Shown here: positions 1 to 64,000 of the stretch, one piece after another | Layout of the letters: the number at the start of each line of letters is the position of its first letter | How positions within the stretch are numbered: the first letter of the stretch is position 1 | Source: Pseudodesulfovibrio sp. zrk46 | GTDB taxonomy: Bacteria; Desulfobacterota; Desulfovibrionia; Desulfovibrionales; Desulfovibrionaceae | Direction of reading: 5' to 3' | Assembly (NCBI RefSeq): GCF_012516435.1 | Contig: NZ_CP051216.1 | Location: forward strand, 1,304,001-1,368,000 | Length of the DNA stretch: 64,000 nt | The notes under the pieces: model-generated | Databases searched by the model: none | Told to the model about the DNA's origin: nothing | Seen by the model: the letters and a program-made list of their open reading frames with translations, nothing else | Position numbers and translations under genes: made by a program

Positions 1-383
1 CAGATCGCCCCACGTATGATAATTTCATAAGATGATACGATAAACCATATACAGGTCAACAATATTCGTGAATATATACTCTCTTGAACCGAGGTCATAG
101 ACTCCCTCACGTAATACTGACGCAACCAATGGATCGGGATCATTCGTGAATACCGACTTCCGCGGTCTGATTAGTACATGAGAGCATGCATGGAAGAGCA
201 TATTGCTCAGAATGAGCGTATACGAGAAACGGTTGATTTTTCCGAAAAGGGGCGGCACAAGGGCAACCATACGGTGGAAACAAAAAATCACACGCCTCGA
301 TTAGGGAGAGGAGACGTGTGATTTTGCTGAGCGACCCGAGATGTCGGGGAGAGTTCGGGCCGTTCGATGTCCTGTTGGAAAAT
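1..383. other. Left edge, no supported gene
   Basis: No convincing gene is seen in the first 280 bases. The open frames on the minus strand here run through the terminator at 282-325 and have no ribosome-binding site or recognisable protein pattern, so they are not annotated. The right part holds the terminator of the small gene that ends at 384. Confidence 0.5.
282..325 (-). terminator. Rho-independent terminator of the 51-residue gene
   Basis: The arms AATCACACG-CCTC and GAGG-aga-CGTGTGATT form a stem. On the minus strand it ends in a run of six T. It lies about 60 bases downstream of the small gene at 384-539. Confidence 0.75.
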
Positions 384-539
384 TTAGGTAAGCTGGCTAA
401 TCCCCGCTGCCATGAAGAAGGACATGCAGATCCAGAGGCAGGTCTTAGCGGTTTCCGCTGCGAAGCAGCGTGCCGGGGTCGTGGAATCTTCAGGTTCGAT
501 AAGGTACGACCAAGTGAATTTTTCTTTGCCTTTGCGCAT
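384..539 (-). CDS. Small membrane-associated protein, 51 aa, function unknown
   Basis: This is a 51-codon frame starting at ATG 539, preceded by a near-ideal ribosome-binding site (AAAGGAGG, 7-8 bases upstream) and followed by a strong terminator, so it is very likely expressed. The product starts with a basic segment (MRKGKEKF), has a Pro/Thr-containing middle, and ends in a hydrophobic stretch of about 20 residues (from about residue 29) containing two Cys and several Met and Phe, consistent with one membrane helix or an amphipathic tail. I do not recognise the family. It is transcribed divergently from the LysR gene at 685, the usual arrangement for an LTTR and its target, so regulation by that protein is a reasonable inference but unproven. 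Confidence 0.7.
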   Translation of the reverse strand: MRKGKEKFTWSYLIEPEDSTTPARCFAAETAKTCLWICMSFFMAAGISQLT

Positions 540-684
540 ATTGTTTCCTCCTTTGAAATCCCTACTCCGCGGTAGGTGGATATTTTAATACGCAGAAGGC
601 GTGTTGTGGTCCAATAACAAAGCCTGAGGGCTGTCATAACGAATTCCGATTGCTGAGCGGAATGCATGGGATTAGGTTGATCAC

Positions 685-1566
685 ATGGAATTGTACCAAC
701 TGAGAACGCTCATAGCCGTTGCAGAGGAAGGCAACTTCACCCGGGCGGGCAAACGCGTGCACGCTACCCAACCCGCTGTCAGCGCCCATATCAAGGCACT
801 GGAAGAAGAGCTTGGCGTACGCCTGTTCGACCGCACCCCGCGTGGCGTTGAACTGACTGTGGCCGGTAGTGAATTGATTGCCGACGCCATCGACGTGTTG
901 GCCGCCGCCGAGAAGCTGCAGGCCCGGGCCGTGACCCTGCGCGGCGAAGTGGTGGGTAATTTCACCATTGGCCTGTGCGCGGACATGGCATTTCTCAAAG
1001 TGGAAAAACTGCTGGAGCACATGGGCGAACGCTTCCCCATGTTGAATATGCAGCTCTTGCAAATCCCATCAGGCGCAGTGCTTACCGATCTCCGCGCAAA
1101 GAATCTGGACGCGGGCTTTGTGTTCTCAGGTAACCCCTACAGCGATCTGCAGGCCATCAAGTTGACCGAGCCGGAATACTTCATTGTGGGGGCCGCCAAA
1201 TGGCGTGACAGGCTGGAAAACGCCGGCCCGGAAGAACTATCTCAATTCACTTGGGGTATGGCCACCGAAAACTCGCCGCTCCGGGAAATCCAGCTCTCGA
1301 TCTTCAGCGAATACGCCATTCGCCCTGCCCAGACCATTGGTGCCAATTCCGAGGAAGTGCTTCGTCCGCTGGTAGAAGAAGGCCGGGTACTGGCCATGAT
1401 GCGCGAAGATGAGGCCATGGAGCTGGTGGAATCCGGCAAGGGGGCCATCTGCACCTCACTCGGCAAGCACCCCACCGAACTGAACTTCGTCTACCGCAAG
1501 TCACAGGCTGACGAACCCGCGCTCGACGCGCTCATCAGTGTAGTGAAAGATGTGTGGGAAGTGTAA
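685..1566 (+). CDS. LysR-family transcriptional regulator
   Basis: The 293-residue protein has the usual LTTR length. An N-terminal winged helix-turn-helix spans residues 1-60, with the signature ATQPAVSAHIKALEEELG followed by RLFDRT. A linker helix runs to about residue 90, and the rest is a periplasmic-binding-protein-like effector domain. LTTRs are cytoplasmic tetramers that bind T-N11-A palindromes and often control a divergent gene. Here that would be the 51-residue miniprotein starting at 539, with a 145-base shared promoter region. The ATG at 685 has only a weak Shine-Dalgarno sequence but fits the family start exactly. The effector cannot be deduced from sequence. Confidence 0.93.
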   Translation: MELYQLRTLIAVAEEGNFTRAGKRVHATQPAVSAHIKALEEELGVRLFDRTPRGVELTVAGSELIADAIDVLAAAEKLQARAVTLRGEVVGNFTIGLCADMAFLKVEKLLEHMGERFPMLNMQLLQIPSGAVLTDLRAKNLDAGFVFSGNPYSDLQAIKLTEPEYFIVGAAKWRDRLENAGPEELSQFTWGMATENSPLREIQLSIFSEYAIRPAQTIGANSEEVLRPLVEEGRVLAMMREDEAMELVESGKGAICTSLGKHPTELNFVYRKSQADEPALDALISVVKDVWEV

Positions 1567-1614
1567 GCAGACCACACGCCATACAATTGGCGCATAAAAT
1601 CCATACAATTTACA

Positions 1615-3579
1615 TTATTCACCAGCCGCCGGCATGGTAAAAGTAAATATTGACCCTTGGTTAACGACACTCTCTGCTCGAATGCTACCGTTATAGTGCT
1701 CGATAATTTTTTTCGAAATTGCGAGGCCCATGCCGCTACCGCGAGTGACTTGCTTGAGGTCTGATTCCGCCTTGGCCACCTGATAGAACTTGTCGAATAC
1801 GCTCTCCAGTTCATCAGCAGGGATGCCTCTTCCGGTATCCTTGACGGACACCCGCAGCCAGCCGCTTTCGGTGGTGTCTGCCTTGATTACCACCTCTCCT
1901 TCATGAGTAAACTTGGCAGCATTGCCCACCAGATTGTTGAGAACCTGCAAAATCCTGTCTGGGTCGGCTACGACCTTGGGAAGATCTGTCTTCATCTCCA
2001 ATCGGAATGACACAGGGGAATCCGTGAAGTACCCCTCCAGGATCGGAGCGGCCTGCGTAAGCATTTTGACCGGGTCAACAGCCACATCGTTCCAGGCTAT
2101 GCCACCGGACTCAATCTTGGACAAATCAAGGAAATCGCTCACCAGACGGGTCAAGCGCTCCCCTTCCTGTTCGATGATATTCAGGTTGTCACTGATCCGC
2201 CGGCCCTTTTTATCCAGCCCTTTCTCCTTGCTGAACGGCAGGAAATATTTGGTAAAATCACGATCGATCAATTTGCAAAAACCAAGCACTGCGGTCAGTG
2301 GCGTACGCAGATCATGGGAAACCGTATTCAGTACAGCCGTCTTGAGCTCATCCACCTTTCTCAGCTCATAGTTGGCCATCTCCAGCTCACGGGAGCGATG
2401 CATCAGTTCTTCGGTGCGCGATTCAATGATCGTCTCCTGATAATTATTCAGGTCCTCAAGTTCCTTTTCCGCAAATCGACGTGCCCGGTTGTTGACCAAC
2501 AGGATAATGACCATCACTGAAAGCACAACGGCCACAATAGTGAGTGTCCACGCCTCGAACGCATAGGTATCGTAAATGGATTGCGGAACGTTGATGATGA
2601 TAGCCTGTTCAGGCAGATTGCTTTGGCTCAACCCGAACTTCTCCATCACGTTGTAATCGAACATGTATCGATTTGATTTCTGCAGCATTACCGGAATCAG
2701 ATCGATGCTCTTACCTTCAACTACATCCACGGCCATGGAAGCCGCCATTTCGCCCTGGTAGCGTCCCGACGCAAGCTTGCCGCCCACGATACCTTCACCG
2801 AGGTAAAAGTCCCATACGCCGTAAATGGGGACGTTTGAGGTGGAATACAGTTTGGTGATGCTTTCGCTGAATGTATAGCTAACTCCATCGGCATCCTTAG
2901 TGAAAGTCGCCAGAAATGCGGCACTGTCTTTTGGCAACCCGGCCAGCGTCTTCTGCATCCACTCCATAGACATGTTGTCCAGCCACGTAATATCCACTTC
3001 GCCCTGGAACTTATTGACCATATCCTGCGACCGGGCACGCATGATTCTTCCGGTGGTCGTATCGTCAATGACGAAATAGATGGTCTTGAGACCGGGTTGC
3101 AGATCTATGGCCGAGCGGATGGTAGCAGCCATGTCCGGTGCTTCAAATACCCCTGTAATATTCTTGAAATTCTCCTGCTCGGCCAATCCAAGATTATTGA
3201 CGCCGCAAAAGATGATAGGCGCGCCATTGAATAATTCATGGCGGTGCTCCATGGCGAAATTGACGGCATTGTCATCCGAAGTGATGACGGCAGCCAACTT
3301 GGTATCTCCATATTTGAGCTTGTACTTCTGGTTTAACAGCTCCAGATATTCCGGACTGAAATGGTTCTTGGTGTCCATGAATTCAATGAACAACTTGTAC
3401 TTGCCATTAAATCCATCCAAAGTTTCTTCAACACCCTTGGTAATGGATGCCGTCCAGTCGATATCAAGGTCATAGGAGTTGAGCAGCAGCACGTTTTTGA
3501 CCTCTGCCCGGGCAAAACTTGCACCCGACAGAAGCAATACTGCCAACAATGTCAGTATGAACCGTATCAATTTGTTCAC
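1615..3579 (-). CDS. Sensor histidine kinase with periplasmic ABC-substrate-binding-like sensor domain
   Basis: The order of domains is: a signal-like hydrophobic N-terminus (1-25); a periplasmic region to about 335 that resembles the ABC_sub_bind (PF04392-type) fold, with LLNSYDLDIDW, ITSDDNAVNF and FCGVNN motifs; one membrane helix at about 342-364; a coiled coil; a HisKA domain with phosphoacceptor His about 422 (SHDLRTPL); and an HATPase domain with an N box (NNLVGNAAKFT), DTGRG and GSGMGL. It should autophosphorylate on binding an extracellular small molecule. No response regulator is adjacent. I prefer the GTG at 3579, since the TTG two codons earlier is crowded against GAGAGTGG. The sensor half is paralogous in layout to the protein at 51330-54035. 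Confidence 0.9.
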   Translation of the reverse strand: MNKLIRFILTLLAVLLLSGASFARAEVKNVLLLNSYDLDIDWTASITKGVEETLDGFNGKYKLFIEFMDTKNHFSPEYLELLNQKYKLKYGDTKLAAVITSDDNAVNFAMEHRHELFNGAPIIFCGVNNLGLAEQENFKNITGVFEAPDMAATIRSAIDLQPGLKTIYFVIDDTTTGRIMRARSQDMVNKFQGEVDITWLDNMSMEWMQKTLAGLPKDSAAFLATFTKDADGVSYTFSESITKLYSTSNVPIYGVWDFYLGEGIVGGKLASGRYQGEMAASMAVDVVEGKSIDLIPVMLQKSNRYMFDYNVMEKFGLSQSNLPEQAIIINVPQSIYDTYAFEAWTLTIVAVVLSVMVIILLVNNRARRFAEKELEDLNNYQETIIESRTEELMHRSRELEMANYELRKVDELKTAVLNTVSHDLRTPLTAVLGFCKLIDRDFTKYFLPFSKEKGLDKKGRRISDNLNIIEQEGERLTRLVSDFLDLSKIESGGIAWNDVAVDPVKMLTQAAPILEGYFTDSPVSFRLEMKTDLPKVVADPDRILQVLNNLVGNAAKFTHEGEVVIKADTTESGWLRVSVKDTGRGIPADELESVFDKFYQVAKAESDLKQVTRGSGMGLAISKKIIEHYNGSIRAESVVNQGSIFTFTMPAAGE

Positions 3580-3682
3580 AACCAAACCACTCTCAACACA
3601 CTATAATAATTATTTTTTCACACCACCACTTAGAAGACACAATTCAATCATGCTACGGCTCATAAAAAAATGCCAGTATTAT

Positions 3683-3704
3683 AACTCCTTCATTCCTAGG
3701 AGTT
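3683..3704. promoter_or_regulatory. Hairpin in the leader of the sensor kinase
   Basis: AACTCCT and AGGAGTT arms with an 8-base loop lie about 100 bases upstream of the kinase start and just downstream of the terminator at 3710-3743. It could be a protein-binding site or a leader structure. Nothing shows which. Confidence 0.3.
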
Positions 3705-3709
3705 AAAAT

Positions 3710-3743
3710 AAAACCCCCCGACAAATGTCAGGGGGTTATTTTA
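3710..3743 (-). terminator. Terminator of the TPR lipoprotein gene
   Basis: A GC-rich stem, AACCCCCTGACA opposite TGTCGGGGGGTT, is followed on the minus strand by a T-rich tail. It begins at the stop codon of the lipoprotein gene. Confidence 0.75.
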
Positions 3744-4556
3744 ATTCTTCGGTGGCGGAGCAATCTTCGGCGGTGGTATATACGGCAGGCTGGACAGTCG
3801 CGATTCAATCACCTTGGGATTGGGATACGTCTCCAGGATTGATTCCAGCAGTTCCTTGGTCTTGGTATAATCCCGCTCGTTCTCATAAATGTCCGCCAGC
3901 AGGAAGATACTCAGGACGCGCGTCTCTTCCTCCACGTCCTGAAGTTCCAGCAGCATTTCCAAGGCGCGCTTTGATTGACTCCAATTGGAAATGAAGCTGT
4001 AGCTCTGGGCTAATTCATACAGGCAATTTGCCTTGTAATCATCATTCTCGGCCTGATTGGCGCAGTTTTCCAGCGTATCAGCCACCAGTTCATAGTTGCC
4101 CATGATCCGATACAATTTGGCCATGCGCAGCTGCGTCTGATAGGTATGTTCCGGTGAATTCATGGCGTGGACCAGGCACTTTTCAAAGGACTCGATGGCC
4201 TTGGCCCGGTTGCCCAGTTGTGCATACACATCGCCCAATTGGAACATGATGCGCCACGCATCTTCCGGGTCCACACCCAGCTCCAGATACATGGCTTCGA
4301 GCAGCACAACAGCCCTGTCCAAATCACCCTTGATGGACACCGCGATCTCGCTCAGCCGATCCCATGCCTCACGGCGATTTTTGCCCTGTGGTTCGACCTG
4401 CAGGTATCGTTCGTAGTCCTTTTCGGCCTCAAGGTAGAAGCCTTTGGAATACGCCGTACGTGCACGCTCGATATCCTCTTCGCCCGGTGTTTTCGATTCG
4501 ATACAGCCGGGCAGCACCAGCATGGCTGCGAGTATGATTGATAGAAGTAGTTTCAT
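3741..4556 (-). CDS. TPR-repeat lipoprotein
   Basis: The 271-residue product has a type II signal peptide with lipobox LPGC (lipidated Cys18). Tetratricopeptide-like helices follow across the remainder, for example GFYLEAEKDYERYLQVEP, DVYAQLGNRAKAIESFEKCL and LADIYENERDYTKTKELLES, and the tail is proline-rich (YIPPPKIAPPPKN). It should sit at a membrane facing the periplasm and act as a protein-interaction scaffold. It lies downstream of gyrA on the same strand, but a 437-base repeat-filled gap separates them, so an operon with gyrA is doubtful. The specific partner is unknown. Confidence 0.85.
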   Translation of the reverse strand: MKLLLSIILAAMLVLPGCIESKTPGEEDIERARTAYSKGFYLEAEKDYERYLQVEPQGKNRREAWDRLSEIAVSIKGDLDRAVVLLEAMYLELGVDPEDAWRIMFQLGDVYAQLGNRAKAIESFEKCLVHAMNSPEHTYQTQLRMAKLYRIMGNYELVADTLENCANQAENDDYKANCLYELAQSYSFISNWSQSKRALEMLLELQDVEEETRVLSIFLLADIYENERDYTKTKELLESILETYPNPKVIESRLSSLPYIPPPKIAPPPKN

Positions 4557-4616
4557 ATACCGCCAAATCTCTTAAGAATGCCTCCGGCGGCCCTTTGGGA
4601 CCCTGCCGGGAGCCTC

Positions 4617-4693
4617 CTCGCCGGAGAGGCGTCTCCGACGGCTTAAGAACCTTTTGTTAAAGGTTCTTAAGAATCTCCAAAACTTTTTATCGC
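4617..4693. repeat. Dispersed repeat family 1, copy A
   Basis: A CTCGCCGG...GGCGTCTCCGACGGCTTAAGAACC segment is followed by an AAGAACCTTT/AAAGGTTCTT hairpin and an AGTCTCC-like or AATCTCC tail. The same order of blocks recurs at 19153-19230 with small differences, also in a gap between operons. Confidence 0.8.
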
Positions 4694-4795
4694 GCCTTCG
4701 GCGAGGCCGAACCAGCGCGATAATGTGTCTATTTCTAACTCAACTGACTCAACCCGAAAAGCATTATCCGACAGCTGTCCCTATCAAGCTCCCTC

Positions 4796-4900
4796 TCCCC
4801 ACGCGGATGCGCATACAAAAAGTTTAGGAAAAAGTAGAGATGGGAATCTGGAGGAAGGGAGAGGGATAACCCTTTACAAAGGGTTTCCCACTCTCCCCCC
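4796..4900. repeat. Dispersed repeat family 2, copy A
   Basis: The block starts with GCGGATGCGCATACAAAAAG then TTTAGGAAA. A stem follows in which GGGAGAGGGA-AACCCTTT pairs with AAAGGGTT-TCCC-CTCTCCC. Related copies are at 19337-19395 (partial) and 24184-24305 (longer stem). Confidence 0.8.
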
Positions 4901-4993
4901 AGCCGTGACCGCAGGGAATGCAGCGTTGCACGGAGTGCACCTGCTCGCTAGAGCAGGGAGGCGCGAAGCGACTCAAGCGGCACGGAGGCATTC

Positions 4994-7441
4994 TTATGCC
5001 GGATTGTCGTTCAGTTTGTCGTCATCGTCCATGACGAGGTCGAAGCCTGCCACGGAGTTGCTGCCGTCCATGCGTACCAGTCGCACACCCTGGGTGGCGC
5101 GACCGCGGGTCAGGGACACTTCGCCAACGGACATGCGGATGACCTTGTTCTGCGTGGTGAGCAGGATCACGTCATCGCTCTCGTTGACCATGCGTGCACC
5201 GACGACCTTACCGGTCTTGTTGGTGAGACGCATGTTCAGGATACCCTTACCACCGCGAGATTGTACTCGATACTGGTCGATGGAAGTACGCTTACCGAAA
5301 CCGCCCTCAGAGACAGTCAACAGCTGATCGCGTTCTTCATCGCCGGTGACGACACAGGCAACAACTTCATCGTCGCCGCGCAGGGCCACACCCTTCACAC
5401 CAGCGGTGGCGCGTCCGAGCGGACGGGCATCGTTGATATTGAAGCGGATGGCGGAACCATCGCGGGTGGCGAGGATGCAATCCACATCAGGCTCGATCTC
5501 GCGGACCATCATCAGCTCATCGTTATCGCGCAGGTTGACCGCACGAATACCGGTGGAACGGCAGTTGCCGTACAGGCCGATGGAGGAGCGCTTGATCATG
5601 CCCTTCTTGGTGACGAAGAGGAAGAATCGATCATCTTCGAACTCACGCAGCGACAGACAGGTGGCGATGTATTCATCCTTGTCCAGCGGCAGCAGGTTGT
5701 TGACGTGTCCACCCTTGGCGTAGCGGGAACCTTCGGGAACCTGATGCACCTTGATTTTGAACATCTTGCCGAAGTTGGTGAACATCACCAGATGCTGATG
5801 GTTGGTGGTCAGCATGAAGGTGTGAATGAAGTCGCCGTCGCCGGTCTGAACACCGGAGATACCCTTTCCGCCACGACGCTGGGCCGTGTAGTTGGAGAGC
5901 GGTGTACGCTTGATGTAACCGCGCTGGGACAGGGTGATAACAGTCTCTTCATCCGGGATGAGATCTTCGATGTCGATGGAATCCGGGTCAGCCATGAGGA
6001 GTTCGGACTTACGCGGAGTGGCGTAGTTTTCCTTGATCTCCATGAGCTCAGTGCGGATGACACCCTTGAGCACTTCCTCGTTCTCGAGGATGGACTTGAA
6101 GTATTCGATTTTCTTCATCAGCTCGGCCAGTTCTTCGAGCAGCTTGTCGTGCTCGAGACCGGTGAGCTTCTGGAGGCGCATGTCGAGGATGGCCTTGGCC
6201 TGAATCTCGGTAAGTTCGAAGCGATCCATGAGTCCCTGACGGGCTTCATCAGGCGTCTTGGATGCGCGGATGAGCTTGACCACTTCGTCGATGTTGTCGA
6301 GGGCGATGCGCAAACCTTCCAAGATGTGGACGCGGCGCTCGCACTTCTCGAGATCGAACTTGGTGCGGCGAATAATGACTTCGCGGCGGTGATCCAGGAA
6401 GTGGCTGAGAACCTCTTTCAGGTTCAGCAGCATGGGACGCTTGCCCACAACGGCCATCATGTTGATGCCGAAGCTGCTCTCCAACGGAGTGAACTTGTAG
6501 AGGGAGTTGATGATGATATCTGCGATGGCGCCACGCTTGAGGTCCATGACGATGCGGATACCGTTGCGGTCTGATTCGTCGCGCAGATCGGAGATACCTT
6601 CGATCCTCTTCTCGTGGACCAGGGCTGCGATCTTTTCGACCAGGCTGGACTTGTTGAGCGCAAAGGGAATTTCCCTGATGACGATACGCTCTTTCTTACC
6701 CTTTTTGGCCTCTTCCACCTCAACCACACCGCGCATTTTGATGGAGCCGCGGCCAGTGGTGTAGGCGTCGATCAGTCCCTGCCCGCCGAAGACCATGCCG
6801 CCGGTGGGGAAGTCAGGACCGGTGACGTGCTGCATCAGATCAATGGCCGTGCAATCGGGAGTATCCAGCAGGTGCACGGAACCATCGATGAGCTCGCCCA
6901 GGTTGTGAGGCGGAATATTGGTGGCCATACCGACCGCGATACCGGTGGTACCGTTGAGCAGCAGGTTGGGCACCTTGGTGGGCAGGACAGAGGGCTCCTG
7001 CATGGTGTTATCGTAGTTGGCCCGGAAGTCGACGGTGTTCTTTTCGATGTCGCCGAGGAACTCGCCGCAGAGCTTGGCCATGCGTACTTCGGTGTAACGC
7101 ATTGCTGCCGCGGCATCGCCGTCGATGGAACCGAAGTTACCCTGGCCGTCCACCAGCATGTCGCGCATGGAGAAGTCCTGCGCCATACGGACGAGGGCGT
7201 CGTAGACTGCCGAGTCGCCGTGCGGGTGGTATTTACCGATGACGTCACCGACAACACGCGCGGACTTCTTGTACGCACGGTTGTGGTAGTTACCCAGGTC
7301 ATGCATGGCGTACAGGATGCGGCGGTGAACCGGCTTCAAGCCGTCACGCACATCCGGAATGGCACGCCCGATGATGACCGAGAGGGAGTACTCAAGATAG
7401 CTTTTCTTGAGTTCGCTTTCGATAGTAATCGTATTACTCAT
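4994..7441 (-). CDS. gyrA: DNA gyrase subunit A
   Basis: The 815-residue product is the breakage-reunion subunit of gyrase, which introduces negative supercoils with GyrB as an A2B2 complex. The N-terminal winged-helix domain has the catalytic tyrosine in AAMRYTEVR (Tyr116). The quinolone-pocket sequence HGDSAVYD keeps Ser77 and Asp81 (E. coli Ser83/Asp87), the susceptible form. The GyrA box (QRRGGKGI) and beta-pinwheel repeats in the C-terminal third separate it from ParC. The start ATG follows CGAGGC. gyrB ends 14 bases upstream, so gyrB-gyrA are co-transcribed. Confidence 0.98.
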
Positions 7442-7455
7442 GTATTTGCCTCGGA

Positions 7456-9861
<2,406 letters not shown>

Positions 9862-11031
9862 CTACGCGTTTTCCTCAGTGTAGTAGGTCTCTTCCTGAAT
9901 CATCATGGGCATCACGATGACCTGATAATCCTTGTCGTCCACGCCGGTCACGCCGCAGGGAGCTTCGGTACCGGTCAAGGTGAACTTCACGGTTTCGGAA
10001 TTGAAGTGATTGAGTATGTCGATCAGGTTGCGGGTAGGGAACGCAATACGCTGCATATCGCCCGTAAAGGTGGCGTCAAGGGATTCTCGAGCAGTTCCCG
10101 TCTCCTGGCCTTGGGCGGAGACCAAAACTTCGGCTCCGTCGAAAGTGAAGTATGCGCAGCGGTTGGAATCGGTGTTGAAGAGAGAGACGCGGGAAAGGGC
10201 GTCCACCATCTCCAGTCGATTTACTTCAAGGGTGGAAACATCCGGGTCATTCAGCTTGGCCAGGAAGTTCTGGTAATTGGGGTACTGGTAATAACTCAGC
10301 GGCAGGGTGAAGGACTCGCGCTGGTCACCGGTACGGAAGAAGAGGCGCTTGTCGGAGATGGCCAGCTCGATCTCATCAGCAGTCAGCCACTTCTTGAGTT
10401 CGGCCAGGTACTTCTTCTGAATCAGGACACCCTCTTCAGGAATCATGGAATAGATGTCGTCGTTCACGAAGTTGAACATGGCGAACTGGTGTCCGTTCAG
10501 ACCGCAGACTTCCACCTTTTTCACACCGCCCATCTCACGGGGAACCAGATAGATGCAGGCGATGGCTTCCATGGAGTCTTCATCGGAAACGCAGAAGGCG
10601 ATCTTCTCAATGATCTCATGGAGGAAGTCACCGGACCAGAACACGGTGCCGTCTTCCGGGAAGGTGGAGAACTTCTGGAACCACTCAGGGTCGTTCACGG
10701 GGAACTTGTACTTCCTGGCCTTCTGCTCCACCAGCACATTGGTGGACTCTTCATCCGTACGGATGGTCAGTTCACCCTGATTGGAGCGGAGCTGCTTGAT
10801 CAGGTCGTAAAAGGCGCGTCCCTGAACACCGGCAAGACCTTCGCCCTCGATGGCAGCCGGATATGATCCGCGGAATTCCAGATTCGAGTCGGTGGACATC
10901 ACGTTCAGGTTTCCGTTCTCGCACTGGAGCCAGATGGTCCGGAGAAAGGCTGCCCCGGTTTTCGCGGGGATGATGTTGGCCGACTTCTGGAGGCCTTCAA
11001 TGATTTCATCTCTGTTCACTTTCAGAAACAT
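9862..11031 (-). CDS. dnaN: DNA polymerase III beta sliding clamp
   Basis: The 389-residue product is the processivity clamp that tethers polymerase III and other clamp-binding proteins to DNA. The three repeated clamp domains are recognisable, with the family start MFLKVNRDEIIEGLQKSANI and C-terminal VMPM segment close to the consensus VMPMR. The ATG is preceded by AAGGAGAT. The gene lies between dnaA and gyrB on the same strand, the classical origin order, with 147 bases separating it from dnaA. Confidence 0.97.
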   Translation of the reverse strand: MFLKVNRDEIIEGLQKSANIIPAKTGAAFLRTIWLQCENGNLNVMSTDSNLEFRGSYPAAIEGEGLAGVQGRAFYDLIKQLRSNQGELTIRTDEESTNVLVEQKARKYKFPVNDPEWFQKFSTFPEDGTVFWSGDFLHEIIEKIAFCVSDEDSMEAIACIYLVPREMGGVKKVEVCGLNGHQFAMFNFVNDDIYSMIPEEGVLIQKKYLAELKKWLTADEIELAISDKRLFFRTGDQRESFTLPLSYYQYPNYQNFLAKLNDPDVSTLEVNRLEMVDALSRVSLFNTDSNRCAYFTFDGAEVLVSAQGQETGTARESLDATFTGDMQRIAFPTRNLIDILNHFNSETVKFTLTGTEAPCGVTGVDDKDYQVIVMPMMIQEETYYTEENA

Positions 11032-11178
11032 AAATAATATCTCCTTAATTGAGATTTATTGACTCGGTTCTTTTGTTCCTAAAGTATGTAACCTTAGGAA
11101 ATCATGGTAAATTCTATGCACATCAATTGTTGCTGATTTGGAACGTTTGGAACCGAAAACAGCGTTATTTACTTTTGA
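11032..11178. promoter_or_regulatory. dnaA-dnaN intergenic region
   Basis: An AT-rich 147-base gap. It contains an inverted repeat TTCCTAA...TTAGGAA around 11075-11100 and CTATGCACA near 11113, one mismatch from the DnaA-box consensus TTATNCACA. It probably carries the dnaN promoter. No cluster of canonical DnaA boxes is seen. Confidence 0.35.
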
Positions 11179-12477
11179 TCACGTCATGCGACATTTATTC
11201 TTCAGGGTTTTCAACAGTTGTTTCAAATCGTAGTTATCTTCCTGTAATTGATCGATTTTTTTAACCGAGTAGAGCACTGTGGAGTGGTCTTTTCCACCAA
11301 ATGCACGTCCCAGTGCAGGGTAGGAAGTCTTGAGCATCTGCCGACAAAGGAACATTGCCACCTGTCTGGCCTGAGCTATGTGCTGGTGCCGTTTAGAGCC
11401 CGTCAGGTCACCTACGCGGATGTTGTAATGTTCGGAAACCACACCCATGATTTTCTTGGGCGTGAGGTCGTCTGTGGCCTTTTCTTCGGTGTTGGCCAGG
11501 ATGTGTTCAAAATCCTTCTGGCTCAGTTCCTTTTTCACCAACTCCTTGAATGCGAACAACTTGAGCAGGATGCCCTGGAGGTAGCGGAAGTCCGTGAAGC
11601 GCTGGGCCAGCGTAAGGATCTGTTCCTTGTTCAGGGTCAGACGCTTGGCGCGGCACTGGCGCTGGATATAGCCCACGCGGATCTCGAGGTCCGGTTCCTT
11701 CAGGGTGACGATGAGACCCCAGCCAAGGCGGGACTGGAGGGAGTCATCCAGGAAGTCATAGCTGGTGACCTTGTCACGGCAGGCCAGTACCATCTGCTTC
11801 TTGTTGTCGTAGAAGTGGTTGAAAATATTGACCAGCTCATGCTGGAAGTGGGGGTATTCCCTGATCTTCTGGAAGTCGTCAATGAACAGAAATGAGTATT
11901 CGAACAGATGGCTGCGCGCCCGGATGGTGTCGCCCTTGAACTGGATGGTGTAGAGCGAATTGAGTTCATCCATGGTGCCCATGAAGAGGGACGAATAGTC
12001 GTGTTTCTTAGCAATCTCGTTGGCAACGGACTTGATCAGGTGTGTCTTGCCTGATCCGCCGGGGCCGCAGATGATGAACGGATTGAACAGGGAGGCGGAC
12101 TGTTTGGCCACTTCCTTTGCCGAAGCAATGGGGAAGTAGTTCTTCTTGTTGATCAGGAATGTTTCAAAGGTGAATTCCTGACCAAAGGGGAAGTCGATGC
12201 GCTTGACCACTTCGGCGGTATTTACGCCCGTGGGGCGCTCGGAGGAGCCATTGTCACGATAGCTGACAAGGTAGCCGGCGCCGAGGAACAGGTTGAGCTG
12301 AGCCTCGAATTTACCCTGAATCTCGTTCTCGAACCATTTGGCAAAAAAGGCGTGGGGAAAGCCCACGGTGACCCGTTTATTTTCCTCGTCATACTCGAAA
12401 TGAAGTGGGTCAAACCACCGTTTCAGTTCATCGTCGGAGTTGGTCTGGAGCAGGTGCTTGCGAAGGGACTGTTTCAC
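11179..12477 (-). CDS. dnaA: Chromosomal replication initiator DnaA
   Basis: The 432-residue product is the AAA+ initiator that binds and unwinds oriC. It has Walker A GPGGSGKTHL (138-147), Walker B FLFIDDF (197-202), and a C-terminal domain IV from about residue 345 ending in the DnaA signature GKDHSTVLYSVKKI. Walker A differs from the common GGVGLGKTH form at the variable positions. Domain I/II is short, and the inter-domain linker is about 20 residues. The start is GTG with no clear Shine-Dalgarno, so the true start could differ. It is divergent from the DUF39 gene at 12999. Confidence 0.96.
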   Translation of the reverse strand: MKQSLRKHLLQTNSDDELKRWFDPLHFEYDEENKRVTVGFPHAFFAKWFENEIQGKFEAQLNLFLGAGYLVSYRDNGSSERPTGVNTAEVVKRIDFPFGQEFTFETFLINKKNYFPIASAKEVAKQSASLFNPFIICGPGGSGKTHLIKSVANEIAKKHDYSSLFMGTMDELNSLYTIQFKGDTIRARSHLFEYSFLFIDDFQKIREYPHFQHELVNIFNHFYDNKKQMVLACRDKVTSYDFLDDSLQSRLGWGLIVTLKEPDLEIRVGYIQRQCRAKRLTLNKEQILTLAQRFTDFRYLQGILLKLFAFKELVKKELSQKDFEHILANTEEKATDDLTPKKIMGVVSEHYNIRVGDLTGSKRHQHIAQARQVAMFLCRQMLKTSYPALGRAFGGKDHSTVLYSVKKIDQLQEDNYDLKQLLKTLKNKCRMT

Positions 12478-12998
12478 GCTGTGTACTTTGGTTCGATGCC
12501 TTGTTTTTAACTAACTAATAATATTAGCGAATTTTTTGTAATAATCATTTCTAAAAAAAATCACGAAATTACCTCGTCCATATACATTAAATATAAGCTG
12601 ATGCCAAGCTTTCACCACCCATTTTGAAGACAAAATTTCCGTTTATTCGCATTTTACATCTTCATCCCTTGCCAAGGGGCGGGAAAGGGGGTTGCAGCCC
12701 TTCTCGGACGAGTGAGGACTGTTTTCCGGTGTGTTACAAATTGATCGCGTCAATCAAAATTGGTTCGCCGGGAGTTCTTCTCAATTCGGTTTTGACAGCA
12801 ACAAGTCACACGACAGCCGTAAAAAAATTTGCTACACAACCCTTTCGCTCAGAGTGGCGAACCAACAGTTACGAACATATGCCGCGTCAGCCGACATTGG
12901 ACACTGCGCGACAGACTATTCACAGCAACCGACACATCGGTTCAAACGCTCCCGGCAGGTACCCAACGGGCCGTCAGGGGCAAACGGAGGCACATTTT
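12478..12998. other. dnaA upstream region, candidate oriC
   Basis: A 521-base gap between divergent dnaA and the DUF39 gene. A strongly AT-rich core lies at about 12505-12600, which would suit a DNA-unwinding element. I find no TTATCCACA box; CTATTCACA near 12925 is one mismatch from consensus. Origin function is inferred only from position next to dnaA. The open frame that crosses the right part is the spurious upstream extension of the DUF39 gene. Confidence 0.35.
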
Positions 12999-14168
12999 AT
13001 GGCACAGCATCAGGTGAACAAGACGATCGCAGAGATCAACGACCGTATTCGCAAAGGCAAGGCCGTGGTGGTCAACGCCGAGGAGATGGTCCAGATCGTC
13101 AAGAAGGAAGGCAAGGTCCGCGCGGCCCAGGAAGTGGACGTTGTCACAACCGGCACGTTCTCGACCATGTGCTCGTCCGGTCTGCTCTTCAATATCGGCC
13201 AGCAGCCGCCCGTCATGAAGGTCTCCAAGATGTGGCTCAACAACGTGCCCTGCTACTCCGGCATCGCAGCTGTTGACGCGTATCTCGGGTGCACCGAGCC
13301 GTCCGAGGAGGATCCCCTCAACAAGGTCCATCCCGGTCGTTTTTCTTACGGTGGCGGTCACGTCATGGAAGACCTGCTGCGAGGCAAGGCTGTCCATCTC
13401 CGCGCCGAAGGCTATGGCACTGACTGCTATCCGCGTCGTGAGATCGAAAAGGACATCACCCTGGCCGATCTGCCCAACGCCATCATGCTCAACCCGCGCA
13501 ACTGCTACCAGAACTACAACTGCGCAGTGAACCTGACCAGCCGCACCATCTACACCTACATGGGACCGCTGAAGTCCAATTGTTCCAATGCCAACTTCGC
13601 CACTGCGGGTTGCCTGTCCCCCATGTTCAACGATCCTTACTGCAAGACCATCGGCATGGGCACACGCATCTTCCTCGGCGGCGGCGTAGGTTACGTCATC
13701 GGCGAAGGCACCCAGCATGTGCAAAAGCCCCAGCGCAATGAGCGCGGCGTTCCGGAGAACCCCTCCGGTACCCTGATGCTCAAAGGCGACTTCAAGAATA
13801 TGGACGCTCGCTACGTGCGCGCCCAGTCCATTCTCGGTTACGGCGCATCCCTGTCCCTGGGTGTCGGTATCCCCATCCCCATGCTCAACGAAGAGATGGC
13901 CTGGTTCACCGGTGTATCGGACGAAGACATCACCATGCCGGTCAAGGACTACGGTTACGACTACCCCAACGGCATCCCGCGCGAACTGGCCCGCGTGACT
14001 TTCGAACAGCTCCGTTCCGGAGAGATCGAGGTCAACGGCAAGAAGACCAGCACCGTGCCGGTGACCAGCTACACCATGTCCCTTGAAGTGGCCAATGAAT
14101 TGAAAAAATGGATTGAAGAAGGCAAGTTCTTCCTCTCCGAAAAAGTCGACGATATTCCAAGCTTCTAG
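12999..14168 (+). CDS. DUF39 (HcyBio) protein, homocysteine biosynthesis / aspartate-semialdehyde sulfurtransferase
   Basis: The 389-residue protein matches the DUF39/HcyBio family, shown in methanogens and sulfate reducers to take part in forming homocysteine from aspartate semialdehyde and a sulfide source. Several cysteines are available for persulfide chemistry, including C58 in TFSTMCSSG, C85, C98, C143 in AEGYGTDCYPR, C169 and C175. The start at ATG 12999 is fixed by GGAGG 8 bases upstream. The frame stays open for another 375 bases upstream, but that part is not protein-like. The known partner is a NIL-ferredoxin protein; none is adjacent and there is no fused 4Fe-4S domain. A strong terminator follows. 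Confidence 0.85.
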   Translation: MAQHQVNKTIAEINDRIRKGKAVVVNAEEMVQIVKKEGKVRAAQEVDVVTTGTFSTMCSSGLLFNIGQQPPVMKVSKMWLNNVPCYSGIAAVDAYLGCTEPSEEDPLNKVHPGRFSYGGGHVMEDLLRGKAVHLRAEGYGTDCYPRREIEKDITLADLPNAIMLNPRNCYQNYNCAVNLTSRTIYTYMGPLKSNCSNANFATAGCLSPMFNDPYCKTIGMGTRIFLGGGVGYVIGEGTQHVQKPQRNERGVPENPSGTLMLKGDFKNMDARYVRAQSILGYGASLSLGVGIPIPMLNEEMAWFTGVSDEDITMPVKDYGYDYPNGIPRELARVTFEQLRSGEIEVNGKKTSTVPVTSYTMSLEVANELKKWIEEGKFFLSEKVDDIPSF

Positions 14169-14190
14169 TAACTGGAATCATTGAATATAT

Positions 14191-14226
14191 AAGGCCTGTC
14201 GAAGTGCTTCGACAGGCCTTTTTTTA
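14191..14226 (+). terminator. Terminator of the DUF39 gene
   Basis: The perfect 14-bp stem AAGGCCTGTCGAAG / CTTCGACAGGCCTT with a 2-base centre is followed by a T run. It may also serve the opposite-strand operon ending at 14271. Confidence 0.9.
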
Positions 14227-14270
14227 TGCTCAATGTATGGCGATTGTGTGCAGATTGTGTGGTCTGTTCT

Positions 14271-15431
14271 TTAGCTGGAAACAATGGTCTCCAGAAGTCG
14301 GGCCGTGTTGGCGGCTCCGTCCAGATCGATTGTGTGGGATTGGGCCGGGTGATCGATGGCTTCACCCATCATCTTTGCCATGGTTGCTGGCGCGAGGTCG
14401 TCACTGCCCAGCAGCTTGAGGATGCCTTTTTCCTCCAGCCGTTTTGCCCGCATGGATTGTTCGCGGTTCTGCATGAACGGATACATGAGACCGTAGGTGT
14501 CCGCGGCCAGCAGATTCATGGTGGTGTTGTATCCGCCGAGGGAGACCGAGAGGTCTGCGGCAGCGAGGTAGTCCGGAAAGCGCTGGGTGAAGCGGCGGAC
14601 AGATATCCACGGGTATGGTTCGGCCATCTGCTGATAGCGGGCGAAGTTGTCGTCCGTGGCATATGGTCCGGTGAAAATGCACAGCCGATGTGGATGGGTC
14701 TCATTCAGAATGGGTGAGGCTTCGAGAACGCTGTCGATGAGTTCCTGACAAACGTTGCCGCCGCCCACGCTGGTGACGATGAGCGGAGTGTCATCCACGC
14801 CCAGTTCATTGCGGAGGGCTTGTCCTGCACCCGGGGCAGGCTTGCACGCCACGTAGCCGGTGTAGTGCAGCTTGGGAACCATATCCTTCACGCCGGGGAA
14901 TGTCTCGTCAAAGGTGACGAGCTCGGGATCGGCATGGACCAGCACGGCGTCGAAATTCGGGTTGAGCATCTTGAGTACGCCGCGGGTGTATTTTTCCATG
15001 TCATCCTTTTCCACGAGGATGTCACGCACCGAGCAGACCGACTTGCAGTTGCCCCATGTTCCTTTTCGGATGTCTTCCAGGATGGGGAGGAGTTCGAAGC
15101 GGAATTTCTTGCGGCCGAAGGGGAAGAGTTCCACCAGAAAGATGTCGGGCCGATGTTCGGCCATGATGTCGCGGAACTGGGCGAGACGGCGTTCCAGCAG
15201 GGCGTCCACATCGGTGACGCCTTCCTCCAGCGGGATGAAGGTCTTGAAGTCCGGCGACATCATCAGTCCCGGCAATTGTATGTGCGTCATGTTGGCGGGC
15301 GGCTCAATGTCGAGCTCGGCCCCGCCTGTCACGAGGATAACCTCGTGATCGGCCAGCCCCTTGACGATCTCAAGGCTGCGGAAGACGTGGCCTACACCAA
15401 GGACATGCTGGCAGTAGAAAAGGACGCGCAT
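14271..15431 (-). CDS. MurG-like (GT28-type) glycosyltransferase
   Basis: The 386-residue protein has two Rossmann halves. The N-terminal half begins MRVLFYCQHVLGVGHVFRSL, with the GxGH motif typical of GT-B enzymes of the MurG/EryCIII type. The C-terminal half contains VTSVGGGN near residue 215 and LSVSLGGYNTTMNLLA near 310, the donor-nucleotide-binding signature. It probably transfers a sugar from a nucleotide donor to a cell-surface glycan. It is the last gene of a four-gene minus-strand operon: its ATG abuts the stop codon of the histidine phosphatase gene. The acceptor is unknown. Confidence 0.8.
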   Translation of the reverse strand: MRVLFYCQHVLGVGHVFRSLEIVKGLADHEVILVTGGAELDIEPPANMTHIQLPGLMMSPDFKTFIPLEEGVTDVDALLERRLAQFRDIMAEHRPDIFLVELFPFGRKKFRFELLPILEDIRKGTWGNCKSVCSVRDILVEKDDMEKYTRGVLKMLNPNFDAVLVHADPELVTFDETFPGVKDMVPKLHYTGYVACKPAPGAGQALRNELGVDDTPLIVTSVGGGNVCQELIDSVLEASPILNETHPHRLCIFTGPYATDDNFARYQQMAEPYPWISVRRFTQRFPDYLAAADLSVSLGGYNTTMNLLAADTYGLMYPFMQNREQSMRAKRLEEKGILKLLGSDDLAPATMAKMMGEAIDHPAQSHTIDLDGAANTARLLETIVSS

Positions 15432-16028
15432 CTACAGCTCCATGTTGATCTCACCCAGGGCAATTTCGTTTTCAAAGCATTCGATGCGATGCACCTTGTA
15501 AGATTTGATGGGGCAGGTCTCGTTCGGCAGGTATTCGAGACCGGACAGGGCGTATGCCAGCACCTTGAGTACGCCGTTGTGGGTGACGACCAGGACCTTT
15601 TCGTCTTCATGCTCCTCGCTGAATTCCAGAAAGGCGTCGCAGGCGCGCATGAGCACATCGTCGCGGCTCTCACCGTTGGGCGGGCAGAACTCAAAGCCCT
15701 TGTATTCCTGCTTCTTGATCTGTTTCTTGAGATCCTTGAAGGCTGCCTTGTCCAGTCCGGTCCATTCGCCCCAGTCCTGTTCGGCGAGGCGGGGATCGGT
15801 GTGCATGGGCAGTCCGCCCAGCGCCTTGTTGATGATCTCGGCGGTCTCCACGGCGCGGCTCAGTCCGCTGGTCAGGATGCAATCAAAGTGGTTGTCTGCC
15901 AGTGACTCTCCCCACTTTTTGGCCATTTCACGGCCTTCATCACACAGGTCGGTATCGGTCTGACCCTGAATCCGTTTGTCGCGGTTCCAGTCGGTCTGGC
16001 CGTGGCGCATGCAGAAATAGGTGGTCAT
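15432..16028 (-). CDS. Histidine phosphatase (phosphoglycerate-mutase-like)
   Basis: The 198-residue protein carries the RHG catalytic motif at residues 8-10 (MRHGQTDWN) with the phosphohistidine His9, and a second catalytic His in VVTHNGVLKVL. Its length fits the branch-1 phosphatases such as CobC/GpmB. In this operon it may remove phosphate from a sugar or glycan precursor; a cobalamin role (CobC) is less likely because no cobalamin gene is near. The gene overlaps the upstream glycosyltransferase by 4 bases (ATGA). Confidence 0.85.
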   Translation of the reverse strand: MTTYFCMRHGQTDWNRDKRIQGQTDTDLCDEGREMAKKWGESLADNHFDCILTSGLSRAVETAEIINKALGGLPMHTDPRLAEQDWGEWTGLDKAAFKDLKKQIKKQEYKGFEFCPPNGESRDDVLMRACDAFLEFSEEHEDEKVLVVTHNGVLKVLAYALSGLEYLPNETCPIKSYKVHRIECFENEIALGEINMEL

Positions 16029-17140
16029 ATTACATCCTTTGGCCCGGTCAGGCGCTCCATGGTCTTGACCATGGCGTGTAGGTTGGTGTCCGCGATGTGG
16101 TGCTTGCGAACATATTCGATAGCCTGCTTGCCGAGGCTTTCTCTGTATTCTTTATCTTCCACCAGCCGTCTCAGGCCGAAGGTAAATTCTTCCTTGTCCA
16201 CAGGCGTAATGAGGCCGGAGTAGCCATCCTTGACCACGTAGGGTGCGCCCTCGTCAGAGGTGGCCACCACGGGCAGGCCGCATTGCTGTGCTTCCAGATA
16301 GACCATGCCCACCGATTCCTCAAGGCCGGGGAAGGCGAACACGTCTCCTGCGCTGAATACGTCGGGCAATTCGAGTCGGTCCACCAGCCCGAGGAACTCC
16401 ACGCGATCTCCCAGCCGGAGTCTGGCCATGGCTTCGAGTTCCCGGCGTTTCGGACCGTCTCCGGCAACCATCAGTTTGATGTCATGGCCGCGCACGATCA
16501 GGTCGGCACAACTGGCAATGACCCAGCGGATGCCTTCGGTCTTGACGCCGTGGCGCATCATGGCCGCGGTCATCACAACCGTGCTGTCGCCCACGTTCCA
16601 TCGGTTGCGCCACCAGTCCCGAGCACCCCGTTTGCGTCCGAACATGCCGTTGGGCAGGCCGGGGCTGATGTACGAAAATTTGTGTTTCGGCAGAATCTTG
16701 CGGCAGGTCTCCATGTCGTTGACCCGGTTGCAGAAGATATGGGTCGCCGTCAGCATGGCCCGCTTGTTGAGCATATATCCCGGCCATGTCTTGATGTGAT
16801 TGGCGCGGTTCTCCGCATAGGAGGCCTGATACAGAAAATAGGGGATATCGTGTTGCTTGGAGACGGTGGGGCCGAAGATATCCGGGACCTTGTAGTAGGT
16901 TCCATAGGTGAACCAGCAGTCCGCATCCCGGCTCTGGGCGATCATGTTATCCATGGCTGCTTTTGCCGCTGCCCACTTGTGCGGTTTCCAGTAAATCTGT
17001 TTGGCAGGAAAGTACTCGACAGGGATCAATTCGTGGCCGAACCGCTTCAAGGTATGGAAGAGATCGCGGGCGATGGTCACGTCCCCGGAAATGGAAGAAT
17101 GATAGACCGGCTTGAACGGCGTGCAAAAGGCGATACGCAT
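16025..17140 (-). CDS. GT4-family glycosyltransferase
   Basis: The 371-residue GT-B enzyme resembles glycosyl transferases group 1. The N-terminal acceptor half is MRIAFCTPFKPVYHSS-type. The donor half has KLMVAGDGPKRRELE and the E-x7-E motif in FPGLEESVGMVYLEAQQCGLP near residue 280, followed by VATSDEGAPYVV. It probably builds a surface polysaccharide or lipid-linked glycan together with the MurG-like enzyme two genes downstream. It starts 63 bases after the methyltransferase gene ends and overlaps the phosphatase gene by 4 bases. Confidence 0.88.
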   Translation of the reverse strand: MRIAFCTPFKPVYHSSISGDVTIARDLFHTLKRFGHELIPVEYFPAKQIYWKPHKWAAAKAAMDNMIAQSRDADCWFTYGTYYKVPDIFGPTVSKQHDIPYFLYQASYAENRANHIKTWPGYMLNKRAMLTATHIFCNRVNDMETCRKILPKHKFSYISPGLPNGMFGRKRGARDWWRNRWNVGDSTVVMTAAMMRHGVKTEGIRWVIASCADLIVRGHDIKLMVAGDGPKRRELEAMARLRLGDRVEFLGLVDRLELPDVFSAGDVFAFPGLEESVGMVYLEAQQCGLPVVATSDEGAPYVVKDGYSGLITPVDKEEFTFGLRRLVEDKEYRESLGKQAIEYVRKHHIADTNLHAMVKTMERLTGPKDVI

Positions 17141-17203
17141 AAGGGACGGTTTACCTCACCCAAGGTGCGGTGGCAAATGAGGAATGGTTATCCTTCGGTG
17201 TTC

Positions 17204-17920
17204 CTAACTGAGTTCGGGTTCGCGCTTCCAGGCAAAGAGCGGGGTGAATGGCTTCATGTTCACGAAGTCCACCCGAACGGCAGCAAAGGCGCCCATGAAG
17301 GGAGGGCAGAGGCAGCAATTGAGCTTGGTCCTGATGGAGCCCGTGTGCCATGTCTGCATGGGACCGGGGAGCACGGAGCGGGCCATGGTGTGCCTGAATC
17401 CGGTGGCTTCCTGGATGAGGTCCTGCATCTCGCACCAGGTGAACCACTTGCCGTTATCCAGTGTGGAACCGGTGCCGCGCACATTCATGGAGTAATAGAG
17501 GGAGTTCTTGTTCAGGAAGCCGATGAGCAGACCCTTTTCCGCGACTCTGGCTGCCTCGGCCAGCATGGCCTTGGGATCGTCCGTAAATTCAAGGACAGAC
17601 CAGAGAAAGGCGTAGTCGAATTCATTGTCGGAAAAGGGAGTGAGTTCGCCGTCGCCGTTATGCAGATCGGCGCGGTTTTCCAGACGCTCTCTGGCTGCCA
17701 TGATCATGGCCGGGCTGGAATCAATGCCCGTGATATCGAAACCCATCTGGTAGAGTTGTTCGAGGAACAGGCCCGTACCACAGCCCACCTCCAACAGCTT
17801 GTGGCCTCGGCGCGGCCAGCCTGCGAGCATGGATTGGAGCAGCTGCATTTCACGCTCCAGCGCGAAAAGCCCTTCCGGGGTGTCGAACCATCGTTCGTAT
17901 CTGACCGGATCCCAATCCAT
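17204..17920 (-). CDS. Class I SAM-dependent methyltransferase
   Basis: The 238-residue protein has the SAM-binding glycine motif LLEVGCGTGLFLEQL (residues 42-56), then GIDSSPAMI and the FDYAFLWSVLEF motif IV region. The start has a strong AGGAGG-type site. As the first gene of the glycan operon it may methylate a sugar or lipid carrier, but the Methyltransf_11 fold alone does not reveal the substrate. Confidence 0.85.
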   Translation of the reverse strand: MDWDPVRYERWFDTPEGLFALEREMQLLQSMLAGWPRRGHKLLEVGCGTGLFLEQLYQMGFDITGIDSSPAMIMAARERLENRADLHNGDGELTPFSDNEFDYAFLWSVLEFTDDPKAMLAEAARVAEKGLLIGFLNKNSLYYSMNVRGTGSTLDNGKWFTWCEMQDLIQEATGFRHTMARSVLPGPMQTWHTGSIRTKLNCCLCPPFMGAFAAVRVDFVNMKPFTPLFAWKREPELS

Positions 17921-18018
17921 ACGTGCCTCCTGACTATGGGAAAGGCAGACACGCCCTTCCCCCTCAGAAAAGTATTACCATCTTGGCGGCGGGTGTAAAG
18001 TGAAGTCGGTGAAAGGAA

Positions 18019-18654
18019 TCAGGAGGCGTCTGCCATGGCAAGGCGAATGCCCAGCGCCACGAACAGGGTTCCGGCTGCCCGCTTGGCCCACAGCGAGAAT
18101 CTGCCATTGCTACCGAACATGGCAGCGGCGCGGGAGGCAGACCAGACCCAGAAGCAGTTCACCACCGTGGAATTGATGGTGAAAATCACGCCCAGAACCA
18201 GAAATGCCAGCGATTTTGTCGGCGAATCCACACGTACGAACTGCGGCAGAAATGCAAGGAAGAACAAGGCTACTTTGGGATTGAGCACATTAGTCAGGAA
18301 GCCCTGCGAGAAAACTTTTCGCTTGGAGATTCGCACCGTAGGCGCGTCCGAGTCTGCTTTCCCATTGCCACCATTGCGCCACATCTGAATACCGATCCAG
18401 ACGAGATATGCCGCGCCAGCCATTTTGACCACGGTAAAGGCCGTAGCCGAGGTAGCCAGAATGGCAGACAGGCCCAGCGATGCCGCCAGCACATGCACCA
18501 GACAGCCCGCGCTGATGCCCAGCGAGGCGACCATGCCGGTTTTCCAGCCTCGAGATGCGGACTGGCTGGCGATATACGCCACATCCTGTCCCGGCGTCAG
18601 GTTCAAAAGAACGCCAGAAAGCATGAACAGTGCGAGGTCATGGATGCCGAGCAT
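18019..18654 (-). CDS. LysE/RhtB-family amino-acid exporter
   Basis: The 211-residue membrane protein has the family signature LNLTPGQDVAYIASQSASRG (residues 18-37) and about six hydrophobic segments. LysE/RhtB proteins export amino acids such as homoserine, threonine or lysine by proton antiport in the inner membrane. The ATG is preceded by GGGAGA. The PACE gene ends 11 bases upstream on the same strand, so the two form a small exporter operon. Confidence 0.9.
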   Translation of the reverse strand: MLGIHDLALFMLSGVLLNLTPGQDVAYIASQSASRGWKTGMVASLGISAGCLVHVLAASLGLSAILATSATAFTVVKMAGAAYLVWIGIQMWRNGGNGKADSDAPTVRISKRKVFSQGFLTNVLNPKVALFFLAFLPQFVRVDSPTKSLAFLVLGVIFTINSTVVNCFWVWSASRAAAMFGSNGRFSLWAKRAAGTLFVALGIRLAMADAS

Positions 18655-18665
18655 GGAAATCTCCC

Positions 18666-19100
18666 TTACGCGTGTTCGCCTTCTTCCATGGGAATGGGGA
18701 ACACCGAGTCATAAGCCCAGTTGAAGACATAGGCATAGCACAAGAAGAACAGGGCAAAGCCGATGTCGGTTATAAACGCCTGCCACAGGCTCATTTCCAG
18801 CCACCACGCCACCATGGGCACAGCAATGATCAGCAGGCTTGATTCGAACAGTACGGCGTGCAGCACACGCATCCACGCCGGGCGGTGATTCAACGGACGT
18901 CCCAGCCTGACCAGTGCATGGTCAAAGGCCACATTGAAGACATAATTGCACATCATGGCGGTTAAGGACAGGAAGACGGACATAGCACCGATCTTGGCCA
19001 TATCCTTATCCAATAACCATGACGCCAGAGGCGTGACCGTTATCAGGCCGATCAATTCAAACATTATCGTGTGGCGGAGTCTGTCCGCTGAAGTTCGCAT
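18666..19100 (-). CDS. PACE-family (AceI-like) efflux transporter
   Basis: The 144-residue protein has the paired bacterial-transmembrane layout of PACE proteins: MRTSADRLRHTIMFELIGL at the start, and RVLHAVLFESSLLI then FALFFLCYAYVFNWAYDSVFP in the second half. That gives four helices, with the conserved Glu in helix 1 (MFE, about residue 15) needed for proton-coupled export of biocides or short-chain diamines. I chose ATG 19100 over the GTG five codons earlier because the family starts at MRT. It is upstream of the LysE exporter. Confidence 0.88.
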   Translation of the reverse strand: MRTSADRLRHTIMFELIGLITVTPLASWLLDKDMAKIGAMSVFLSLTAMMCNYVFNVAFDHALVRLGRPLNHRPAWMRVLHAVLFESSLLIIAVPMVAWWLEMSLWQAFITDIGFALFFLCYAYVFNWAYDSVFPIPMEEGEHA

Positions 19101-19152
19101 GCGCTCGGGATACACCCGAGTGTATGGGATGTCTATTGTTGGTTTGGGATGC

Positions 19153-19230
19153 CCTCGCCGGGCGGGCGTCTCCGACGGCTTAAGAACCCTTTGGGAAAAG
19201 GGTTCTTAAGAGTCTCCTAAACCTTTTGTC
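19153..19230. repeat. Dispersed repeat family 1, copy B
   Basis: It has the same blocks as copy A at 4617: CTCGCCGG, GGCGTCTCCGACGGCTTAAG, an AAGAACCCTTT/AAAGGGTTCTT hairpin, then AGTCTCCTAAACCTTTT. Confidence 0.8.
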
Positions 19231-19336
19231 GCTCGCTTCGCTCGAAGGTGCGCGAGATTCGAGTACAAACTAATTAATCACACATCATCTTAGCCTGATG
19301 ACGTATGAGGAAAAGCCTATCTAGATAATCCTCCTT

Positions 19337-19395
19337 ACCCGCGCGGATGCGCAGATAAAAAGTTTAGGAAAGGAGAGAGGGGATGGGGGAGCGGT
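19337..19395. repeat. Dispersed repeat family 2, copy B (partial)
   Basis: GCGCGGATGCGCAGATAAAA then AGTTTAGGAAAGGAGAGAGG matches the left half of copies A and C. The pairing right half of the stem is missing. Confidence 0.7.
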
Positions 19396-19398
19396 CTT

Positions 19399-20163
19399 CT
19401 ACTCTTCCAAAACGAGTTCGGTCACGTCTCGACATGCCTCTTCATCGGGAACAAAGGCGGTCTCGCCGATGGCCACGATGGGGCGCATGCCGATGAGCGT
19501 ATTGAGCAGATAGGCGTGGCGATACTGTGGCAGGTCGTCGTAATTGACAGACTCGGGCTGAATGTCGAGTACGGTCTTGGCGAGCTGGAGGGTGGTGGAG
19601 GGCAGCTTGTATTCGGTATCGAGCTCCACGAAGTTGCCGTTCTTGCGGAGGACAATGGCTCCGGTGGTGGCTTCGAGGAGATTGTTGTCGAAATCGAACA
19701 GGGCGGCGTCGTCGAAACCGCGTGCCTTGGCCTGTTTCAGGGCCAGATGGAAAAACATGTAGCTGGTGGTCTTCTGCGCGTTGAGCGTAGACACATGCTT
19801 GTCGTTGCAAATGCACAGACGATATGCCTTGTAGGGGGCGGGCTCGTAGGGCGCGGCCAGAATGACGGGCTGGGCCGTTGGCTCTTCCACGGGATAGAAG
19901 ATGTTGATGCGGGCGGGGTTGCCTTCCAGACCGTTGCGGTTGATGACCTGCATGATGACTTCGGTGAAATCAATGGTCTCGTGGTCGATGCGATAGGCGC
20001 GGAGGGAGTGCAGCAGCCGATCGAGATGACGGTCTAGGTGGCAGAGCTTGGTGCCGTTGTAGTAGATGGTCTCGAAGAAGCCGGTGCCGTAGCGAAAGGC
20101 GGGTGCGGCGGGGTTCAGGGCCACCCCTTCATGACTGTATTTTCCCTGATAATAGTGGATCAT
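19399..20163 (-). CDS. pabC: 4-amino-4-deoxychorismate lyase / class IV aminotransferase
   Basis: The 254-residue PLP enzyme of fold type IV has RYGTGFFETI near residue 24, the catalytic Lys131 in QKTTSYMFFH, and LLEATTGAIVL in the cofactor site. It would cleave aminodeoxychorismate to p-aminobenzoate and pyruvate for folate synthesis. A branched-chain aminotransferase role is excluded mainly by context: it overlaps pabB by 4 bases (ATGA) and follows pabA-pabB in one operon. Confidence 0.9.
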   Translation of the reverse strand: MIHYYQGKYSHEGVALNPAAPAFRYGTGFFETIYYNGTKLCHLDRHLDRLLHSLRAYRIDHETIDFTEVIMQVINRNGLEGNPARINIFYPVEEPTAQPVILAAPYEPAPYKAYRLCICNDKHVSTLNAQKTTSYMFFHLALKQAKARGFDDAALFDFDNNLLEATTGAIVLRKNGNFVELDTEYKLPSTTLQLAKTVLDIQPESVNYDDLPQYRHAYLLNTLIGMRPIVAIGETAFVPDEEACRDVTELVLEE

Positions 20164-21437
20164 GCGTCCCCCAGTGTGAGAAATTTTTCAGCTTTGGCCA
20201 TTGTCTCCTGATACTCCTTTGCCGGGTCCGAGTCCACCACGATGCCGCTCCCGGCATACAGGTCGAATGCGCCGGAGTCGGTGTCATGGACAGCGGTGCG
20301 GATGGCGATGGAGGAATCCATGTTGCGCTCGTCACGGATCACCACCATGGAGCCGCAGTACAGCCCGCGTGAATGGGGCTCCAGCTCCTCGATGATGGTC
20401 ATGGAACTCAGCTTGGGACAGCCGGTGATGGAACCGCCCGGAAAGGCGTCGAAAAAGAGGTCCAGACAATCGCGGCCAGCCCGGAGCTTGCCGTGTACGT
20501 CGGAATACATCTGCAGCAGGGTGTCCACTGCGAAGACGGACAGGTGGTTGCGAACCTCCACGGAACCGTACTCGCAGTTGGCAGAAATATCGTTGCGGAT
20601 CAGGTCCACGATCATGGAAAGCTCGGCCCGCTCCTTGGGCGAATTGACCAGCTGCGCTTCTGCTTCAGGGGTATGCTTGTCGACCCGGAGCGTTCCCTTG
20701 ATGGGCTGGGAAAGCACATGCCCGTCCGAAACACGAATAAACCGCTCAGGAGACGTGGAGAGTACCCGGTGCTGACCAGACTGCATCCACGCATAGAACG
20801 GGGCCGGGTGGTCCCTTCTGAGGACCAGAAGCAGGGCCAGCGGATCAAGGTCCGGACAGTTCCATGAGAACTTGGTGGAAAGATTGAGCTGGTACGTGTG
20901 ACCGGACAGAATCCGTTCCAGCGTTTCACTGACACCGGCCTCATATCCCGCCTGATCCAGCGACACTACGGGAGCACCTTTCGGCAATCCTTTCACGGGG
21001 AGCATTGGTGCGCTTCCCAAGGCGGTGTTCAGACGATCAGCAAGGTCATCCAGCATGGATTGGTCAGCTGCGGAAATGACGGTTGCGCCTTGTTCTGCAT
21101 TGTACTCCACCCATCCGCGGTACTTCTTGAGATGCCCCAGCGGAAAGTTGTTGGGTTTGTCCGATGCAATGCCCCGCAGCAACATGCCGTAGGTGTAGCT
21201 GACATACCCCAAGGCCACGCCCGGGGTGTCGAAACAGAAATGCTTTACCGCTTCCGGGGTGGTCTGTTCGGTGAACAGCAATTCCTGCTCGGGATGAACA
21301 CCTACAACCGAGGTCGTTTCCGCAGGGTAGCCGGGGGAAGACAGGACCATGTCCGCATCCAGCTCCTGAGCGAGCCGGGCGGCGAATGCGTCGAACTGCT
21401 CGCGGCTACTGGAGATCGAGATACGCAATTGCGTCAC
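20160..21437 (-). CDS. pabB: Aminodeoxychorismate synthase component I
   Basis: The 425-residue chorismate-binding enzyme has the C-terminal signatures SPERFIRV, PIKGTLR, ELSMIVDLIRND, PGGSITGCPK and YAGSGIVVDSDP. It converts chorismate plus ammonia from PabA to aminodeoxychorismate. The GTG start at 21437 has GGGAGG 8 bases upstream and lies 32 bases inside pabA, implying coupling. Component I of anthranilate synthase (TrpE) is the alternative, but the adjacent lyase argues for PabB. Confidence 0.9.
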   Translation of the reverse strand: MTQLRISISSSREQFDAFAARLAQELDADMVLSSPGYPAETTSVVGVHPEQELLFTEQTTPEAVKHFCFDTPGVALGYVSYTYGMLLRGIASDKPNNFPLGHLKKYRGWVEYNAEQGATVISAADQSMLDDLADRLNTALGSAPMLPVKGLPKGAPVVSLDQAGYEAGVSETLERILSGHTYQLNLSTKFSWNCPDLDPLALLLVLRRDHPAPFYAWMQSGQHRVLSTSPERFIRVSDGHVLSQPIKGTLRVDKHTPEAEAQLVNSPKERAELSMIVDLIRNDISANCEYGSVEVRNHLSVFAVDTLLQMYSDVHGKLRAGRDCLDLFFDAFPGGSITGCPKLSSMTIIEELEPHSRGLYCGSMVVIRDERNMDSSIAIRTAVHDTDSGAFDLYAGSGIVVDSDPAKEYQETMAKAEKFLTLGDA

Positions 21438-21945
21438 GAATGAACCTCCCGCCGTTCGACGTTAAAAAGGATTCCGGGTGGAACTGGTAGCCTATGGCGC
21501 GATGGTCCCTTGAGCCCAGACACATGACCACATCCTGATCGTTTCGGGCCATCACTTCCAGCCCGTCACCGACCTTGGTGACGCACAGCGAGTGATACCG
21601 GGCCACGGTCTGCTGTTCGCCCAGCCAGTCGATCTCATCGGTCTTGCCATGCACGCATCCCGGCAGTCGACCTGTCTCTCCGCCGTGATGTTCATTCATG
21701 ATCTGCATGCCCAGACAGATGCCCAGCACCGGCTTGCCGCTTTCGAACACGCGCTCATAGCCCGGATATTCCGCAGGCGTTCCCGGTCCCGGCGACACAA
21801 CGATCAGATCCGCTGCCGTCAGATCAAGCTGCGGCAGACGTGTGTACGGCTCAACCACCACCTCGGCACCCTTGATGGCCGAAACCAGCAGGTGCTCCAG
21901 ATTACGGGTGAAGCTGTCGTTGTTGTCGATGAGAAGGATGTGCAT
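21406..21945 (-). CDS. pabA: Aminodeoxychorismate/anthranilate synthase glutamine amidotransferase
   Basis: The 179-residue class I glutamine amidotransferase has the oxyanion motif SPGPGTP, the nucleophile Cys in GICLGMQ (residue 97) and the His-Glu pair in YQFHPESFLT. It supplies ammonia to PabB. It is slightly shorter than the usual 187-190 residues. First gene of pabABC. It could also serve tryptophan synthesis if trpG is missing elsewhere. Confidence 0.88.
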   Translation of the reverse strand: MHILLIDNNDSFTRNLEHLLVSAIKGAEVVVEPYTRLPQLDLTAADLIVVSPGPGTPAEYPGYERVFESGKPVLGICLGMQIMNEHHGGETGRLPGCVHGKTDEIDWLGEQQTVARYHSLCVTKVGDGLEVMARNDQDVVMCLGSRDHRAIGYQFHPESFLTSNGGRFIRDAIAYLDLQ

Positions 21946-21955
21946 GTGTTCTACT

Positions 21956-21990
21956 GAAAAGAGGAGTGACCTGTGCGGTCACTCCTCTGA
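21956..21990 (-). terminator. Terminator of purE
   Basis: The stem AGAGGAGTGACC / GGTCACTCCTCT with a 5-base loop is followed by TTTTC on the minus strand. It separates purE from the pab operon. Confidence 0.85.
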
Positions 21991-22030
21991 ATATGTAACT
22001 TTGTATGGCTCGAAAGCCGAAGCACAAAGC

Positions 22031-22513
22031 CTACAGGCTTGCGGCTGCTTTCTCGACCGAATCAACGAAACCCTGACGGGCATCGCGGATCTTCTGAGCC
22101 AGCTCCTCGTCATGCAGAGCGAGGATCTGTGCGGCCAGCCAGGCAGCGTTTTTGGCGCCGACCTTATCCAGGGCGACGGTGCCGACCGGGAAGCCCGGAG
22201 GCATCTGCACGGTGGCCATCATGGCATCCATGCCGCCGAAAGCGGAAGCGGTCAGGGGAACACCCAGCACCGGTTTGATGGTCTTGGCAGCAACGGCACC
22301 AGCGAGGTGTGCGGCCAGACCTGCGGCGCAGATGAATACCTGACAACCATCTGCCTCATACTCTTTCACCAGACGGGCAGTACGCTCCGGGGTGCGGTGA
22401 GCAGAAGAAATGGTGAATACATGGTCGATGCCCAGATCATTGAACAGATCGGAACAGGGACGCATCTTCTCTTCGTCAGAAACGGAACCCATGAAAATAA
22501 CAACGCGAGGCAT
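22031..22513 (-). CDS. purE: N5-carboxyaminoimidazole ribonucleotide mutase
   Basis: The 160-residue product begins [20 protein letters not shown] and shows the SSAHRTPER and [11 protein letters not shown] motifs and the [15 protein letters not shown] region of PurE. It moves the carboxyl group to form CAIR in de novo purine synthesis. The ATG at 22513 is supported by CAGGAGAG upstream; the frame extends 19 codons further but that extension runs toward the repeat. purD lies upstream on the same strand, with a palindromic repeat between. A purK partner is not in the window. Confidence 0.95.
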
Positions 22514-22550
22514 TTCTCTCTCCTGAATGTCTCTTGGTTGAAATTGACCC

Positions 22551-22679
22551 GGCTTTCGATAGCGGTACATCCGCGTCGTTGCCGGGCGACGAGTGAATCC
22601 TCACCGTAGCTTTGCTACGCCTCCGGTTCCCTCGTGCCCGTCGCCTAGCGGCTGTACTACTCTCGAAAGCCTCACGGTG
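22551..22679. repeat. Dispersed repeat family 3, copy 1 (long near-palindrome)
   Basis: About 120 bases can fold nearly end to end: GGCTTTCGA (22551-22559) pairs with TCGAAAGCC (22663-22671), and inner arms GGTACA/TGTAC, GGCGACGAG/CTCGTG..CGTCGCC and CGTAGC/GCTACG follow. An inverted copy lies at 48382-48477; the 58-base core differs at about one position. It sits between purD and purE and may act on their shared transcript. Confidence 0.85.
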
Positions 22680-22730
22680 TGGGTGAAGCTGTCGTGGGAA
22701 CGCCGCTTGGATCGGGGCTGGTTTATACTA

Positions 22731-24005
22731 TTAAAGCCTTTTCAGACCCTTGTCTGCAATATCCTTGCGGAAGTAGCTCTTGTCGAAGTGAACCTTGGCA
22801 ACGGCTTCGTAGGCCTTCTTCTGGGCTGCAGCCAGACCGTCACCCAGCGCGGTGACGCAGAGGACGCGGCCGCCGGAGGTAACGATCTTGTCGCCTTCAG
22901 GCTTGGTGCCGGCCTGGAAGACTTTCACGCCTTCCATTGCATCGGCATCTTCAAGGCCGGTGATCTCCATGCCCTTGGGGTAGGAGGCCGGGTAGCCTTC
23001 GGCAGCGATGACAACACCACAAGCGGTCTGCTCGGTGCATTTCACTTCGATATCGTTCAGTTTGCCGTCGATACAGGCAAACATGATCTCCAACAGATCG
23101 GTTTCCAAACGCATCAGCAAGGGCTGGCATTCGGGATCACCGAAACGAACATTGTATTCGAGCACGGACGGGCCGTTCTCGGTGTACATCAGACCGGCGT
23201 ACAACACGCCCTTGAAGGGCTCGCCCTTGGCAGCGAGGTGCTTCAGGATGGGCTTGATGCACAGCTCTGCGGTCTCTGCGTATTTCTCTTTGGGAAGGAT
23301 AGGGGCAGGGGAGTATGCGCCCATGCCGCCAGTGTTCGGGCCGGTGTCGCCTTCGCCCACGGCCTTGTGGTCCTGGCAGGACGGCAGCAGTGCGTAGTTT
23401 ATGCCGTCGCAGAATGCCAGGAAAGAGGCTTCTTCGCCCTTGAGGGCTTCCTCGACCACCACTCGTTCACCGGCGGTGCCGAAGACTTTCTTGACCATCA
23501 TGTCTTCGAGAGATTCGATGGCTTCTTCTTCGCTCATGGCAACGACAACACCCTTACCGGCAGCCAGGCCGTCAGCCTTGACCACGATGGGGGTGCCTTT
23601 CTCTTTTACGAACGCCACGGCGTCTTCAAATTCATCAAATACCCGGAACGGGGCAGTGGGAACGCCTGCGTCATGCATCACGTTCTTGGAGAAGGCTTTG
23701 GAACCTTCCAGATTCGCGGCATAGGCGTTGGGACCGAAGCAGGGAATGCCTTCCTGCTGCAGGGCATTTTGCAGACCCAGCACCAGCGGCACTTCCGGGC
23801 CAGCCACAACCAGAGCCACTTCCAGCTCCTTGGCCAGCTTCACCAAAGCCGGAATATCGTCGTCCTTAACGGCAATGTTTTCGCCTACCTGGGCAGTACC
23901 GCCGTTACCCGGTGCGCAGAAAATCTGCTCCACCTTGGGGTTTTGCGACAGCTTCCAGCACAGTGCATGTTCACGACCGCCGCTACCGACTACCAATATC
24001 TTCAT
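22731..24005 (-). CDS. purD: Phosphoribosylamine-glycine ligase
   Basis: The 424-residue ATP-grasp enzyme begins MKILVVGSGGREHALCWKL and has the ATP-grasp segments VVKADGLAAGKGVVVA, GPNTGGMGAYSP and LEYNVRFGDPECQPLL. It forms GAR from phosphoribosylamine and glycine. I chose ATG 24005, which matches the family start and has AGAGGG upstream; the frame extends 14 codons further without support. It is followed by purE on the same strand. Confidence 0.97.
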   Translation of the reverse strand: MKILVVGSGGREHALCWKLSQNPKVEQIFCAPGNGGTAQVGENIAVKDDDIPALVKLAKELEVALVVAGPEVPLVLGLQNALQQEGIPCFGPNAYAANLEGSKAFSKNVMHDAGVPTAPFRVFDEFEDAVAFVKEKGTPIVVKADGLAAGKGVVVAMSEEEAIESLEDMMVKKVFGTAGERVVVEEALKGEEASFLAFCDGINYALLPSCQDHKAVGEGDTGPNTGGMGAYSPAPILPKEKYAETAELCIKPILKHLAAKGEPFKGVLYAGLMYTENGPSVLEYNVRFGDPECQPLLMRLETDLLEIMFACIDGKLNDIEVKCTEQTACGVVIAAEGYPASYPKGMEITGLEDADAMEGVKVFQAGTKPEGDKIVTSGGRVLCVTALGDGLAAAQKKAYEAVAKVHFDKSYFRKDIADKGLKRL

Positions 24006-24183
24006 GGTTTCAACCCTCTCTCTCAGTGTTTTGGGATGCTCCCCCATTTACGGAAAAATGGCCCGATAATCAAGCAATGACGTAAGATACTAACCGCAAA
24101 CGATTCGATGAACACCTGACTTCTCCCCCACCAAACTCAACCCTCTGAATTCACGCAAAGAAGACAAATTCAACAAGTTCATA

Positions 24184-24305
24184 CACCCGCGCGAATGCGC
24201 CTACAAAAAGTTTAGGGGGGTGAGAGGGGATGGGGGATCCAAGGGGGAAGGGGAGAGAGGGCGACCCTTTCCAAAGGGTCCCTTCTCTCCCCTTCCCCCT
24301 TGGCC
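24184..24305. repeat. Dispersed repeat family 2, copy C
   Basis: It starts with CGCGCGAATGCGCCTACAAA and AAGTTTAGG. A stem of about 30 bp follows between 24239 and 24303: AAGGGGGAAGGGGAGAGA...ACCCTTT pairs with AAAGGGT...TCTCTCCCCTTCCCCCTT with very few mismatches. Confidence 0.85.
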
Positions 24306-24329
24306 GCCGGAGGCAGCCGCGCAGCGGCA

Positions 24330-24375
24330 AAAAGAAACCGCCCTGTCCGGCGTGGGCCGAACAGGGCGGTTATTA
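24330..24375 (-). terminator. Terminator of the korDABC operon
   Basis: The stem AACCGCCCTGT / ACAGGGCGGTT is followed by TCTTTTT on the minus strand, 20 bases after the korC stop. Confidence 0.85.
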
Positions 24376-24395
24376 CTACCGTTAGTAACCGAGCT

Positions 24396-24938
24396 TTATT
24401 TGACGCAGTTGGCGCCAGCCTTGATGGCTTCGGTGTTGGCGGGGATGAGCTTGTGATAGCGCGGGGAGATCACGTTCTCGAGGGAGTTGATAACTGCATC
24501 GAGGGGGATGATTCCGGAAGCCTGCACGAAGGCACCGATGGCGACCATGTTGGCCATGCGGGTGTTGCCGAGCTCGTCGGCGATGTCGTTGCAGGGTACT
24601 GCGTAACACTTGAGACGGTCCTGATCAGCCAACTCCATGTCGATGAGAGAGGAGTTGATGATGTGGATGCCGCCGTCTTCCACGCGGGGCTGGAACTTGT
24701 CCAGAGACGGGCGGTTCATGGCGATGAGGGATTTGGGGCGATGGATGATCGGGGACCCGATTTCCTCTTCGGACAGAACCACGGTGCAGTTGGCGGTGCC
24801 GCCGCGCATCTCCGGGCCGTAGACCGGCAGGTAGGTGACGAACAGGCCGTCTTTCATGCCTGCATATGCCAGCAGGTTACCGATGAGCATGACGCCCTGA
24901 CCGCCGAAACCGGCGATGATGGAATCTACGTAACGCAT
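24396..24938 (-). CDS. korC: 2-oxoacid:ferredoxin oxidoreductase gamma subunit
   Basis: The 180-residue subunit has the family start [20 protein letters not shown] and the [14 protein letters not shown] motif. In the complex it holds part of the CoA-binding region. The gene shares one base with korB (TAATG). Order D-A-B-C matches oorDABC/korDABC 2-oxoglutarate oxidoreductases; the branched-chain (Vor) enzymes are the alternative, and substrate cannot be settled by eye. Confidence 0.88.
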
Positions 24939-25708
24939 TAGCAGACACCTCCTTCCTCGGAGACGTCTTTGTACACGCCGAGGGGGAAGTAGGGGATGAG
25001 CTCATTCTGAATGCGCTCGTTGGCCTGAAGGGGAGTCATCTTCCAGTTGGTCGGGCAACCGGAGAGCAGCTCGACGAAACCGAAGCCGGTGCCGTTGAGC
25101 TGTAATTCGAAGGCTTTCTTCAGGTGCTTCTTGGCAGCGCGGATGTTCTTGACGGAGTCGAGGGAACCGCGTGCGGCGAATGCCGTGCCGCCCAGGGAGG
25201 CGATGATTTCGGTCATGCGGATGGGTGCACCTTCATGGGTCTGGCAACGACCGGCCGGAGTGGTGGTCGTGACCTGATTGATCATGGTGGTGGGAGCCAT
25301 CTGGCCGCCGGTCATGCCGTAAATGGTATTGTTGATGAAGACCACGGAGATCTTTTCGCCGCGGTTGGCAGCGTGCATGATCTCGGCCATGCCGATGGAG
25401 GCGAGGTCGCCGTCACCCTGGTAGGTGAAGACGAAGTGGTCGGGACGGGCGCGTTTGACGCCGGTGGCCACTGCCGGAGCGCGGCCGTGGGGGGCTTCAA
25501 CTGCGTCCACGTTCAGGTAATTGTACAGGAAGACCGAGCAACCGATGGAGGTGGTCATCAGGGTCTTGCCCGGCAGATCCATCTCGTCCATGAGCTCACC
25601 GATGAGACGGTGGGCGATGCCGTGGTGGCAACCCGGGCAGTAGTGGGTTGCGCGATCGATGACGGATTCGGGCTTATCGAATACGAGCTTTTCGTTCATT
25701 TCAGACAT
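24938..25708 (-). CDS. korB: 2-oxoacid:ferredoxin oxidoreductase beta (TPP) subunit
   Basis: The 256-residue subunit carries HYCPGCHHGI near the N-terminus, the TPP/Mg motif GDGDLASIGMAEIMHAA, and INNTIYGMTGGQMAPT. It binds thiamine pyrophosphate and performs decarboxylation of the 2-oxoacid. The complex reversibly links 2-oxoacid plus CoA to acyl-CoA and reduced ferredoxin, serving the incomplete TCA cycle of sulfate reducers. Its ATG follows the korA stop within two bases with GGAGGG upstream. Confidence 0.9.
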   Translation of the reverse strand: MSEMNEKLVFDKPESVIDRATHYCPGCHHGIAHRLIGELMDEMDLPGKTLMTTSIGCSVFLYNYLNVDAVEAPHGRAPAVATGVKRARPDHFVFTYQGDGDLASIGMAEIMHAANRGEKISVVFINNTIYGMTGGQMAPTTMINQVTTTTPAGRCQTHEGAPIRMTEIIASLGGTAFAARGSLDSVKNIRAAKKHLKKAFELQLNGTGFGFVELLSGCPTNWKMTPLQANERIQNELIPYFPLGVYKDVSEEGGVC

Positions 25709-26779
25709 TTATTTACCCTCCAGGCTTTTGAGGATCGGCTCCTCGAGCTCGTCCGGGGTGGGCAGGTTGCCGGGGTAGATGGGGTAGAAGTCGGAGTCAG
25801 CCACCGTGCGAATGGCGAGGCGGACGTCGTCTACCATCTGGCCCAGGTTGTGCTCGATGGTCAGGAAACGCTTGCCCTGTTTGGCAAGGTCCTTGAGGGC
25901 CTTGTTCGGGAACGGGAAGAGCGTGATGGGACGGAACAGGCCGACCTTCTTGCCTTCCTTGCGGAACTTACGGACAGCGGACTTGGCGATGCGGCCGATG
26001 GAACCGTATGCGCAGATGACGAGATCGGCGTCTTCGCATTCGAACTCTTCTGCTTCTGCCAGATCCTGCCATGCGTCGTACTTGGCCTGGAGGTGCTGGT
26101 TCTGGCCGGCCAGTGCGCCTTCAGCCAGGAACAGGGACTTGATGAGACGCTTCTCGCGTTTGGACTCATGACCGTCGATGCACCATTCGCGACCGTTTTC
26201 CTCATCAATGCTCTCGGGTTCCCAAGGCACGATGGGTTCTTTCATCTGGCCCATGATGGCGTCGCCGAGGATGAGGACCGGGGTGCGGTGCTCAAAGGCG
26301 ATGTCAAAGGCGCGGATGGTCAGGTCGTATGCTTCCTGAGCATTGCCCGGAGCGAGAGTGAAGTGACGGTAGTCACCGTGACCGCCGCCGCGGGTGGACT
26401 GGTAGTAGTCGCCCTGTGCGGGACCGATGTCGCCCAGACCTGGGCCACCACGGTTGATGTTCACGATGACAGCGGGGACCTCCGAGCCAGCCATGTAGGA
26501 GATGGCTTCCTGCTTCAGGGACATGCCCGGGGAAGAGGAGGAGGTCATGGCGCGGATACCGGCGGCGCCGGCACCCAGCAGCATGTTGGCTGCTGCCACT
26601 TCGGATTCGGCCTGCACAAAGTCACCACCGGCCTTGATGATCTCGGAAGACATGAATTCCGGGATATCGTTCTGGGGGGTGATGGGGTAGCCGAAGAAGC
26701 ACTTGCACTTGGCGGCCAGCGCGCCGCGGGAGATGGCTTCGTTACCTTTGACGAAGATACGTTCGGGCTTCTTTGTCAT
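25709..26779 (-). CDS. korA: 2-oxoacid:ferredoxin oxidoreductase alpha subunit
   Basis: The 356-residue subunit has the pyrimidine-binding start GNEAISRGALAAKCKCFFGY then PITPQNDIPEFM, and further on SSSPGMSLKQEAISYMAGSE and NINRGGPGLGDIGPAQGDY. The ATG at 26779 lies one base after the ferredoxin stop with a G-rich site upstream; the longer frame starting at 26863 would run back into the ferredoxin gene. Domain fusion with gamma, seen in some archaeal KorA, is absent. Confidence 0.92.
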   Translation of the reverse strand: MTKKPERIFVKGNEAISRGALAAKCKCFFGYPITPQNDIPEFMSSEIIKAGGDFVQAESEVAAANMLLGAGAAGIRAMTSSSSPGMSLKQEAISYMAGSEVPAVIVNINRGGPGLGDIGPAQGDYYQSTRGGGHGDYRHFTLAPGNAQEAYDLTIRAFDIAFEHRTPVLILGDAIMGQMKEPIVPWEPESIDEENGREWCIDGHESKREKRLIKSLFLAEGALAGQNQHLQAKYDAWQDLAEAEEFECEDADLVICAYGSIGRIAKSAVRKFRKEGKKVGLFRPITLFPFPNKALKDLAKQGKRFLTIEHNLGQMVDDVRLAIRTVADSDFYPIYPGNLPTPDELEEPILKSLEGK

Positions 26780-26780
26780 A

Positions 26781-27014
26781 TTATTTGCCCCCTTTCTTTT
26801 TGGGGGTTTTGTACACTTTGATGGCGACATCAGGGCAGATGAGTGCACAGGATGCGCAACCAATACATTTGTCAGCGTCCGCTTCGGGAACCTCGGCGAC
26901 TTTGTAGCCGCTGACGTTAAAGCGGTCCGACTGGACGATGATGTCGACAGGACAGACGGTGGTGCAAAGCAGGCAGCCTTTGCAGCGGTCTTCCTGGACT
27001 TCGATTCGGGACAT
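26781..27014 (-). CDS. korD: 2 x [4Fe-4S] ferredoxin subunit of the 2-oxoacid oxidoreductase
   Basis: The 77-residue protein has two cluster-binding motifs: CKGCLLCTTVCP and CIGCASCALICP. It passes electrons from the TPP subunit to external ferredoxin. Start ATG 27014 has GGAG 6 bases upstream; a TTG two codons earlier is less likely. It is the first gene of korDABC, 44 bases downstream of the queA stop on the same strand. Confidence 0.93.
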   Translation of the reverse strand: MSRIEVQEDRCKGCLLCTTVCPVDIIVQSDRFNVSGYKVAEVPEADADKCIGCASCALICPDVAIKVYKTPKKKGGK

Positions 27015-27058
27015 TTCCAACTCCAGTTTGTTAATTAAGCCTAGTAGTTTGCGTGTAA

Positions 27059-28141
27059 CTATATAATTAACATCGCATCTCCATACGAGAAGAAGCGAAA
27101 CTCGTTTACCAAGGCCTTTTTATAGGCCGAAAGGATGGTATTTCTTCCAGCAAGAGCCGAGATCATAATGATGAGCGACGATTCTGGCAAATGGAAGTTT
27201 GTAAGAATGCCGTCGATGACATTAAATGTGTAGCCCGGATAAATGAAAATATCGGTTTCTCCCTTGAATTCCGACACCATGCCGAGCTCCCGGTACATCC
27301 CCTCCATGGTCCGCGCACTTGTGGTGCCGATGGCGATGACCGGTCGGCCTTCTGCCTTGGCCTTGCGAATGGCCGCAGCGGTCTCGTCGGGAACCTCGAT
27401 GTACTCGGAGTGCATCTGGTGGTCGCGGATGTCCTTGCTGCGAACCGGGGAGAAGGTTCCATATCCTACATAAAGGGTGACTTCGGCCCACTCGAAGCCG
27501 CGCTCGGCCAGCTTTTCACGGAATTCCGGGGTGAAGTGAAGGCCAGCGGTGGGGGCAGCCACGGAGCCGGTCTTGGATGTGTCGGAGTAAGTCGTCTGGT
27601 AGCGCTCCTTGTCCGATTCGGAGTCAGGTCGTTTGATGTAGGGCGGCAGCGGGAGATGACCCATGGACTGGAAGAGAGCGGTCAGATCGCCCTTCCATTG
27701 GAGCTCCACCTGCCAGCGGCCGAAGTGGCCTGCTTCCTTGGCAACGAGGCGGAAGTCATCGGAGAAGGAGATGATTGTGCCGGGCTTAGGCGTCTTGGAG
27801 GCGCGGAGCAATCCTTCTGCCGTGGCGGTTTGCCAGCCGTCGTTCTCGGTGGGCTCTATCAGCGGCAGGGGCGTTAGTAGTAGAAATTCCACCTTGCCGC
27901 CCGTCGGTTTCATGCCGAAGATGCGCGCGGGAATCACGCGGGAATTGTTGGCGACGAGCAGGGCGTTATCCGGCAATTGGTCGATGAGGTCGGTGAAATC
28001 CATGGTCTCCATGGTGTCGGCCTCGCGATTGAGCACCAGCAGTCGGGAGCCGTCTCGCCGGTCGGCGGGCTCCTGTGCGATGCGTTCCTCAGGCAGCTCG
28101 TAATTGTAGCTTTCAAGCAGGTAATCAGCAGGTATTTCCAT
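27059..28141 (-). CDS. queA: SAM:tRNA ribosyltransferase-isomerase
   Basis: The 360-residue protein matches QueA throughout: YELPEERIAQEPADRRDGSR, LLVANNSRVIPARIFG, SVAAPTAGLHFTPE, VTLYVGYGTFSPV and NFHLPESSLIIMISA. It transfers and rearranges the ribosyl group of SAM onto preQ1 in tRNA to make epoxyqueuosine. ATG 28141 is preferred; a TTG four codons upstream is possible, and neither has a strong ribosome-binding site. It reads in the same direction as korDABC. Confidence 0.96.
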   Translation of the reverse strand: MEIPADYLLESYNYELPEERIAQEPADRRDGSRLLVLNREADTMETMDFTDLIDQLPDNALLVANNSRVIPARIFGMKPTGGKVEFLLLTPLPLIEPTENDGWQTATAEGLLRASKTPKPGTIISFSDDFRLVAKEAGHFGRWQVELQWKGDLTALFQSMGHLPLPPYIKRPDSESDKERYQTTYSDTSKTGSVAAPTAGLHFTPEFREKLAERGFEWAEVTLYVGYGTFSPVRSKDIRDHQMHSEYIEVPDETAAAIRKAKAEGRPVIAIGTTSARTMEGMYRELGMVSEFKGETDIFIYPGYTFNVIDGILTNFHLPESSLIIMISALAGRNTILSAYKKALVNEFRFFSYGDAMLII

Positions 28142-28299
28142 ATTATTATCCAACTTTGTCGTGGTGCCTCTGTTAGTACATTACCTCAGACTGCAACGAT
28201 ATATTTTTCTTTTTCAATTATTACAGGTAGATAATAAAATAGTCGGTCTCGGCATGCTTTAGGCTTGATATTGATGATAATCATGGTATTTCAATAGTC

Positions 28300-28992
28300 A
28301 TGAATTGGCTTTCCGTGGCTGAGATAGCCAAACTTACCCGAATCCCCGCACCGACCGCCCGTCGGTACGCGTCCCTGTTCAAGGATTTCCTTGGAGGGCG
28401 CAAGATGGGGCGTGTCACCAAGTATCCCGAAGAATCGCTGACCGTGTTCGAGCGTATTTCCCGTTTGTACGGGGAAGGGCGCGTCACAGCAGAGATCGAA
28501 GATCACTTGCGCGCCGAGTTTCCCCGCACCATCGATGTGGACAACGCATCCCATACACTGGTTCAGAACAACGGTTTCGGCGAACTGGCCGAAGTGTTCA
28601 ACGGTGTCATCACCAAAGTGGCTTCCTGTATGGAGGTCATTGCGGATCAGAAAGCGACCATCGAGCGGCAACAGGACGACATCCAGAAGCTCAAGACCGC
28701 CTTTGTCATGCTGGCCCGTAGCCAGAAGAAGATGAAGGAATTGCCTTCGGCAGATATTATTCCAGAAGAAATTATACTGCAAACCCAGGCGCTTGAGCAA
28801 AAGGACGCTGAGCTTGAGCAGAAGGATGCCGAGATCGAGGAGATGGCTCTCAAGCTGACCTTCGACACTTCGGACATCAAGGCCAAGCTTCAGATTCTCG
28901 AATCCGAGCTGGTCCGTCTGCGCAAGGATCGGCGCGAGATGGAAAAATATCTTCAAGAGAAAATCGATCGGCTCAAAACCGCCGCATCGTAA
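28300..28992 (+). CDS. MerR-type HTH protein with long C-terminal coiled coil
   Basis: The 230-residue protein opens with a helix-turn-helix (WLSVAEIAKLTRIPAPTARRY, residues 3-23) like those of MerR/RacA proteins. A central region of unknown fold (60-110) follows, then extended heptad-rich helices, with a tandem ALEQKDAEL/LEQKDAEIE repeat near residues 166-180 and a basic C-terminus. It probably binds DNA as a dimer. RacA-like chromosome-structuring proteins have similar architecture, but the resemblance is only architectural. It is followed by a lipoprotein gene and coaBC on the same strand. No Shine-Dalgarno is evident before the ATG. Confidence 0.75.
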   Translation: MNWLSVAEIAKLTRIPAPTARRYASLFKDFLGGRKMGRVTKYPEESLTVFERISRLYGEGRVTAEIEDHLRAEFPRTIDVDNASHTLVQNNGFGELAEVFNGVITKVASCMEVIADQKATIERQQDDIQKLKTAFVMLARSQKKMKELPSADIIPEEIILQTQALEQKDAELEQKDAEIEEMALKLTFDTSDIKAKLQILESELVRLRKDRREMEKYLQEKIDRLKTAAS

Positions 28993-29067
28993 AGCTTTTC
29001 TTTCGGCCCACTCCCTGATAAACGGGCCCCTGTCTTGCAACTCTAAGAACGGCACAGGAGGAGACCA

Positions 29068-29526
29068 ATGCGTTCTTTCACCAAATTCCTTATGATTCTT
29101 GCCTGTCTCACCATGTTCGCCGCCTGCACTACCACTGGTGGTTCCACCGGTTCCACCGATCCGGGCGCGCAGGAAGCTACCTATGAAGAGCCGAACTACT
29201 ACTACGATTTCGACGACATCCTCATCCCCAAAGAGATCTCCTACGTTGAAGACCAGTCCTACAAGCTGGACAACGCCAAGTTCCGCGCAGCCATCATGAA
29301 GTTCAAGGGCCGCGTTGAAGTGCTGGAACTGGTCCAGTTCTTCGTCAACAACATGGCCAAGGACAACTGGACTCTGGTTTCCAACAACAAGGCCGGCAAG
29401 CTGTCCGTCCTGAATTTCGAAAAGTTCAACAAGAGCTGCGTCATCCAGGTTGACGACAGCTTCGGTTCCGCCACCACCACCATCATCGCAGTGGAAGTGA
29501 AGGACGGCGCAACCGCCAAGAAGTAG
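29068..29526 (+). CDS. Conserved lipoprotein of unknown function
   Basis: The 152-residue product has a signal peptide with lipobox FAAC (Cys20), a low-complexity Gly/Ser/Thr linker, then a compact domain of about 95 residues starting YYYDFDDILIPKEI, with ELVQFFVNNMAKDNWTLV and SCVIQVDDSF. The pattern resembles Desulfovibrio lipoproteins of the DUF4810/DUF799-like size class, but I cannot assign a family. AGGAGG lies upstream of the ATG. coaBC begins three bases after its stop, so the two are co-transcribed. Confidence 0.8.
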   Translation: MRSFTKFLMILACLTMFAACTTTGGSTGSTDPGAQEATYEEPNYYYDFDDILIPKEISYVEDQSYKLDNAKFRAAIMKFKGRVEVLELVQFFVNNMAKDNWTLVSNNKAGKLSVLNFEKFNKSCVIQVDDSFGSATTTIIAVEVKDGATAKK

Positions 29527-29528
29527 TT

Positions 29529-30749
29529 ATGCAGCAGCATTATCAATTCGCCGGGTTCATGGGCAAACGGGTCCACCTCGGTGTCACCGGATCCATTGCC
29601 GCATACAAGGCGCTTGATCTGGTGCGGTCATACCTCGCGGCCGACTGTCTGGTCTCCGCGACCCTGACCGACTCCTGTACCAAATTCATCCAGGGCCTCA
29701 GTTTTGAGGCCCTGGGCGCTTCTCCCGTATACTCGGACATGTTTGACGCGCGCGGCGATTCGGCCTTCGATCATCTCGAGCCCGGTCAGATTGCCGACGT
29801 CATGGTCATTGCTCCGGCCTCGGCCAACACCATGGCCAAGCTCGCGTTCGGTATGGCTGACGACATGCTCTCCTGTCAGGCTCTCGCCTTTGCCGGACCT
29901 AAGATTATCGCTCCGGCCATGAACCCGCGTATGTGGGACAACCCGGCTACTCAACGCAACTGGGAAATGCTTGGCGACCTCGGCTTCATTCGTATCCAGC
30001 CCGGCTGTGGGAAGGTGGCGTGCGGCGACACCGGAGACGGACGCTTTGCTCCCACCGAAGAAATTTTGACTGCCACCCTCAAGGCCCTTAGTCCGCAGGA
30101 TCTGGCCGGTAAGAAGGTGATGGTCACTCTTGGACCCACTCGCGAGCCGTGGGATGCGGTCCGCTTCTGGTCCAATCCTTCCAGCGGCACCATGGGCGCA
30201 TGCATTGCCATGGCCGCTTATTTACGTGGCGCCGACGTCACCGTGGTGGCTGGTCCCACCGCATTGGAATTTCCTGCCGGGGTAGGTGTGGTCTCCGTGA
30301 CCACGGCCCAGCAGATGTATGACGCCTGTATGGATCTGTGGCCTTCCATGGACATCGGATGCTGTACTGCGGCCGTGGCCGATTATCGTCCCAAGCCGTT
30401 TGGCGACCATAAGTTCAAGAAGGGCGGTTCTGGCGATGACGGTATCACTGTCGAGTTTGAACCGAACCATGACATCCTCAAGACCATGGGCGGCATGAAG
30501 ACCGATAGCCAGAAGCTCATCGGTTTTGCTGCTGAGACAAATGACATTAAGGCCAATGCCGAGGGCAAGCTTCAGCGCAAGAATCTCGACCTCATCGCTG
30601 CCAACGACATCTCGAAAGAGGGTAGCGGGTTCGGTGTCGGCACCAACCAGATGTATGTGCTGGACAAGGCTGGACGAAAGGAAATGTGGCCGCAACTGGC
30701 CAAAAACGAAGTGGCGTGGCGTTTATGGGATCACCTTCTTCTCGACTAG
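29529..30749 (+). CDS. coaBC: Bifunctional phosphopantothenoylcysteine decarboxylase / phosphopantothenate-cysteine ligase
   Basis: The 406-residue protein has the CoaC flavoprotein half (VTGSIAAYKALDLVR, ASANTMAKLAFGMADD, APAMNPRMW, GCGKVACGDTGDGR) and the CoaB ligase half (TLGPTREPWDAVRF, NPSSGTMG, AAVADYRPKP). Together they carry out two steps of coenzyme A synthesis. ATG 29529 has no strong ribosome-binding site and may be read by coupling to the lipoprotein gene; an internal ATG at 29568 (MGKRVHLGVTG) is an alternative start. Confidence 0.95.
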   Translation: MQQHYQFAGFMGKRVHLGVTGSIAAYKALDLVRSYLAADCLVSATLTDSCTKFIQGLSFEALGASPVYSDMFDARGDSAFDHLEPGQIADVMVIAPASANTMAKLAFGMADDMLSCQALAFAGPKIIAPAMNPRMWDNPATQRNWEMLGDLGFIRIQPGCGKVACGDTGDGRFAPTEEILTATLKALSPQDLAGKKVMVTLGPTREPWDAVRFWSNPSSGTMGACIAMAAYLRGADVTVVAGPTALEFPAGVGVVSVTTAQQMYDACMDLWPSMDIGCCTAAVADYRPKPFGDHKFKKGGSGDDGITVEFEPNHDILKTMGGMKTDSQKLIGFAAETNDIKANAEGKLQRKNLDLIAANDISKEGSGFGVGTNQMYVLDKAGRKEMWPQLAKNEVAWRLWDHLLLD

Positions 30750-31585
30750 ACATAGACGAGCAGTATCGCCCGTGGGTTGATTCCGGGCTGGAGTTCCTCT
30801 TTGCTCCCGGCCACGCACAGGCTGGCATCGGGACAGGGCGGAGTGCGTCCGCTCGTCAGCAACAGCAGTACCAGCCCCCGCAGCGTCCTCAGATGCAGCA
30901 GGGGGGTGGAATGCAGCAGCGTCCACCGTACCAGCAGCAGAATCAGGCTCCATCTCAGCAACAGGCTCAGCCGCCTGTGCAGCAGCAAGTTCAACAACAG
31001 GCTCCGCCGCCCAGACCGCAACAAGCTCCCCAACAGGGGCAGCGGATGCAACAGCCTACAGCGCAGCAATTTTCCCAGCAGCCTGTTGAAGCAGCCCGAG
31101 CCGCCCATGCTCAGCCGCCGACCAAAGTCCAGCTTCCTGAGCCGTGGAATAAATTTTACCAAGTCATCTCTCAGCGTGTCTCTGCGCCCAAGGTGGTTTG
31201 CACCTATATGGAACTCGGCTTCGATCTTGGCGGTCAGTCCGACCCGCGCCGCCGGTCCGTGTTGCAGAACACTTTGACGCACCACCTCAAGTGGCCCCCC
31301 GGCACCGCCGCCTTCTGGCCCATGTCCGCCGTGGTGAATGGAGCGCTTCAGCCCAACCGTGAAATGTTCTGGCGCGGATGGGAAATCTGGCGCACGCCTT
31401 ACATCGCTGTTTTTGGTGATGAGGCGCTTCGGGTGATTCATCCTGACGCGCAACCCGGAAGCACAACATACCTCTACAACGACGTCACCATCTTCGTTGT
31501 ACCTCCCCTTGCCAAGCTGGTGACCATGTTGCCGCACGAGCAGCAATTCGCCACCGAAGGGTTGTCCGCAATCAGAATTTCATAG
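30725..31585 (+). CDS. Gln/Pro-rich linker protein with a C-terminal globular domain
   Basis: The 286-residue product has three parts: an N-terminal segment (1-40) containing YRPWVDSGLEFLFAPGHAQAG; a disordered, strikingly Gln/Pro-rich region (about 45-125); and a C-terminal domain of about 150 residues starting LPEPWNKFYQVISQR, with TYMELGFDLGGQSDPRRRSV and EALRVIHPD. The start at 30725 overlaps coaBC by 25 bases, so it should be translationally coupled. The C-terminal part has a faint uracil-DNA-glycosylase-like look, but I see no catalytic motif and do not assign it. Confidence 0.75.
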   Translation: MGSPSSRLDIDEQYRPWVDSGLEFLFAPGHAQAGIGTGRSASARQQQQYQPPQRPQMQQGGGMQQRPPYQQQNQAPSQQQAQPPVQQQVQQQAPPPRPQQAPQQGQRMQQPTAQQFSQQPVEAARAAHAQPPTKVQLPEPWNKFYQVISQRVSAPKVVCTYMELGFDLGGQSDPRRRSVLQNTLTHHLKWPPGTAAFWPMSAVVNGALQPNREMFWRGWEIWRTPYIAVFGDEALRVIHPDAQPGSTTYLYNDVTIFVVPPLAKLVTMLPHEQQFATEGLSAIRIS

Positions 31586-31613
31586 CGAGCAAAATTGTTC
31601 GTCTATGTAAATG

Positions 31614-31638
31614 TAATGGCTCTTGGGCCATTTTTTGT
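31614..31638 (+). terminator. Terminator after the Gln/Pro-rich gene
   Basis: A short stem, AATGGC / GCCATT, is followed by TTTTTTG, about 30 bases after the stop codon. Confidence 0.65.
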
Positions 31639-31991
31639 TTTCACTCACAGATTTTAACACATTATTCCTCTCCTTTTTCCGATGTGGCTGTTTTTCGCTC
31701 AAAAACAGCCCAAATATTGATTTTGTGGCCTCAGACAGGTCGTTTGTCGACTTTTCAAGAACATTGCCTTCTAAGCACTCTGACGCAGCGGTGCCTGCAA
31801 ACCATTGATACACAAGGCCTCCCGTAGTGTGAGGGTGAAAGTTGACGATAGGATGCTCATATTTGTGCAACTATATTGTGATCTACTTCACAACTTGCGT
31901 TTACCTATGGGTCTGGAGTAAGGGATAGCCTCGAACATCAAGACGACCTATACGGTCCTATAATATTTTCAGGACCGGGATCATACTTTAC

Positions 31992-32011
31992 CACGATCTC
32001 TTCGGATCGTG
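31992..32011 (+). promoter_or_regulatory. Hairpins in the epimerase 5' leader
   Basis: CACGATC-TCTTCG-GATCGTG forms a perfect 7-bp stem with a UUCG-type loop, 26 bases before the start codon. A second inverted repeat, CGGTCCT/AGGACCG, lies just upstream around 31952-31977 with an AT-rich loop. Either could be an operator or leader structure. Confidence 0.4.
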
Positions 32012-32037
32012 ACACCATCATGAGGGAACATACCAAC

Positions 32038-33045
32038 ATGAAAATTCTCGTTACCGGCGCAGCCGGATTCATTGGCTTTCATCTTTCCAGACGCCTCACC
32101 GCCGAAGGGCACGAAGTTGTCGGACTCGATAACCTCGATCCGTATTACGATGTGAATCTCAAGAAGGCCCGTTTGGCCATTCTGGAGCAGAGCTCCAAAT
32201 TCAAGCATGTGAACATCAGCCTGCAGGACGCACTGCCCATGGCTGAACTGTTCAAGTCTGAGAAGTTTACTCACGTTGTGAACCTGGCAGCTCAGGCTGG
32301 CGTTCGTTACTCCATCGAGAACCCCATGTCCTACGTGAATTCCAACCTCGTTGGTTATGCCAATGTTTTGGAAGGGTGCCGCCACAATGATGTTGAGCAC
32401 CTCGTGTACGCCTCGAGCAGCTCTGTTTATGGCATGAACACCAAGATGCCCCTGAATCCGCATGAGGGCGTCAATCACCCCATGAGCCTGTATGCTGCCA
32501 CCAAGAAGTCCAATGAGATGATGGCTCACTCGTACAGCAACCTGTACGACCTGCCTACCACTGGCCTGCGCTTCTTCACCGTGTACGGTCCCTGGGGCCG
32601 TCCTGATATGGCTCTCTTTTTGTTCACCAAGAATATTATTGAAGAGAAGCCCATCAATGTTTTCAACCACGGCAAGATGCGCCGCGACTTCACGTACATC
32701 GACGACATCGTTGAAGGCGTGATCCGCGTAACCAAGCGTACCGCCGTACCCAACCCAAATTGGGATGGAGACAATCCGGATCCCTGCACCAGTAAGGTTC
32801 CGTTCCAGATCTACAACATCGGCAACAACTCTGTTGTCGAGCTTTCTCGCTACATCGAAGTAATCGAGGAAGTCGTGGGCAAGAAGGCTATCTGTAACTA
32901 CATGGATATGCAGCCTGGTGACGTTCCGGCCACCGAAGCCAATGTTGATGATCTCATGAACGACGTCGGATTCAAGCCTGACACCACCATTGAAGTCGGC
33001 ATCAAGAACTTCATCGATTGGTACCGTGAGTACTACAACGTGTAG
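32038..33045 (+). CDS. NAD-dependent epimerase, UDP-glucuronate 4-epimerase type
   Basis: The 335-residue extended SDR starts [20 protein letters not shown] (NAD-binding GxxGxxG), then [17 protein letters not shown], the SSSSVYG stretch and [19 protein letters not shown] with the catalytic Tyr-x3-Lys, and [14 protein letters not shown]. This combination is characteristic of UDP-GlcA 4-epimerases that supply UDP-GalA for surface polysaccharide. UDP-glucose 4-epimerase is less likely given the LDPYYDV insertion. ATG 32038 is chosen for the conserved start; another ATG lies six codons upstream. Confidence 0.9.
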
Positions 33046-33112
33046 TCACAGGGCAGAGTGATGATCGAGCTAATAATGCATTGATCATCCCTGACACTCA
33101 GATGAGCACTCG

Positions 33113-33149
33113 AACGGGGCGGATTTTCCGCCCCGTTTTTCATTTTTTC
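33113..33149 (+). terminator. Terminator of the epimerase gene
   Basis: AACGGGGCGG / CCGCCCCGTT with a 5-base loop is followed by TTTCATTTTTT. A weaker hairpin (ATGATC...GATCAT) precedes it at 33061-33088. Confidence 0.9.
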
Positions 33150-33230
33150 GACTTTTTCACACTTTTTCTGTGCACGTGTCTTGCGATCATTTTCATTTCA
33201 GCCTACGAACATGATGTGCTCACCGCGAAT

Positions 33231-33246
33231 TGTTTCACGTGAAACA
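33231..33246. other. parS: parS centromere site 1
   Basis: The perfect 16-base palindrome TGTTTCACGTGAAACA is identical to the canonical chromosomal parS bound by ParB/Spo0J. It lies 75 bases upstream of parA. Confidence 0.97.
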
Positions 33247-33266
33247 TTAGGTAGGGTGAGCAGGAT

Positions 33267-33282
33267 TGTTTCACGTGAAACA
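33267..33282. other. parS: parS centromere site 2
   Basis: A second perfect TGTTTCACGTGAAACA lies 36 bases after the first (start to start), between site 1 and the parA start codon. ParB binding here could also repress or modulate parA. Confidence 0.97.
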
Positions 33283-33320
33283 TTCAAAATTTTCATCCAA
33301 AGTGTGCAAGTGAGGGTCCT

Positions 33321-34088
33321 GTGGCGAGAAGAATCGTTGTAGCGAATCAGAAGGGCGGGGTGGGTAAAACCACGACGTCGGTTAATCTGGCTGCCTCGTT
33401 GGCTGTGATGGAAAAGAAGGTGCTGCTGGTGGATTGCGATCCCCAGGGTAACGCTTCCAGTGGGCTTGGTTTTTACCCCTCAGATCAGAGAGAGAACATC
33501 TATACTGTTCTGTTTGATCCAAAGAAAATCCATAAGGCAATCTGTGAGACAGACGTGCCGTTTCTGGATTTACTGCCCGGCACTCAGGATCTCGTGGGTG
33601 CTGAGATCGAACTGGTGGATAAGTTTGGGCGCGAGCATTACCTGCGTGAGCTGCTTGAAGAAGTGGACGCCGAGTACGATTTCATCCTCATCGATTGTCC
33701 GCCGTCTCTGGGGCTGCTGACAGTCAATGCTTTGTGCGCTGCAAAGGAACTTTTAGTGCCGCTCCAGTGTGAGTATTACGCTTTGGAAGGCATTGCGCAG
33801 TTGCTCATGACGTACGAACTGGTGCGCAAGCGCCTCAACACCGACCTCGGTATGCTGGGTGTGGTGCTGACCATGTACGACTCCCGCAACAGGCTCTCCT
33901 GGCAGGTCAAGCATGAGGTCAGAAAGGCCTTCCCACAGCACCTGTTCGAGACCATCATCCCGAGAAATGTGCGACTTTCCGAGGCTCCGAGCTTTGGTAA
34001 GCCCGTGATCAACTACGATATCAAATCCAAGGGTGCTGAGGCGTATCTGCAACTGGCCCAGGAAGTGGCCAAAAGCACGGTAGCCTAG
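33321..34088 (+). CDS. parA: Chromosome-partitioning ATPase ParA/Soj
   Basis: The 255-residue Walker-type ATPase starts ARRIVVANQKGGVGKTTTSV (deviant Walker A, KGGVGKTT), with CDPQGNASSGLG and LIDCPPSLGLLTVNAL. Its nucleotide-dependent DNA binding drives segregation of ParB-parS complexes. It lacks the N-terminal HTH of plasmid ParA proteins, as expected for a chromosomal Soj. It starts with GTG after GAGGG. Two parS sites lie in its leader. parB is 620 bases downstream, separated by an opposite-strand gene. Confidence 0.96.
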   Translation: MARRIVVANQKGGVGKTTTSVNLAASLAVMEKKVLLVDCDPQGNASSGLGFYPSDQRENIYTVLFDPKKIHKAICETDVPFLDLLPGTQDLVGAEIELVDKFGREHYLRELLEEVDAEYDFILIDCPPSLGLLTVNALCAAKELLVPLQCEYYALEGIAQLLMTYELVRKRLNTDLGMLGVVLTMYDSRNRLSWQVKHEVRKAFPQHLFETIIPRNVRLSEAPSFGKPVINYDIKSKGAEAYLQLAQEVAKSTVA

Positions 34089-34128
34089 GTCCTGCCTGTT
34101 TCGAAAGGGTAGGGTTGTTCTTTCAAAA

Positions 34129-34164
34129 TAATGATCACCACGGCGTGAGCCATAGTGATCATTG
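34129..34164. terminator. Inverted repeat between convergent parA and zinc-ribbon genes
   Basis: AATGATCAC and GTGATCATT arms flank a loop of about 18 bases. It lies between two convergent stop codons and may be a bidirectional terminator, although the T tract is poor. Confidence 0.45.
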
Positions 34165-34202
34165 TGATGACTTTATGAGAAGGGAAGTGGTTCGTAGCGA
34201 TT

Positions 34203-34616
34203 TTATCTACGATAGTCCTTGTTCTCCTGATAGGGCGTGCATTCGGTCTTGATAGTGTCCTTGAAATGCTTCTTGACCACTTTTGCCTGACATTTGACGC
34301 AGAGGAAAGAGACCAGTCCGGCCAGATTGGCGGCAGTGAGGTAGAACTTGCGCGGATCGTCCGCTGCCCAGTCCTCGGTGGAACTGCCACAGTTTTCGCA
34401 GTGGACGTCGGTGTCGACCGGGTAGTCATAATCCCAGTATTCTTGCAGGGTCTCCCAATCAGCGACTGGTTCCTTGATTTCTTCCTGCTGGGATTCGTCT
34501 TCCACGCCAAGTCGGGCAAGGATGTCCTTTTTGACGTAATTCCACGCTTCGGCAGTAAGCAGGCAGCCGATCAGGTTGCCGTCCTTATCGTAAAGTTCAT
34601 TGATATGTTCAGACAT
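34203..34616 (-). CDS. Conserved protein with zinc-ribbon-like Cys pairs
   Basis: The 137-residue product starts MSEHINELYDKDGNLIGCLL and carries two CxxC pairs, CENCGSS near residue 78 and FLCVKCQAK near residue 111, which could bind one zinc. The region between is acidic and aromatic (ADWETLQEYWDYDYPVDTD), and the tail is basic. I do not recognise the family. It lies on the opposite strand between parA and parB. ATG 34616 matches the start of the protein-like region; the upstream extension (to 34718) overlaps the parB leader and is not credible. Confidence 0.75.
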   Translation of the reverse strand: MSEHINELYDKDGNLIGCLLTAEAWNYVKKDILARLGVEDESQQEEIKEPVADWETLQEYWDYDYPVDTDVHCENCGSSTEDWAADDPRKFYLTAANLAGLVSFLCVKCQAKVVKKHFKDTIKTECTPYQENKDYRR

Positions 34617-34711
34617 GTGCGCTCCGGATTTCGTTGTCGTTGTTCGGGGCTTTATAGGCACTTCCTGTCCATTGGGCAAGAGTGCGCATACAAAGTAAGA
34701 GGAGATGCAAT

Positions 34712-35632
34712 ATGACATCGGGTAACAGAGGGCTTGGACGTGGATTGGACGCGCTGCTTGGCGGGGTTCGTGAAGACGAAAAAGTGACCTCGGATGCGGC
34801 GGAAGTTCGCATGATTCCCATCACTGCGATCACGCCCAACCCGCATCAGCCGCGGCGTGAATTCGCTGAGGAGGCACTGAATGATCTGTGCGCCTCCATC
34901 AAGACCCGTGGCGTTCTCCAGCCGATTCTCATCCGTCCTCTGGGCGGTGGTAAATATGAACTGGTGGCAGGTGAGCGACGCCTCCGTGCGTCAAAGCTGG
35001 CAGGCCTGACCGAGATTCCGACTCTCCTGCGAGAGATGACGGACCAAGAAAGTCTCGCCATTGCGCTCATCGAAAACCTGCAGCGTGAAGACCTGAACGC
35101 TGTTGAAGAAGCACTTGGTTATAAGCGTTTGCAGCAGGAGTTCGGCTTGAGCCAGGAAGAGCTGGCCCGTCAGGTCGGCAAAAGCCGCTCTGCCGTAGCC
35201 AACTCCCTGCGTCTTCTGAACTTGCCTGAAACCGTTCAGAACGATATCCAGCAGGGCAATATTTCCGCTGGGCATGGCCGTGCAATCATGGCTGTGACAG
35301 AGGATGACGTTCAGTCCGAGTTGCACCGCCGTGTGGCAGAAAACGGGCTCACAGTGCGTCAGGCCGAAGCGCAGGCTACATTCTGGAAACAGAATGGCCG
35401 CCTGCCCGGGGCAGAGGAAATAGGGCAGGCTGTCACCGCCTCAAAGGGGGCTAAAGCTCCGGCCAAACCCCTAGATCCGCGCCTTGAATCTCTCCAGTCC
35501 GCTCTGGGCGATTTGCTGGGAGTTAAGGTAAAGATTGCGGGTAGTCCTGAAAAAGGCAAGGTTACAGTCAGTTATGGCGATGAAGATACCTTGAAGTCTT
35601 TTGTGGAAAAGTTGGGCGCAGAGTACGCCTAG
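34712..35632 (+). CDS. parB: Chromosome-partitioning protein ParB/Spo0J
   Basis: The 306-residue CTPase-clamp protein has the N-terminal RGLGRGLDALLGG ParA-contacting segment. The CTP-binding ParB/Srx domain follows (ITPNPHQPRREF, GVLQPILIRPL, GERRLRASKLAG), then the HTH (LSQEELARQVGKSRSAVANSLRLLNLP) and a C-terminal dimerisation helix. It loads at the parS sites at 33231 and 33267 and spreads. Start ATG 34712 has GAGGAG upstream. Confidence 0.96.
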   Translation: MTSGNRGLGRGLDALLGGVREDEKVTSDAAEVRMIPITAITPNPHQPRREFAEEALNDLCASIKTRGVLQPILIRPLGGGKYELVAGERRLRASKLAGLTEIPTLLREMTDQESLAIALIENLQREDLNAVEEALGYKRLQQEFGLSQEELARQVGKSRSAVANSLRLLNLPETVQNDIQQGNISAGHGRAIMAVTEDDVQSELHRRVAENGLTVRQAEAQATFWKQNGRLPGAEEIGQAVTASKGAKAPAKPLDPRLESLQSALGDLLGVKVKIAGSPEKGKVTVSYGDEDTLKSFVEKLGAEYA

Positions 35633-35784
35633 ATACTATATTAGCAGTATTGATCGTAAGTGGGCATTATCTGATCGTAACGTGATGATAGGCCCATGAA
35701 CGACAAATTGGTTCTTGGAGCGTCACTCGAATCGTAGACGCCGGAACTGTCAATAAAACCATCGGAAAACGTGGGTTTTCAAGC

Positions 35785-36792
35785 ATGACATTGAAAAAGA
35801 TTCACTCAGCTATCAACGCCCTTGAGGGCCATAAGGTCATGATCATCGGCGACCTGATGCTTGACCATTATATGATTGGCGGTGTTGACCGTATTTCACC
35901 TGAAGCACCGGTCCCCGTGGTCCGGGTTGAGAAGGAGTCCTCCCTTCTCGGCGGGGCAGGTAATGTGGCTCGCAACATCACTGCGCTGGGCGGCGAGGCC
36001 GTACTCGTATCCATGGTCGGTGAAGATGGAGATGGCTCCATTCTGGAGCGACTCTGCAATGAAGCGCAGGTGACTACGAAGTTCATCCGTTGCCAGGCGC
36101 GCCCGACCACCAAGAAGACCCGAATCATCGCGAGTAACCAACAGGTTGTGCGTGTTGACCAAGAGCAGATTGGACCGCTTCAGGATGCTGAAATGGACGA
36201 ACTCTTCAACTATCTGCAATCCGTGATCAGTGATTTTCCGGTCATCATCCTTTCAGACTACGGAAAGGGCTTCATCTCTGCCGAATTCATGGATCGATTC
36301 AACGCCATGATCGATAATCTGCCTGAGCGTCCAAAGGTTCTCGTCGATCCCAAGACCGTAAATTACGACCTCTACACCGGCGTAGACCTGCTGACTCCAA
36401 ATACCAAGGAAGCAGGGGAGGGTGCAGGATTTCCTGTGGCGGACATGGAGTCCGTCATTCGCGCCGGAGACGCACTCTTTGACCGCCTCCAGTGCAAGAA
36501 CCTCCTGATCACCATGGGCGGCGACGGCATGGCATTGTTTGAAGGCAAGGATTCTATTCAGCACGTACCGACCTTCGCTCGTAAGGTGTTTGATGTTACG
36601 GGCGCAGGTGACACGGTCATTGCTACCATCGCCTTAGCCTTGTCTGCCGGCACGGATCTGTTGACCGCCTGTACACTGGCCAACTATGCAGCCGGTGTTG
36701 TGGTTGCACAGGTCGGCGCAGCCACGGCATCAATCAGCGATCTCAAGGACGTGGTGGACGAATTGCCCGAGCCCATAGTCACCTCGTGGTAA
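35785..36792 (+). CDS. D-glycero-beta-D-manno-heptose-7-phosphate kinase (RfaE1/HldA)
   Basis: The 335-residue PfkB-family kinase begins VMIIGDLMLDHYMIGGVDRISPEAPVPVV-type sequence, with LLGGAGNVARNI substrate site, LSDYGKGF and the anion-hole motif DVTGAGDTVIA with the catalytic Asp. It phosphorylates heptose-7-phosphate on the way to ADP-heptose for lipopolysaccharide inner core. The C-terminal nucleotidyltransferase domain of HldE is absent, so the adenylyltransferase must be encoded separately. Confidence 0.9.
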   Translation: MTLKKIHSAINALEGHKVMIIGDLMLDHYMIGGVDRISPEAPVPVVRVEKESSLLGGAGNVARNITALGGEAVLVSMVGEDGDGSILERLCNEAQVTTKFIRCQARPTTKKTRIIASNQQVVRVDQEQIGPLQDAEMDELFNYLQSVISDFPVIILSDYGKGFISAEFMDRFNAMIDNLPERPKVLVDPKTVNYDLYTGVDLLTPNTKEAGEGAGFPVADMESVIRAGDALFDRLQCKNLLITMGGDGMALFEGKDSIQHVPTFARKVFDVTGAGDTVIATIALALSAGTDLLTACTLANYAAGVVVAQVGAATASISDLKDVVDELPEPIVTSW

Positions 36793-36901
36793 TGATCTAC
36801 CCTGTTTATATGGGTACAAGATCATAATTCGTTCACATTCAAGTCGGCGCAGTTATATTAAAGACAATTAATCAACCGTCTGATTATATGGGGAATTAGT
36901 T

Positions 36902-38212
36902 ATGTCGCCAGAGTCTACATTACATTTCGATACGACCATTGATACACTCGGCGCTTGCAAGATCGCCACGCCTATGCGCAGCCCCCGGTACGTGGATGAA
37001 TCCAAGCCACAGCGCTTGATCATGACGCCTGAAGAGTTGGCAGAACTCGATAACGAGACCCTGACCATGTCTTTTGAGAAGGCTGGGCCTCGCGAGAAGA
37101 TCTATTTCGATCCATCCAAGACCAAATGCGCCATTGTCACCTGTGGTGGCATTTGCCCGGGTATCAACGACGTTATCCGCGCCATCGTCATGGAAGCGCA
37201 TTATAAATACGGCATTCCCACCGTGCTCGGGATCAGAAACGGCCTGCGCGGTTTTATTCCGAAATACGGCTATGACGTGATGGAGCTGACGCCCAGCAAT
37301 GTGACCAATATTCATCACTTCGGTGGTACGATTCTCGGCTCTTCGAGAGGGCAGCAGGACCCGGTGGAGATCGTGGATTCTCTGGAGCGACTTAACGTGA
37401 ACGTCCTGTTCGTGATCGGTGGAGACGGCACCATGCGGGCCGCGAGATCGATTGTTGAAGAGACCCGCAAGCGCAAGCGCAAGATCGCGGTTATCGGTGT
37501 GCCGAAGACCATTGATAACGACATCAATTTCATCACCCGTACATTTGGCTTTGATACGGCTGTCGAGAAAGCGACCGAGGCTATCCAGTGCGCCCACGTG
37601 GAAGCGACTGGCATGGACCGAGGCGTCGGTCTGGTCAAGCTGATGGGCCGTGAGGCTGGTTTCATTGCGGCACAGGCTACGCTGGCCTTGCAGGATGTAA
37701 ACTTCCTTCTCGTTCCCGAGCATTCGTTCACTCTGGAAGGTGAGAATGGCCTTCTGAAGGCCCTGGAGCGCCGTCTGGAGCATCGTAACCATGCGGTCAT
37801 CGTCTGTGCCGAGGGCGCAGGGCAGGACCTCATGTGCGATGATTTGGAGCGTGACGAGTCCGGGAATCCCAAGCTGGGAGACATTTGCGGTTTCCTGATT
37901 GACAATATGAAGAGTTACTTCAGTGCAAATGACCTGGAGTTCAATGTAAAATTCATTGATCCCAGTTATATAATCAGGTCTGTGCCAGCGAATGCCGGCG
38001 ATCGCGTCTACTGTGGTTTTCTGGGCCAGCAGGCAGTTCATGCAGCCATGAGTGGCAAGACCGGGATGGTCGTGACACATCTCAAGTCGAGCATGGTGCA
38101 TTTGCCCCTTGATCTGGTGACCGTGAAACGGCGGACTCTGAATGTGAACTCGGACTACTGGAATGTGGTGATGGAATCCACTGGACAGTTGGACTATTTT
38201 TTCCCGAAATAA
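36902..38212 (+). CDS. ATP-type 6-phosphofructokinase (TP0108-like clade)
   Basis: The 436-residue PFK has CGGICPGINDVIRAIV, GGTILGSSRG, GGDGTMRAAR, VPKTIDNDI and TFGFDTAVEKA. In this superfamily GGDGT at the phosphoryl-donor site points to ATP and GGDDS to pyrophosphate, whereas Lys in PKTIDND is common to both PPi enzymes and the long ATP-dependent clade found in spirochaetes, trypanosomes and plants. ATP is therefore the likely donor. It would phosphorylate fructose-6-phosphate in glycolysis. The N-terminal 70-residue extension is typical of the long clade. Confidence 0.88.
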   Translation: MSPESTLHFDTTIDTLGACKIATPMRSPRYVDESKPQRLIMTPEELAELDNETLTMSFEKAGPREKIYFDPSKTKCAIVTCGGICPGINDVIRAIVMEAHYKYGIPTVLGIRNGLRGFIPKYGYDVMELTPSNVTNIHHFGGTILGSSRGQQDPVEIVDSLERLNVNVLFVIGGDGTMRAARSIVEETRKRKRKIAVIGVPKTIDNDINFITRTFGFDTAVEKATEAIQCAHVEATGMDRGVGLVKLMGREAGFIAAQATLALQDVNFLLVPEHSFTLEGENGLLKALERRLEHRNHAVIVCAEGAGQDLMCDDLERDESGNPKLGDICGFLIDNMKSYFSANDLEFNVKFIDPSYIIRSVPANAGDRVYCGFLGQQAVHAAMSGKTGMVVTHLKSSMVHLPLDLVTVKRRTLNVNSDYWNVVMESTGQLDYFFPK

Positions 38213-38246
38213 GAGGGATTGCCCATAAGGGCAAAAAATAGAGCAC

Positions 38247-38277
38247 AAAAAAAAGGAGCCAAACGGCTCCCTTTTTC
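38247..38277. terminator. Bidirectional terminator between pfk and the next minus-strand gene
   Basis: AAAAAAGGAGCC-aaac-GGCTCCCTTTTT has A and T tracts on both sides, so it can stop transcription from either direction. Confidence 0.85.
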
Positions 38278-38297
38278 ATGTCGATATGGCGGTAAAA

Positions 38298-38702
38298 CTA
38301 TTCGTTTGCGGCCAGGCGACGGCGAACTTGCTCGTTTACCTGACGGCTGACGCCTTCCTTTTCGGACGCCAGGGCAACGGCGAGGAGCTCGAAAAGTTCG
38401 TCGTGGGAAAATTCAAGGGAAAGTGAACCATTGGAAGCGATGATGGTCTCTTCGCGTTCTTCAATGCGATAGGCGCGGCGTTCACGTGCATGGCCAATGG
38501 CGGAGATGATGCCGTAGGCGAGGTTCTCGTTGTCGTCACGGTAGAGCTTTTCCATGGTCAGCATACCGGAGTTGTCGTCAAAGTACATTTCTTCACCAAT
38601 AAGCTGACCGGTGACAGCCATGTCTTCACCGAAGTCATTGGGTAAATTGACGTTGAGAATTGGGTCGGTTCCGTTTAGTCCGCCAACCATTTTTTTCGAC
38701 AT
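38298..38702 (-). CDS. Hypothetical protein, 134 aa
   Basis: The product starts MSKKMVGGLNGTDPILNVNL, has an acidic centre (EEMYFDDNSGMLTMEKLYRDD), and ends in two helices (SHDELFELLAVALASEKEG, SRQVNEQVRRRLAANE). I recognise no family, catalytic motif or membrane segment. It follows the excisionase-like gene by 11 bases on the same strand, so the two are probably co-transcribed and functionally linked. Confidence 0.7.
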   Translation of the reverse strand: MSKKMVGGLNGTDPILNVNLPNDFGEDMAVTGQLIGEEMYFDDNSGMLTMEKLYRDDNENLAYGIISAIGHARERRAYRIEEREETIIASNGSLSLEFSHDELFELLAVALASEKEGVSRQVNEQVRRRLAANE

Positions 38703-38713
38703 GTTCGTTCTCC

Positions 38714-38959
38714 TTACTCCAAAGGAAGTTTGTATTGCGTGGGACCGGATTCCTTTTTGCCCTCAGATTCCGGCTCCTGCCATCCTGAATTGAGGAAATC
38801 CATCAGCGATGCCTCTGGGACACGCCACTGGCTTCCTATTTTAATCGCCTTGATACTTCCACCTGTAATCAGTCTGTACGCCGTTCGTTGGTGCACGCGG
38901 AGGATGTCTGCCACTTCGCGCACCGTGAATAACGTCGGAGGCTTGGAAATATCATTCAT
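38714..38959 (-). CDS. Excisionase-family (MerR-like HTH_17) DNA-binding protein
   Basis: The 81-residue protein carries the HTH_17 pattern: FTVREVADILRVHQRTAYRL, then ITGGSIKAIKIGSQWRVPEASLMDFL. This is the winged-helix fold of phage excisionases and small transcription factors. No integrase or phage gene is near, so a chromosomal regulatory role is more likely than recombination directionality. It is the first gene of a two-gene operon with the 134-residue protein. Confidence 0.85.
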   Translation of the reverse strand: MNDISKPPTLFTVREVADILRVHQRTAYRLITGGSIKAIKIGSQWRVPEASLMDFLNSGWQEPESEGKKESGPTQYKLPLE

Positions 38960-39473
38960 GTCTATCCTGTCATAAACGTACTAGCGATGTTCACTCTTTG
39001 ACACAACGAGTCAAAGATTGTCAACAAAGTACAACGTTGTCCTACAAAGTCTAGACTTTTTCTACAAATCCGTCGTTCAAGTGGGAAAACAGGACCTTGT
39101 TGTTCATTAGAGAAGCGTATAGCAGATTTTGAAAAAAATAATAATGGGAAATTGTCCCGAAATGACATTTGTCGCATCAAAAATGTAACGTGTTTGTCTA
39201 GAAAAAGTCGTAGAAATATCGAGATGCGAAGAAGCTGTTTGAATAGATAATATGAGTTAAAAGAGTATGTTATATTAATTAAGAACAGAGAGTGGAAAAT
39301 GGTGTGCATTGCAACATGATTGGTTGCATGGGTTGAGAGTTGGTCTGGTGCCGATGCAGCAATACCGTGCCATAAGACCGAGTTGAAGCAAATTGTAGTT
39401 AGTTAAAGTAAAAGGCCCGGCCTCAGCTCAGTTGAGAGAGCTGAAACCGGGCAAAAATGTGGGAAATGTGAAT
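38960..39473. other. AT-rich intergenic region, no supported gene
   Basis: 514 bases without a convincing gene. It contains the promoter of the excisionase-like gene at the left end (direct repeats of CAAAGT-like words around 39010-39050) and the terminator of the methyltransferase gene at the right end. Confidence 0.5.
39412..39456 (-). terminator. Terminator of the methyltransferase gene
   Basis: A two-part stem: GCCCGG/CCGGGC outside and CAGCTC/GAGCTG inside, followed by CCTTTTACTTT on the minus strand. Confidence 0.75.
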
Positions 39474-40250
39474 TTATGCCTTTTTAGTGGCGGTAACTAT
39501 GACGTCTTTACCGAAAAACAGGTCATCGCTGAGCAGGGTATTCGCGATGAATGTGTTGTACGCGATGTTTTCGGGTTTGGTCTTTTCATGCTCCTGGGCT
39601 TTCTTCTTGTATTTCAGGAGATAGTAATTGGTCGTGAGCCGAATCAAAGGCTGGAGAACCTTGAAAACCTTATCGCTGGACTGGAAGTAGGAAGATTCCA
39701 CGGCTTCAATGTCATAGCCGGTCTTGCGGAGGAAGTAGTCCATCTCGGGGTAGCCGATAAGGTTGATATGGGCTTCGCCATACGGGACATCCAGATTGAT
39801 GGGCGATTTCATGCCGCGGTAGAAACCGGAGAACAGGTGCATGAAGCGGGAACGGATCTGCAAGCGGTTGGGGAAGGTCAGGATAAGCTTGCCGCCGGGC
39901 TTGAGAACGCGGTTGAACTCGCGGAGTACATGCGGCACGGACTCGACGTGCTCGATGACTTCACGGCAGATAACTACGTCGAACTGGTCATCATCAAGCT
40001 CAAGGCGCTGGTTCAGATCCTGGAAAATTTCTTTGATGTCAGGAAACTTCTGCGGGTAGTAGTTGGAAATGGTGACATCATGGCCCTGGTCTTTCAATTG
40101 ACGGGAAAGGATGGCAGAGCCGGCGCTAGATTCGAAAATCTTGCAGGGGCCGGTAGGGATGTGGGCGCAGATGACAGCATCTTTCTTGATGTCACGACGA
40201 TGTTTGCGGACGATTTCGCCGCCGATTCGGATATCGGTGTATTTACTCAT
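39474..40250 (-). CDS. Class I SAM-dependent methyltransferase
   Basis: The 258-residue protein has a degenerate glycine motif (KIFESSAGSAILSRQL, near residue 38), then FDVVICREVIEHVESVPHVL and FNRVLKPGGKLILTFPN, as in the UbiE/COQ5-like Methyltransf_11 group. The C-terminal 110 residues carry GEAHINLIGYPEMDYFLRKT, common in methyltransferases linked to surface glycans. ATG 40250 is fixed by AGGAGAAC upstream. The marR gene precedes it by 60 bases on the same strand. Confidence 0.85.
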   Translation of the reverse strand: MSKYTDIRIGGEIVRKHRRDIKKDAVICAHIPTGPCKIFESSAGSAILSRQLKDQGHDVTISNYYPQKFPDIKEIFQDLNQRLELDDDQFDVVICREVIEHVESVPHVLREFNRVLKPGGKLILTFPNRLQIRSRFMHLFSGFYRGMKSPINLDVPYGEAHINLIGYPEMDYFLRKTGYDIEAVESSYFQSSDKVFKVLQPLIRLTTNYYLLKYKKKAQEHEKTKPENIAYNTFIANTLLSDDLFFGKDVIVTATKKA

Positions 40251-40310
40251 GAGTGTTCTCCTGATGGCAGGTCTTCTAGCGGGGAACGGTTCGGAACGCA
40301 ACCATTGCGG

Positions 40311-40781
40311 TTAATCCACGACTTCATCCAGAAGGACGACAATGGATTCCATCTGGTCTTCTTCCAGCTTTTCGGTCATTTGCCGCATGATGCGTTTGAA
40401 ATAGCGACGGTCATTGATGGTCAGGCCCTGATTAACCGAAGAGCGAAGGTCATCAATGGCCGCGGTCACGGTGGATTGGATGCTGCGACCGTGATCGGTG
40501 AGGGTAATGTGATGTCGCCGACGATCTTCCTTGGTTCGCTTTTGCTCGACAAGGCCATCCCTTTCCATTCGTTTGAGGGTATTGGAGAGGGTGGCTTGCT
40601 CAATGTCCAACGTGGCCTTCAATTCCTTTTGCGTGATGCCGTCTCTTTCCCACAGTCTTGAGAGAATGGTGAGATATCCTGGTTGCACACCGTATGGTGT
40701 AAGTCGGGAAGAGAGACTCTTGGCATAAAGGCGTTGAAATCTCGAGAGTTGATCAAAAAACAATGGCTGTAGATCGTTCAT
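40311..40781 (-). CDS. MarR-family transcriptional regulator
   Basis: The 156-residue winged-HTH protein has GITQKELKATLDIEQATLSNTL (recognition helix), KRMERDGLVEQKRTKEDRRRHHI (wing, with the conserved Asp-Arg pair) and flanking dimerisation helices. It is divergent from the deacetylase gene at 40906. A perfect 16-bp palindrome at 40820-40835 lies between them, the expected place for a MarR operator controlling both. Confidence 0.9.
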   Translation of the reverse strand: MNDLQPLFFDQLSRFQRLYAKSLSSRLTPYGVQPGYLTILSRLWERDGITQKELKATLDIEQATLSNTLKRMERDGLVEQKRTKEDRRRHHITLTDHGRSIQSTVTAAIDDLRSSVNQGLTINDRRYFKRIMRQMTEKLEEDQMESIVVLLDEVVD

Positions 40782-40819
40782 TAGTGATTCCAGTGGATTA
40801 ATTGGATTAACGCGATAAT

Positions 40820-40835
40820 AAATAGCATGCTATTT
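40820..40835. promoter_or_regulatory. Candidate MarR operator
   Basis: The perfect palindrome AAATAGCATGCTATTT sits 39 bases upstream of marR and 70 bases upstream of the divergent deacetylase gene. Size and symmetry suit a MarR dimer. Confidence 0.6.
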
Positions 40836-40905
40836 TAAGAATAATCAAATGAAAACTATGTGCAGCAATCTTTACGAATGGAGTGTGTGCAGGTAGTTGG
40901 GAAGA

Positions 40906-41763
40906 ATGAAGCTCATAATTAATGTAGATGATGCCGGATTGCACCCAGCTGTGAACCGGGCTGTCGAGATATTGGCGGAAAAAGGATTGTGCACGTCCGC
41001 ATCCATCGTTGCGAACGGACTTGCTGTGAAGAGCGCGACGGCGCTGGAAGGCGTGAGTCTCGGCGTGCATTTGGATATTCTTCGTGGGCGTCCGGTGAGC
41101 CATTGGCAGAATGTTACTTCACTGGTGGATAAGAACGGGGCCTTTTTGATGGACCCTGTCATTCTTTTTCAACGCTATGCAGCCGGAAAGGTTGACCACA
41201 TGGAAGTGGAAAAAGAGTGGCGCGCCCAAATCGAACACATCATGAGCCTTGGCGTGAAACCTACTCATCTGACAAGCCACAAGCATGTCCATGGGTGGCC
41301 GTCCCTGACGCGCATGGCGGTGAATCTGGCGAAGGAATACGGCATTGACTGGATTCGCAAACCAGAAGAGTGCAGTGAGATTTCCAAGCTGGACAAATCA
41401 ATCTATCAATCAAAATTTCTCAACGTCTGTGGGTATTTCGACAGAGAACTCGACGGTGTGAACTGGACTGACGTTTTGTGGAGTGCCGTTGATCATGATG
41501 GGGCAATGTCCCCGGAGCGGTTTGTCGTCTATCTGGATAATTGTGGGGATGTGAAGCCTGACAGTGTGTTGGAGTTGGGCTGCGGCGCTGGCATGATAAC
41601 AGCTGGTGATCCTCCGATACCGCCGGAATACGATCCAACCAAGATCAGCGCTGTGTGGCGCGACCAGTTTCGCTCTCTGGCAGAGGATGCGTGGCCGGAA
41701 GCCATCAAGATGTTAGGCGCTGAGTTGGTCACATATTCGGAATTGCCGAAATTCGTGGAATGA
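40906..41763 (+). CDS. YdjC/ChbG-like carbohydrate deacetylase
   Basis: The 285-residue protein starts MKLIINVDDAGLHPAVNRAV, with metal-binding Asp-Asp of the YdjC/ChbG family, then GVHLDILRGRPV (metal His), LTSHKHVHGWPSL (second metal His) and a C-terminal THEE-equivalent region around LELGCGAG. Members remove acetyl groups from N-acetylated oligosaccharides. ATG 40906 is preferred over a TTG three codons upstream. It is divergent from marR. Confidence 0.82.
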   Translation: MKLIINVDDAGLHPAVNRAVEILAEKGLCTSASIVANGLAVKSATALEGVSLGVHLDILRGRPVSHWQNVTSLVDKNGAFLMDPVILFQRYAAGKVDHMEVEKEWRAQIEHIMSLGVKPTHLTSHKHVHGWPSLTRMAVNLAKEYGIDWIRKPEECSEISKLDKSIYQSKFLNVCGYFDRELDGVNWTDVLWSAVDHDGAMSPERFVVYLDNCGDVKPDSVLELGCGAGMITAGDPPIPPEYDPTKISAVWRDQFRSLAEDAWPEAIKMLGAELVTYSELPKFVE

Positions 41764-41823
41764 TAGAGGCCTGATCGCCGAAATGGGTTGAACACACTAT
41801 GGTGGTGGGCTAGGTTTGTAGCC

Positions 41824-42585
41824 ATGAACATGGAAATGCTCATATCAGTCATCCGCCAACGTTGTGTGGCGGTGGACCGGGCCGTGGTGGCCATGTCCGG
41901 CGGCGTGGACTCCACGCTGGTGGCTGCCGCTGCGGCAGCGGCCATGGGCGTGCGTTGCGTGGCCGTGACCGTGCAGAGTGAGCTGACCGCACCGCGAGAT
42001 TTTACCCGCGCCGTGGAAATGGCCGAACATATCGGCATCGAGCATCATCCCCTGTGCATAAGACTTCGGGAAATCAAGGAAGTTCGGCGGAATACAGAGC
42101 TTCGCTGCTATCATTGCAAGCGGGCCATCTTCGATCTCATGCGGCTAGAATATGGTGACGATACGCTGATCATGGATGGCACCAACAAAGATGACGATCC
42201 GAAGCGTCCTGGACTCAAGACCGCGAAAGAGTTCGGTGTGTTTTCGCCACTGAAAGAGGCGGGCATGACCAAAGCAGATGTTCGCAGGGTGGCTAAATCC
42301 ATAGAATTACCCAATTGGGACACGCCATCAGAGAGTTGTCTGGCCACAAGGATACCGACAGGCATTCCTCTAAATCAGCAGCGTTTGGAGATGGTACGGG
42401 CCATGGAAGAATTCTTCCACGCAAGGGGCGTGAAAACGTTGAGGGCTCGTCATGATAATCTGGTGGCAACAATTGAAGTGTTGTCGCAATACAATGCAAT
42501 TATTGAAAAAAATCATGATCGCTTCATGGAACTGATCAGCGACCTTGGTCTGCGCTCCTACAGAGTGTGTGTCTTGAAGGGGTAA
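41824..42585 (+). CDS. larE: LarE-family ATP-dependent sulfur transferase
   Basis: The 253-residue PP-loop protein has AMSGGVDSTL (residues 24-32), RCYHCKRAIFDL (CxxC at 95/98), FSPLKEAGMTKADVR and SESCLATRIPTG with Cys172, the position of the sacrificial cysteine of L. plantarum LarE (Cys176). LarE sulfurates the pyridinium adenylate precursor of the nickel-pincer nucleotide cofactor of lactate racemase-like enzymes. No other Cys lies close to Cys172, which suggests the sacrificial rather than iron-sulfur type. ATG 41824 is chosen; a TTG twelve codons upstream precedes non-conserved sequence. Confidence 0.9.
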   Translation: MNMEMLISVIRQRCVAVDRAVVAMSGGVDSTLVAAAAAAAMGVRCVAVTVQSELTAPRDFTRAVEMAEHIGIEHHPLCIRLREIKEVRRNTELRCYHCKRAIFDLMRLEYGDDTLIMDGTNKDDDPKRPGLKTAKEFGVFSPLKEAGMTKADVRRVAKSIELPNWDTPSESCLATRIPTGIPLNQQRLEMVRAMEEFFHARGVKTLRARHDNLVATIEVLSQYNAIIEKNHDRFMELISDLGLRSYRVCVLKG

Positions 42586-42635
42586 AGACATTGGGAACAG
42601 TCAGCCCTAGTCATATTTCGAACGGAGAAAGGTTG

Positions 42636-43412
42636 ATGCGAACCGTATATTTGGACTGCTCGACAGGTGTGAGCGGTGACATGCTCTTGGCCTCGTTGGC
42701 CCATGTGCTAGAAGAAATAGAGGGCGAGGGAGCAGGGTTTGCCTTTCTTAAAAACGAGCTAACACGCCTTAATATTGAAGGATTCGGTCTTGAATGGTCC
42801 CATAAGAAGATCGGTGGGATTATGACTTGGCATGTGGACGTGATCCAGACGAACGACCAACCGCTGCGAACACATGGCGACCTTATGCGGATCGTGGATG
42901 ACAGTGGTGTTACCGGACGGGCTGCAGAATGGTCTCGACAGGCCATAACCCTGTTGGGGGAGGCTGAGGCCAAGGTGCATGGCGTTTCACTCGAGAAAGT
43001 CCACTTTCACGAGATAGGTGCTGTAGATACTATTGTGGATATTGTAGGAAGCATGGTTTTACTGGACCGCATCGGAGCTGAAACAGTGGTGTGCTCGCCC
43101 GTGGATCTGGGGTCTGGTTTCGTACATTGTGCACATGGCAAAATGCCAGTACCTGCACCAGCTTGTGCGTTGTTAGCGCAAAGCCTTATTACCTTCGGTT
43201 CTGAATGTGGAATGGAGCGGGCAACGCCCACTGGATTGACAGTATTGCGGACAGTTGTCGATAACTGCGGAACTATGCCCATGGGGAGGGTTCGTGGTGT
43301 GGGTTACGGCTCAGGCGGTAGGTCGTCTGACGAACACCCGACATACGTTCGTGCCTTCATGTTAGAGAAGGTTGCAGAAGATTTACCGAATAGAGACCAT
43401 AATCATGCGTGA
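42636..43412 (+). CDS. larC: LarC N-terminal-domain protein (LarC1 only)
   Basis: The 258-residue product starts MRTVYLDCSTGVSGDMLLAS and has VHFHEIGAVDTIVDIVGS and the ATPTGLTVLRT and GVGYGSGGR motifs, all of the DUF111/LarC family. Full-length LarC is usually about 400 residues and its second half (LarC2) binds CTP and inserts nickel; that half is missing here. The next frame is a different family, so a -1 frameshift into LarC2, as in L. plantarum, is not possible. ATG 42636 has GGAGAAAGG upstream. The 3' end overlaps the DUF3431 gene by 8 bases. Confidence 0.85.
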   Translation: MRTVYLDCSTGVSGDMLLASLAHVLEEIEGEGAGFAFLKNELTRLNIEGFGLEWSHKKIGGIMTWHVDVIQTNDQPLRTHGDLMRIVDDSGVTGRAAEWSRQAITLLGEAEAKVHGVSLEKVHFHEIGAVDTIVDIVGSMVLLDRIGAETVVCSPVDLGSGFVHCAHGKMPVPAPACALLAQSLITFGSECGMERATPTGLTVLRTVVDNCGTMPMGRVRGVGYGSGGRSSDEHPTYVRAFMLEKVAEDLPNRDHNHA

Positions 43413-44076
43413 TAACATAAAACTGATCATAGCGCGGTATCAGGAAGACATCTCCTGGGTCGATGACCTGGACTATGATTACATAGTGTATGACAAGGGT
43501 GGAAAGCCCGTACAAAATGCAGTTCATTTGGCAAATATTGGTAGAGAAGCGCATACATATTTTACACACATCGTGCGAGAGTACGACTCGTTGGCTCCGG
43601 TCAATGTGTTTCTGCAGGGAGACCCATTTGATCATATTGGTGATCAGGGAAAAGGGGACGTGAAAACGTTGCAGAACCATATTGAAGATGTTGCGGATCG
43701 AGGTGTTCCATTCAAGGGATTTGCTTGGTTCAAGCTCAAATGTGACCGATTGGGCCGTCCGCATGACCTGCACAAGCCTGAAAACGAGGGCAGATGGGCT
43801 GGATGGGGCAAAGACATCCCGTTGGCCGAAATATTCGAGAAGCTGTTCGACGCCGATTTTCCCCGCCAGTTGGTGGCGCGTGCTCCAACCGGCATCTTTG
43901 CTGTCACCGGAGACAGAATCCGGACACGGCCCAAGGCGTTCTACGAGTATGCCTTGCGGTTGGTGGAGGCTGATCCTGATGATGCAAATAACACCGGACA
44001 TGCCTTTGAACGGTTGTGGCAGCACATTTTCAATGGCAATGTAGCCTGGAATCGGAACGACTACGAAAAGTTATAG
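43405..44076 (+). CDS. DUF3431 family protein
   Basis: The 223-residue product has the DUF3431 pattern: IIARYQEDISWVDDLDYDYI then IVYDKGGKP near the start, HLANIGREAHTYFTHIVREYD, VNVFLQGDPFDHI, and a C-terminal RAPTGIFAVTGDRIRTRPKA with YALRLVEADPDDANNTGHAFERLW. The QGDPFDH segment recalls GT-A-like glycosyltransferases of fungal and bacterial glycan clusters, but the activity is not established. Its ATG lies within the larC end (8-base overlap), so translation is coupled. Confidence 0.82.
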   Translation: MRDNIKLIIARYQEDISWVDDLDYDYIVYDKGGKPVQNAVHLANIGREAHTYFTHIVREYDSLAPVNVFLQGDPFDHIGDQGKGDVKTLQNHIEDVADRGVPFKGFAWFKLKCDRLGRPHDLHKPENEGRWAGWGKDIPLAEIFEKLFDADFPRQLVARAPTGIFAVTGDRIRTRPKAFYEYALRLVEADPDDANNTGHAFERLWQHIFNGNVAWNRNDYEKL

Positions 44077-44091
44077 ATAAGGCAACCCGTT

Positions 44092-45315
44092 ATGGCACTC
44101 CCACTGAATTTTCGCATAGCACTCTCGTCGCTCAAGGCGCACAAATGGCGGGCCATTCTGGCCATGCTCGGCGTGTTCCTTGGCGCGCTTGCGTTTACTG
44201 GAGTTCAGCATGTGTCCAAGATCATGGTCCGCAGGGCCGAGATCGAAACCGAAAAGCTGGGACCCAACTCCTATGCGGTGGTCGCTGGAAATATACGCTT
44301 CCGTCGTAGCGGCGGGGCGCGAATCACAGCCTTTTCGCGCAACTTCACCGTGGGAGATGCAAAGGCTGTCATCGACGGCGTGCCTTCTGTCATGGAAGGA
44401 ACGCCCTATGTGAACACCACAATGCAGGTGCGCGGCAATGGAAATGCCGTCACTGCGAAGATCATGGCGTCGTGGCCCAACTATCAAGTTATTCGTAATT
44501 TTTTCCCAGAAAATGGCCGTTTTTTTGATTGGGAAGATGTCGAAGAGCGCAACAAGGTCTGCGTTCTTGGCCAGAAAATTGCCGAGCGGTTGTTCGGTAG
44601 CGCTGATGCGGCAATAGGGGAGACAGTCTATCTCTTCCGGGCCAGCTTCCGCGTGTTGGGAGTGATGGAGGCAAAGGGCCGTGATGTGGCCGGAGAAGAT
44701 CAGGATGAGTACCTCTTCATTCCGCTGGAGACATTCATGCGGCGCGCCAGCAATCAGGACTGGATTTCAGGCGTGTTCCTCAGGCTCTCAAAAGATGCCG
44801 GACTGGAGCAGGTAGAAGAGTCGGCCACCGCCATCATGCGTATGCGGCACAATATCAAAGAAGGGCAGAAGGATGACTTCGCCACCATGTCGCCCAAGGA
44901 TGCCATGCGGTTGCAACGACAGGCGCTGGATCTCATGACCACACTGGGCGGTATCACCTCCACCATCTCCTTCGGGGTGGGCGGCCTCGGCATCCTGTCC
45001 ATCATGATTCTCGTGGTTCGTTCGCGGCGAATTGAGATCGGTGTGCGCAGGGCTGTGGGCGGACGTCGCCAGGATATCATTCGACAGTTTCTGTTCGAGT
45101 CGGCTCTCATGGCCGGCATCGGTGGAGCCTTCGGCGTACTGGCCACCGTGGTACTTGTCACAGTGGGCTGTAATCTGGCCGATCTGCCGCTCATCATCGA
45201 TGCCAACAGCCTCATCACCACCCTTGTTGGGTCCTGCGTTTTGGGGATTGCTGCGGGCGCATATCCGGCATGGCAGGCGGCAAATATCGAAATCCTCGAC
45301 GTTCTCAAAATATAG
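44092..45315 (+). CDS. MacB-type ABC transporter permease
   Basis: The 407-residue protein has one N-terminal helix (WRAILAMLGVFLGALAFTG, residues 19-37), a periplasmic MacB_PCD domain of about 220 residues, and a C-terminal FtsX region with three helices (GGLGILSIMILVV, ALMAGIGGAFGVLATVV, LVGSCVLGIAAGAYPA). Such permeases work as mechanotransmission dimers with an ATPase and often an HlyD protein. Neither partner is adjacent, so this is an orphan permease. It begins 15 bases after the DUF3431 gene. Confidence 0.85.
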   Translation: MALPLNFRIALSSLKAHKWRAILAMLGVFLGALAFTGVQHVSKIMVRRAEIETEKLGPNSYAVVAGNIRFRRSGGARITAFSRNFTVGDAKAVIDGVPSVMEGTPYVNTTMQVRGNGNAVTAKIMASWPNYQVIRNFFPENGRFFDWEDVEERNKVCVLGQKIAERLFGSADAAIGETVYLFRASFRVLGVMEAKGRDVAGEDQDEYLFIPLETFMRRASNQDWISGVFLRLSKDAGLEQVEESATAIMRMRHNIKEGQKDDFATMSPKDAMRLQRQALDLMTTLGGITSTISFGVGGLGILSIMILVVRSRRIEIGVRRAVGGRRQDIIRQFLFESALMAGIGGAFGVLATVVLVTVGCNLADLPLIIDANSLITTLVGSCVLGIAAGAYPAWQAANIEILDVLKI

Positions 45316-45353
45316 ATCGATTAAATAATATTTCAGTTAGATAGAAGTTATAG

Positions 45354-45388
45354 ATAGCTGGCTATCAATAGAATAAATAGCCAGCTAT
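45354..45388. promoter_or_regulatory. Perfect 12-bp inverted repeat
   Basis: ATAGCTGGCTAT and ATAGCCAGCTAT flank an 11-base AT-rich spacer, 38 bases after the permease stop and 166 bases before the TetR start. There is no T run, so a protein-binding site or a weak terminator is possible. Confidence 0.45.
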
Positions 45389-45554
45389 ATGAAATTGACT
45401 ATCCATATTTGACAATCAACTGAGTGCAAAATTGTATTGTTGATATCGAGTCGTGCAGAACCTGTATAAATTGTGAAAGATAATTGACTCAGATGATGAA
45501 ATGCGCTGTCTAATAAATAGTTAATCATGGCGGAGTATTCAGGAAGGGGGAGCA

Positions 45555-46151
45555 ATGACGACAATTCACGATAACGATGAGATGGGGTTGTCCATTCTGG
45601 ACGCCGCCGCTAGGCTTTTCGAAGAGCAGGGCGTCAAGAAGACAACCCTCGAAGACATTGCAAAGCGAGCCGGAGTGGGGCTGGAAGATATCAAATCCCT
45701 ATTTCACACCAAGACCGCGCTTGCCCTGAAGTTGCAGACACATGCGCTACAGGAACTCAGCAGACAGTATTTGGTGGAAATGCCCGACGCCTCTCTTGAA
45801 GAGATGGTCGAGTTCATCATGCGCACACGCCTCAGATATGCGGAAAGTCATGTTGAGCAGACCATGCTGTTCTTCCGAAAAGCCTTCAATGGTGTGCAGC
45901 CATGGTCACAGATGTTGGATCAAACCATTTGGCAGCTTTCTGTCGAATTCGCTTCGCTTATCGAGAAGCGTGTTCAGGCCGGAGAGTTTCGAAAGGACAT
46001 GGATATCAACACGGCCGTGCGTGCCCTGACTTCCTTCTATCTGACCGGCATAACCCTCATGGGATTGCGGGCAGATAATTTCAGTGCAGATGAAGTGTGG
46101 GCGTTTATCGAACCGCAGGTACACATGCTGCTTGAAGGGCTCCGCGCCTGA
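45555..46151 (+). CDS. TetR-family transcriptional regulator
   Basis: The 198-residue protein has an N-terminal TetR HTH: ILDAAARLFEEQGVKKTTLEDIAKRAGVGLEDIKSLFHTKTALAL (residues 15-59). The C-terminal ligand domain (about 80-195) is helical with FFRKAFNGVQPW. The ATG is preceded by GGGGGAG. It stands alone and is followed by a terminator; the preceding 239-base gap holds an inverted repeat that could be its operator. Confidence 0.92.
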   Translation: MTTIHDNDEMGLSILDAAARLFEEQGVKKTTLEDIAKRAGVGLEDIKSLFHTKTALALKLQTHALQELSRQYLVEMPDASLEEMVEFIMRTRLRYAESHVEQTMLFFRKAFNGVQPWSQMLDQTIWQLSVEFASLIEKRVQAGEFRKDMDINTAVRALTSFYLTGITLMGLRADNFSADEVWAFIEPQVHMLLEGLRA

Positions 46152-46488
46152 CCAGCGCCTGAAAGAATGAATTGAATCGGCCATGCCTCGCATGGCCTTT
46201 TTTATGCGCTATGCGATCCAATGAGCATCGGACTGCAATCTCTAGATAATCTATACGAAATATGTAGGGAATAGTCTCTTTGCCTGAAATAGCGTGATAT
46301 TTTTTCGATTACTCACGTAAGCGAAGAATGTAAAAGCGATGAATCGGCTAAATAATGGGCTTGAATAAGCATTTCCTGCTGCGAGGTAGGAAATAGAGGT
46401 AAAGCGCTCTTCCTGCGCGCATATGTTGCGTCCTTTTCCTGCGCACGGTATCGTGCCGCGCGAAACTACTGAATCAAGGAGCCCGACA
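46152..46488. other. Intergenic region upstream of the VOC-HAD gene
   Basis: 337 bases holding the tetR terminator and an otherwise featureless AT-rich leader. No small ORF with a ribosome-binding site was found. Confidence 0.5.
46177..46204 (+). terminator. Terminator of the TetR gene
   Basis: GGCCATGC-ctc-GCATGGCC is followed by TTTTTTAT. Confidence 0.88.
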
Positions 46489-47283
46489 ATGGCTGTTCAT
46501 CCCACAGTGACGCTGCTGGTGCGCGACAAGGAAAAATCCGCTCTGTTCTATGAAAAGAGTCTGGGCTTCAGTCTGGCCTGGGAAACCCTGCTTATCGGTC
46601 CCTACGGCCAATCTCTGCGTCTTCTGGAAGTGCCTGACGGCCCGACGGGTGGCTGCATCGTGCACAGCGTGGAAGTGCCGAGTATCGATATGGCCGTGGA
46701 GGCCATCATCGAGCACGGCGGCGGCCGGGGCGAGAAGTTGCTGGAAGATACGCCTCTCTACGTGGGACCGGATGGCGAACTCATCATGCTCTCCCAGCGC
46801 GGTCTCTCCAACGCAGACGTCGTGAAGCTCGTGGTCTATGATTTCGACGGCGTAATGACCGACAACCGTGTGTTCGTGGACGAAACAGGGCGGGAAACCG
46901 TTGCGGCCAATCGCTCGGACGGTCTGGCCATCGGCATGATCCGCAAGCTCGGCATTGACCAGTGCATTCTGTCCACCGAGGAAAATCCCGTGGTGTCGGC
47001 TCGTGCAGGGAAACTCAATATCGAGGTGTCGCAGGGCATCCGTGACAAAGGCTCTGCCATTATCGATCTCGCTGGGCGGAAGGGCGTGTCCCTTGCCGAA
47101 GTGCTTTACGTGGGCAACGACGTCAACGACGCCGACGCCATGGGCTTGTGCGGCTTCACCGTAGCGCCGGCCGACGCCCATCCCGCCATTTTGGCCATGG
47201 CCGATTACGTGACCGAGGCCCCGGGCGGTTTCGGCGTGATCCGCGAGCTGGCCGACGTGCTGTCCGCAGGAGTGCGGAGATAA
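46489..47283 (+). CDS. Fusion of a VOC/glyoxalase domain with a NeuA/KdsC-type HAD phosphatase
   Basis: The 264-residue protein has an N-terminal VOC domain (1-108: HPTVTLLVRDKEKSALFYEK, MAVEAIIEHGG, ELIMLSQ) joined to a complete HAD domain (about 112-262). The HAD part has the DxD nucleophile motif YDFDGVMTDNRVFVDETGRE, then ANRSDGLAIG, ILSTEENPVVSARAGKL, GIRDKGSAI and YVGNDVNDADAM. These words match KdsC and, more closely, the phosphatase domain fused to CMP-acylneuraminate synthetases, which acts on 2-keto-sugar-acid phosphates. The VOC module may bind a sugar-acid or metal ligand. The start is fixed by AAGGAG. No cytidylyltransferase is adjacent. Confidence 0.82.
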   Translation: MAVHPTVTLLVRDKEKSALFYEKSLGFSLAWETLLIGPYGQSLRLLEVPDGPTGGCIVHSVEVPSIDMAVEAIIEHGGGRGEKLLEDTPLYVGPDGELIMLSQRGLSNADVVKLVVYDFDGVMTDNRVFVDETGRETVAANRSDGLAIGMIRKLGIDQCILSTEENPVVSARAGKLNIEVSQGIRDKGSAIIDLAGRKGVSLAEVLYVGNDVNDADAMGLCGFTVAPADAHPAILAMADYVTEAPGGFGVIRELADVLSAGVRR

Positions 47284-47316
47284 TATTTCTCAATAAAACA
47301 AGTTGATAAAACGAAA

Positions 47317-47350
47317 GCGGGAGCGAACCATGGTTCGCTCCCGTTTGTTG
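47317..47350. terminator. Bidirectional terminator between the VOC-HAD and AraC genes
   Basis: The palindromic stem CGGGAGCGAACCATGGTTCG then CTCCCG, with an A-rich left flank and TTTGTTGTTT on the right, lies between convergent stop codons. Confidence 0.85.
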
Positions 47351-47367
47351 TTTGTGGGGTCGGTATA

Positions 47368-48225
47368 CTACTTCACCGGGATATACACCTCGGTCAAGAG
47401 GTCCTCTTCGGGGGTGATGGTGCAGTCGTTGAGGTACACCTCAAAGCTGGGCTTGGCCTCCAGTTCATACCCGTTTTGTGGCAACCACTGACCGCAGAGT
47501 TGTTCGTAGGTCGCAGCCAGCTTGGTATATGGGCCCTTGTGCAGGGTGGTGGCATAGCGCCCGGCAGGGATGGTCTTGGTCCCGACAGGAGACTCCGTCT
47601 CCAGCTCTTCATTCACTTGAACGCAGGCGTCGTAACGAATCTTGTCCGGCGGGGTGATTTCAGGTTCATCATGGCAAATACCTATGAATCTTGGTGTGTT
47701 GGCGAGCAACCCTTTGGGGCCTGCCCAGTTGCAGAGGGTTTCCCATGCGGGATGGCATTCCTCATAAGGGCCGGTATGACGGACGTACGCCACATGCACT
47801 GCTTCCATTTCTATGACTTTTGCTTCCATGGTGATCTCCTTCCAGTACGTTGGTTGTTGCTGGTCAAGGCGCACGTTGTGGGCCTTTCGGTACCCAAGAG
47901 GAGAGATGCCGAACATGGAACTGAAGGCGCGGGTGAACGACTCATGCGTTTCAAAGCCGGCATCGAACGCAATGTCGGTCACGGAGGTGTCGTTATGCTT
48001 GAGCATGACGGCCGCCCGTTCCAGTCGAATTCGCCTGATGTAGGATTTCACTGATTCGCCAACCATACCGCTGAAAATGCGGTGAAAATGGTAAGCCGAA
48101 AAGCATGCGATTTCAGCGAGTTCTTCAAGCGCCATGGAATCATCAATGTGATCATGGATATGCTTCAGAACCAGATCCATCCGCCGGGCATAATCCTGTT
48201 TGGTCGTCTCTTTCGGGGTACGCAT
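47368..48225 (-). CDS. AraC-family regulator with GyrI-like effector domain
   Basis: The 285-residue protein has two AraC helix-turn-helix motifs (LEELAEIACFSAYHFHRIF; TDIAFDAGFETHESFTRAFS) followed by SPLGYRK, then a C-terminal GyrI-like small-molecule domain of about 155 residues (VAYVRHTGPYEECHPAWETL, CVQVNEELE, AGRYATTLHKGPY, FEVYLND). Rob/SoxS-like members sense amphipathic drugs or organic acids. I chose ATG 48225 (MRTPKETTKQDYARRM), the usual distance before the first HTH. An ATG at 48291 is possible but has no ribosome-binding site. Confidence 0.85.
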   Translation of the reverse strand: MRTPKETTKQDYARRMDLVLKHIHDHIDDSMALEELAEIACFSAYHFHRIFSGMVGESVKSYIRRIRLERAAVMLKHNDTSVTDIAFDAGFETHESFTRAFSSMFGISPLGYRKAHNVRLDQQQPTYWKEITMEAKVIEMEAVHVAYVRHTGPYEECHPAWETLCNWAGPKGLLANTPRFIGICHDEPEITPPDKIRYDACVQVNEELETESPVGTKTIPAGRYATTLHKGPYTKLAATYEQLCGQWLPQNGYELEAKPSFEVYLNDCTITPEEDLLTEVYIPVK

Positions 48226-48381
48226 GAGGTCACTTTGCCTGATTTGAAAATTCCAACTTGATCGTTTTTGCGCTGTTGTTGAATTCGGCATGTATCAGTT
48301 TCATGCTTAAGCCTTCAATGGAGATTTGAAAATTGTCCTGAAGCGCTCTCGTAATCAAGACAGATTTTTACCTTTTCCCTG

Positions 48382-48477
48382 ACACCGTGAGGCTTTGGAG
48401 AGTGGTGCAGCTGCAAGGCGACGGGCACGAGGGAACCGGAGGCGTAGCAACGCTACGGTGAGGATTCACTCGTCGCC
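48382..48477. repeat. Dispersed repeat family 3, copy 2 (inverted relative to copy 1)
   Basis: The block CACCGTGAGGCTTTGGAGAG is followed by a 58-base core starting GGCGACGGGCACGAGGGAAC and containing GGCGTAGC-aac-GCTACGGTG. It is the reverse complement of 22584-22679 with about one mismatch in the core. The outer palindrome arm is incomplete here. Confidence 0.85.
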
Positions 48478-48574
48478 TGTCATACCTGAGGCATAAGATC
48501 TTGTAAGGTTCGAAGACTCACCTACAATTCACTTAACGAAGCAGATGCGCCGCTATCCAAAGCCGGGACCGCAA

Positions 48575-48613
48575 CAAAAAAAGGCCTGCAAGCAGATGCT
48601 TGCAGGCCTTTTG
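48575..48613 (-). terminator. Terminator of the phenylacetate-CoA ligase gene
   Basis: AAAAGGCCTGCAAGCA / TTGCAGGCCTTTT stem with A and T tracts on both sides, 12 bases after the stop codon. Confidence 0.88.
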
Positions 48614-48625
48614 AGTTGCGCGGAT

Positions 48626-49891
48626 CTAGTCCCAGGTGCGCTTGTCTTCGATGGGACGGATCTGGGGAGGCAGGGTGCCGGGAGCCAGAACCTTGAGGAT
48701 GGGACGGAGCTTGATCTTCTCGCGGAAGAGGTGGAGCAGCTCGTCTTCCTGGTTGAACTGACCTGCCTCGATGGACAGGATCATCTCGTCGATGCCGCCG
48801 GGGTTGGTGACTTCGATCTGCCAACGCTTGACCTCTTCGAAGCGGGCCATGACCTGCTCGACCTGATGCGGGTACACGAACATGCCCTTGATGCGTGCGG
48901 TGGTGTCCACACGACCGACGATGCCGCCGAGACGCGGGGAGGTACGGCCGCAAGCGCAGGGGGAGCGGTCCAGGTAGCCGAGATCGCCAGTGGCGAGACG
49001 GATGAGCGGGTAGGTCTTGTTGAAAGCGGTGACCACGATTTCGCCGACTTCGCCGTCCTTGAGCGGGATGCCGGTGTCGGGGTGGCAGATTTCAACAAAG
49101 GCGCGGTTGGACAGGTGCAGGCCGTCCTTGTGGAAGCATTCGTAACCGATGCAACCGACGTCGGCGGTGCCGTAGCCCTGGCGCATGATGCAGTCGAACT
49201 TCTTCTCCAGGGTGGAGCGCATCTTCTCGGAGAACTTTTCGCCAGTGACGAAAGCGACTTCGAGGAAGAGATCCTTACGCAGGGAGAGGCCCATTTCCTC
49301 GGCCTTCTGGGCGAGGTGCATGAGGTAGCTGGGGGTACCGACGTAGCCGGTCACGCGCAGCTTCTGCATGATTTCGATTTGGGAGTTGGTGTTACCGGGA
49401 CCGGCGGGTACCACGGCGCAGGACAGGTTGCGCAGGGGTTCCTCAAACATGAGGCCGGCCGGAGCGAGGTGGTAGTTGAAGGTGATCTGCGCCAGATCGC
49501 CGGAGCGGAAACCTGCGGCGTAGAAGCCTTCGGTCCATCCCCAGTAGTCCTCGGTGCGGTCTTCGGGATCGAAGATCGGGCCGGGGGACAGGAAGACGCG
49601 CTGCAGTTCGCCCAGATCCTTGGTGAGCAGTCCGCCGAGGCGGGGGCCCATGGACTGGAGGAAGATCAGCTCTTTCTTCTTAATAATGGGGATATGCTTG
49701 AGGTCGTTCAGGGTGCGGAACTTGTCCACATTGAACTGAGCGCGGTCAAAGCGCTTTTTGACGTCCTCGGAGTAGCGGTAGGCGTAGGACAGCAGCTCCT
49801 TAAGTTGAAGCTGGCTGTATTGCCGACGCTCGGACTCGTCGAGAACTTCACGGCGGGAATAAATTCCTTCAGTGCGGTCTTTTCTTGTCAT
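48626..49891 (-). CDS. Phenylacetate-CoA ligase family AMP-forming enzyme
   Basis: The 421-residue adenylating enzyme has the PaaK-family layout: RRQYSQLQLKELLSYAYRYS at the N-terminus, SPGPIFDP, GTPSYLMHLAQKAEEMG, QGYGTADVGCIGYEC, and TGDLGYLDRSPCACGRTSPR with clustered Cys, then GRVDTTARIKGMFVYPHQV. It activates an aryl or small organic acid with ATP and CoA. In sulfate reducers these genes often accompany indolepyruvate oxidoreductases; that partner is absent here. ATG 49891 follows AAGGAG; the frame extends 47 codons upstream but is not protein-like. Confidence 0.92.
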   Translation of the reverse strand: MTRKDRTEGIYSRREVLDESERRQYSQLQLKELLSYAYRYSEDVKKRFDRAQFNVDKFRTLNDLKHIPIIKKKELIFLQSMGPRLGGLLTKDLGELQRVFLSPGPIFDPEDRTEDYWGWTEGFYAAGFRSGDLAQITFNYHLAPAGLMFEEPLRNLSCAVVPAGPGNTNSQIEIMQKLRVTGYVGTPSYLMHLAQKAEEMGLSLRKDLFLEVAFVTGEKFSEKMRSTLEKKFDCIMRQGYGTADVGCIGYECFHKDGLHLSNRAFVEICHPDTGIPLKDGEVGEIVVTAFNKTYPLIRLATGDLGYLDRSPCACGRTSPRLGGIVGRVDTTARIKGMFVYPHQVEQVMARFEEVKRWQIEVTNPGGIDEMILSIEAGQFNQEDELLHLFREKIKLRPILKVLAPGTLPPQIRPIEDKRTWD

Positions 49892-50040
49892 TATGTAGTC
49901 TCCTTGATGGAAAATTTGCCTTACAGACAGGGGCGGGAGTATAGCATTCGTGAACAATTTTGCAAGAAAAAAGTTAGATCGACCGTGATTCCAAGAGGTT
50001 GGAGACGAGAAACAAAGATTAAGAATCTTCAAAAATACGC

Positions 50041-50069
50041 TTGACAGTGAAAGGGGTAGGCGATAGACA
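50041..50069 (+). promoter_or_regulatory. Promoter of the tRNA pair
   Basis: A perfect -35 TTGACA (50041-50046) is followed after 17 bases by TAGACA (50064-50069), about 18 bases upstream of tRNA-Lys. Confidence 0.65.
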
Positions 50070-50087
50070 TACCTTCCTTGAACGCGT

Positions 50088-50163
50088 GGGTCGTTAACTC
50101 AGATGGTAGAGTATCTGACTTTTAATCAGAGAGTCACTGGTTCGATCCCAGTACGACCCACCA
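50088..50163 (+). tRNA. tRNA-Lys (TTT)
   Basis: The 73-base cloverleaf has acceptor stem GGGTCGT/ACGACCC, an anticodon loop CTTTTAA with anticodon TTT (50121-50123), a GGTTCGATCC T arm, and an encoded CCA (50161-50163). Confidence 0.97.
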
Positions 50164-50168
50164 ATCGC

Positions 50169-50244
50169 GTCCCCATCGTCTAGTGGCCTAGGACTCCGGC
50201 CTCTCACGCCGGCAACAGGGGTTCAAACCCCCTTGGGGACGCCA
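50169..50244 (+). tRNA. tRNA-Glu (CTC)
   Basis: The cloverleaf has acceptor stem GTCCCCA/TGGGGAC, a CCGGC/GCCGG anticodon stem, loop CTCTCAC with anticodon CTC (50203-50205), a GGGGTTCAAACCCCC T arm and encoded CCA. It is five bases after tRNA-Lys. Its downstream terminator (R1) is duplicated at 59674. Confidence 0.96.
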
Positions 50245-50295
50245 CACGACGATAAGAAGGACCTACGAGAAATCGTAGGTCCTTTTTCGTTTTCT
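50245..50295 (+). repeat. Direct repeat R1: tRNA-operon terminator, first copy
   Basis: CACGACGATAAGAAGGACCT then ACGA-gaaa-TCGTAGGTCC and TTTTTCGTTTTCT form the rho-independent terminator of the tRNA pair. Nearly the same 50 bases recur at 59674-59724 without any tRNA in front. Confidence 0.9.
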
Positions 50296-50331
50296 AGGGG
50301 AATTCTCTTTCCCATATCCCAAGCAATTTAA

Positions 50332-50362
50332 CGCCCCGTATTTTCGGGGCTTCTTTTTATGG
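50332..50362 (+). terminator. Second terminator downstream of the tRNAs
   Basis: GCCCCG-tattt-TCGGGGC is followed by TTCTTTTT. Confidence 0.7.
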
Positions 50363-50386
50363 TGTGACTTTGGTAGTTGCAGTGAA

Positions 50387-50417
50387 GAGCGCAGAAATAG
50401 GTATGGTGTCCCCATGA
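50387..50417 (-). repeat. REP-like motif, copy 1 (minus orientation)
   Basis: On the minus strand it reads GGGGACACCATACCTATTTC. Similar words occur at 51132, 55147 and 61343. Such motifs resemble those found around RAYT/IS200-like transposase repeats in many proteobacteria. Confidence 0.55.
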
Positions 50418-50540
50418 TTAGGCCGAAAAGAATCTTGGACGGATTTTGCGACCAGGAAGGCCGGGGCATTCAAAGAATAAATAGTATTGTGTCCCTGGTT
50501 TTTTAAAAAAAACAACTAAATACAGTATGTTAAAGAACAA

Positions 50541-50786
50541 ATGAGAAACGAACAAGAAAAAATTAAAAAAGCAAGAGTCTTGTTAACTGAATTTCTTTCA
50601 AATCCGCCGCCTAACGAAGACAGAGATTTAGAGATTTTAGAAGAGTTAAGTCAAATATTACCTGACCCCAATTTGACAGGATATATTTTTTATTCAGATG
50701 AATATCGCGATAGTACTGGGAAAATTGATATTGATAAATTAATTGACAAATGTTTTCAGTATAAGCCCAATGTTATTGAATTGTGA
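50541..50786 (+). CDS. Colicin/pyocin-type immunity-like protein
   Basis: The 81-residue acidic protein has helices at 3-20 and 26-41, then LPDPNLTGYIFYSDEYRDST, which mirrors the LIFYPEDGxDSPxGI turn of the colicin E2/E7/E9 immunity family, and a final helix IDIDKLIDKCFQYKPN. Length is right for that family. These proteins neutralise a DNase-type toxin domain, usually encoded immediately upstream; no toxin is here, so it is an orphan. The region is visibly AT-rich and the ribosome-binding site is weak. The assignment rests on pattern, not on a search. Confidence 0.6.
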   Translation: MRNEQEKIKKARVLLTEFLSNPPPNEDRDLEILEELSQILPDPNLTGYIFYSDEYRDSTGKIDIDKLIDKCFQYKPNVIEL

Positions 50787-50866
50787 GAAATCTATTCAGA
50801 GAAGGAAATCTGGAAATTCAAACCAATTAATGATGGGCTTACAATTAAGGTACGAGGAGGCGGATT

Positions 50867-51112
50867 ATGATGTTGCCTAAAGATGTGTTCACAAATCATG
50901 ATCTTGCACGGTTTATAGCAGAGATGGCCGAGGAGGTAGGGAAACCTGAATGTAATTGGGAGAATGATTCCTTGCCTCGTTTTCTCGAAGCTATGGCCGC
51001 TTGGTCTGAAAACTTTGATGGTTATTATAAATTCCATGGGATTGATATGAATAAAGAGCCAAAATGGAGATTATTTGCCGATCTCCTAATGGCTGGGACG
51101 ATGTATGAGTAA
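50867..51112 (+). CDS. DUF7660-like small protein, putative immunity
   Basis: The 81-residue protein starts at ATG 50867 (a second ATG follows at once) after GAGGAGG. Its pattern, WENDSLPRFLEAMAAWSENF then GYYKFHGI and PKWRLFADLLMAGTMYE, matches the W-N-x-FLEA-x-AW ... P-W-x-x-FA ... YE scheme of the DUF7660 family, whose members are frequent in toxin-immunity arrays. It lies 80 bases after the immunity-like gene and ends just before repeat R2. Function is inferred from pattern and neighbour only. Confidence 0.65.
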   Translation: MMLPKDVFTNHDLARFIAEMAEEVGKPECNWENDSLPRFLEAMAAWSENFDGYYKFHGIDMNKEPKWRLFADLLMAGTMYE

Positions 51113-51131
51113 TGATTGTGAATTAGAGGGA

Positions 51132-51200
51132 GCACCATGCCAATTTCTCCCTCCCCATACGATCTATCAGGCCCGCCATGAGCGGGCCTTTCTGTTTTGT
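51132..51200 (+). repeat. Direct repeat R2, first copy (REP-like motif plus terminator)
   Basis: GCACCATGCCAATTTCTCCC then TCCCCATACGATCTATCAGG leads into a GGCCCGC-atga-GCGGGCC terminator with TTTCTGTTTT. About 58 of 68 bases match 61343-61411. It terminates the immunity-gene unit. Confidence 0.85.
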
Positions 51201-51329
51201 CTTTGATATATTCAGATAGTTGCCTGTGTAGGCAGGTCATGGTCTGCGCGGGAACAATGGTTTTTTCCCCGGATTCGTGTATAGAGGTACTAAGTATAGA
51301 AGTACATTTTGGGGTCTTCGGAGGAGCGC

Positions 51330-54035
51330 ATGGGTAGTGTCAGACGAATAGGTCGCAAGTTCTCACATTCAAAAGTTGGTCTTTTGTTTTTGGGTGTAAT
51401 TACGACTGTTTTCTTGCTGCTTGTCTTTCTGTTGAATGTTTCTCTTTCAGAGAAAACGTATAACATCCTCATTCTTCATTCCTATCATCACGGCTATGAA
51501 TGGACGGACAATATCAATCAGGGAATCCTGAGAGAGATTGAAACGAATGGGTCAGGTGAAATCAGTGTATTCGTCGAATACATGGACACCAAACGGTATG
51601 ACTACCAAGAGATGCTTCCGAACCTGGTGCGCATATACAACCAGAAATATCTCAATAAAGATTTTGATGTCATCATCGCCTGTGATGACAACGCCCTCAG
51701 CTTACTGATTGAAAACCATGAGACGACCTTCAAAGATGTCCCAGTCGTCTTTTGCGGCATCAACAGCGAGTCCCTGTCTCTGAAAGCGCGGGAATATGGC
51801 TACACCGGTGTGATGGACAAGAAAGACATCAAGGGAACCATTGAAATAGCCCTGAATCTGATGCCATCCCTGAGCGAACTCATTGTTATCAGTGATGAAA
51901 CCACAACAGGCAAGGTGCTGTTGGAGCAATACCGCAGCGTGGCCGCAGACTTTCGTGACAGGGTGAATTTCGTCGAGTTTTCCAACCTCAAGCAGGATGT
52001 GCTTGTGTCTAAGCTGAAGGCCTTGCCGAAAGATACGGCGGTGCTCCTGCTGTCACTTTTCAGTCTGCCAGGCGAAGAACCCCTCAGCATGGGGGGGGCG
52101 GTGAACCTGATCTCCTCCCACACGGTCGCTCCGATATTTGCTCTGAACGACGTATATATCGGCAAGGGCGTTGTGGGCGGCAGCGTCATCAGCGGCATCG
52201 ATCAGGGAGAAAAGGCTGCACGGCTTGCCAAGCTCGTATTGAATGGAGTGCAGACCAGGAACATCCCCTTGATATCCAAGGACACGACTGTTCCCATGTT
52301 CGACTATTCCGTTTTGGTGGCGAAAAAACTGTCTCAGGACAACGTGCCTGCCGGCAGTGTCTTCATCAATAAGCCATTCTCCATTTATGAGGAATATGCG
52401 GCATATATCTGGATGGTTGTGGCTATCATCGTCGCACAGGGAATTACCATCGCATTACTGGTACTGAGTAATATCAAGAAGAACCGTGCTGAACAGGCGC
52501 TCCGAGTCAGCGAAAAGAAATACAGAAACATTTTCGAAACGGCCAATGAAGGGATTTGGGTCGGCGATAAGAAGCAGACGACGTTAATGGTCAACAAGGT
52601 CCTTCCGCTCATGCTTGGCTACACTGTTGATGAAATGGTTGGTCGTTCCATCTGCGATTTCATGCATCCGGATGAAATGGCGGACCATGAGGAACAAATC
52701 CGCAAGCGCAAACAGGGCCTCGATACCGTCTACGAAAGGCGTTTCGTCACCAAGAGTGGAGATGATCTGTGGTGCCTCGTTTCTGCGAAAGGGGTGTCGG
52801 ATGAGCGTGGAGACTTCGAGGGCTCCTTCTCCATGATTTCCGACATCAGTGATAGAAAGCTTATTGAAGAACGCCTGCTGGAAGCCAAGGATAAAGCGGA
52901 AGAAGCCAACATGGCCAAGGATGAATTTCTTGCGAACATGAGCCATGAGTTGCGCACTCCATTGAACGGCATATTGGGGATGCTGCAACTGTTGCAGGGC
53001 ACTTCCCTGAGAAATGAGCAGAAGGAATACGCCACCAATGCTCTCACGGCAGGCAGGCGATTGACGCGGCTGTTGAGCGATCTTCTCGATATCTCTCGAA
53101 TAGAAGCGAGAAAACTTGAGATTCGCCGGGATGTTTTCAAGATCCGCAACACCATGGCCGGTGTCATGGAACTCATGCATGCAACCGCCGAAGAAAAGAA
53201 CCTCGATGTGAGTTTGTATGTGGATGAAGGGATTCCCTATGAACTTGTTGGCGATGCCACACGGCTGCAGCAGGTGCTCATCAACCTCATAGGCAATGCC
53301 ATAAAATTCACTGATTCCGGTTACATCAAAGTCGAAGCTGTCCAACTCCCGATCCACAAGGGCGGTGAAGAGAGAATCCTCTTTATTGTGTCTGATTCGG
53401 GCGTCGGCATCCCCGATGACAAGCTGGATTCAATGTTTGATCCGTTTACCCAGGGAGAGCGGTCATACAAACGTCAATATCAGGGCGTTGGGCTTGGGCT
53501 GCAAATAGTGAAGCGACTCACCTTGCTGATGCGTGGGACACTTTCTCTGAATAGCGAAGAAGGCGTCGGGACTGCGGTATATGTGGCCATCCCATTCGAT
53601 GTGCCTACTGAAAAGGTTGAATCCTCGGAAGATGTCCCTGAAGTGAGTGAACGGCTGACAACGGATATGAAGAAAGCGCTTGTTGTGGAGGATGATCGCC
53701 TCAACAGGATATTCCTCACACGCCATCTTGAGAAACTCGGGCTTGAAGTGGGTGTGGCAGAAGACGGAATCAAGGCGTTGGAAGCAGTAGAAAGGACGTC
53801 TTATGATATCATCCTGATGGATATCCAAATGCCCAACATGGATGGAATCGAGACGACGAAAATAATCCGTTCCGATTCAAGATATTTGGCCAATTCGAAC
53901 ACACCGATTATCGCCATCACAGCGTATGCAATGGATGGCGACAGGGAAAAATTCCTCAAGGCCGGGATGGACGAGTACATTCCGAAACCAGTTGATATCA
54001 AGGACTTGAAGAATGTCCTTTCGATCGGCAAGTGA
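51330..54035 (+). CDS. Hybrid sensor histidine kinase with ABC-substrate-binding-like sensor and receiver
   Basis: The 901-residue protein has an N-terminal membrane anchor (17-36), a periplasmic ABC_sub_bind-like domain (about 43-350: ILILHSYHHGYEWTDN, IACDDNAL, FCGINSE), a second helix (360-381), a PAS domain (390-510), HisKA with His539 (SHELRTPL), HATPase (about 640-755: NLIGNAIKFT, DSGVGIPDD, GVGLGLQIV) and a C-terminal receiver with phosphoacceptor Asp831 (ILMDIQMP). It probably senses an extracellular small molecule and relays phosphate through its own receiver. No HPt or output domain is present. ATG 51330 follows GGAGGAG. Confidence 0.93.
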   Translation: MGSVRRIGRKFSHSKVGLLFLGVITTVFLLLVFLLNVSLSEKTYNILILHSYHHGYEWTDNINQGILREIETNGSGEISVFVEYMDTKRYDYQEMLPNLVRIYNQKYLNKDFDVIIACDDNALSLLIENHETTFKDVPVVFCGINSESLSLKAREYGYTGVMDKKDIKGTIEIALNLMPSLSELIVISDETTTGKVLLEQYRSVAADFRDRVNFVEFSNLKQDVLVSKLKALPKDTAVLLLSLFSLPGEEPLSMGGAVNLISSHTVAPIFALNDVYIGKGVVGGSVISGIDQGEKAARLAKLVLNGVQTRNIPLISKDTTVPMFDYSVLVAKKLSQDNVPAGSVFINKPFSIYEEYAAYIWMVVAIIVAQGITIALLVLSNIKKNRAEQALRVSEKKYRNIFETANEGIWVGDKKQTTLMVNKVLPLMLGYTVDEMVGRSICDFMHPDEMADHEEQIRKRKQGLDTVYERRFVTKSGDDLWCLVSAKGVSDERGDFEGSFSMISDISDRKLIEERLLEAKDKAEEANMAKDEFLANMSHELRTPLNGILGMLQLLQGTSLRNEQKEYATNALTAGRRLTRLLSDLLDISRIEARKLEIRRDVFKIRNTMAGVMELMHATAEEKNLDVSLYVDEGIPYELVGDATRLQQVLINLIGNAIKFTDSGYIKVEAVQLPIHKGGEERILFIVSDSGVGIPDDKLDSMFDPFTQGERSYKRQYQGVGLGLQIVKRLTLLMRGTLSLNSEEGVGTAVYVAIPFDVPTEKVESSEDVPEVSERLTTDMKKALVVEDDRLNRIFLTRHLEKLGLEVGVAEDGIKALEAVERTSYDIILMDIQMPNMDGIETTKIIRSDSRYLANSNTPIIAITAYAMDGDREKFLKAGMDEYIPKPVDIKDLKNVLSIGK

Positions 54036-54205
54036 TGCAGTAGTGTTAGCAGGCGTGTCAGGACGCGCCATTACCCGCTCAAGTGGCTACACAGAACAGT
54101 CGATGTAGATCAGTTCAGGAGAGGACAAATCGTTTAGGGGGTGGACAACCTAAGCAGGAAGTGTACAGATTAACATAATCTGGAACATAAACTGTGGTGG
54201 ATCAC

Positions 54206-55105
54206 ATGGAGAACCTACTTCTTCTTATACTGTGCTTTAGCCTCGGACTGATTTTCAAATTAAGCGGACTCATTGAGGAAAAAGCGTCGGACGCACTGAA
54301 TGTCCTGATCATATACTTGGCGCTTCCAGCACTCGCCCTATTATATACACACTCATTACCACTAGGGCCCGAATTGTTCCTTCCTGCATCCATGGGCTGG
54401 ATTGTTTTCTTCCTAGGCTATTGGTTTTTCACTTTTATAGGCAAGCTGTTGGGGTTGGACAGGAAGACGGTGGTCTGTCTTACTTTGGTAGGCGGTTTAG
54501 GTAACACCTCGTTTGTTGGGCTACCCCTCATTGAAGTGGCTTTTGGTCCGGATTACATAGGGATAGGTATGCTCTGTGATCAGGCTGGCAGCTTTCTGGC
54601 ACTCTCGGTCCCGGGAGTTATTCTTGCTGCTAAAACTTCAGGGCAGAACATCGCAACCAAGGATTTGGTTAAGCGTATTCTCATGTTTCCACCCCTAATC
54701 GCTTTAATCTTGGGCTTTACTTTGCAGCCGTTCCCTTTCCCTGATTGGATGCAAGGCTTGTTAGCCCGACTGGGCAGCATGCTAACCCCCTTAGCAATGA
54801 TTTCTGTGGGGCTGACACTCAGACTCGGTGAAGTTACTCGCGACATCAAAGAAGTTTGTTTGGGGTTAGGCTTCAAACTCCTTTTGGCCCCTATCGCTAT
54901 TTATATACTTTTTATGGGGATACTAGGCTTAGATGATATAGTTACTCGAGTGACAATCTTCGAGGCTGCTATGGGACCCATGGTCACGGCAGGAATTATT
55001 GCGATCCGTTACGAGCTCCGCCCGAGGTTGGCTGCCAGTTTAATGGGAATTGGAACGCCTCTCTCCTTTGTAACACTGTGGGGCTGGTATCAATTTATAC
55101 AATAG
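54206..55105 (+). CDS. AEC-family transporter
   Basis: The 299-residue membrane protein has about ten hydrophobic segments and the AEC features NVLIIYLALPALALLY (N-terminal crossover), VGGLGNTSFVGLPLIE and the mirrored APIAIYILFMGILG / FEAAMGPMVTAGIIA half. AEC proteins are secondary transporters of organic acids such as malonate or malate. ATG 54206 follows GGTGG; a GTG four codons upstream is possible. It is flanked by a REP-like motif downstream. Confidence 0.87.
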   Translation: MENLLLLILCFSLGLIFKLSGLIEEKASDALNVLIIYLALPALALLYTHSLPLGPELFLPASMGWIVFFLGYWFFTFIGKLLGLDRKTVVCLTLVGGLGNTSFVGLPLIEVAFGPDYIGIGMLCDQAGSFLALSVPGVILAAKTSGQNIATKDLVKRILMFPPLIALILGFTLQPFPFPDWMQGLLARLGSMLTPLAMISVGLTLRLGEVTRDIKEVCLGLGFKLLLAPIAIYILFMGILGLDDIVTRVTIFEAAMGPMVTAGIIAIRYELRPRLAASLMGIGTPLSFVTLWGWYQFIQ

Positions 55106-55175
55106 GGAATTAAGGGGACACTTACTAATTCTTGTCCGTACAGGAGAAGGGCACCATACCTACTCCGTATTCACG
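55104..55175. repeat. REP-like motif, copy 3
   Basis: GGGAATTAAGGGGACACTTA followed by GGGCACCATACCTACTCCGT resembles the motifs at 50387, 51132 and 61343. It starts at the AEC stop codon. Confidence 0.5.
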
Positions 55176-55183
55176 CATAATCT

Positions 55184-55627
55184 CTAGTAGATCGACTTCA
55201 CTTCCTCGAGCACGAAGGTGCTTCGTGTGGCGTTGACTCCTTTGGTGTCGGCGAATTGCTTCATGACTACGTCCGAATAGTGCCGCAGATCGCGAGCCAC
55301 GATCTCCACCATCAGGTCCACGTCGCCGGAAACGGCGAATACGCTGACAACGCCTTCTATCTGGGCGAGGATGTGGGCCAGTTCATTCCATCCGACACTG
55401 GGATCGCGGAATACGCCGCAATAGGCGCGAACAGAATATCCCAACTTTTCTCGATCCGTGAGCGCGCGATAACCGACGATCACTCCCTCTTTCTCCAGCC
55501 GGGATATTCGGCGTGAGCAGCTGGAGTGGGAAAGGTTCACTCGTTCGGCCAACTCCATATTGGAGAGACGTCCGTTCTCTTGCAGGGCGGCAATGATCTG
55601 CCTGTCTGTTTCATCCAGCTTTGTCAT
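55184..55627 (-). CDS. Lrp/AsnC-family transcriptional regulator
   Basis: The 147-residue protein has the AsnC HTH (LDETDRQIIAALQENGRLSN, AERVNLSHSSCSRRISRLEKEGVI) and a RAM ligand domain (VSVFAVSGDVDLMVEIVARD). Lrp-type proteins bind amino acids and control nearby metabolism or transport. ATG 55627 gives the family-typical start MTKLDETD. It is divergent from the 36-residue small ORF at 55861, and a 233-base region lies between. The AEC transporter is convergent and a possible target. Confidence 0.92.
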   Translation of the reverse strand: MTKLDETDRQIIAALQENGRLSNMELAERVNLSHSSCSRRISRLEKEGVIVGYRALTDREKLGYSVRAYCGVFRDPSVGWNELAHILAQIEGVVSVFAVSGDVDLMVEIVARDLRHYSDVVMKQFADTKGVNATRSTFVLEEVKSIY

Positions 55628-55860
55628 CTGCAAACTCTTTGCGTTTTGTCTATTCAAATGGGAGGGGTTTTGGTTAATCTGTGCGATAAAGTCATTTTAT
55701 TGGTGAATGTTTGATAATTCAAGCTGCTTTTATAAAAACTTTGCATAATTTGATTCCAATTGCGTATTCTTGTGCGGCTGTTTCAGCAAGGAACTGTCGT
55801 TGATTTGGGAATACTGTAGGCACAACGAGATTGAGCCATTCAAGCTATTGGGAGAGTAGA

Positions 55861-55971
55861 GTGATTCGTTTCAAGATGAAGAAGGTTATGTTGGGATTCA
55901 AAGATTTTTGCGTGGGCGTGTATTCCATCCAGCACCGTTTGCACATGCCCCCACGTCCACCTTTCCTGTAA
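55861..55971 (+). CDS. Small ORF, 36 aa, divergent from the Lrp gene
   Basis: The frame starts with GTG, preceded by TTGGGAGAG at a good distance, and runs 36 codons to TAA. The peptide is basic with a short hydrophobic stretch (MLGFKDFCVGVYSI) and a Pro-rich C-terminus (HMPPRPPFL). Downstream come a GGAAC/GTTCC hairpin and then a strong terminator at 56028, so a short transcript is plausible. I do not recognise the peptide. It may be a regulatory leader or a true miniprotein under Lrp control. Confidence 0.5.
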   Translation: MIRFKMKKVMLGFKDFCVGVYSIQHRLHMPPRPPFL

Positions 55972-56027
55972 GTATGAACCGCCAGGAACATCCCGCTACG
56001 TAGCGGTGGTGGTTCCGAACACAGGAG

Positions 56028-56064
56028 AAGGGTTGGTTTTCGATGGAACCAGCCCTTTGTTATT
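56028..56064 (+). terminator. Terminator of the 36-residue small ORF
   Basis: AAGGGTTGGTT / AACCAGCCCTT stem followed by TGTTATTG. An upstream hairpin (GGAAC...GTTCC, 55985-56015) lies between it and the stop codon. Confidence 0.65.
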
Positions 56065-56097
56065 GATGGGAATGTTTTGAATTAAGGGAATGCCTCC

Positions 56098-57684
56098 CTA
56101 ATTCTGTTTGAGAGCCTTGGCCGCAGGCTTCGAGGTGGAGGTTTTGGCCATGCCGGGCAGCAGCCAGGCGTATGGGATCAGGAATATGACCAGGCAGCCG
56201 AAAATGAAGGAGATGTCGTTGTAAGCGAGCATGGTCGCCTGTTGAACGACTTTTCTTTCGAGGAGGGCGATACTGAGTCGTGAGGCATCCAGTGCGGTGG
56301 CTCCGGCAGCTTCAAGGGCGCTGGTCATGCCGTGAAGCGTTTCCTGCGTCACCTGACTCAACTCGCTGATGTGATCAGCAAGCTGCATGCGATGAACGGT
56401 CACACCGCGATCGAGCAGGACTGCGACCAGACTGTAGCCGATATTGCCGCCAATGCGCCGGGACAGGGTGTAGAAGCTCGATGCATCCGTCATCATGCTT
56501 CTGTCTATGGTGCTGAGCGATACGGTGCTGAGCGGCACGAACAGGAACGGCATCCCGAGCCCCATGATCAGGAGCGATGGGATCAAATCATAGAATCCCG
56601 CGTGAACACTGAGCTGTGTCAGATCGTAATACGACCAGATGATGATGCAGATACCGGCAAGGACCAGTGCCCGTGCGCCGGCCCATCGGTATGCCCAGCC
56701 TGCCACGGGCATGAAGAGGAGCAGGGCCACTGCCCGTGGAACCAGTGCTAGCCCTGAATCCAGAGCGTCGTATCCCAGAATATTCTGTGTGAATTGCGGC
56801 AGAATGAATGTGGTGCCGAACAGCGAGACGCCGAAGATCAGCCCCATGATGGAACCGAGGAGCAGATTCTTGTCCTTGAGCACGCGCAGGTTGATCACCG
56901 GCTCCTTGCAGCGCAGCTCCCACACGATCAGGCCCACGAGGGAAACAAGGGTGATTATGGTCCAGTAGATGATGAGGGACGATTCGAACCATTGCTCTTC
57001 CTGTCCTCGCTCCAGCACGACCTGCATACCGATCAGGCAAAGGGACAGCAGGATGATGCCCACGTAATCCACTGATTTGATTCCCCGTTTCAGATACGGG
57101 GGATCGTAGACGTGGCGCATGGTCAGAAATATGCCCGCCACACAGAACGGGATGTTGATGTAGAAAATCCACGGCCATCCCCAGCCGTCCGTGAGCCAGC
57201 CACCGCAAATGGGGCCGAATGCCGGCGCCAGTATCACGCCCATCCCGTACAGGGCCATGGCCATCCCTTGCTGTTTGGGAGGGAACGTCTCCCGGAGAAT
57301 CGCCTGGGAAATGGGGATGAGCGCGCCGCCACCGATGCCCTGAATGACACGGAAGACGATCATCTGGGGAAAGCTGGTGGCCATGCCGCACAGGATGGAG
57401 CCGAAGGTGAAGAGGGCAAAGGAGGCGAGATAGAAGTTCTTGCGCCCGAGTAGCGTGCTCCACCAGCCGGACATGGTGACCATGATGATTTCCGCGATGG
57501 TGTAGCTCGTGGCCACCCATGTGATGGACGAGAGGTCAGAGCCGAAGCTGCCCATCATGTGCCTCATGGAGACATTCACGACGCTGGTGTCCATGACGGC
57601 CATGAACGCTCCGAAGACCACGGTGAACGCAATGGTCCATCGTTGGGCCGGGGTGAGATCCTCTGGATCCTTGAAGTGGGACAT
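56098..57684 (-). CDS. emrB: EmrB/QacA-type MFS multidrug exporter (DHA2)
   Basis: The 528-residue protein has about 14 membrane segments and the DHA2 signatures AVMDTSVVNVSMRHMMGSFG, TSYTIAEIIMVTMSGWWSTL and RVIQGIGGGALIPISQAILR, with motif C GMGVILAPAFGPICGGWL. It would export hydrophobic drugs by proton antiport together with the EmrA-like adaptor gene, which ends two bases upstream. Last gene of a tetR-emrA-emrB operon. Confidence 0.93.
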   Translation of the reverse strand: MSHFKDPEDLTPAQRWTIAFTVVFGAFMAVMDTSVVNVSMRHMMGSFGSDLSSITWVATSYTIAEIIMVTMSGWWSTLLGRKNFYLASFALFTFGSILCGMATSFPQMIVFRVIQGIGGGALIPISQAILRETFPPKQQGMAMALYGMGVILAPAFGPICGGWLTDGWGWPWIFYINIPFCVAGIFLTMRHVYDPPYLKRGIKSVDYVGIILLSLCLIGMQVVLERGQEEQWFESSLIIYWTIITLVSLVGLIVWELRCKEPVINLRVLKDKNLLLGSIMGLIFGVSLFGTTFILPQFTQNILGYDALDSGLALVPRAVALLLFMPVAGWAYRWAGARALVLAGICIIIWSYYDLTQLSVHAGFYDLIPSLLIMGLGMPFLFVPLSTVSLSTIDRSMMTDASSFYTLSRRIGGNIGYSLVAVLLDRGVTVHRMQLADHISELSQVTQETLHGMTSALEAAGATALDASRLSIALLERKVVQQATMLAYNDISFIFGCLVIFLIPYAWLLPGMAKTSTSKPAAKALKQN

Positions 57685-57686
57685 GG

Positions 57687-58907
57687 CTATTGGTCGGTCG
57701 TTTCCCGGGCGGACGCGAGCTCGGCGCTGGAGTGGGGCATTTCCGGTTGGGCGAGTTTCACGCTCGGAATGACGGACATGCCGGGAGCCAGCAGGAGGTC
57801 GCGGTTTGCATCATTGGCATCGAGCACGATCTTTACCGGCACACGTTGGACGACCTTGATGAAGTTGCCCGAGGCGTTTTCGGGAGGCAGCAGGGTGAAC
57901 CGTGAGCCTGTACCGCGCTGGATGGAGTCCACGTGGCCTTTGAGGACGACGTCAGGGTAGGCGTCGACCTCGATGTCCACGGGCTGTCCCGGCCGCATGT
58001 CAGCGATCTGCGTTTCCTTGAAGTTGGCGATGACCCACGCGTCGTTGCTGACGATGTTGAAGAGCTTCTGGCCTGCCTGAATGAAGGCTCCGGTTTCCAG
58101 TGATTTCTTGGTCACATAGCCGTCGCATGGAGCAGTGATGCGGGTGTAGGAGAGGTTGAGTTGTGCCCGCTCCACCTCGGCCTGCGCTTCCTGCAGTTCC
58201 GCGGTGCGGATACCGACAAGGGCGAAGGCCTGTTTGAGCTCGTTCTCGGCGGTCTGAACCGAGGCTTTGGCCTGATTGATCCGTGCGGACTGGGTGTCTA
58301 TCTGTTTCCTGACGGACTTCAGCTTGGCCTGACTCATGGAGGCTTGAGCGCGGGCGTGGTCGTATTCCTGCTTGCTCACGGCGCCTGCATCGGCGATCTG
58401 CCTGATACGCTCGAGGTCATGCGTGTCTCTGTCCGTGCTGGCTTTGACTTCGGCGACATCGGCGCGGGCCTGATCCAGTTCTGCGAAATGCGAGCTCAGG
58501 GATGCGCCTTGTGCGGCGAGCTTGCTCCGGGCGATATCCACGAGGGCGAGAGCCTCTTCTCGTGCCGCATTGGCCGAAGCCACGCGGGCTTGGGCGATAT
58601 CGAGCGCCACCTGATAGTCCCGTGTGTCGATTTCCGCCAGCAGCTCACCCGAAGCCACCTTCTGGTTGTCGGTTACCAGCACCCGGGAGACATGGCCTGC
58701 CACCCTCGGGCTGATGGAGACCACATGCGCCTCCACAAAGGCGTCCTCGGTGCTCTCGTGAGAGACGAGAAACAGATAGTAGCGACTGCCAAGAGCGATG
58801 GCCGCTGTCATGACGAGAAATCCGGCGAGGAACAGCAGCTTCCGCCGATTCTTGGCTTTAGGGGAGTCCGGCTTGGATGCCCCGTTGGTGTGCGTCGTAT
58901 CGTTCAT
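57687..58907 (-). CDS. emrA: EmrA/HlyD-type periplasmic adaptor
   Basis: The 406-residue membrane-fusion protein has one N-terminal helix (LLFLAGFLVMTAAIALGSRYY), a biotinyl-lipoyl half motif (VVSISPRVAGHVSRVLVTDN), a long alpha-hairpin coiled coil (about 100-235), and a C-terminal barrel with APCDGYVTKKSLETGAFIQA and FKETQIADMRPGQPVDIEVD. It connects the inner-membrane pump to an outer-membrane channel. ATG 58907 has AAGG upstream. No TolC gene is adjacent. Confidence 0.92.
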   Translation of the reverse strand: MNDTTHTNGASKPDSPKAKNRRKLLFLAGFLVMTAAIALGSRYYLFLVSHESTEDAFVEAHVVSISPRVAGHVSRVLVTDNQKVASGELLAEIDTRDYQVALDIAQARVASANAAREEALALVDIARSKLAAQGASLSSHFAELDQARADVAEVKASTDRDTHDLERIRQIADAGAVSKQEYDHARAQASMSQAKLKSVRKQIDTQSARINQAKASVQTAENELKQAFALVGIRTAELQEAQAEVERAQLNLSYTRITAPCDGYVTKKSLETGAFIQAGQKLFNIVSNDAWVIANFKETQIADMRPGQPVDIEVDAYPDVVLKGHVDSIQRGTGSRFTLLPPENASGNFIKVVQRVPVKIVLDANDANRDLLLAPGMSVIPSVKLAQPEMPHSSAELASARETTDQ

Positions 58908-58951
58908 ATGTGTAACCTTCAATAATACCGGCAATGGCTTCGTTCGGGCTG

Positions 58952-59518
58952 CTAGCTGGTGGCGAGTCCTTTCAGAACGAACTCGCTGGCATGTTTGGAA
59001 AGGGACTCCCTGTCTTCGCCTTCAGGGCAGAAGAGGCAGGAAGTACGGATCATACCCGTGATAAATCGACCCGTAAGGCGCGTGTTGTTTTCCTGGAACA
59101 ATCCTTCTTTGACGCCTTGGCGGATGACATCTTCGATGACCTGCCACAGCTCCATGCGCTTGAGGCTCCATTCTTCGGATGTGGGGTACGCCATGACGCT
59201 TCCCTGCAACCCCAGATCGATAGCTCGTTTCGACAGGTAGGCGACCATGATGTCGATCACTCCCGCCATCAGCTTGTCAGCCGGGAGGTCTGCTTCGGCG
59301 ATGAAGCTCTGGAGCTGATTGACCAGCATTTCAAAATTGCGGAAGAGGACTTGGAAATAGAGGTCGTCTTTACTCTTGAAGTACAGATAAAGGGTTCCTT
59401 TCCCCACGGCTGCTTTTCTGGCGATATCGCTCAAAAGCACCTTGTGAAACGGATGCACGGCGAACAGATCCGCTGCTGCATCAAGAATTCTGGTCAGTTT
59501 TTCCTCATTATCCTGCAT
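58952..59518 (-). CDS. TetR-family repressor of the efflux operon
   Basis: The 188-residue protein has the TetR HTH: LTRILDAAADLFAVHPFHKV, LLSDIARKAAVGKGTLYLYFKSKDDLYFQV. The C-terminal half is a helical ligand pocket. It is the first gene of the operon with emrA and emrB. A perfect 20-bp palindrome 54 bases upstream is the likely operator, so drug binding should induce its own operon. ATG 59518 follows GAGGTG. Confidence 0.92.
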   Translation of the reverse strand: MQDNEEKLTRILDAAADLFAVHPFHKVLLSDIARKAAVGKGTLYLYFKSKDDLYFQVLFRNFEMLVNQLQSFIAEADLPADKLMAGVIDIMVAYLSKRAIDLGLQGSVMAYPTSEEWSLKRMELWQVIEDVIRQGVKEGLFQENNTRLTGRFITGMIRTSCLFCPEGEDRESLSKHASEFVLKGLATS

Positions 59519-59571
59519 GGTTCGCACCTCTGAAGTCCTCAGGGTTTCATTTCTGCGCCTGTTTCAAAGCG

Positions 59572-59591
59572 AGAACTGACTGGTCAGTTCT
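59572..59591. promoter_or_regulatory. Candidate TetR operator
   Basis: The perfect 20-bp palindrome AGAACTGACTGGTCAGTTCT (9-2-9) lies upstream of the tetR-emrAB operon. Length and symmetry are typical of TetR-family operators. Confidence 0.8.
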
Positions 59592-59673
59592 GAAGACTAT
59601 CAGCACAAATCTGGGCGTAACGTCTACAATTGACCCTGAGTTCTGAGTCTTTTTTTGATGTTTAGTGATGTCG

Positions 59674-59724
59674 CACGACGATAAAAGGACCTACGATTTT
59701 TCGTAGGACCTTTTTCGTTTTCTT
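59674..59724 (+). repeat. Direct repeat R1', second copy of the tRNA-operon terminator
   Basis: CACGACGATAAAAGGACCTA then CGATTTTTCG, TAGGACC and TTTTTCGTTTTCT repeats R1 at 50245 with a few changes. There is no tRNA upstream. Confidence 0.88.
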
Positions 59725-59929
59725 GACTTTGTTTCAAGCAAGTTTCTAAAGACTAGTTTGATTCGATAGCCTTGTACCCGTTATTATAGGATATTTAAGG
59801 AGTAACTGTATTGTGATGACGTTTTCGTTGTGCTATAGAATGATCGATTTTTGGTCGAGCAGTCTAACAGGTTTGTGCTGATACTATAGTGGTGCTTTAT
59901 TCGTTAATGCTAGATTGATGGGAGATGTT

Positions 59930-61312
59930 ATGGCTTTGAAGAGAATGGAATGGGATCTCCTGTTGGAGCCATATCGCTTCAACAAGGAAGGAGATGTATT
60001 TAAACCGACCGTTGAGCCCGGGCGTAGTCCTTTTTCAAAGGATCAAGATAAAATCGTTTTTTCAAGCTCGTTTAGACGGATGTCAAAAAAGACTCAGGTC
60101 CATCCGATGGTTAACAACGACCATATACATACTAGGCTCACTCATAGTGTGGAGGTTGGTAGTGTCGGACGTTCACTAGGAAACATCGTAGGGGCAAAGA
60201 TAGTTGAAGCTGATGCACAAGCAAGTTTTCCAAGTCATTATGTGGGAGAGATCGTTCAAGCTGCATGTTTAGCTCATGATATTGGAAATCCGCCTTTCGG
60301 ACACGCAGGTGAATCTGCCATTCAGGATTGGGTTAGTGGAAAGCACAGCCAACTTCTTTCTAAGGTAGCAAATGACGGAAAACTAACTACCCATCAATTA
60401 ATGGACCTAAAAGCCTTTGATGGGAACGCGATGGGCTTTCGGATTTTGACTCAACTTGAGTACGATTCTTTTAAGGGAGGGATGCGGCTTTCCTTTCCAA
60501 CGCTGGCTGCTATGTTAAAATATCCTTGGAAATCTACTCACACGGAAGAAATAAAGAAAAATAAGTTTAGTTGTCTGTATCCTGAAGTCGACATAATGAA
60601 TCAAATATGTCTTAAATTAGGTATGCTTAAACGTGGGGACGATAGGTGGGCGAGACATCCTTTAGCTTATCTTGTCGAAGCTGCTGACGATATTTGTTAT
60701 AATTTTCTTGATCTTGAAGATGCACGTGAAATGAGGATTGTGACTTTAAAGGAAATCCGAAATGTGTGCGATCCCTTGCATACTGACGACTCTAAATATC
60801 TAACCTATCTTGATAAAGAAAATATTTCAGATAGGCGTAAAATAGCCTACATGCGCGGGAAAACGATTCAAGTTTTGATTAACTGTGTTGTGGAAACTTT
60901 TATGGAGAACTATGAGGCCATTATGAGTGGCTGCTTTGAGGGTAGTTTGGTGGACGCGAGTTGTAAGAAGTGCAAGGAAGCGGTTGATAATGCAGACACT
61001 CTTTGTAAGAATAAAGTATTCAAACATCATCGAAAGATTGAGCTTGAAATAGGTGCATACAATGCTATCGGACAAATGATGGATGCATTTTTCCTCGCTG
61101 CCAAAGAGTTGCATGAGTGCTCTGGGGAATTTCGTTCATTTAAATCAGAACGAGTTTTGGACCTTCTCGGAGTCAAGCAACCCAAGAAAGGACAGAACCT
61201 ATATGAAATATTACTACCATTCATCGATTATTTGTCAGGAATGACAGACAATTTTGCGACACATATTTCTCAGCAAATTCAAGGACAAGCTGTTCCAGAC
61301 GTTACACGTTGA
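59930..61312 (+). CDS. dGTP triphosphohydrolase-like HD protein
   Basis: The 460-residue protein has the dGTPase signature: FSSSFRRMSKKTQVHPM, HTRLTHSVEVGSVGRSLG (metal His72), CLAHDIGNPPFGHAGE (His116-Asp117) and the later VEAADDICYNFLDLEDA with Asp. HD dGTPases cut dNTPs to nucleoside and triphosphate; in E. coli and other bacteria some restrict phage by draining dNTP pools. The gene is visibly AT-rich compared with the core genes and is enclosed by R1' and R2', which suggests transfer. ATG 59930 has GGGAGA upstream; ATG 59918 is an alternative. Confidence 0.88.
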   Translation: MALKRMEWDLLLEPYRFNKEGDVFKPTVEPGRSPFSKDQDKIVFSSSFRRMSKKTQVHPMVNNDHIHTRLTHSVEVGSVGRSLGNIVGAKIVEADAQASFPSHYVGEIVQAACLAHDIGNPPFGHAGESAIQDWVSGKHSQLLSKVANDGKLTTHQLMDLKAFDGNAMGFRILTQLEYDSFKGGMRLSFPTLAAMLKYPWKSTHTEEIKKNKFSCLYPEVDIMNQICLKLGMLKRGDDRWARHPLAYLVEAADDICYNFLDLEDAREMRIVTLKEIRNVCDPLHTDDSKYLTYLDKENISDRRKIAYMRGKTIQVLINCVVETFMENYEAIMSGCFEGSLVDASCKKCKEAVDNADTLCKNKVFKHHRKIELEIGAYNAIGQMMDAFFLAAKELHECSGEFRSFKSERVLDLLGVKQPKKGQNLYEILLPFIDYLSGMTDNFATHISQQIQGQAVPDVTR

Positions 61313-61342
61313 GGCTCGATTATTAACCTAAAGAATTACGGG

Positions 61343-61411
61343 TACACCATACCTATTTCTCACTCCCCATAAGATCTCTCAGGCCCGCCTTAAGCGGGCC
61401 TTTTTATTTGA
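61343..61411 (+). repeat. Direct repeat R2', second copy (REP-like motif plus terminator)
   Basis: TACACCATACCTATTTCTCA then CTCCCCATAAGATCTCTCAG leads into GGCCCGC-ctta-GCGGGCC and a T run. It matches R2 at 51132 at about 58 of 68 positions. It terminates the dGTPase unit. Confidence 0.85.
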
Positions 61412-61541
61412 TAGCAAAACGGCTGAAAAAAGTGACCGCCAGTCACTTTTCTGTTTATTGTCGCGCTGTCTTTGGGTATAGGGGCGGTTCATCAAGTGAT
61501 AGATGTCTGTTGGATTCACCTAAGGAGAGAGAGGTAATTAG

Positions 61542-62612
61542 ATGAAATCTGTGTTGAAAATCGTCTTTGTAATGGCGCTGGTGGTCCTGATGGCCGCTCC
61601 TGCCATGGCCGCAAAAAAGGTGCGTTGGAAATGCGCCACCACCTGGTCTTCCACGTTGACCCCGTTGATTTCCCCGCCCATGAAGCTTGCCAAGCTGGTG
61701 GAGGAGATGTCCGGCGGCAACTTCACCATCCGCGTGGACGGTGCTGAAAAACACAAGGCCGCCCTCGGCATTCTCGATATGGTCAAGGGCGGACAGTACG
61801 ATATAGGTCACTCTGCTTCCTACTACTGGAAGGGCAAGGATATATCCTCGGTCTTCTTCACCTCGGTACCGTTCGGCATGAACGTGCAGGAACAGCACGC
61901 ATGGGAAGACTACGGCGGGGGTAAGGAGCTCGAAAAAGAACTCTACGACAAATACAAAATCCTCAGCTTCCGCGGCGGCAACACCGGCGTGCAGATGGGC
62001 GGCTGGTTCAAGAAGGAAATTAAGTCCGTTGACGACCTCAAGGGCCTCAAAATGCGCATCCCCGGCCTGGCTGGCGAAGTCTTTGCCAAGCTCGGCGTCA
62101 ACGTCACCAACATCCCCCCGGGCGAGCTGTATACTTCTCTTGATCGCGGCACCATCGACGCGCTGGAGTGGGTTGGTCCCGCCATGGATATCAAGATGGG
62201 CTTCCACAAGATCGCCCCTTACTACTATGTGGGCTGGCACGAGCCTGCTTCCGAGATGCAGTACCTCGTGAACAAGCGCAAGTATGAGCAGTTGCCCGAC
62301 GAGTACAAGGCCATTCTGACCACCGCCATTCGCCTCACTGCCTACGACATGACCGTCGAGAACTTTGCCGGTTCCGTGGAAGCGTGGGAAAAGATGAAGT
62401 CCGAATACCCGAATATTCAGGTGAAGGAATTCCCGCTGCCTGTGCTCAAAGCCATGAAAAAGGCCGCGGACGAGCTCTATGACGAGTACGCCGCCAAGGA
62501 CCCCTTGTTTAAGAAGATTCTGGAATCCCAGCGTGCCTACATGAAAAAGGCCCGTAAGTGGATGAGCATCTCCGAGTTCAACTACATCAAGACGTCCAAC
62601 GCCGTTGAGTAG
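61542..62612 (+). CDS. TRAP transporter solute-binding protein (DctP family)
   Basis: The 356-residue periplasmic protein has a cleavable signal peptide (1-23, ending MAAPAMA) and the DctP fold with YDIGHSASYYWKGKDISSVF, the GLKMRIPGLAGEVFAKLGVN motif with the ligand-binding Arg, and LDRGTIDALEWVGPAMDI. The EWVGP/DALEW words recall the 2-oxoacid or monocarboxylate subgroup (TakP-like). The dctQ and dctM membrane genes are not downstream in the window, so it is an orphan binding protein. A terminator follows. Confidence 0.9.
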   Translation: MKSVLKIVFVMALVVLMAAPAMAAKKVRWKCATTWSSTLTPLISPPMKLAKLVEEMSGGNFTIRVDGAEKHKAALGILDMVKGGQYDIGHSASYYWKGKDISSVFFTSVPFGMNVQEQHAWEDYGGGKELEKELYDKYKILSFRGGNTGVQMGGWFKKEIKSVDDLKGLKMRIPGLAGEVFAKLGVNVTNIPPGELYTSLDRGTIDALEWVGPAMDIKMGFHKIAPYYYVGWHEPASEMQYLVNKRKYEQLPDEYKAILTTAIRLTAYDMTVENFAGSVEAWEKMKSEYPNIQVKEFPLPVLKAMKKAADELYDEYAAKDPLFKKILESQRAYMKKARKWMSISEFNYIKTSNAVE

Positions 62613-62642
62613 CCTGAGTCATCGGTAATACCGTGAGTTATC

Positions 62643-62677
62643 CGCCCCTGTCCTAAGCACGGCAGGGGCGATTTTCA
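62643..62677 (+). terminator. Terminator of the TRAP binding-protein gene
   Basis: CGCCCCTG / CAGGGGCG stem with a loop of about 11 bases, then ATTTTC. It may also serve the convergent kinase gene. Confidence 0.75.
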
Positions 62678-62701
62678 TTGCGGGCTGCACCGCTGTCTTT
62701 C

Positions 62702-64000
62702 TTATTGAGGCGTGCCCTGGGGTGGAACTGCCACGCTCGAAAAAGACCAGTTGGTCTTGAGGGTGAAGCTGAAAATGCTGCCGCCGTCGGGGTTTGGCTC
62801 ATGCCAGATCCTGCCGCCGTGGTACTCCACGATCTCTTTGCAGATGGGCAGGCCGAGGCCTGTGCCTCTTGGCTTGTCGGTCAGGGTGTCGCCGAGTTGG
62901 CGGAACTTGTCGAAGATTTCTATGGCTTCCTGCCCGGAAACGCCGATGCCGGTATCGCTCACTCGTATGAGGATTTCATCATTCTGCAGTGAGGCTTGGC
63001 ATGACACGATTCCGGTGTCGGTGAACTTCGTCGCATTGGCGAGCAGGTTGATGCACACCTGAACGATACGGTCATGGTCTCCCTGTATTGGGGGGAGATC
63101 GGGAGCGATGTCCTTTTCCAGACGCAGACCCTTGGCATCGAACAGCACGCGGGTGGCGGCGATGCTCTGCTCAAGGATGTCCTCGATGGAAATGGTAGTG
63201 GTTTTCCAGTCGGAGTAGCCTGACTCCAGTTTTGCCAGATCAAGCACGTTGTTGATGAGTTCCGTCAGGCGATCGCCTTCCGTGATGATCACATGCGTAT
63301 TGCTTTCAGCGCGCACGAGCTTTTTGGTCGTCTTGTCGTCAAACGCATTGTCAGCGAGCAGGTGGGAGAGGTTCTTGCGGATCAGCTTGGCAAAGCCGAT
63401 GATGGATGTCAGGGGCGTCCTCAGCTCATGCGAGACCGTGGAGAGGAAGTTGGACTTCATCTGGCTGAGCTGTTCGGCCCTGTTCTTGGCCTGCTCAAGG
63501 GTCTCGAGTGCGAGCTTGCGCTCCGTCACGTCCGAAGACATACCTTCTATGTACCGGTTACCTTCCTTGTCGTTCACCCAGTAACATGACGTCTGAAGCG
63601 TCCTGATTTCGCCGTCACGGCGTTTGATGGCAAATTCGAAGTCCCGGACGCGGCCGTTCTTTTCGAGCTGCCTGAGCAGTTCCTTGCGGCGCTCTGGTTC
63701 AGCATACAGATCTGCCGCGACCTCACCCACTTCCCGCAGCATCTCCACGGTGGAGCTGAAGCCAAACTGCTTGGCAAAGGCCGGATTGACATTGATCAGC
63801 TTGCCTTCGGCGCTGGTTCTGAAAATGCCCTCGGTGGAATTCTCGAAGAAGCCCCGGTAGTTCTCTTCTGCCTGACGCATCTCGGAGATCAGGCCTTCAA
63901 TGTCATCCGACATCTCATTGAAGGTCCGGGCAAGTTGCCCGATCTCGTCAGCGGAGCCGACTTCCAGCCTGTGCTCCATGTCGCCGTTCTGGAATCGGCG
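62702..64000 (-). CDS. HAMP-PAS sensor histidine kinase, N-terminus beyond the window
   Basis: The frame is open to the right edge, where the sequence reads RRFQNGDMEHRLEV, the second half of a HAMP domain. The visible 432 residues contain the HAMP end (DEIGQLARTFNEMSDDIEGL), a PAS domain (NYRGFFENSTEGIFRTSAEG, then VTERKLALETLEQAK), HisKA (LSTVSHELRTPLTSIIGFAK) and HATPase (INLLANATKFT, DTGIGVSGQ, GTGLGLPICKEIV). The missing part should hold the sensor and membrane helices. There is no receiver domain. Confidence 0.92.
   Translation of the reverse strand, partial: RRFQNGDMEHRLEVGSADEIGQLARTFNEMSDDIEGLISEMRQAEENYRGFFENSTEGIFRTSAEGKLINVNPAFAKQFGFSSTVEMLREVGEVAADLYAEPERRKELLRQLEKNGRVRDFEFAIKRRDGEIRTLQTSCYWVNDKEGNRYIEGMSSDVTERKLALETLEQAKNRAEQLSQMKSNFLSTVSHELRTPLTSIIGFAKLIRKNLSHLLADNAFDDKTTKKLVRAESNTHVIITEGDRLTELINNVLDLAKLESGYSDWKTTTISIEDILEQSIAATRVLFDAKGLRLEKDIAPDLPPIQGDHDRIVQVCINLLANATKFTDTGIVSCQASLQNDEILIRVSDTGIGVSGQEAIEIFDKFRQLGDTLTDKPRGTGLGLPICKEIVEYHGGRIWHEPNPDGGSIFSFTLKTNWSFSSVAVPPQGTPQ

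Follow-up and report, generated by a model that had tools for sequence, protein, structure and literature searches.

The DNA window analyzed here, a 64,000-nucleotide stretch from the sulfate reducer Pseudodesulfovibrio sp. zrk46, contains a larE gene followed by a larC gene reduced to its LarC1 half, and we tentatively propose that the pair may belong to a variant of nickel-pincer nucleotide (NPN) synthesis that works without LarC2, and is therefore probably CTP-independent, with LarC1 carrying out the last step. The anatomy of this set is well supported; we infer the chemistry, including metal insertion by LarC1, the absence of a need for CTP, and nickel as the metal. The features of the region are as follows.

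40897..41763, + strand: YdjC/ChbG-like deacetylase gene just upstream of larE (PF04794, 162.2 bits)
41824..42585, + strand: larE, PP-loop sulfur insertase, 253 aa (TIGR00268; LarE structures 5udq, 6b2o and 8cnz matched)
42106..42117, + strand: codons for Cys95-Cys98 (CYHC), cysteines 1 and 2 of the CXXC-C motif (from the sequence; motif role from parts of PMC9283937)
42337..42339, + strand: codon for Cys172, third cysteine of the triad (from the sequence)
42586..42635, no strand: gap of 50 bases between larE and larC1, the larB site in most related loci (from the sequence)
42636..43412, + strand: larC1-only gene, 258 aa, without a LarC2 domain (PF01969, TIGR00299)
43405..44076, + strand: DUF3431 gene with a predicted GT-A-like fold (PF11913; AF2 model)
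44092..45315, + strand: MacB/FtsX-type permease, 407 aa, without an ATPase domain of its own (MacB_PCD and FtsX domains)

Profile matches bore out the identities that an earlier note on this DNA had assigned to larE, the LarC1-type larC, DUF3431 and the MacB-type permease, and its gene spacing was also correct: larC1 and DUF3431 overlap by 8 bases (ATG at 43405, TGA at 43410-43412), and the permease follows 15 bases after DUF3431. The gap between larE and larC1 is too small to hold a larB remnant. Between positions 40000 and 47500 no Rfam family reached its gathering score, and promoter- and terminator-like sites were no more numerous than in shuffled sequence. The permease carries MacB_PCD and FtsX domains only. 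It shares these with the MacB and LolCE permeases but differs from them in that its ORF holds no ATPase domain and its direct neighbors are DUF3431 and a TetR gene, neither of them an ATPase gene; the fused or adjacent ATPase domain of a MacB-type ABC exporter is absent from this cluster. Related operons lie amid a MATE-like transporter, an MprF-like gene, a MacB-type permease and TetR- or MarR-like regulators (several of these names are our own), and a YdjC/ChbG-like gene also accompanies larC1 in some of these loci.

The LarE protein scores 217.4 bits against TIGR00268 (cut-off 150), and its PP-loop motif SGGVDS, which fits SGGXDS, starts at residue 25. Cys172 had been called sacrificial in the earlier note; the residue is present, but together with Cys95 and Cys98 it completes a CXXC-C triad, a motif that holds a [4Fe-4S] cluster in Thermotoga LarE as described in parts of PMC9283937. 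Because Cys172 belongs to this motif, one would not expect LarE to work by sacrificing a cysteine, and the sacrificial subtype of L. plantarum, with a single active-site cysteine and no CXXC, was set aside. Judged by its motif, the window LarE is probably of the [4Fe-4S] type instead, and T. maritima LarE is likewise of the CXXC-C type. Among the LarE rows of relatives, which include some genomes twice, CXXC occurs in all 50 and the third cysteine, by a pattern of our own, in 45.

The LarC1 protein scores 177.5 bits against TIGR00299 (cut-off 90) and matches PF01969 at positions 1-235 of 375 only, in agreement with the claim that it lacks the C-terminal half. The LarC1 motifs HFHE-GA-D, HG-P-P-PA and TPT are all present, and residues 1-242 align to residues 19-252 of full-length LarC 12bi with these motifs included. 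The window protein thus has the LarC1 motifs in common with full-length LarC (PDB 12bi-12bl; LarC2 6bwo, 6bwq and 6bwr) but ends where LarC1 ends, and the LarC2 domain with its CTP site is missing from both the protein and its cluster. It finishes in a short tail with two histidines (NRDHNHA); some clade A relatives carry a His-rich C-terminal tail at the place expected for LarC2, and the tails of many others have few histidines or none. Its AF2 model has a pLDDT of 90.6. For this fold no Foldseek match reached E 0.001, and VIA-align returned nothing with a Z of at least 5, a negative that says little because 12bi-12bl are absent from the matches shown and are perhaps younger than the library. 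At the sequence level LarC1 is under purifying selection, with dN/dS of 0.06-0.31 across four pairs.

To place this arrangement among relatives we used 80 Desulfovibrionaceae genomes, hand-picked from a set of 199 and enriched for this clade (completeness of at least 95%; all 17 of the genus; clade A hits of that completeness; from each remaining genus, one genome or a few). LarC1 without LarC2 proved to be a real and conserved arrangement: 42 of the 80 genomes, a count that is not a frequency because the genomes were hand-picked, have a LarC that matches PF01969 from position 1 to about 235 and no further, while 34 carry LarC2, three have no LarC and one (G014) is cut by a contig end. A LarC2-only profile (alignment A3, eight rows from G000, G024, G196, G003, G008, G011, G185 and G040) found LarC2 in none of the 42, the best matches being two at 13.2 bits (E 0.115 and 0.133), which is noise. 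The profile recovered five of five positive controls, four of which are its own sources, G091 alone being independent, and on this search a LarC2 hidden elsewhere in the LarC1-only genomes was rejected. In six of the 42 the assembly is a single contig (G039, G069, G072, G138, G139 and G156). Where separate LarC2 genes are present they were detected, in four genomes of family f42 and in G008 and G011. In L. plantarum, too, larC1 and larC2 are split LarC genes. LarC1 is a separate protein in these split systems as it is here, but their second gene is LarC2, and none was found in the 42. Outside Desulfovibrionaceae, we sampled 159 genomes of the phylum that have a LarC, and one of them is LarC1-only.

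The rest of the pathway persists alongside LarC1. LarB and LarE were each found in all 45 genomes searched, the 42 LarC1-only genomes included, with an in-frame TGA in the LarB match of G037, partial LarB matches in G017 and G034, and three LarE scores just below the family cut-off; in one locus (L074, G060) larB lies just upstream of larC1, masked by a long overlapping ORF, and was recovered by protein search. The LarC1-only proteins fall into three clades, A, B and C, in a tree that leaves out L098 (split in two, with unknown letters in one part), a second L145 row and duplicate sequences. The FHE-GA-D motif is kept in 31/31 clade A, 7/7 clade B and 14/14 clade C proteins, and the HG-P-P-PA pattern fits 10 of the 14 in clade C, which is divergent. 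The neighborhood is conserved as well, DUF3431 adjoining larC1 in 24 of 31 clade A loci.

The window genome itself also has a complete larC-larE-larB set at about 2.2616-2.2644 Mb on the same chromosome, with a full-length larC, a second larE and larB (C1:2264006-2264392 by PF00731, 2263664-2264386 by protein search); the genome's one LarC2 sits inside that full-length larC. The earlier note had held that a complete lar operon elsewhere, together with no conservation of the present arrangement, would count against it; the complete set exists, but the arrangement is nonetheless conserved. Its description of the cluster as lacking LarB applies to the cluster but not to the chromosome, and its suggestion of reliance on a LarC2 elsewhere, possible in this genome, does not extend to the 42 LarC1-only relatives. 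Against the reading that we favor, the canonical LarC could serve everything in the window genome. The absence of larB from the window cluster is a local quirk: the chromosome has a larB in its complete set, and in the majority of related loci larB sits between larE and larC1. The closest relative as judged by LarC1, G128, also has the cluster without larB; its single larB lies far away, and it lacks a full larC and another larE. Around this lone larB no other gene of the L055 stretch matched and no scar was seen, and an in-place deletion of larC and larE there was rejected.

In the pathway we favor, the window would hold a local version, lacking larB, of a larE-larB-larC1 set that is conserved in Desulfovibrionaceae. 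LarB, presumably supplied in trans from the canonical set at 2.264 Mb, would make the dicarboxylated pyridinium mononucleotide for thiolation by the [4Fe-4S]-type LarE, and LarC1 alone would insert the metal, a step that uses LarC and CTP in the bacteria studied. Compared with the LarB-LarE-LarC pathway of L. plantarum, M. thermoacetica and T. maritima, LarE and LarC1 belong to the same families above curated cut-offs and LarB is likewise present in the genome, and in the operon of most related loci, but the window LarC lacks the CTP-site half and the genome lacks LarA. Parts of PMC11796402 describe LarC from L. plantarum and M. thermoacetica as dependent on CTP; given that dependence, LarC1 acting alone would contradict the known scheme, barring a replacement for LarC2. 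The first step seems to be shared, because the only LarB beside the clade A LarE and LarC1 of G128 is of the canonical type. A LarB that keeps the adenylyl group, leaving no need for CTP, was also considered and rejected: judged by eye, the LarB of this genome and a clade A LarB do not obviously differ from L. plantarum LarB in their conserved stretches, and the pairing in G128 likewise appears to disfavor it.

The use of the cofactor was approached through LarA. In the window genome the Lar_N search gave a single weak, partial match (31.5 bits over 52/204 positions) that exceeds the Pfam cut-off of 23.3, but the protein reads as ferredoxin-type from its sequence. Lar_N had some match in 59/80 genomes and a match above the Pfam cut-off in 47/80; because most weaker matches span about 50 positions like that of the ferredoxin-type protein, the only one inspected, we counted LarA only at 70 bits or more. 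LarA so defined occurs in 7/42 LarC1-only and 11/34 LarC2-bearing genomes (Fisher p 0.17), so that in most LarC1-only genomes the cofactor has no known user. Genomes with LarA are found in all three LarC1-only clades. The H-x9-K-x15-H spacing (His174, Lys184 and His200) is preserved in all seven LarA proteins of LarC1-only genomes, as are D-x-TRP (Arg75 area) and G-x-H (His108 area), the last two by our own placing; the roles of these five residues in LarA are given in parts of PMC11770544. One of them, from G164, scores 386 bits against malate racemase Mar2. The intact NPN ligands in these seven proteins argue that ordinary NPN, or something close to it, could still be made in LarC1-only genomes.

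We consider it rather unlikely that a nucleotidyltransferase of unrelated sequence has replaced LarC2 and that LarC1 still needs a nucleotide-activated substrate. The other parts of the pathway are kept while LarC2 was not found in 42 genomes, and the split genes of f42, G008 and G011 suggest that the halves can function apart, a state in which LarC2 might be swapped for another protein, but beside LarC1 we saw no gene that the three LarC1-only clades share; in clade B loci a CBS-domain-like gene (our naming) adjoins larC1, with no other lar gene nearby. Just as doubtful is a different product, which the earlier note had also raised: a thiolated pyridinium nucleotide that carries no metal, or some other metal, and is made for an enzyme other than LarA. 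This would fit the absence of Lar_N at 70 bits or more from 35/42 LarC1-only genomes, including 10/11 of this genus, the setting of the operon among genes for the envelope and for efflux, and the occurrence elsewhere of larB, larE and larC without larA, which is common (about 15% of genomes) according to parts of PMC11796402. Against it, each of the three clades has LarA proteins that keep the NPN- and nickel-binding residues, the LarE motifs are kept, and both the canonical LarB of this genome and a clade A LarB (L082) align over nearly their full length to L. plantarum LarB. A bolder version, which we regard as improbable, is that LarC1 acts alone and independently of CTP to complete a non-NPN pincer-type cofactor, with another metal or nucleotide tail, for some envelope enzyme; if true, it would explain why genes for the envelope and for efflux recur nearby and why most LarC1-only genomes have no LarA.

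Slightly less probable again is that the window LarE and LarC1 form no separate pathway and act as auxiliary paralogues, feeding or regulating the canonical LarC-LarE-LarB set. The full set on the same chromosome and the lack of larB in the cluster would suit this reading, but 11 of 16 further genomes sampled from the genus have no LarC besides LarC1, and G128 has the same cluster without a full larC or second larE.

The DUF3431 protein scores 86.7 bits against PF11913 (cut-off 25), with no further family for it in Pfam and no NCBIfam match. Its AF2 model (pLDDT 94.4) matches folds of GT-A transferases and nucleotidyltransferases, and on this model a GT-A-fold transferase is probable. The predicted fold resembles GT-A glycosyltransferases (mannosylglycerate synthase, TarP and ArnC; Z 8-9 over about 150 residues), but DUF3431 differs from them in having no other family match and an acidic metal motif that is not strictly conserved, the QGDPFDH stretch varying at its first Asp. 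DUF3431 is very unlikely to be this clade's substitute for LarC2, putting a nucleotide on the thiolated substrate to enable metal insertion by LarC1: it overlaps or adjoins larC1 as described above and its best Foldseek match is CMP-Kdo synthetase, though at E 1.1e-3, but structural alignment ranks glycosyltransferases first (mannosylglycerate synthase, Z 9.1, 157 residues, 3.6 A), the gene is not beside larC1 in 7/31 clade A loci (in two of which, L077 and L078, the contig ends less than 1.7 kb downstream), no copy turned up in the clade B and C loci examined, and, while 19/30 Desulfovibrionales DUF3431 loci carry lar genes, 11/30 have none in the stretch examined, eight of these 11 lying by uvrB- and ligA-like genes. 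Within the LarC2-free pathway that we favor, DUF3431 and the permease would be accessory envelope functions of the clade's operon and would take no part in cofactor chemistry.

Titles and abstract openings, which cover the prior art in part, gave no account of LarC1-only proteins, and no paper turned up on LarC together with LarE in Desulfovibrio. Metallation by LarC is taken to need CTP, which is bound by LarC2. The persistence of LarB, LarE and LarC1 with no LarC2 found, in all 42 LarC1-only genomes examined and in three clades, is a natural experiment that separates the two halves of LarC. These genomes make the role of LarC1 directly testable, and they bear on what the cofactor is for in organisms that have larBCE but no larA.

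As the earlier note had proposed, the four genes of the cluster, the overlap of larC with the DUF3431 gene and the gap before the permease are all found at the places claimed in the window sequence; an ORF further downstream, which the note does not mention, closes the list:

41824-42585, larE
42636-43412, larC encoding LarC1 only
43405-44076, DUF3431 gene
44092-45315, MacB-type permease gene
46423-47283, + strand, single ORF joining a weak glyoxalase-like stretch (below the Pfam cut-off) to a KdsC-like HAD phosphatase

Family profile searches gave firm assignments for LarE (217.4 bits against a cut-off of 150), LarC1 (177.5 against 90) and DUF3431 (86.7 against 25), and the permease carries MacB_PCD and FtsX. 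The larC product was correctly described as half-length, since it matches the 375-position LarC family from position 1 to 235 and then stops. Relatives of the ORF at 46423-47283 are kept in eight same-genus loci at 55-74% identity.

The window's genome is a single contig of 4.08 Mb, in which a full-length LarC, a second LarE and LarB adjoin one another at ~2.2616-2.2644 Mb. The cluster has no LarB or LarC2 locally, but the genome has both, and an auxiliary role of the window LarE and LarC1 beside this canonical set is possible. A genome search found no LarA, the one weak match falling in a protein whose sequence looks ferredoxin-type. Cys172 of the window LarE is present as noted earlier, but it forms a CXXC-C motif with Cys95 and Cys98, and the sacrificial role assigned to it probably does not hold. 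According to passages of PMC9283937, T. maritima LarE holds a [4Fe-4S] cluster through this motif, and its Cys92, Cys95 and Cys172 were the residues mutated. By this analogy, catalytic turnover, not sacrifice of a cysteine, is expected of the window LarE.

The larE-larB-larC1 arrangement is conserved in Desulfovibrionaceae, judging from two sets of 31 and 35 loci. The first holds loci with a near relative of the window LarC1 (the window plus 30 loci of other genomes), and scripted counts placed larE upstream of LarC1 in 30/31 and larB in 27/31; the larB count misses one masked gene (locus L074), and locus L073 ends at a contig edge. Only in the window and in sampled genome G128 is larB truly missing between larE and larC1. 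Downstream of LarC1 lie DUF3431 (24/31), a MacB-type permease (16/31) and a gene judged MprF-like from its sequence (11/31). In the second set, the DUF3431 loci of a named collection, larE, larB and larC1 precede DUF3431 in that order at 19 loci; this order is missing at 11 further Desulfovibrionales loci and 5 from other phyla. By title, the 19 comprise 5 Pseudodesulfovibrio, 4 Humidesulfovibrio, 1 Salidesulfovibrio and 1 Desulfocurvus, the others being Desulfovibrio sp. or unplaced MAGs, and at least 12 lie on contigs that match loci of the first set in length, which means that the sets overlap and are not independent samples. Two loci (L071 and L072, from two genomes) have a gene on the opposite strand between larB and larC1, which we take from its sequence to be ThiC-like.

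DUF3431 gave a high-confidence structure prediction (pLDDT 94.4), and the nearest folds to this model are GT-A glycosyltransferases and sugar nucleotidyltransferases; the best matches were CMP-Kdo synthetase by Foldseek (E 1.1e-3) and mannosylglycerate synthase by VIA-align (Z 9.1, 157 residues, 3.6 A). Since DUF3431 also occurs away from lar genes, we read it as an envelope or glycan enzyme. Eight loci with DUF3431 and no lar genes (L092, L093, L101, L104, L105, L107, L108 and L110) share a recurring neighbourhood with a uvrB-like gene and mostly also potassium-channel-like and ligA-like genes, all named from sequence. Distant DUF3431 proteins occur in Planctomycetota and one Elusimicrobiales MAG (L112-L116), the two aligned being 35% (L112) and 22% (L115) identical. 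The published work found for the family concerns Aspergillus. The window's orphan permease and YdjC-type deacetylase and the MATE-like, MprF-like and regulator genes of relatives, several of them named from sequence, point to a probable cell-envelope or stress setting for the cluster.

Eighty relatives were hand-chosen for high estimated completeness, every one of the 17 sampled same-genus genomes among them. LarC1-only proteins are the sole LarC in 42, while 34 have LarC2, 3 lack LarC and in 1 the LarC gene runs off its contig. A LarC2-only profile found no LarC2 in the 42 (6 of them single-contig), two 13.2-bit matches (E 0.115 and 0.133) being noise; it recovered 5/5 positive controls, four of which had supplied profile rows. 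LarB and LarE are each present in 45/45 genomes checked, all 42 among them, with an in-frame TGA in the LarB match of G037, partial LarB matches in G017 and G034, and LarE matches slightly below the curated cut-off in G042, G073 and G138. Separate LarC2 genes were picked up in four genomes of another family (f42) and in G008 and G011; the search thus sees split genes where they exist, and failure to detect them does not account for the absence. In f42 genomes G252, G280, G303 and G325, LarC1 and LarC2 are separate genes on different contigs. Outside the family, LarC2 occurs in 127/127 LarC-bearing genomes of the phylum sample and 31/32 of the order sample (the exception, G380, is 91% complete), so that 1/159 overall is LarC1-only. 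The earlier note is confirmed in part: the lack of LarC2 is genuine, a variation on the known pathway that is almost confined to this family. Second canonical-type LarC copies in G031, G040 and G114 (L133, L134 and L135) are truncated at the end of LarC1 and have larB as a neighbour, and one keeps a short LarC2 remnant; decay of LarC2 may be under way in these further lineages.

In an unrooted LarC1 tree of 67 rows, the LarC1-only proteins fall into three groups: A, to which the window belongs, has 37 rows; B has 7 and is sister to LarCs whose LarC2 is divergent; C has 14. Some genomes have a LarC1-only protein together with LarC2 (G000 and G024 in A; G071 in B; G001, G008, G011 and G026 in C). 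Because full-length LarC is the rule in the remaining phylum, the simplest history would be that LarC2 was lost three times, although this unrooted tree needs only two label changes. The nearest genome to the window by LarC1, G128, has a single larB, of canonical type and far from its larE-larC1 cluster; its product is 63% identical to the canonical LarB of the window's genome and groups with it at modest support (82/81). Since this is its only larB, LarE and LarC1 of clade A apparently draw on canonical LarB in G128, and likely do so in the window's genome.

The LarC1-only proteins retain their motifs: FHE-GA-D is intact in 31/31, 7/7 and 14/14 proteins of clades A, B and C, HG-P-P-PA in 31/31, 7/7 and 10/14, and TPT in all those checked. 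LarC1 dN/dS ranges from 0.06 to 0.31 across four pairs, the window/G128 pair being saturated. Some clade A proteins carry His-rich C-terminal tails where LarC2 would follow; other members of the clade lack them. The His-rich tails on LarC1-only proteins (L043, with 22 His in 76 residues, L046, L048, L064, with 10 in 22, L067 and L122) are reminiscent of nickel-binding tails. LarA, the known user of the nickel-pincer nucleotide (NPN) cofactor, was counted at a chosen threshold of 70 bits in 7/42 LarC1-only genomes versus 11/34 with LarC2 (p 0.17). The seven span all three clades (G164, G028 and G060 in A; G036 in B; G017, G019 and G032 in C). Each of their LarA proteins retains the His174/Lys184/His200 spacing and the D-x-TRP and G-x-H stretches, the roles of these NPN-related residues being taken from sections of PMC11770544. 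For the G164 protein the closest match is malate racemase Mar2 (386 bits).

A lar set with a different product is possible, as is a substitute for LarC2 in LarC1-only bacteria. Gene content, motif retention, selection and, in some LarC1-only genomes, a LarA that keeps the NPN ligands are all seen in the sequences. The most economical reading is that LarC1 would perform, or suffice for, final metallation without LarC2. We infer its role as the metallating catalyst, its independence of CTP and the identity of the metal; as LarC2 is missing, the CTP step has probably been dropped in these bacteria.
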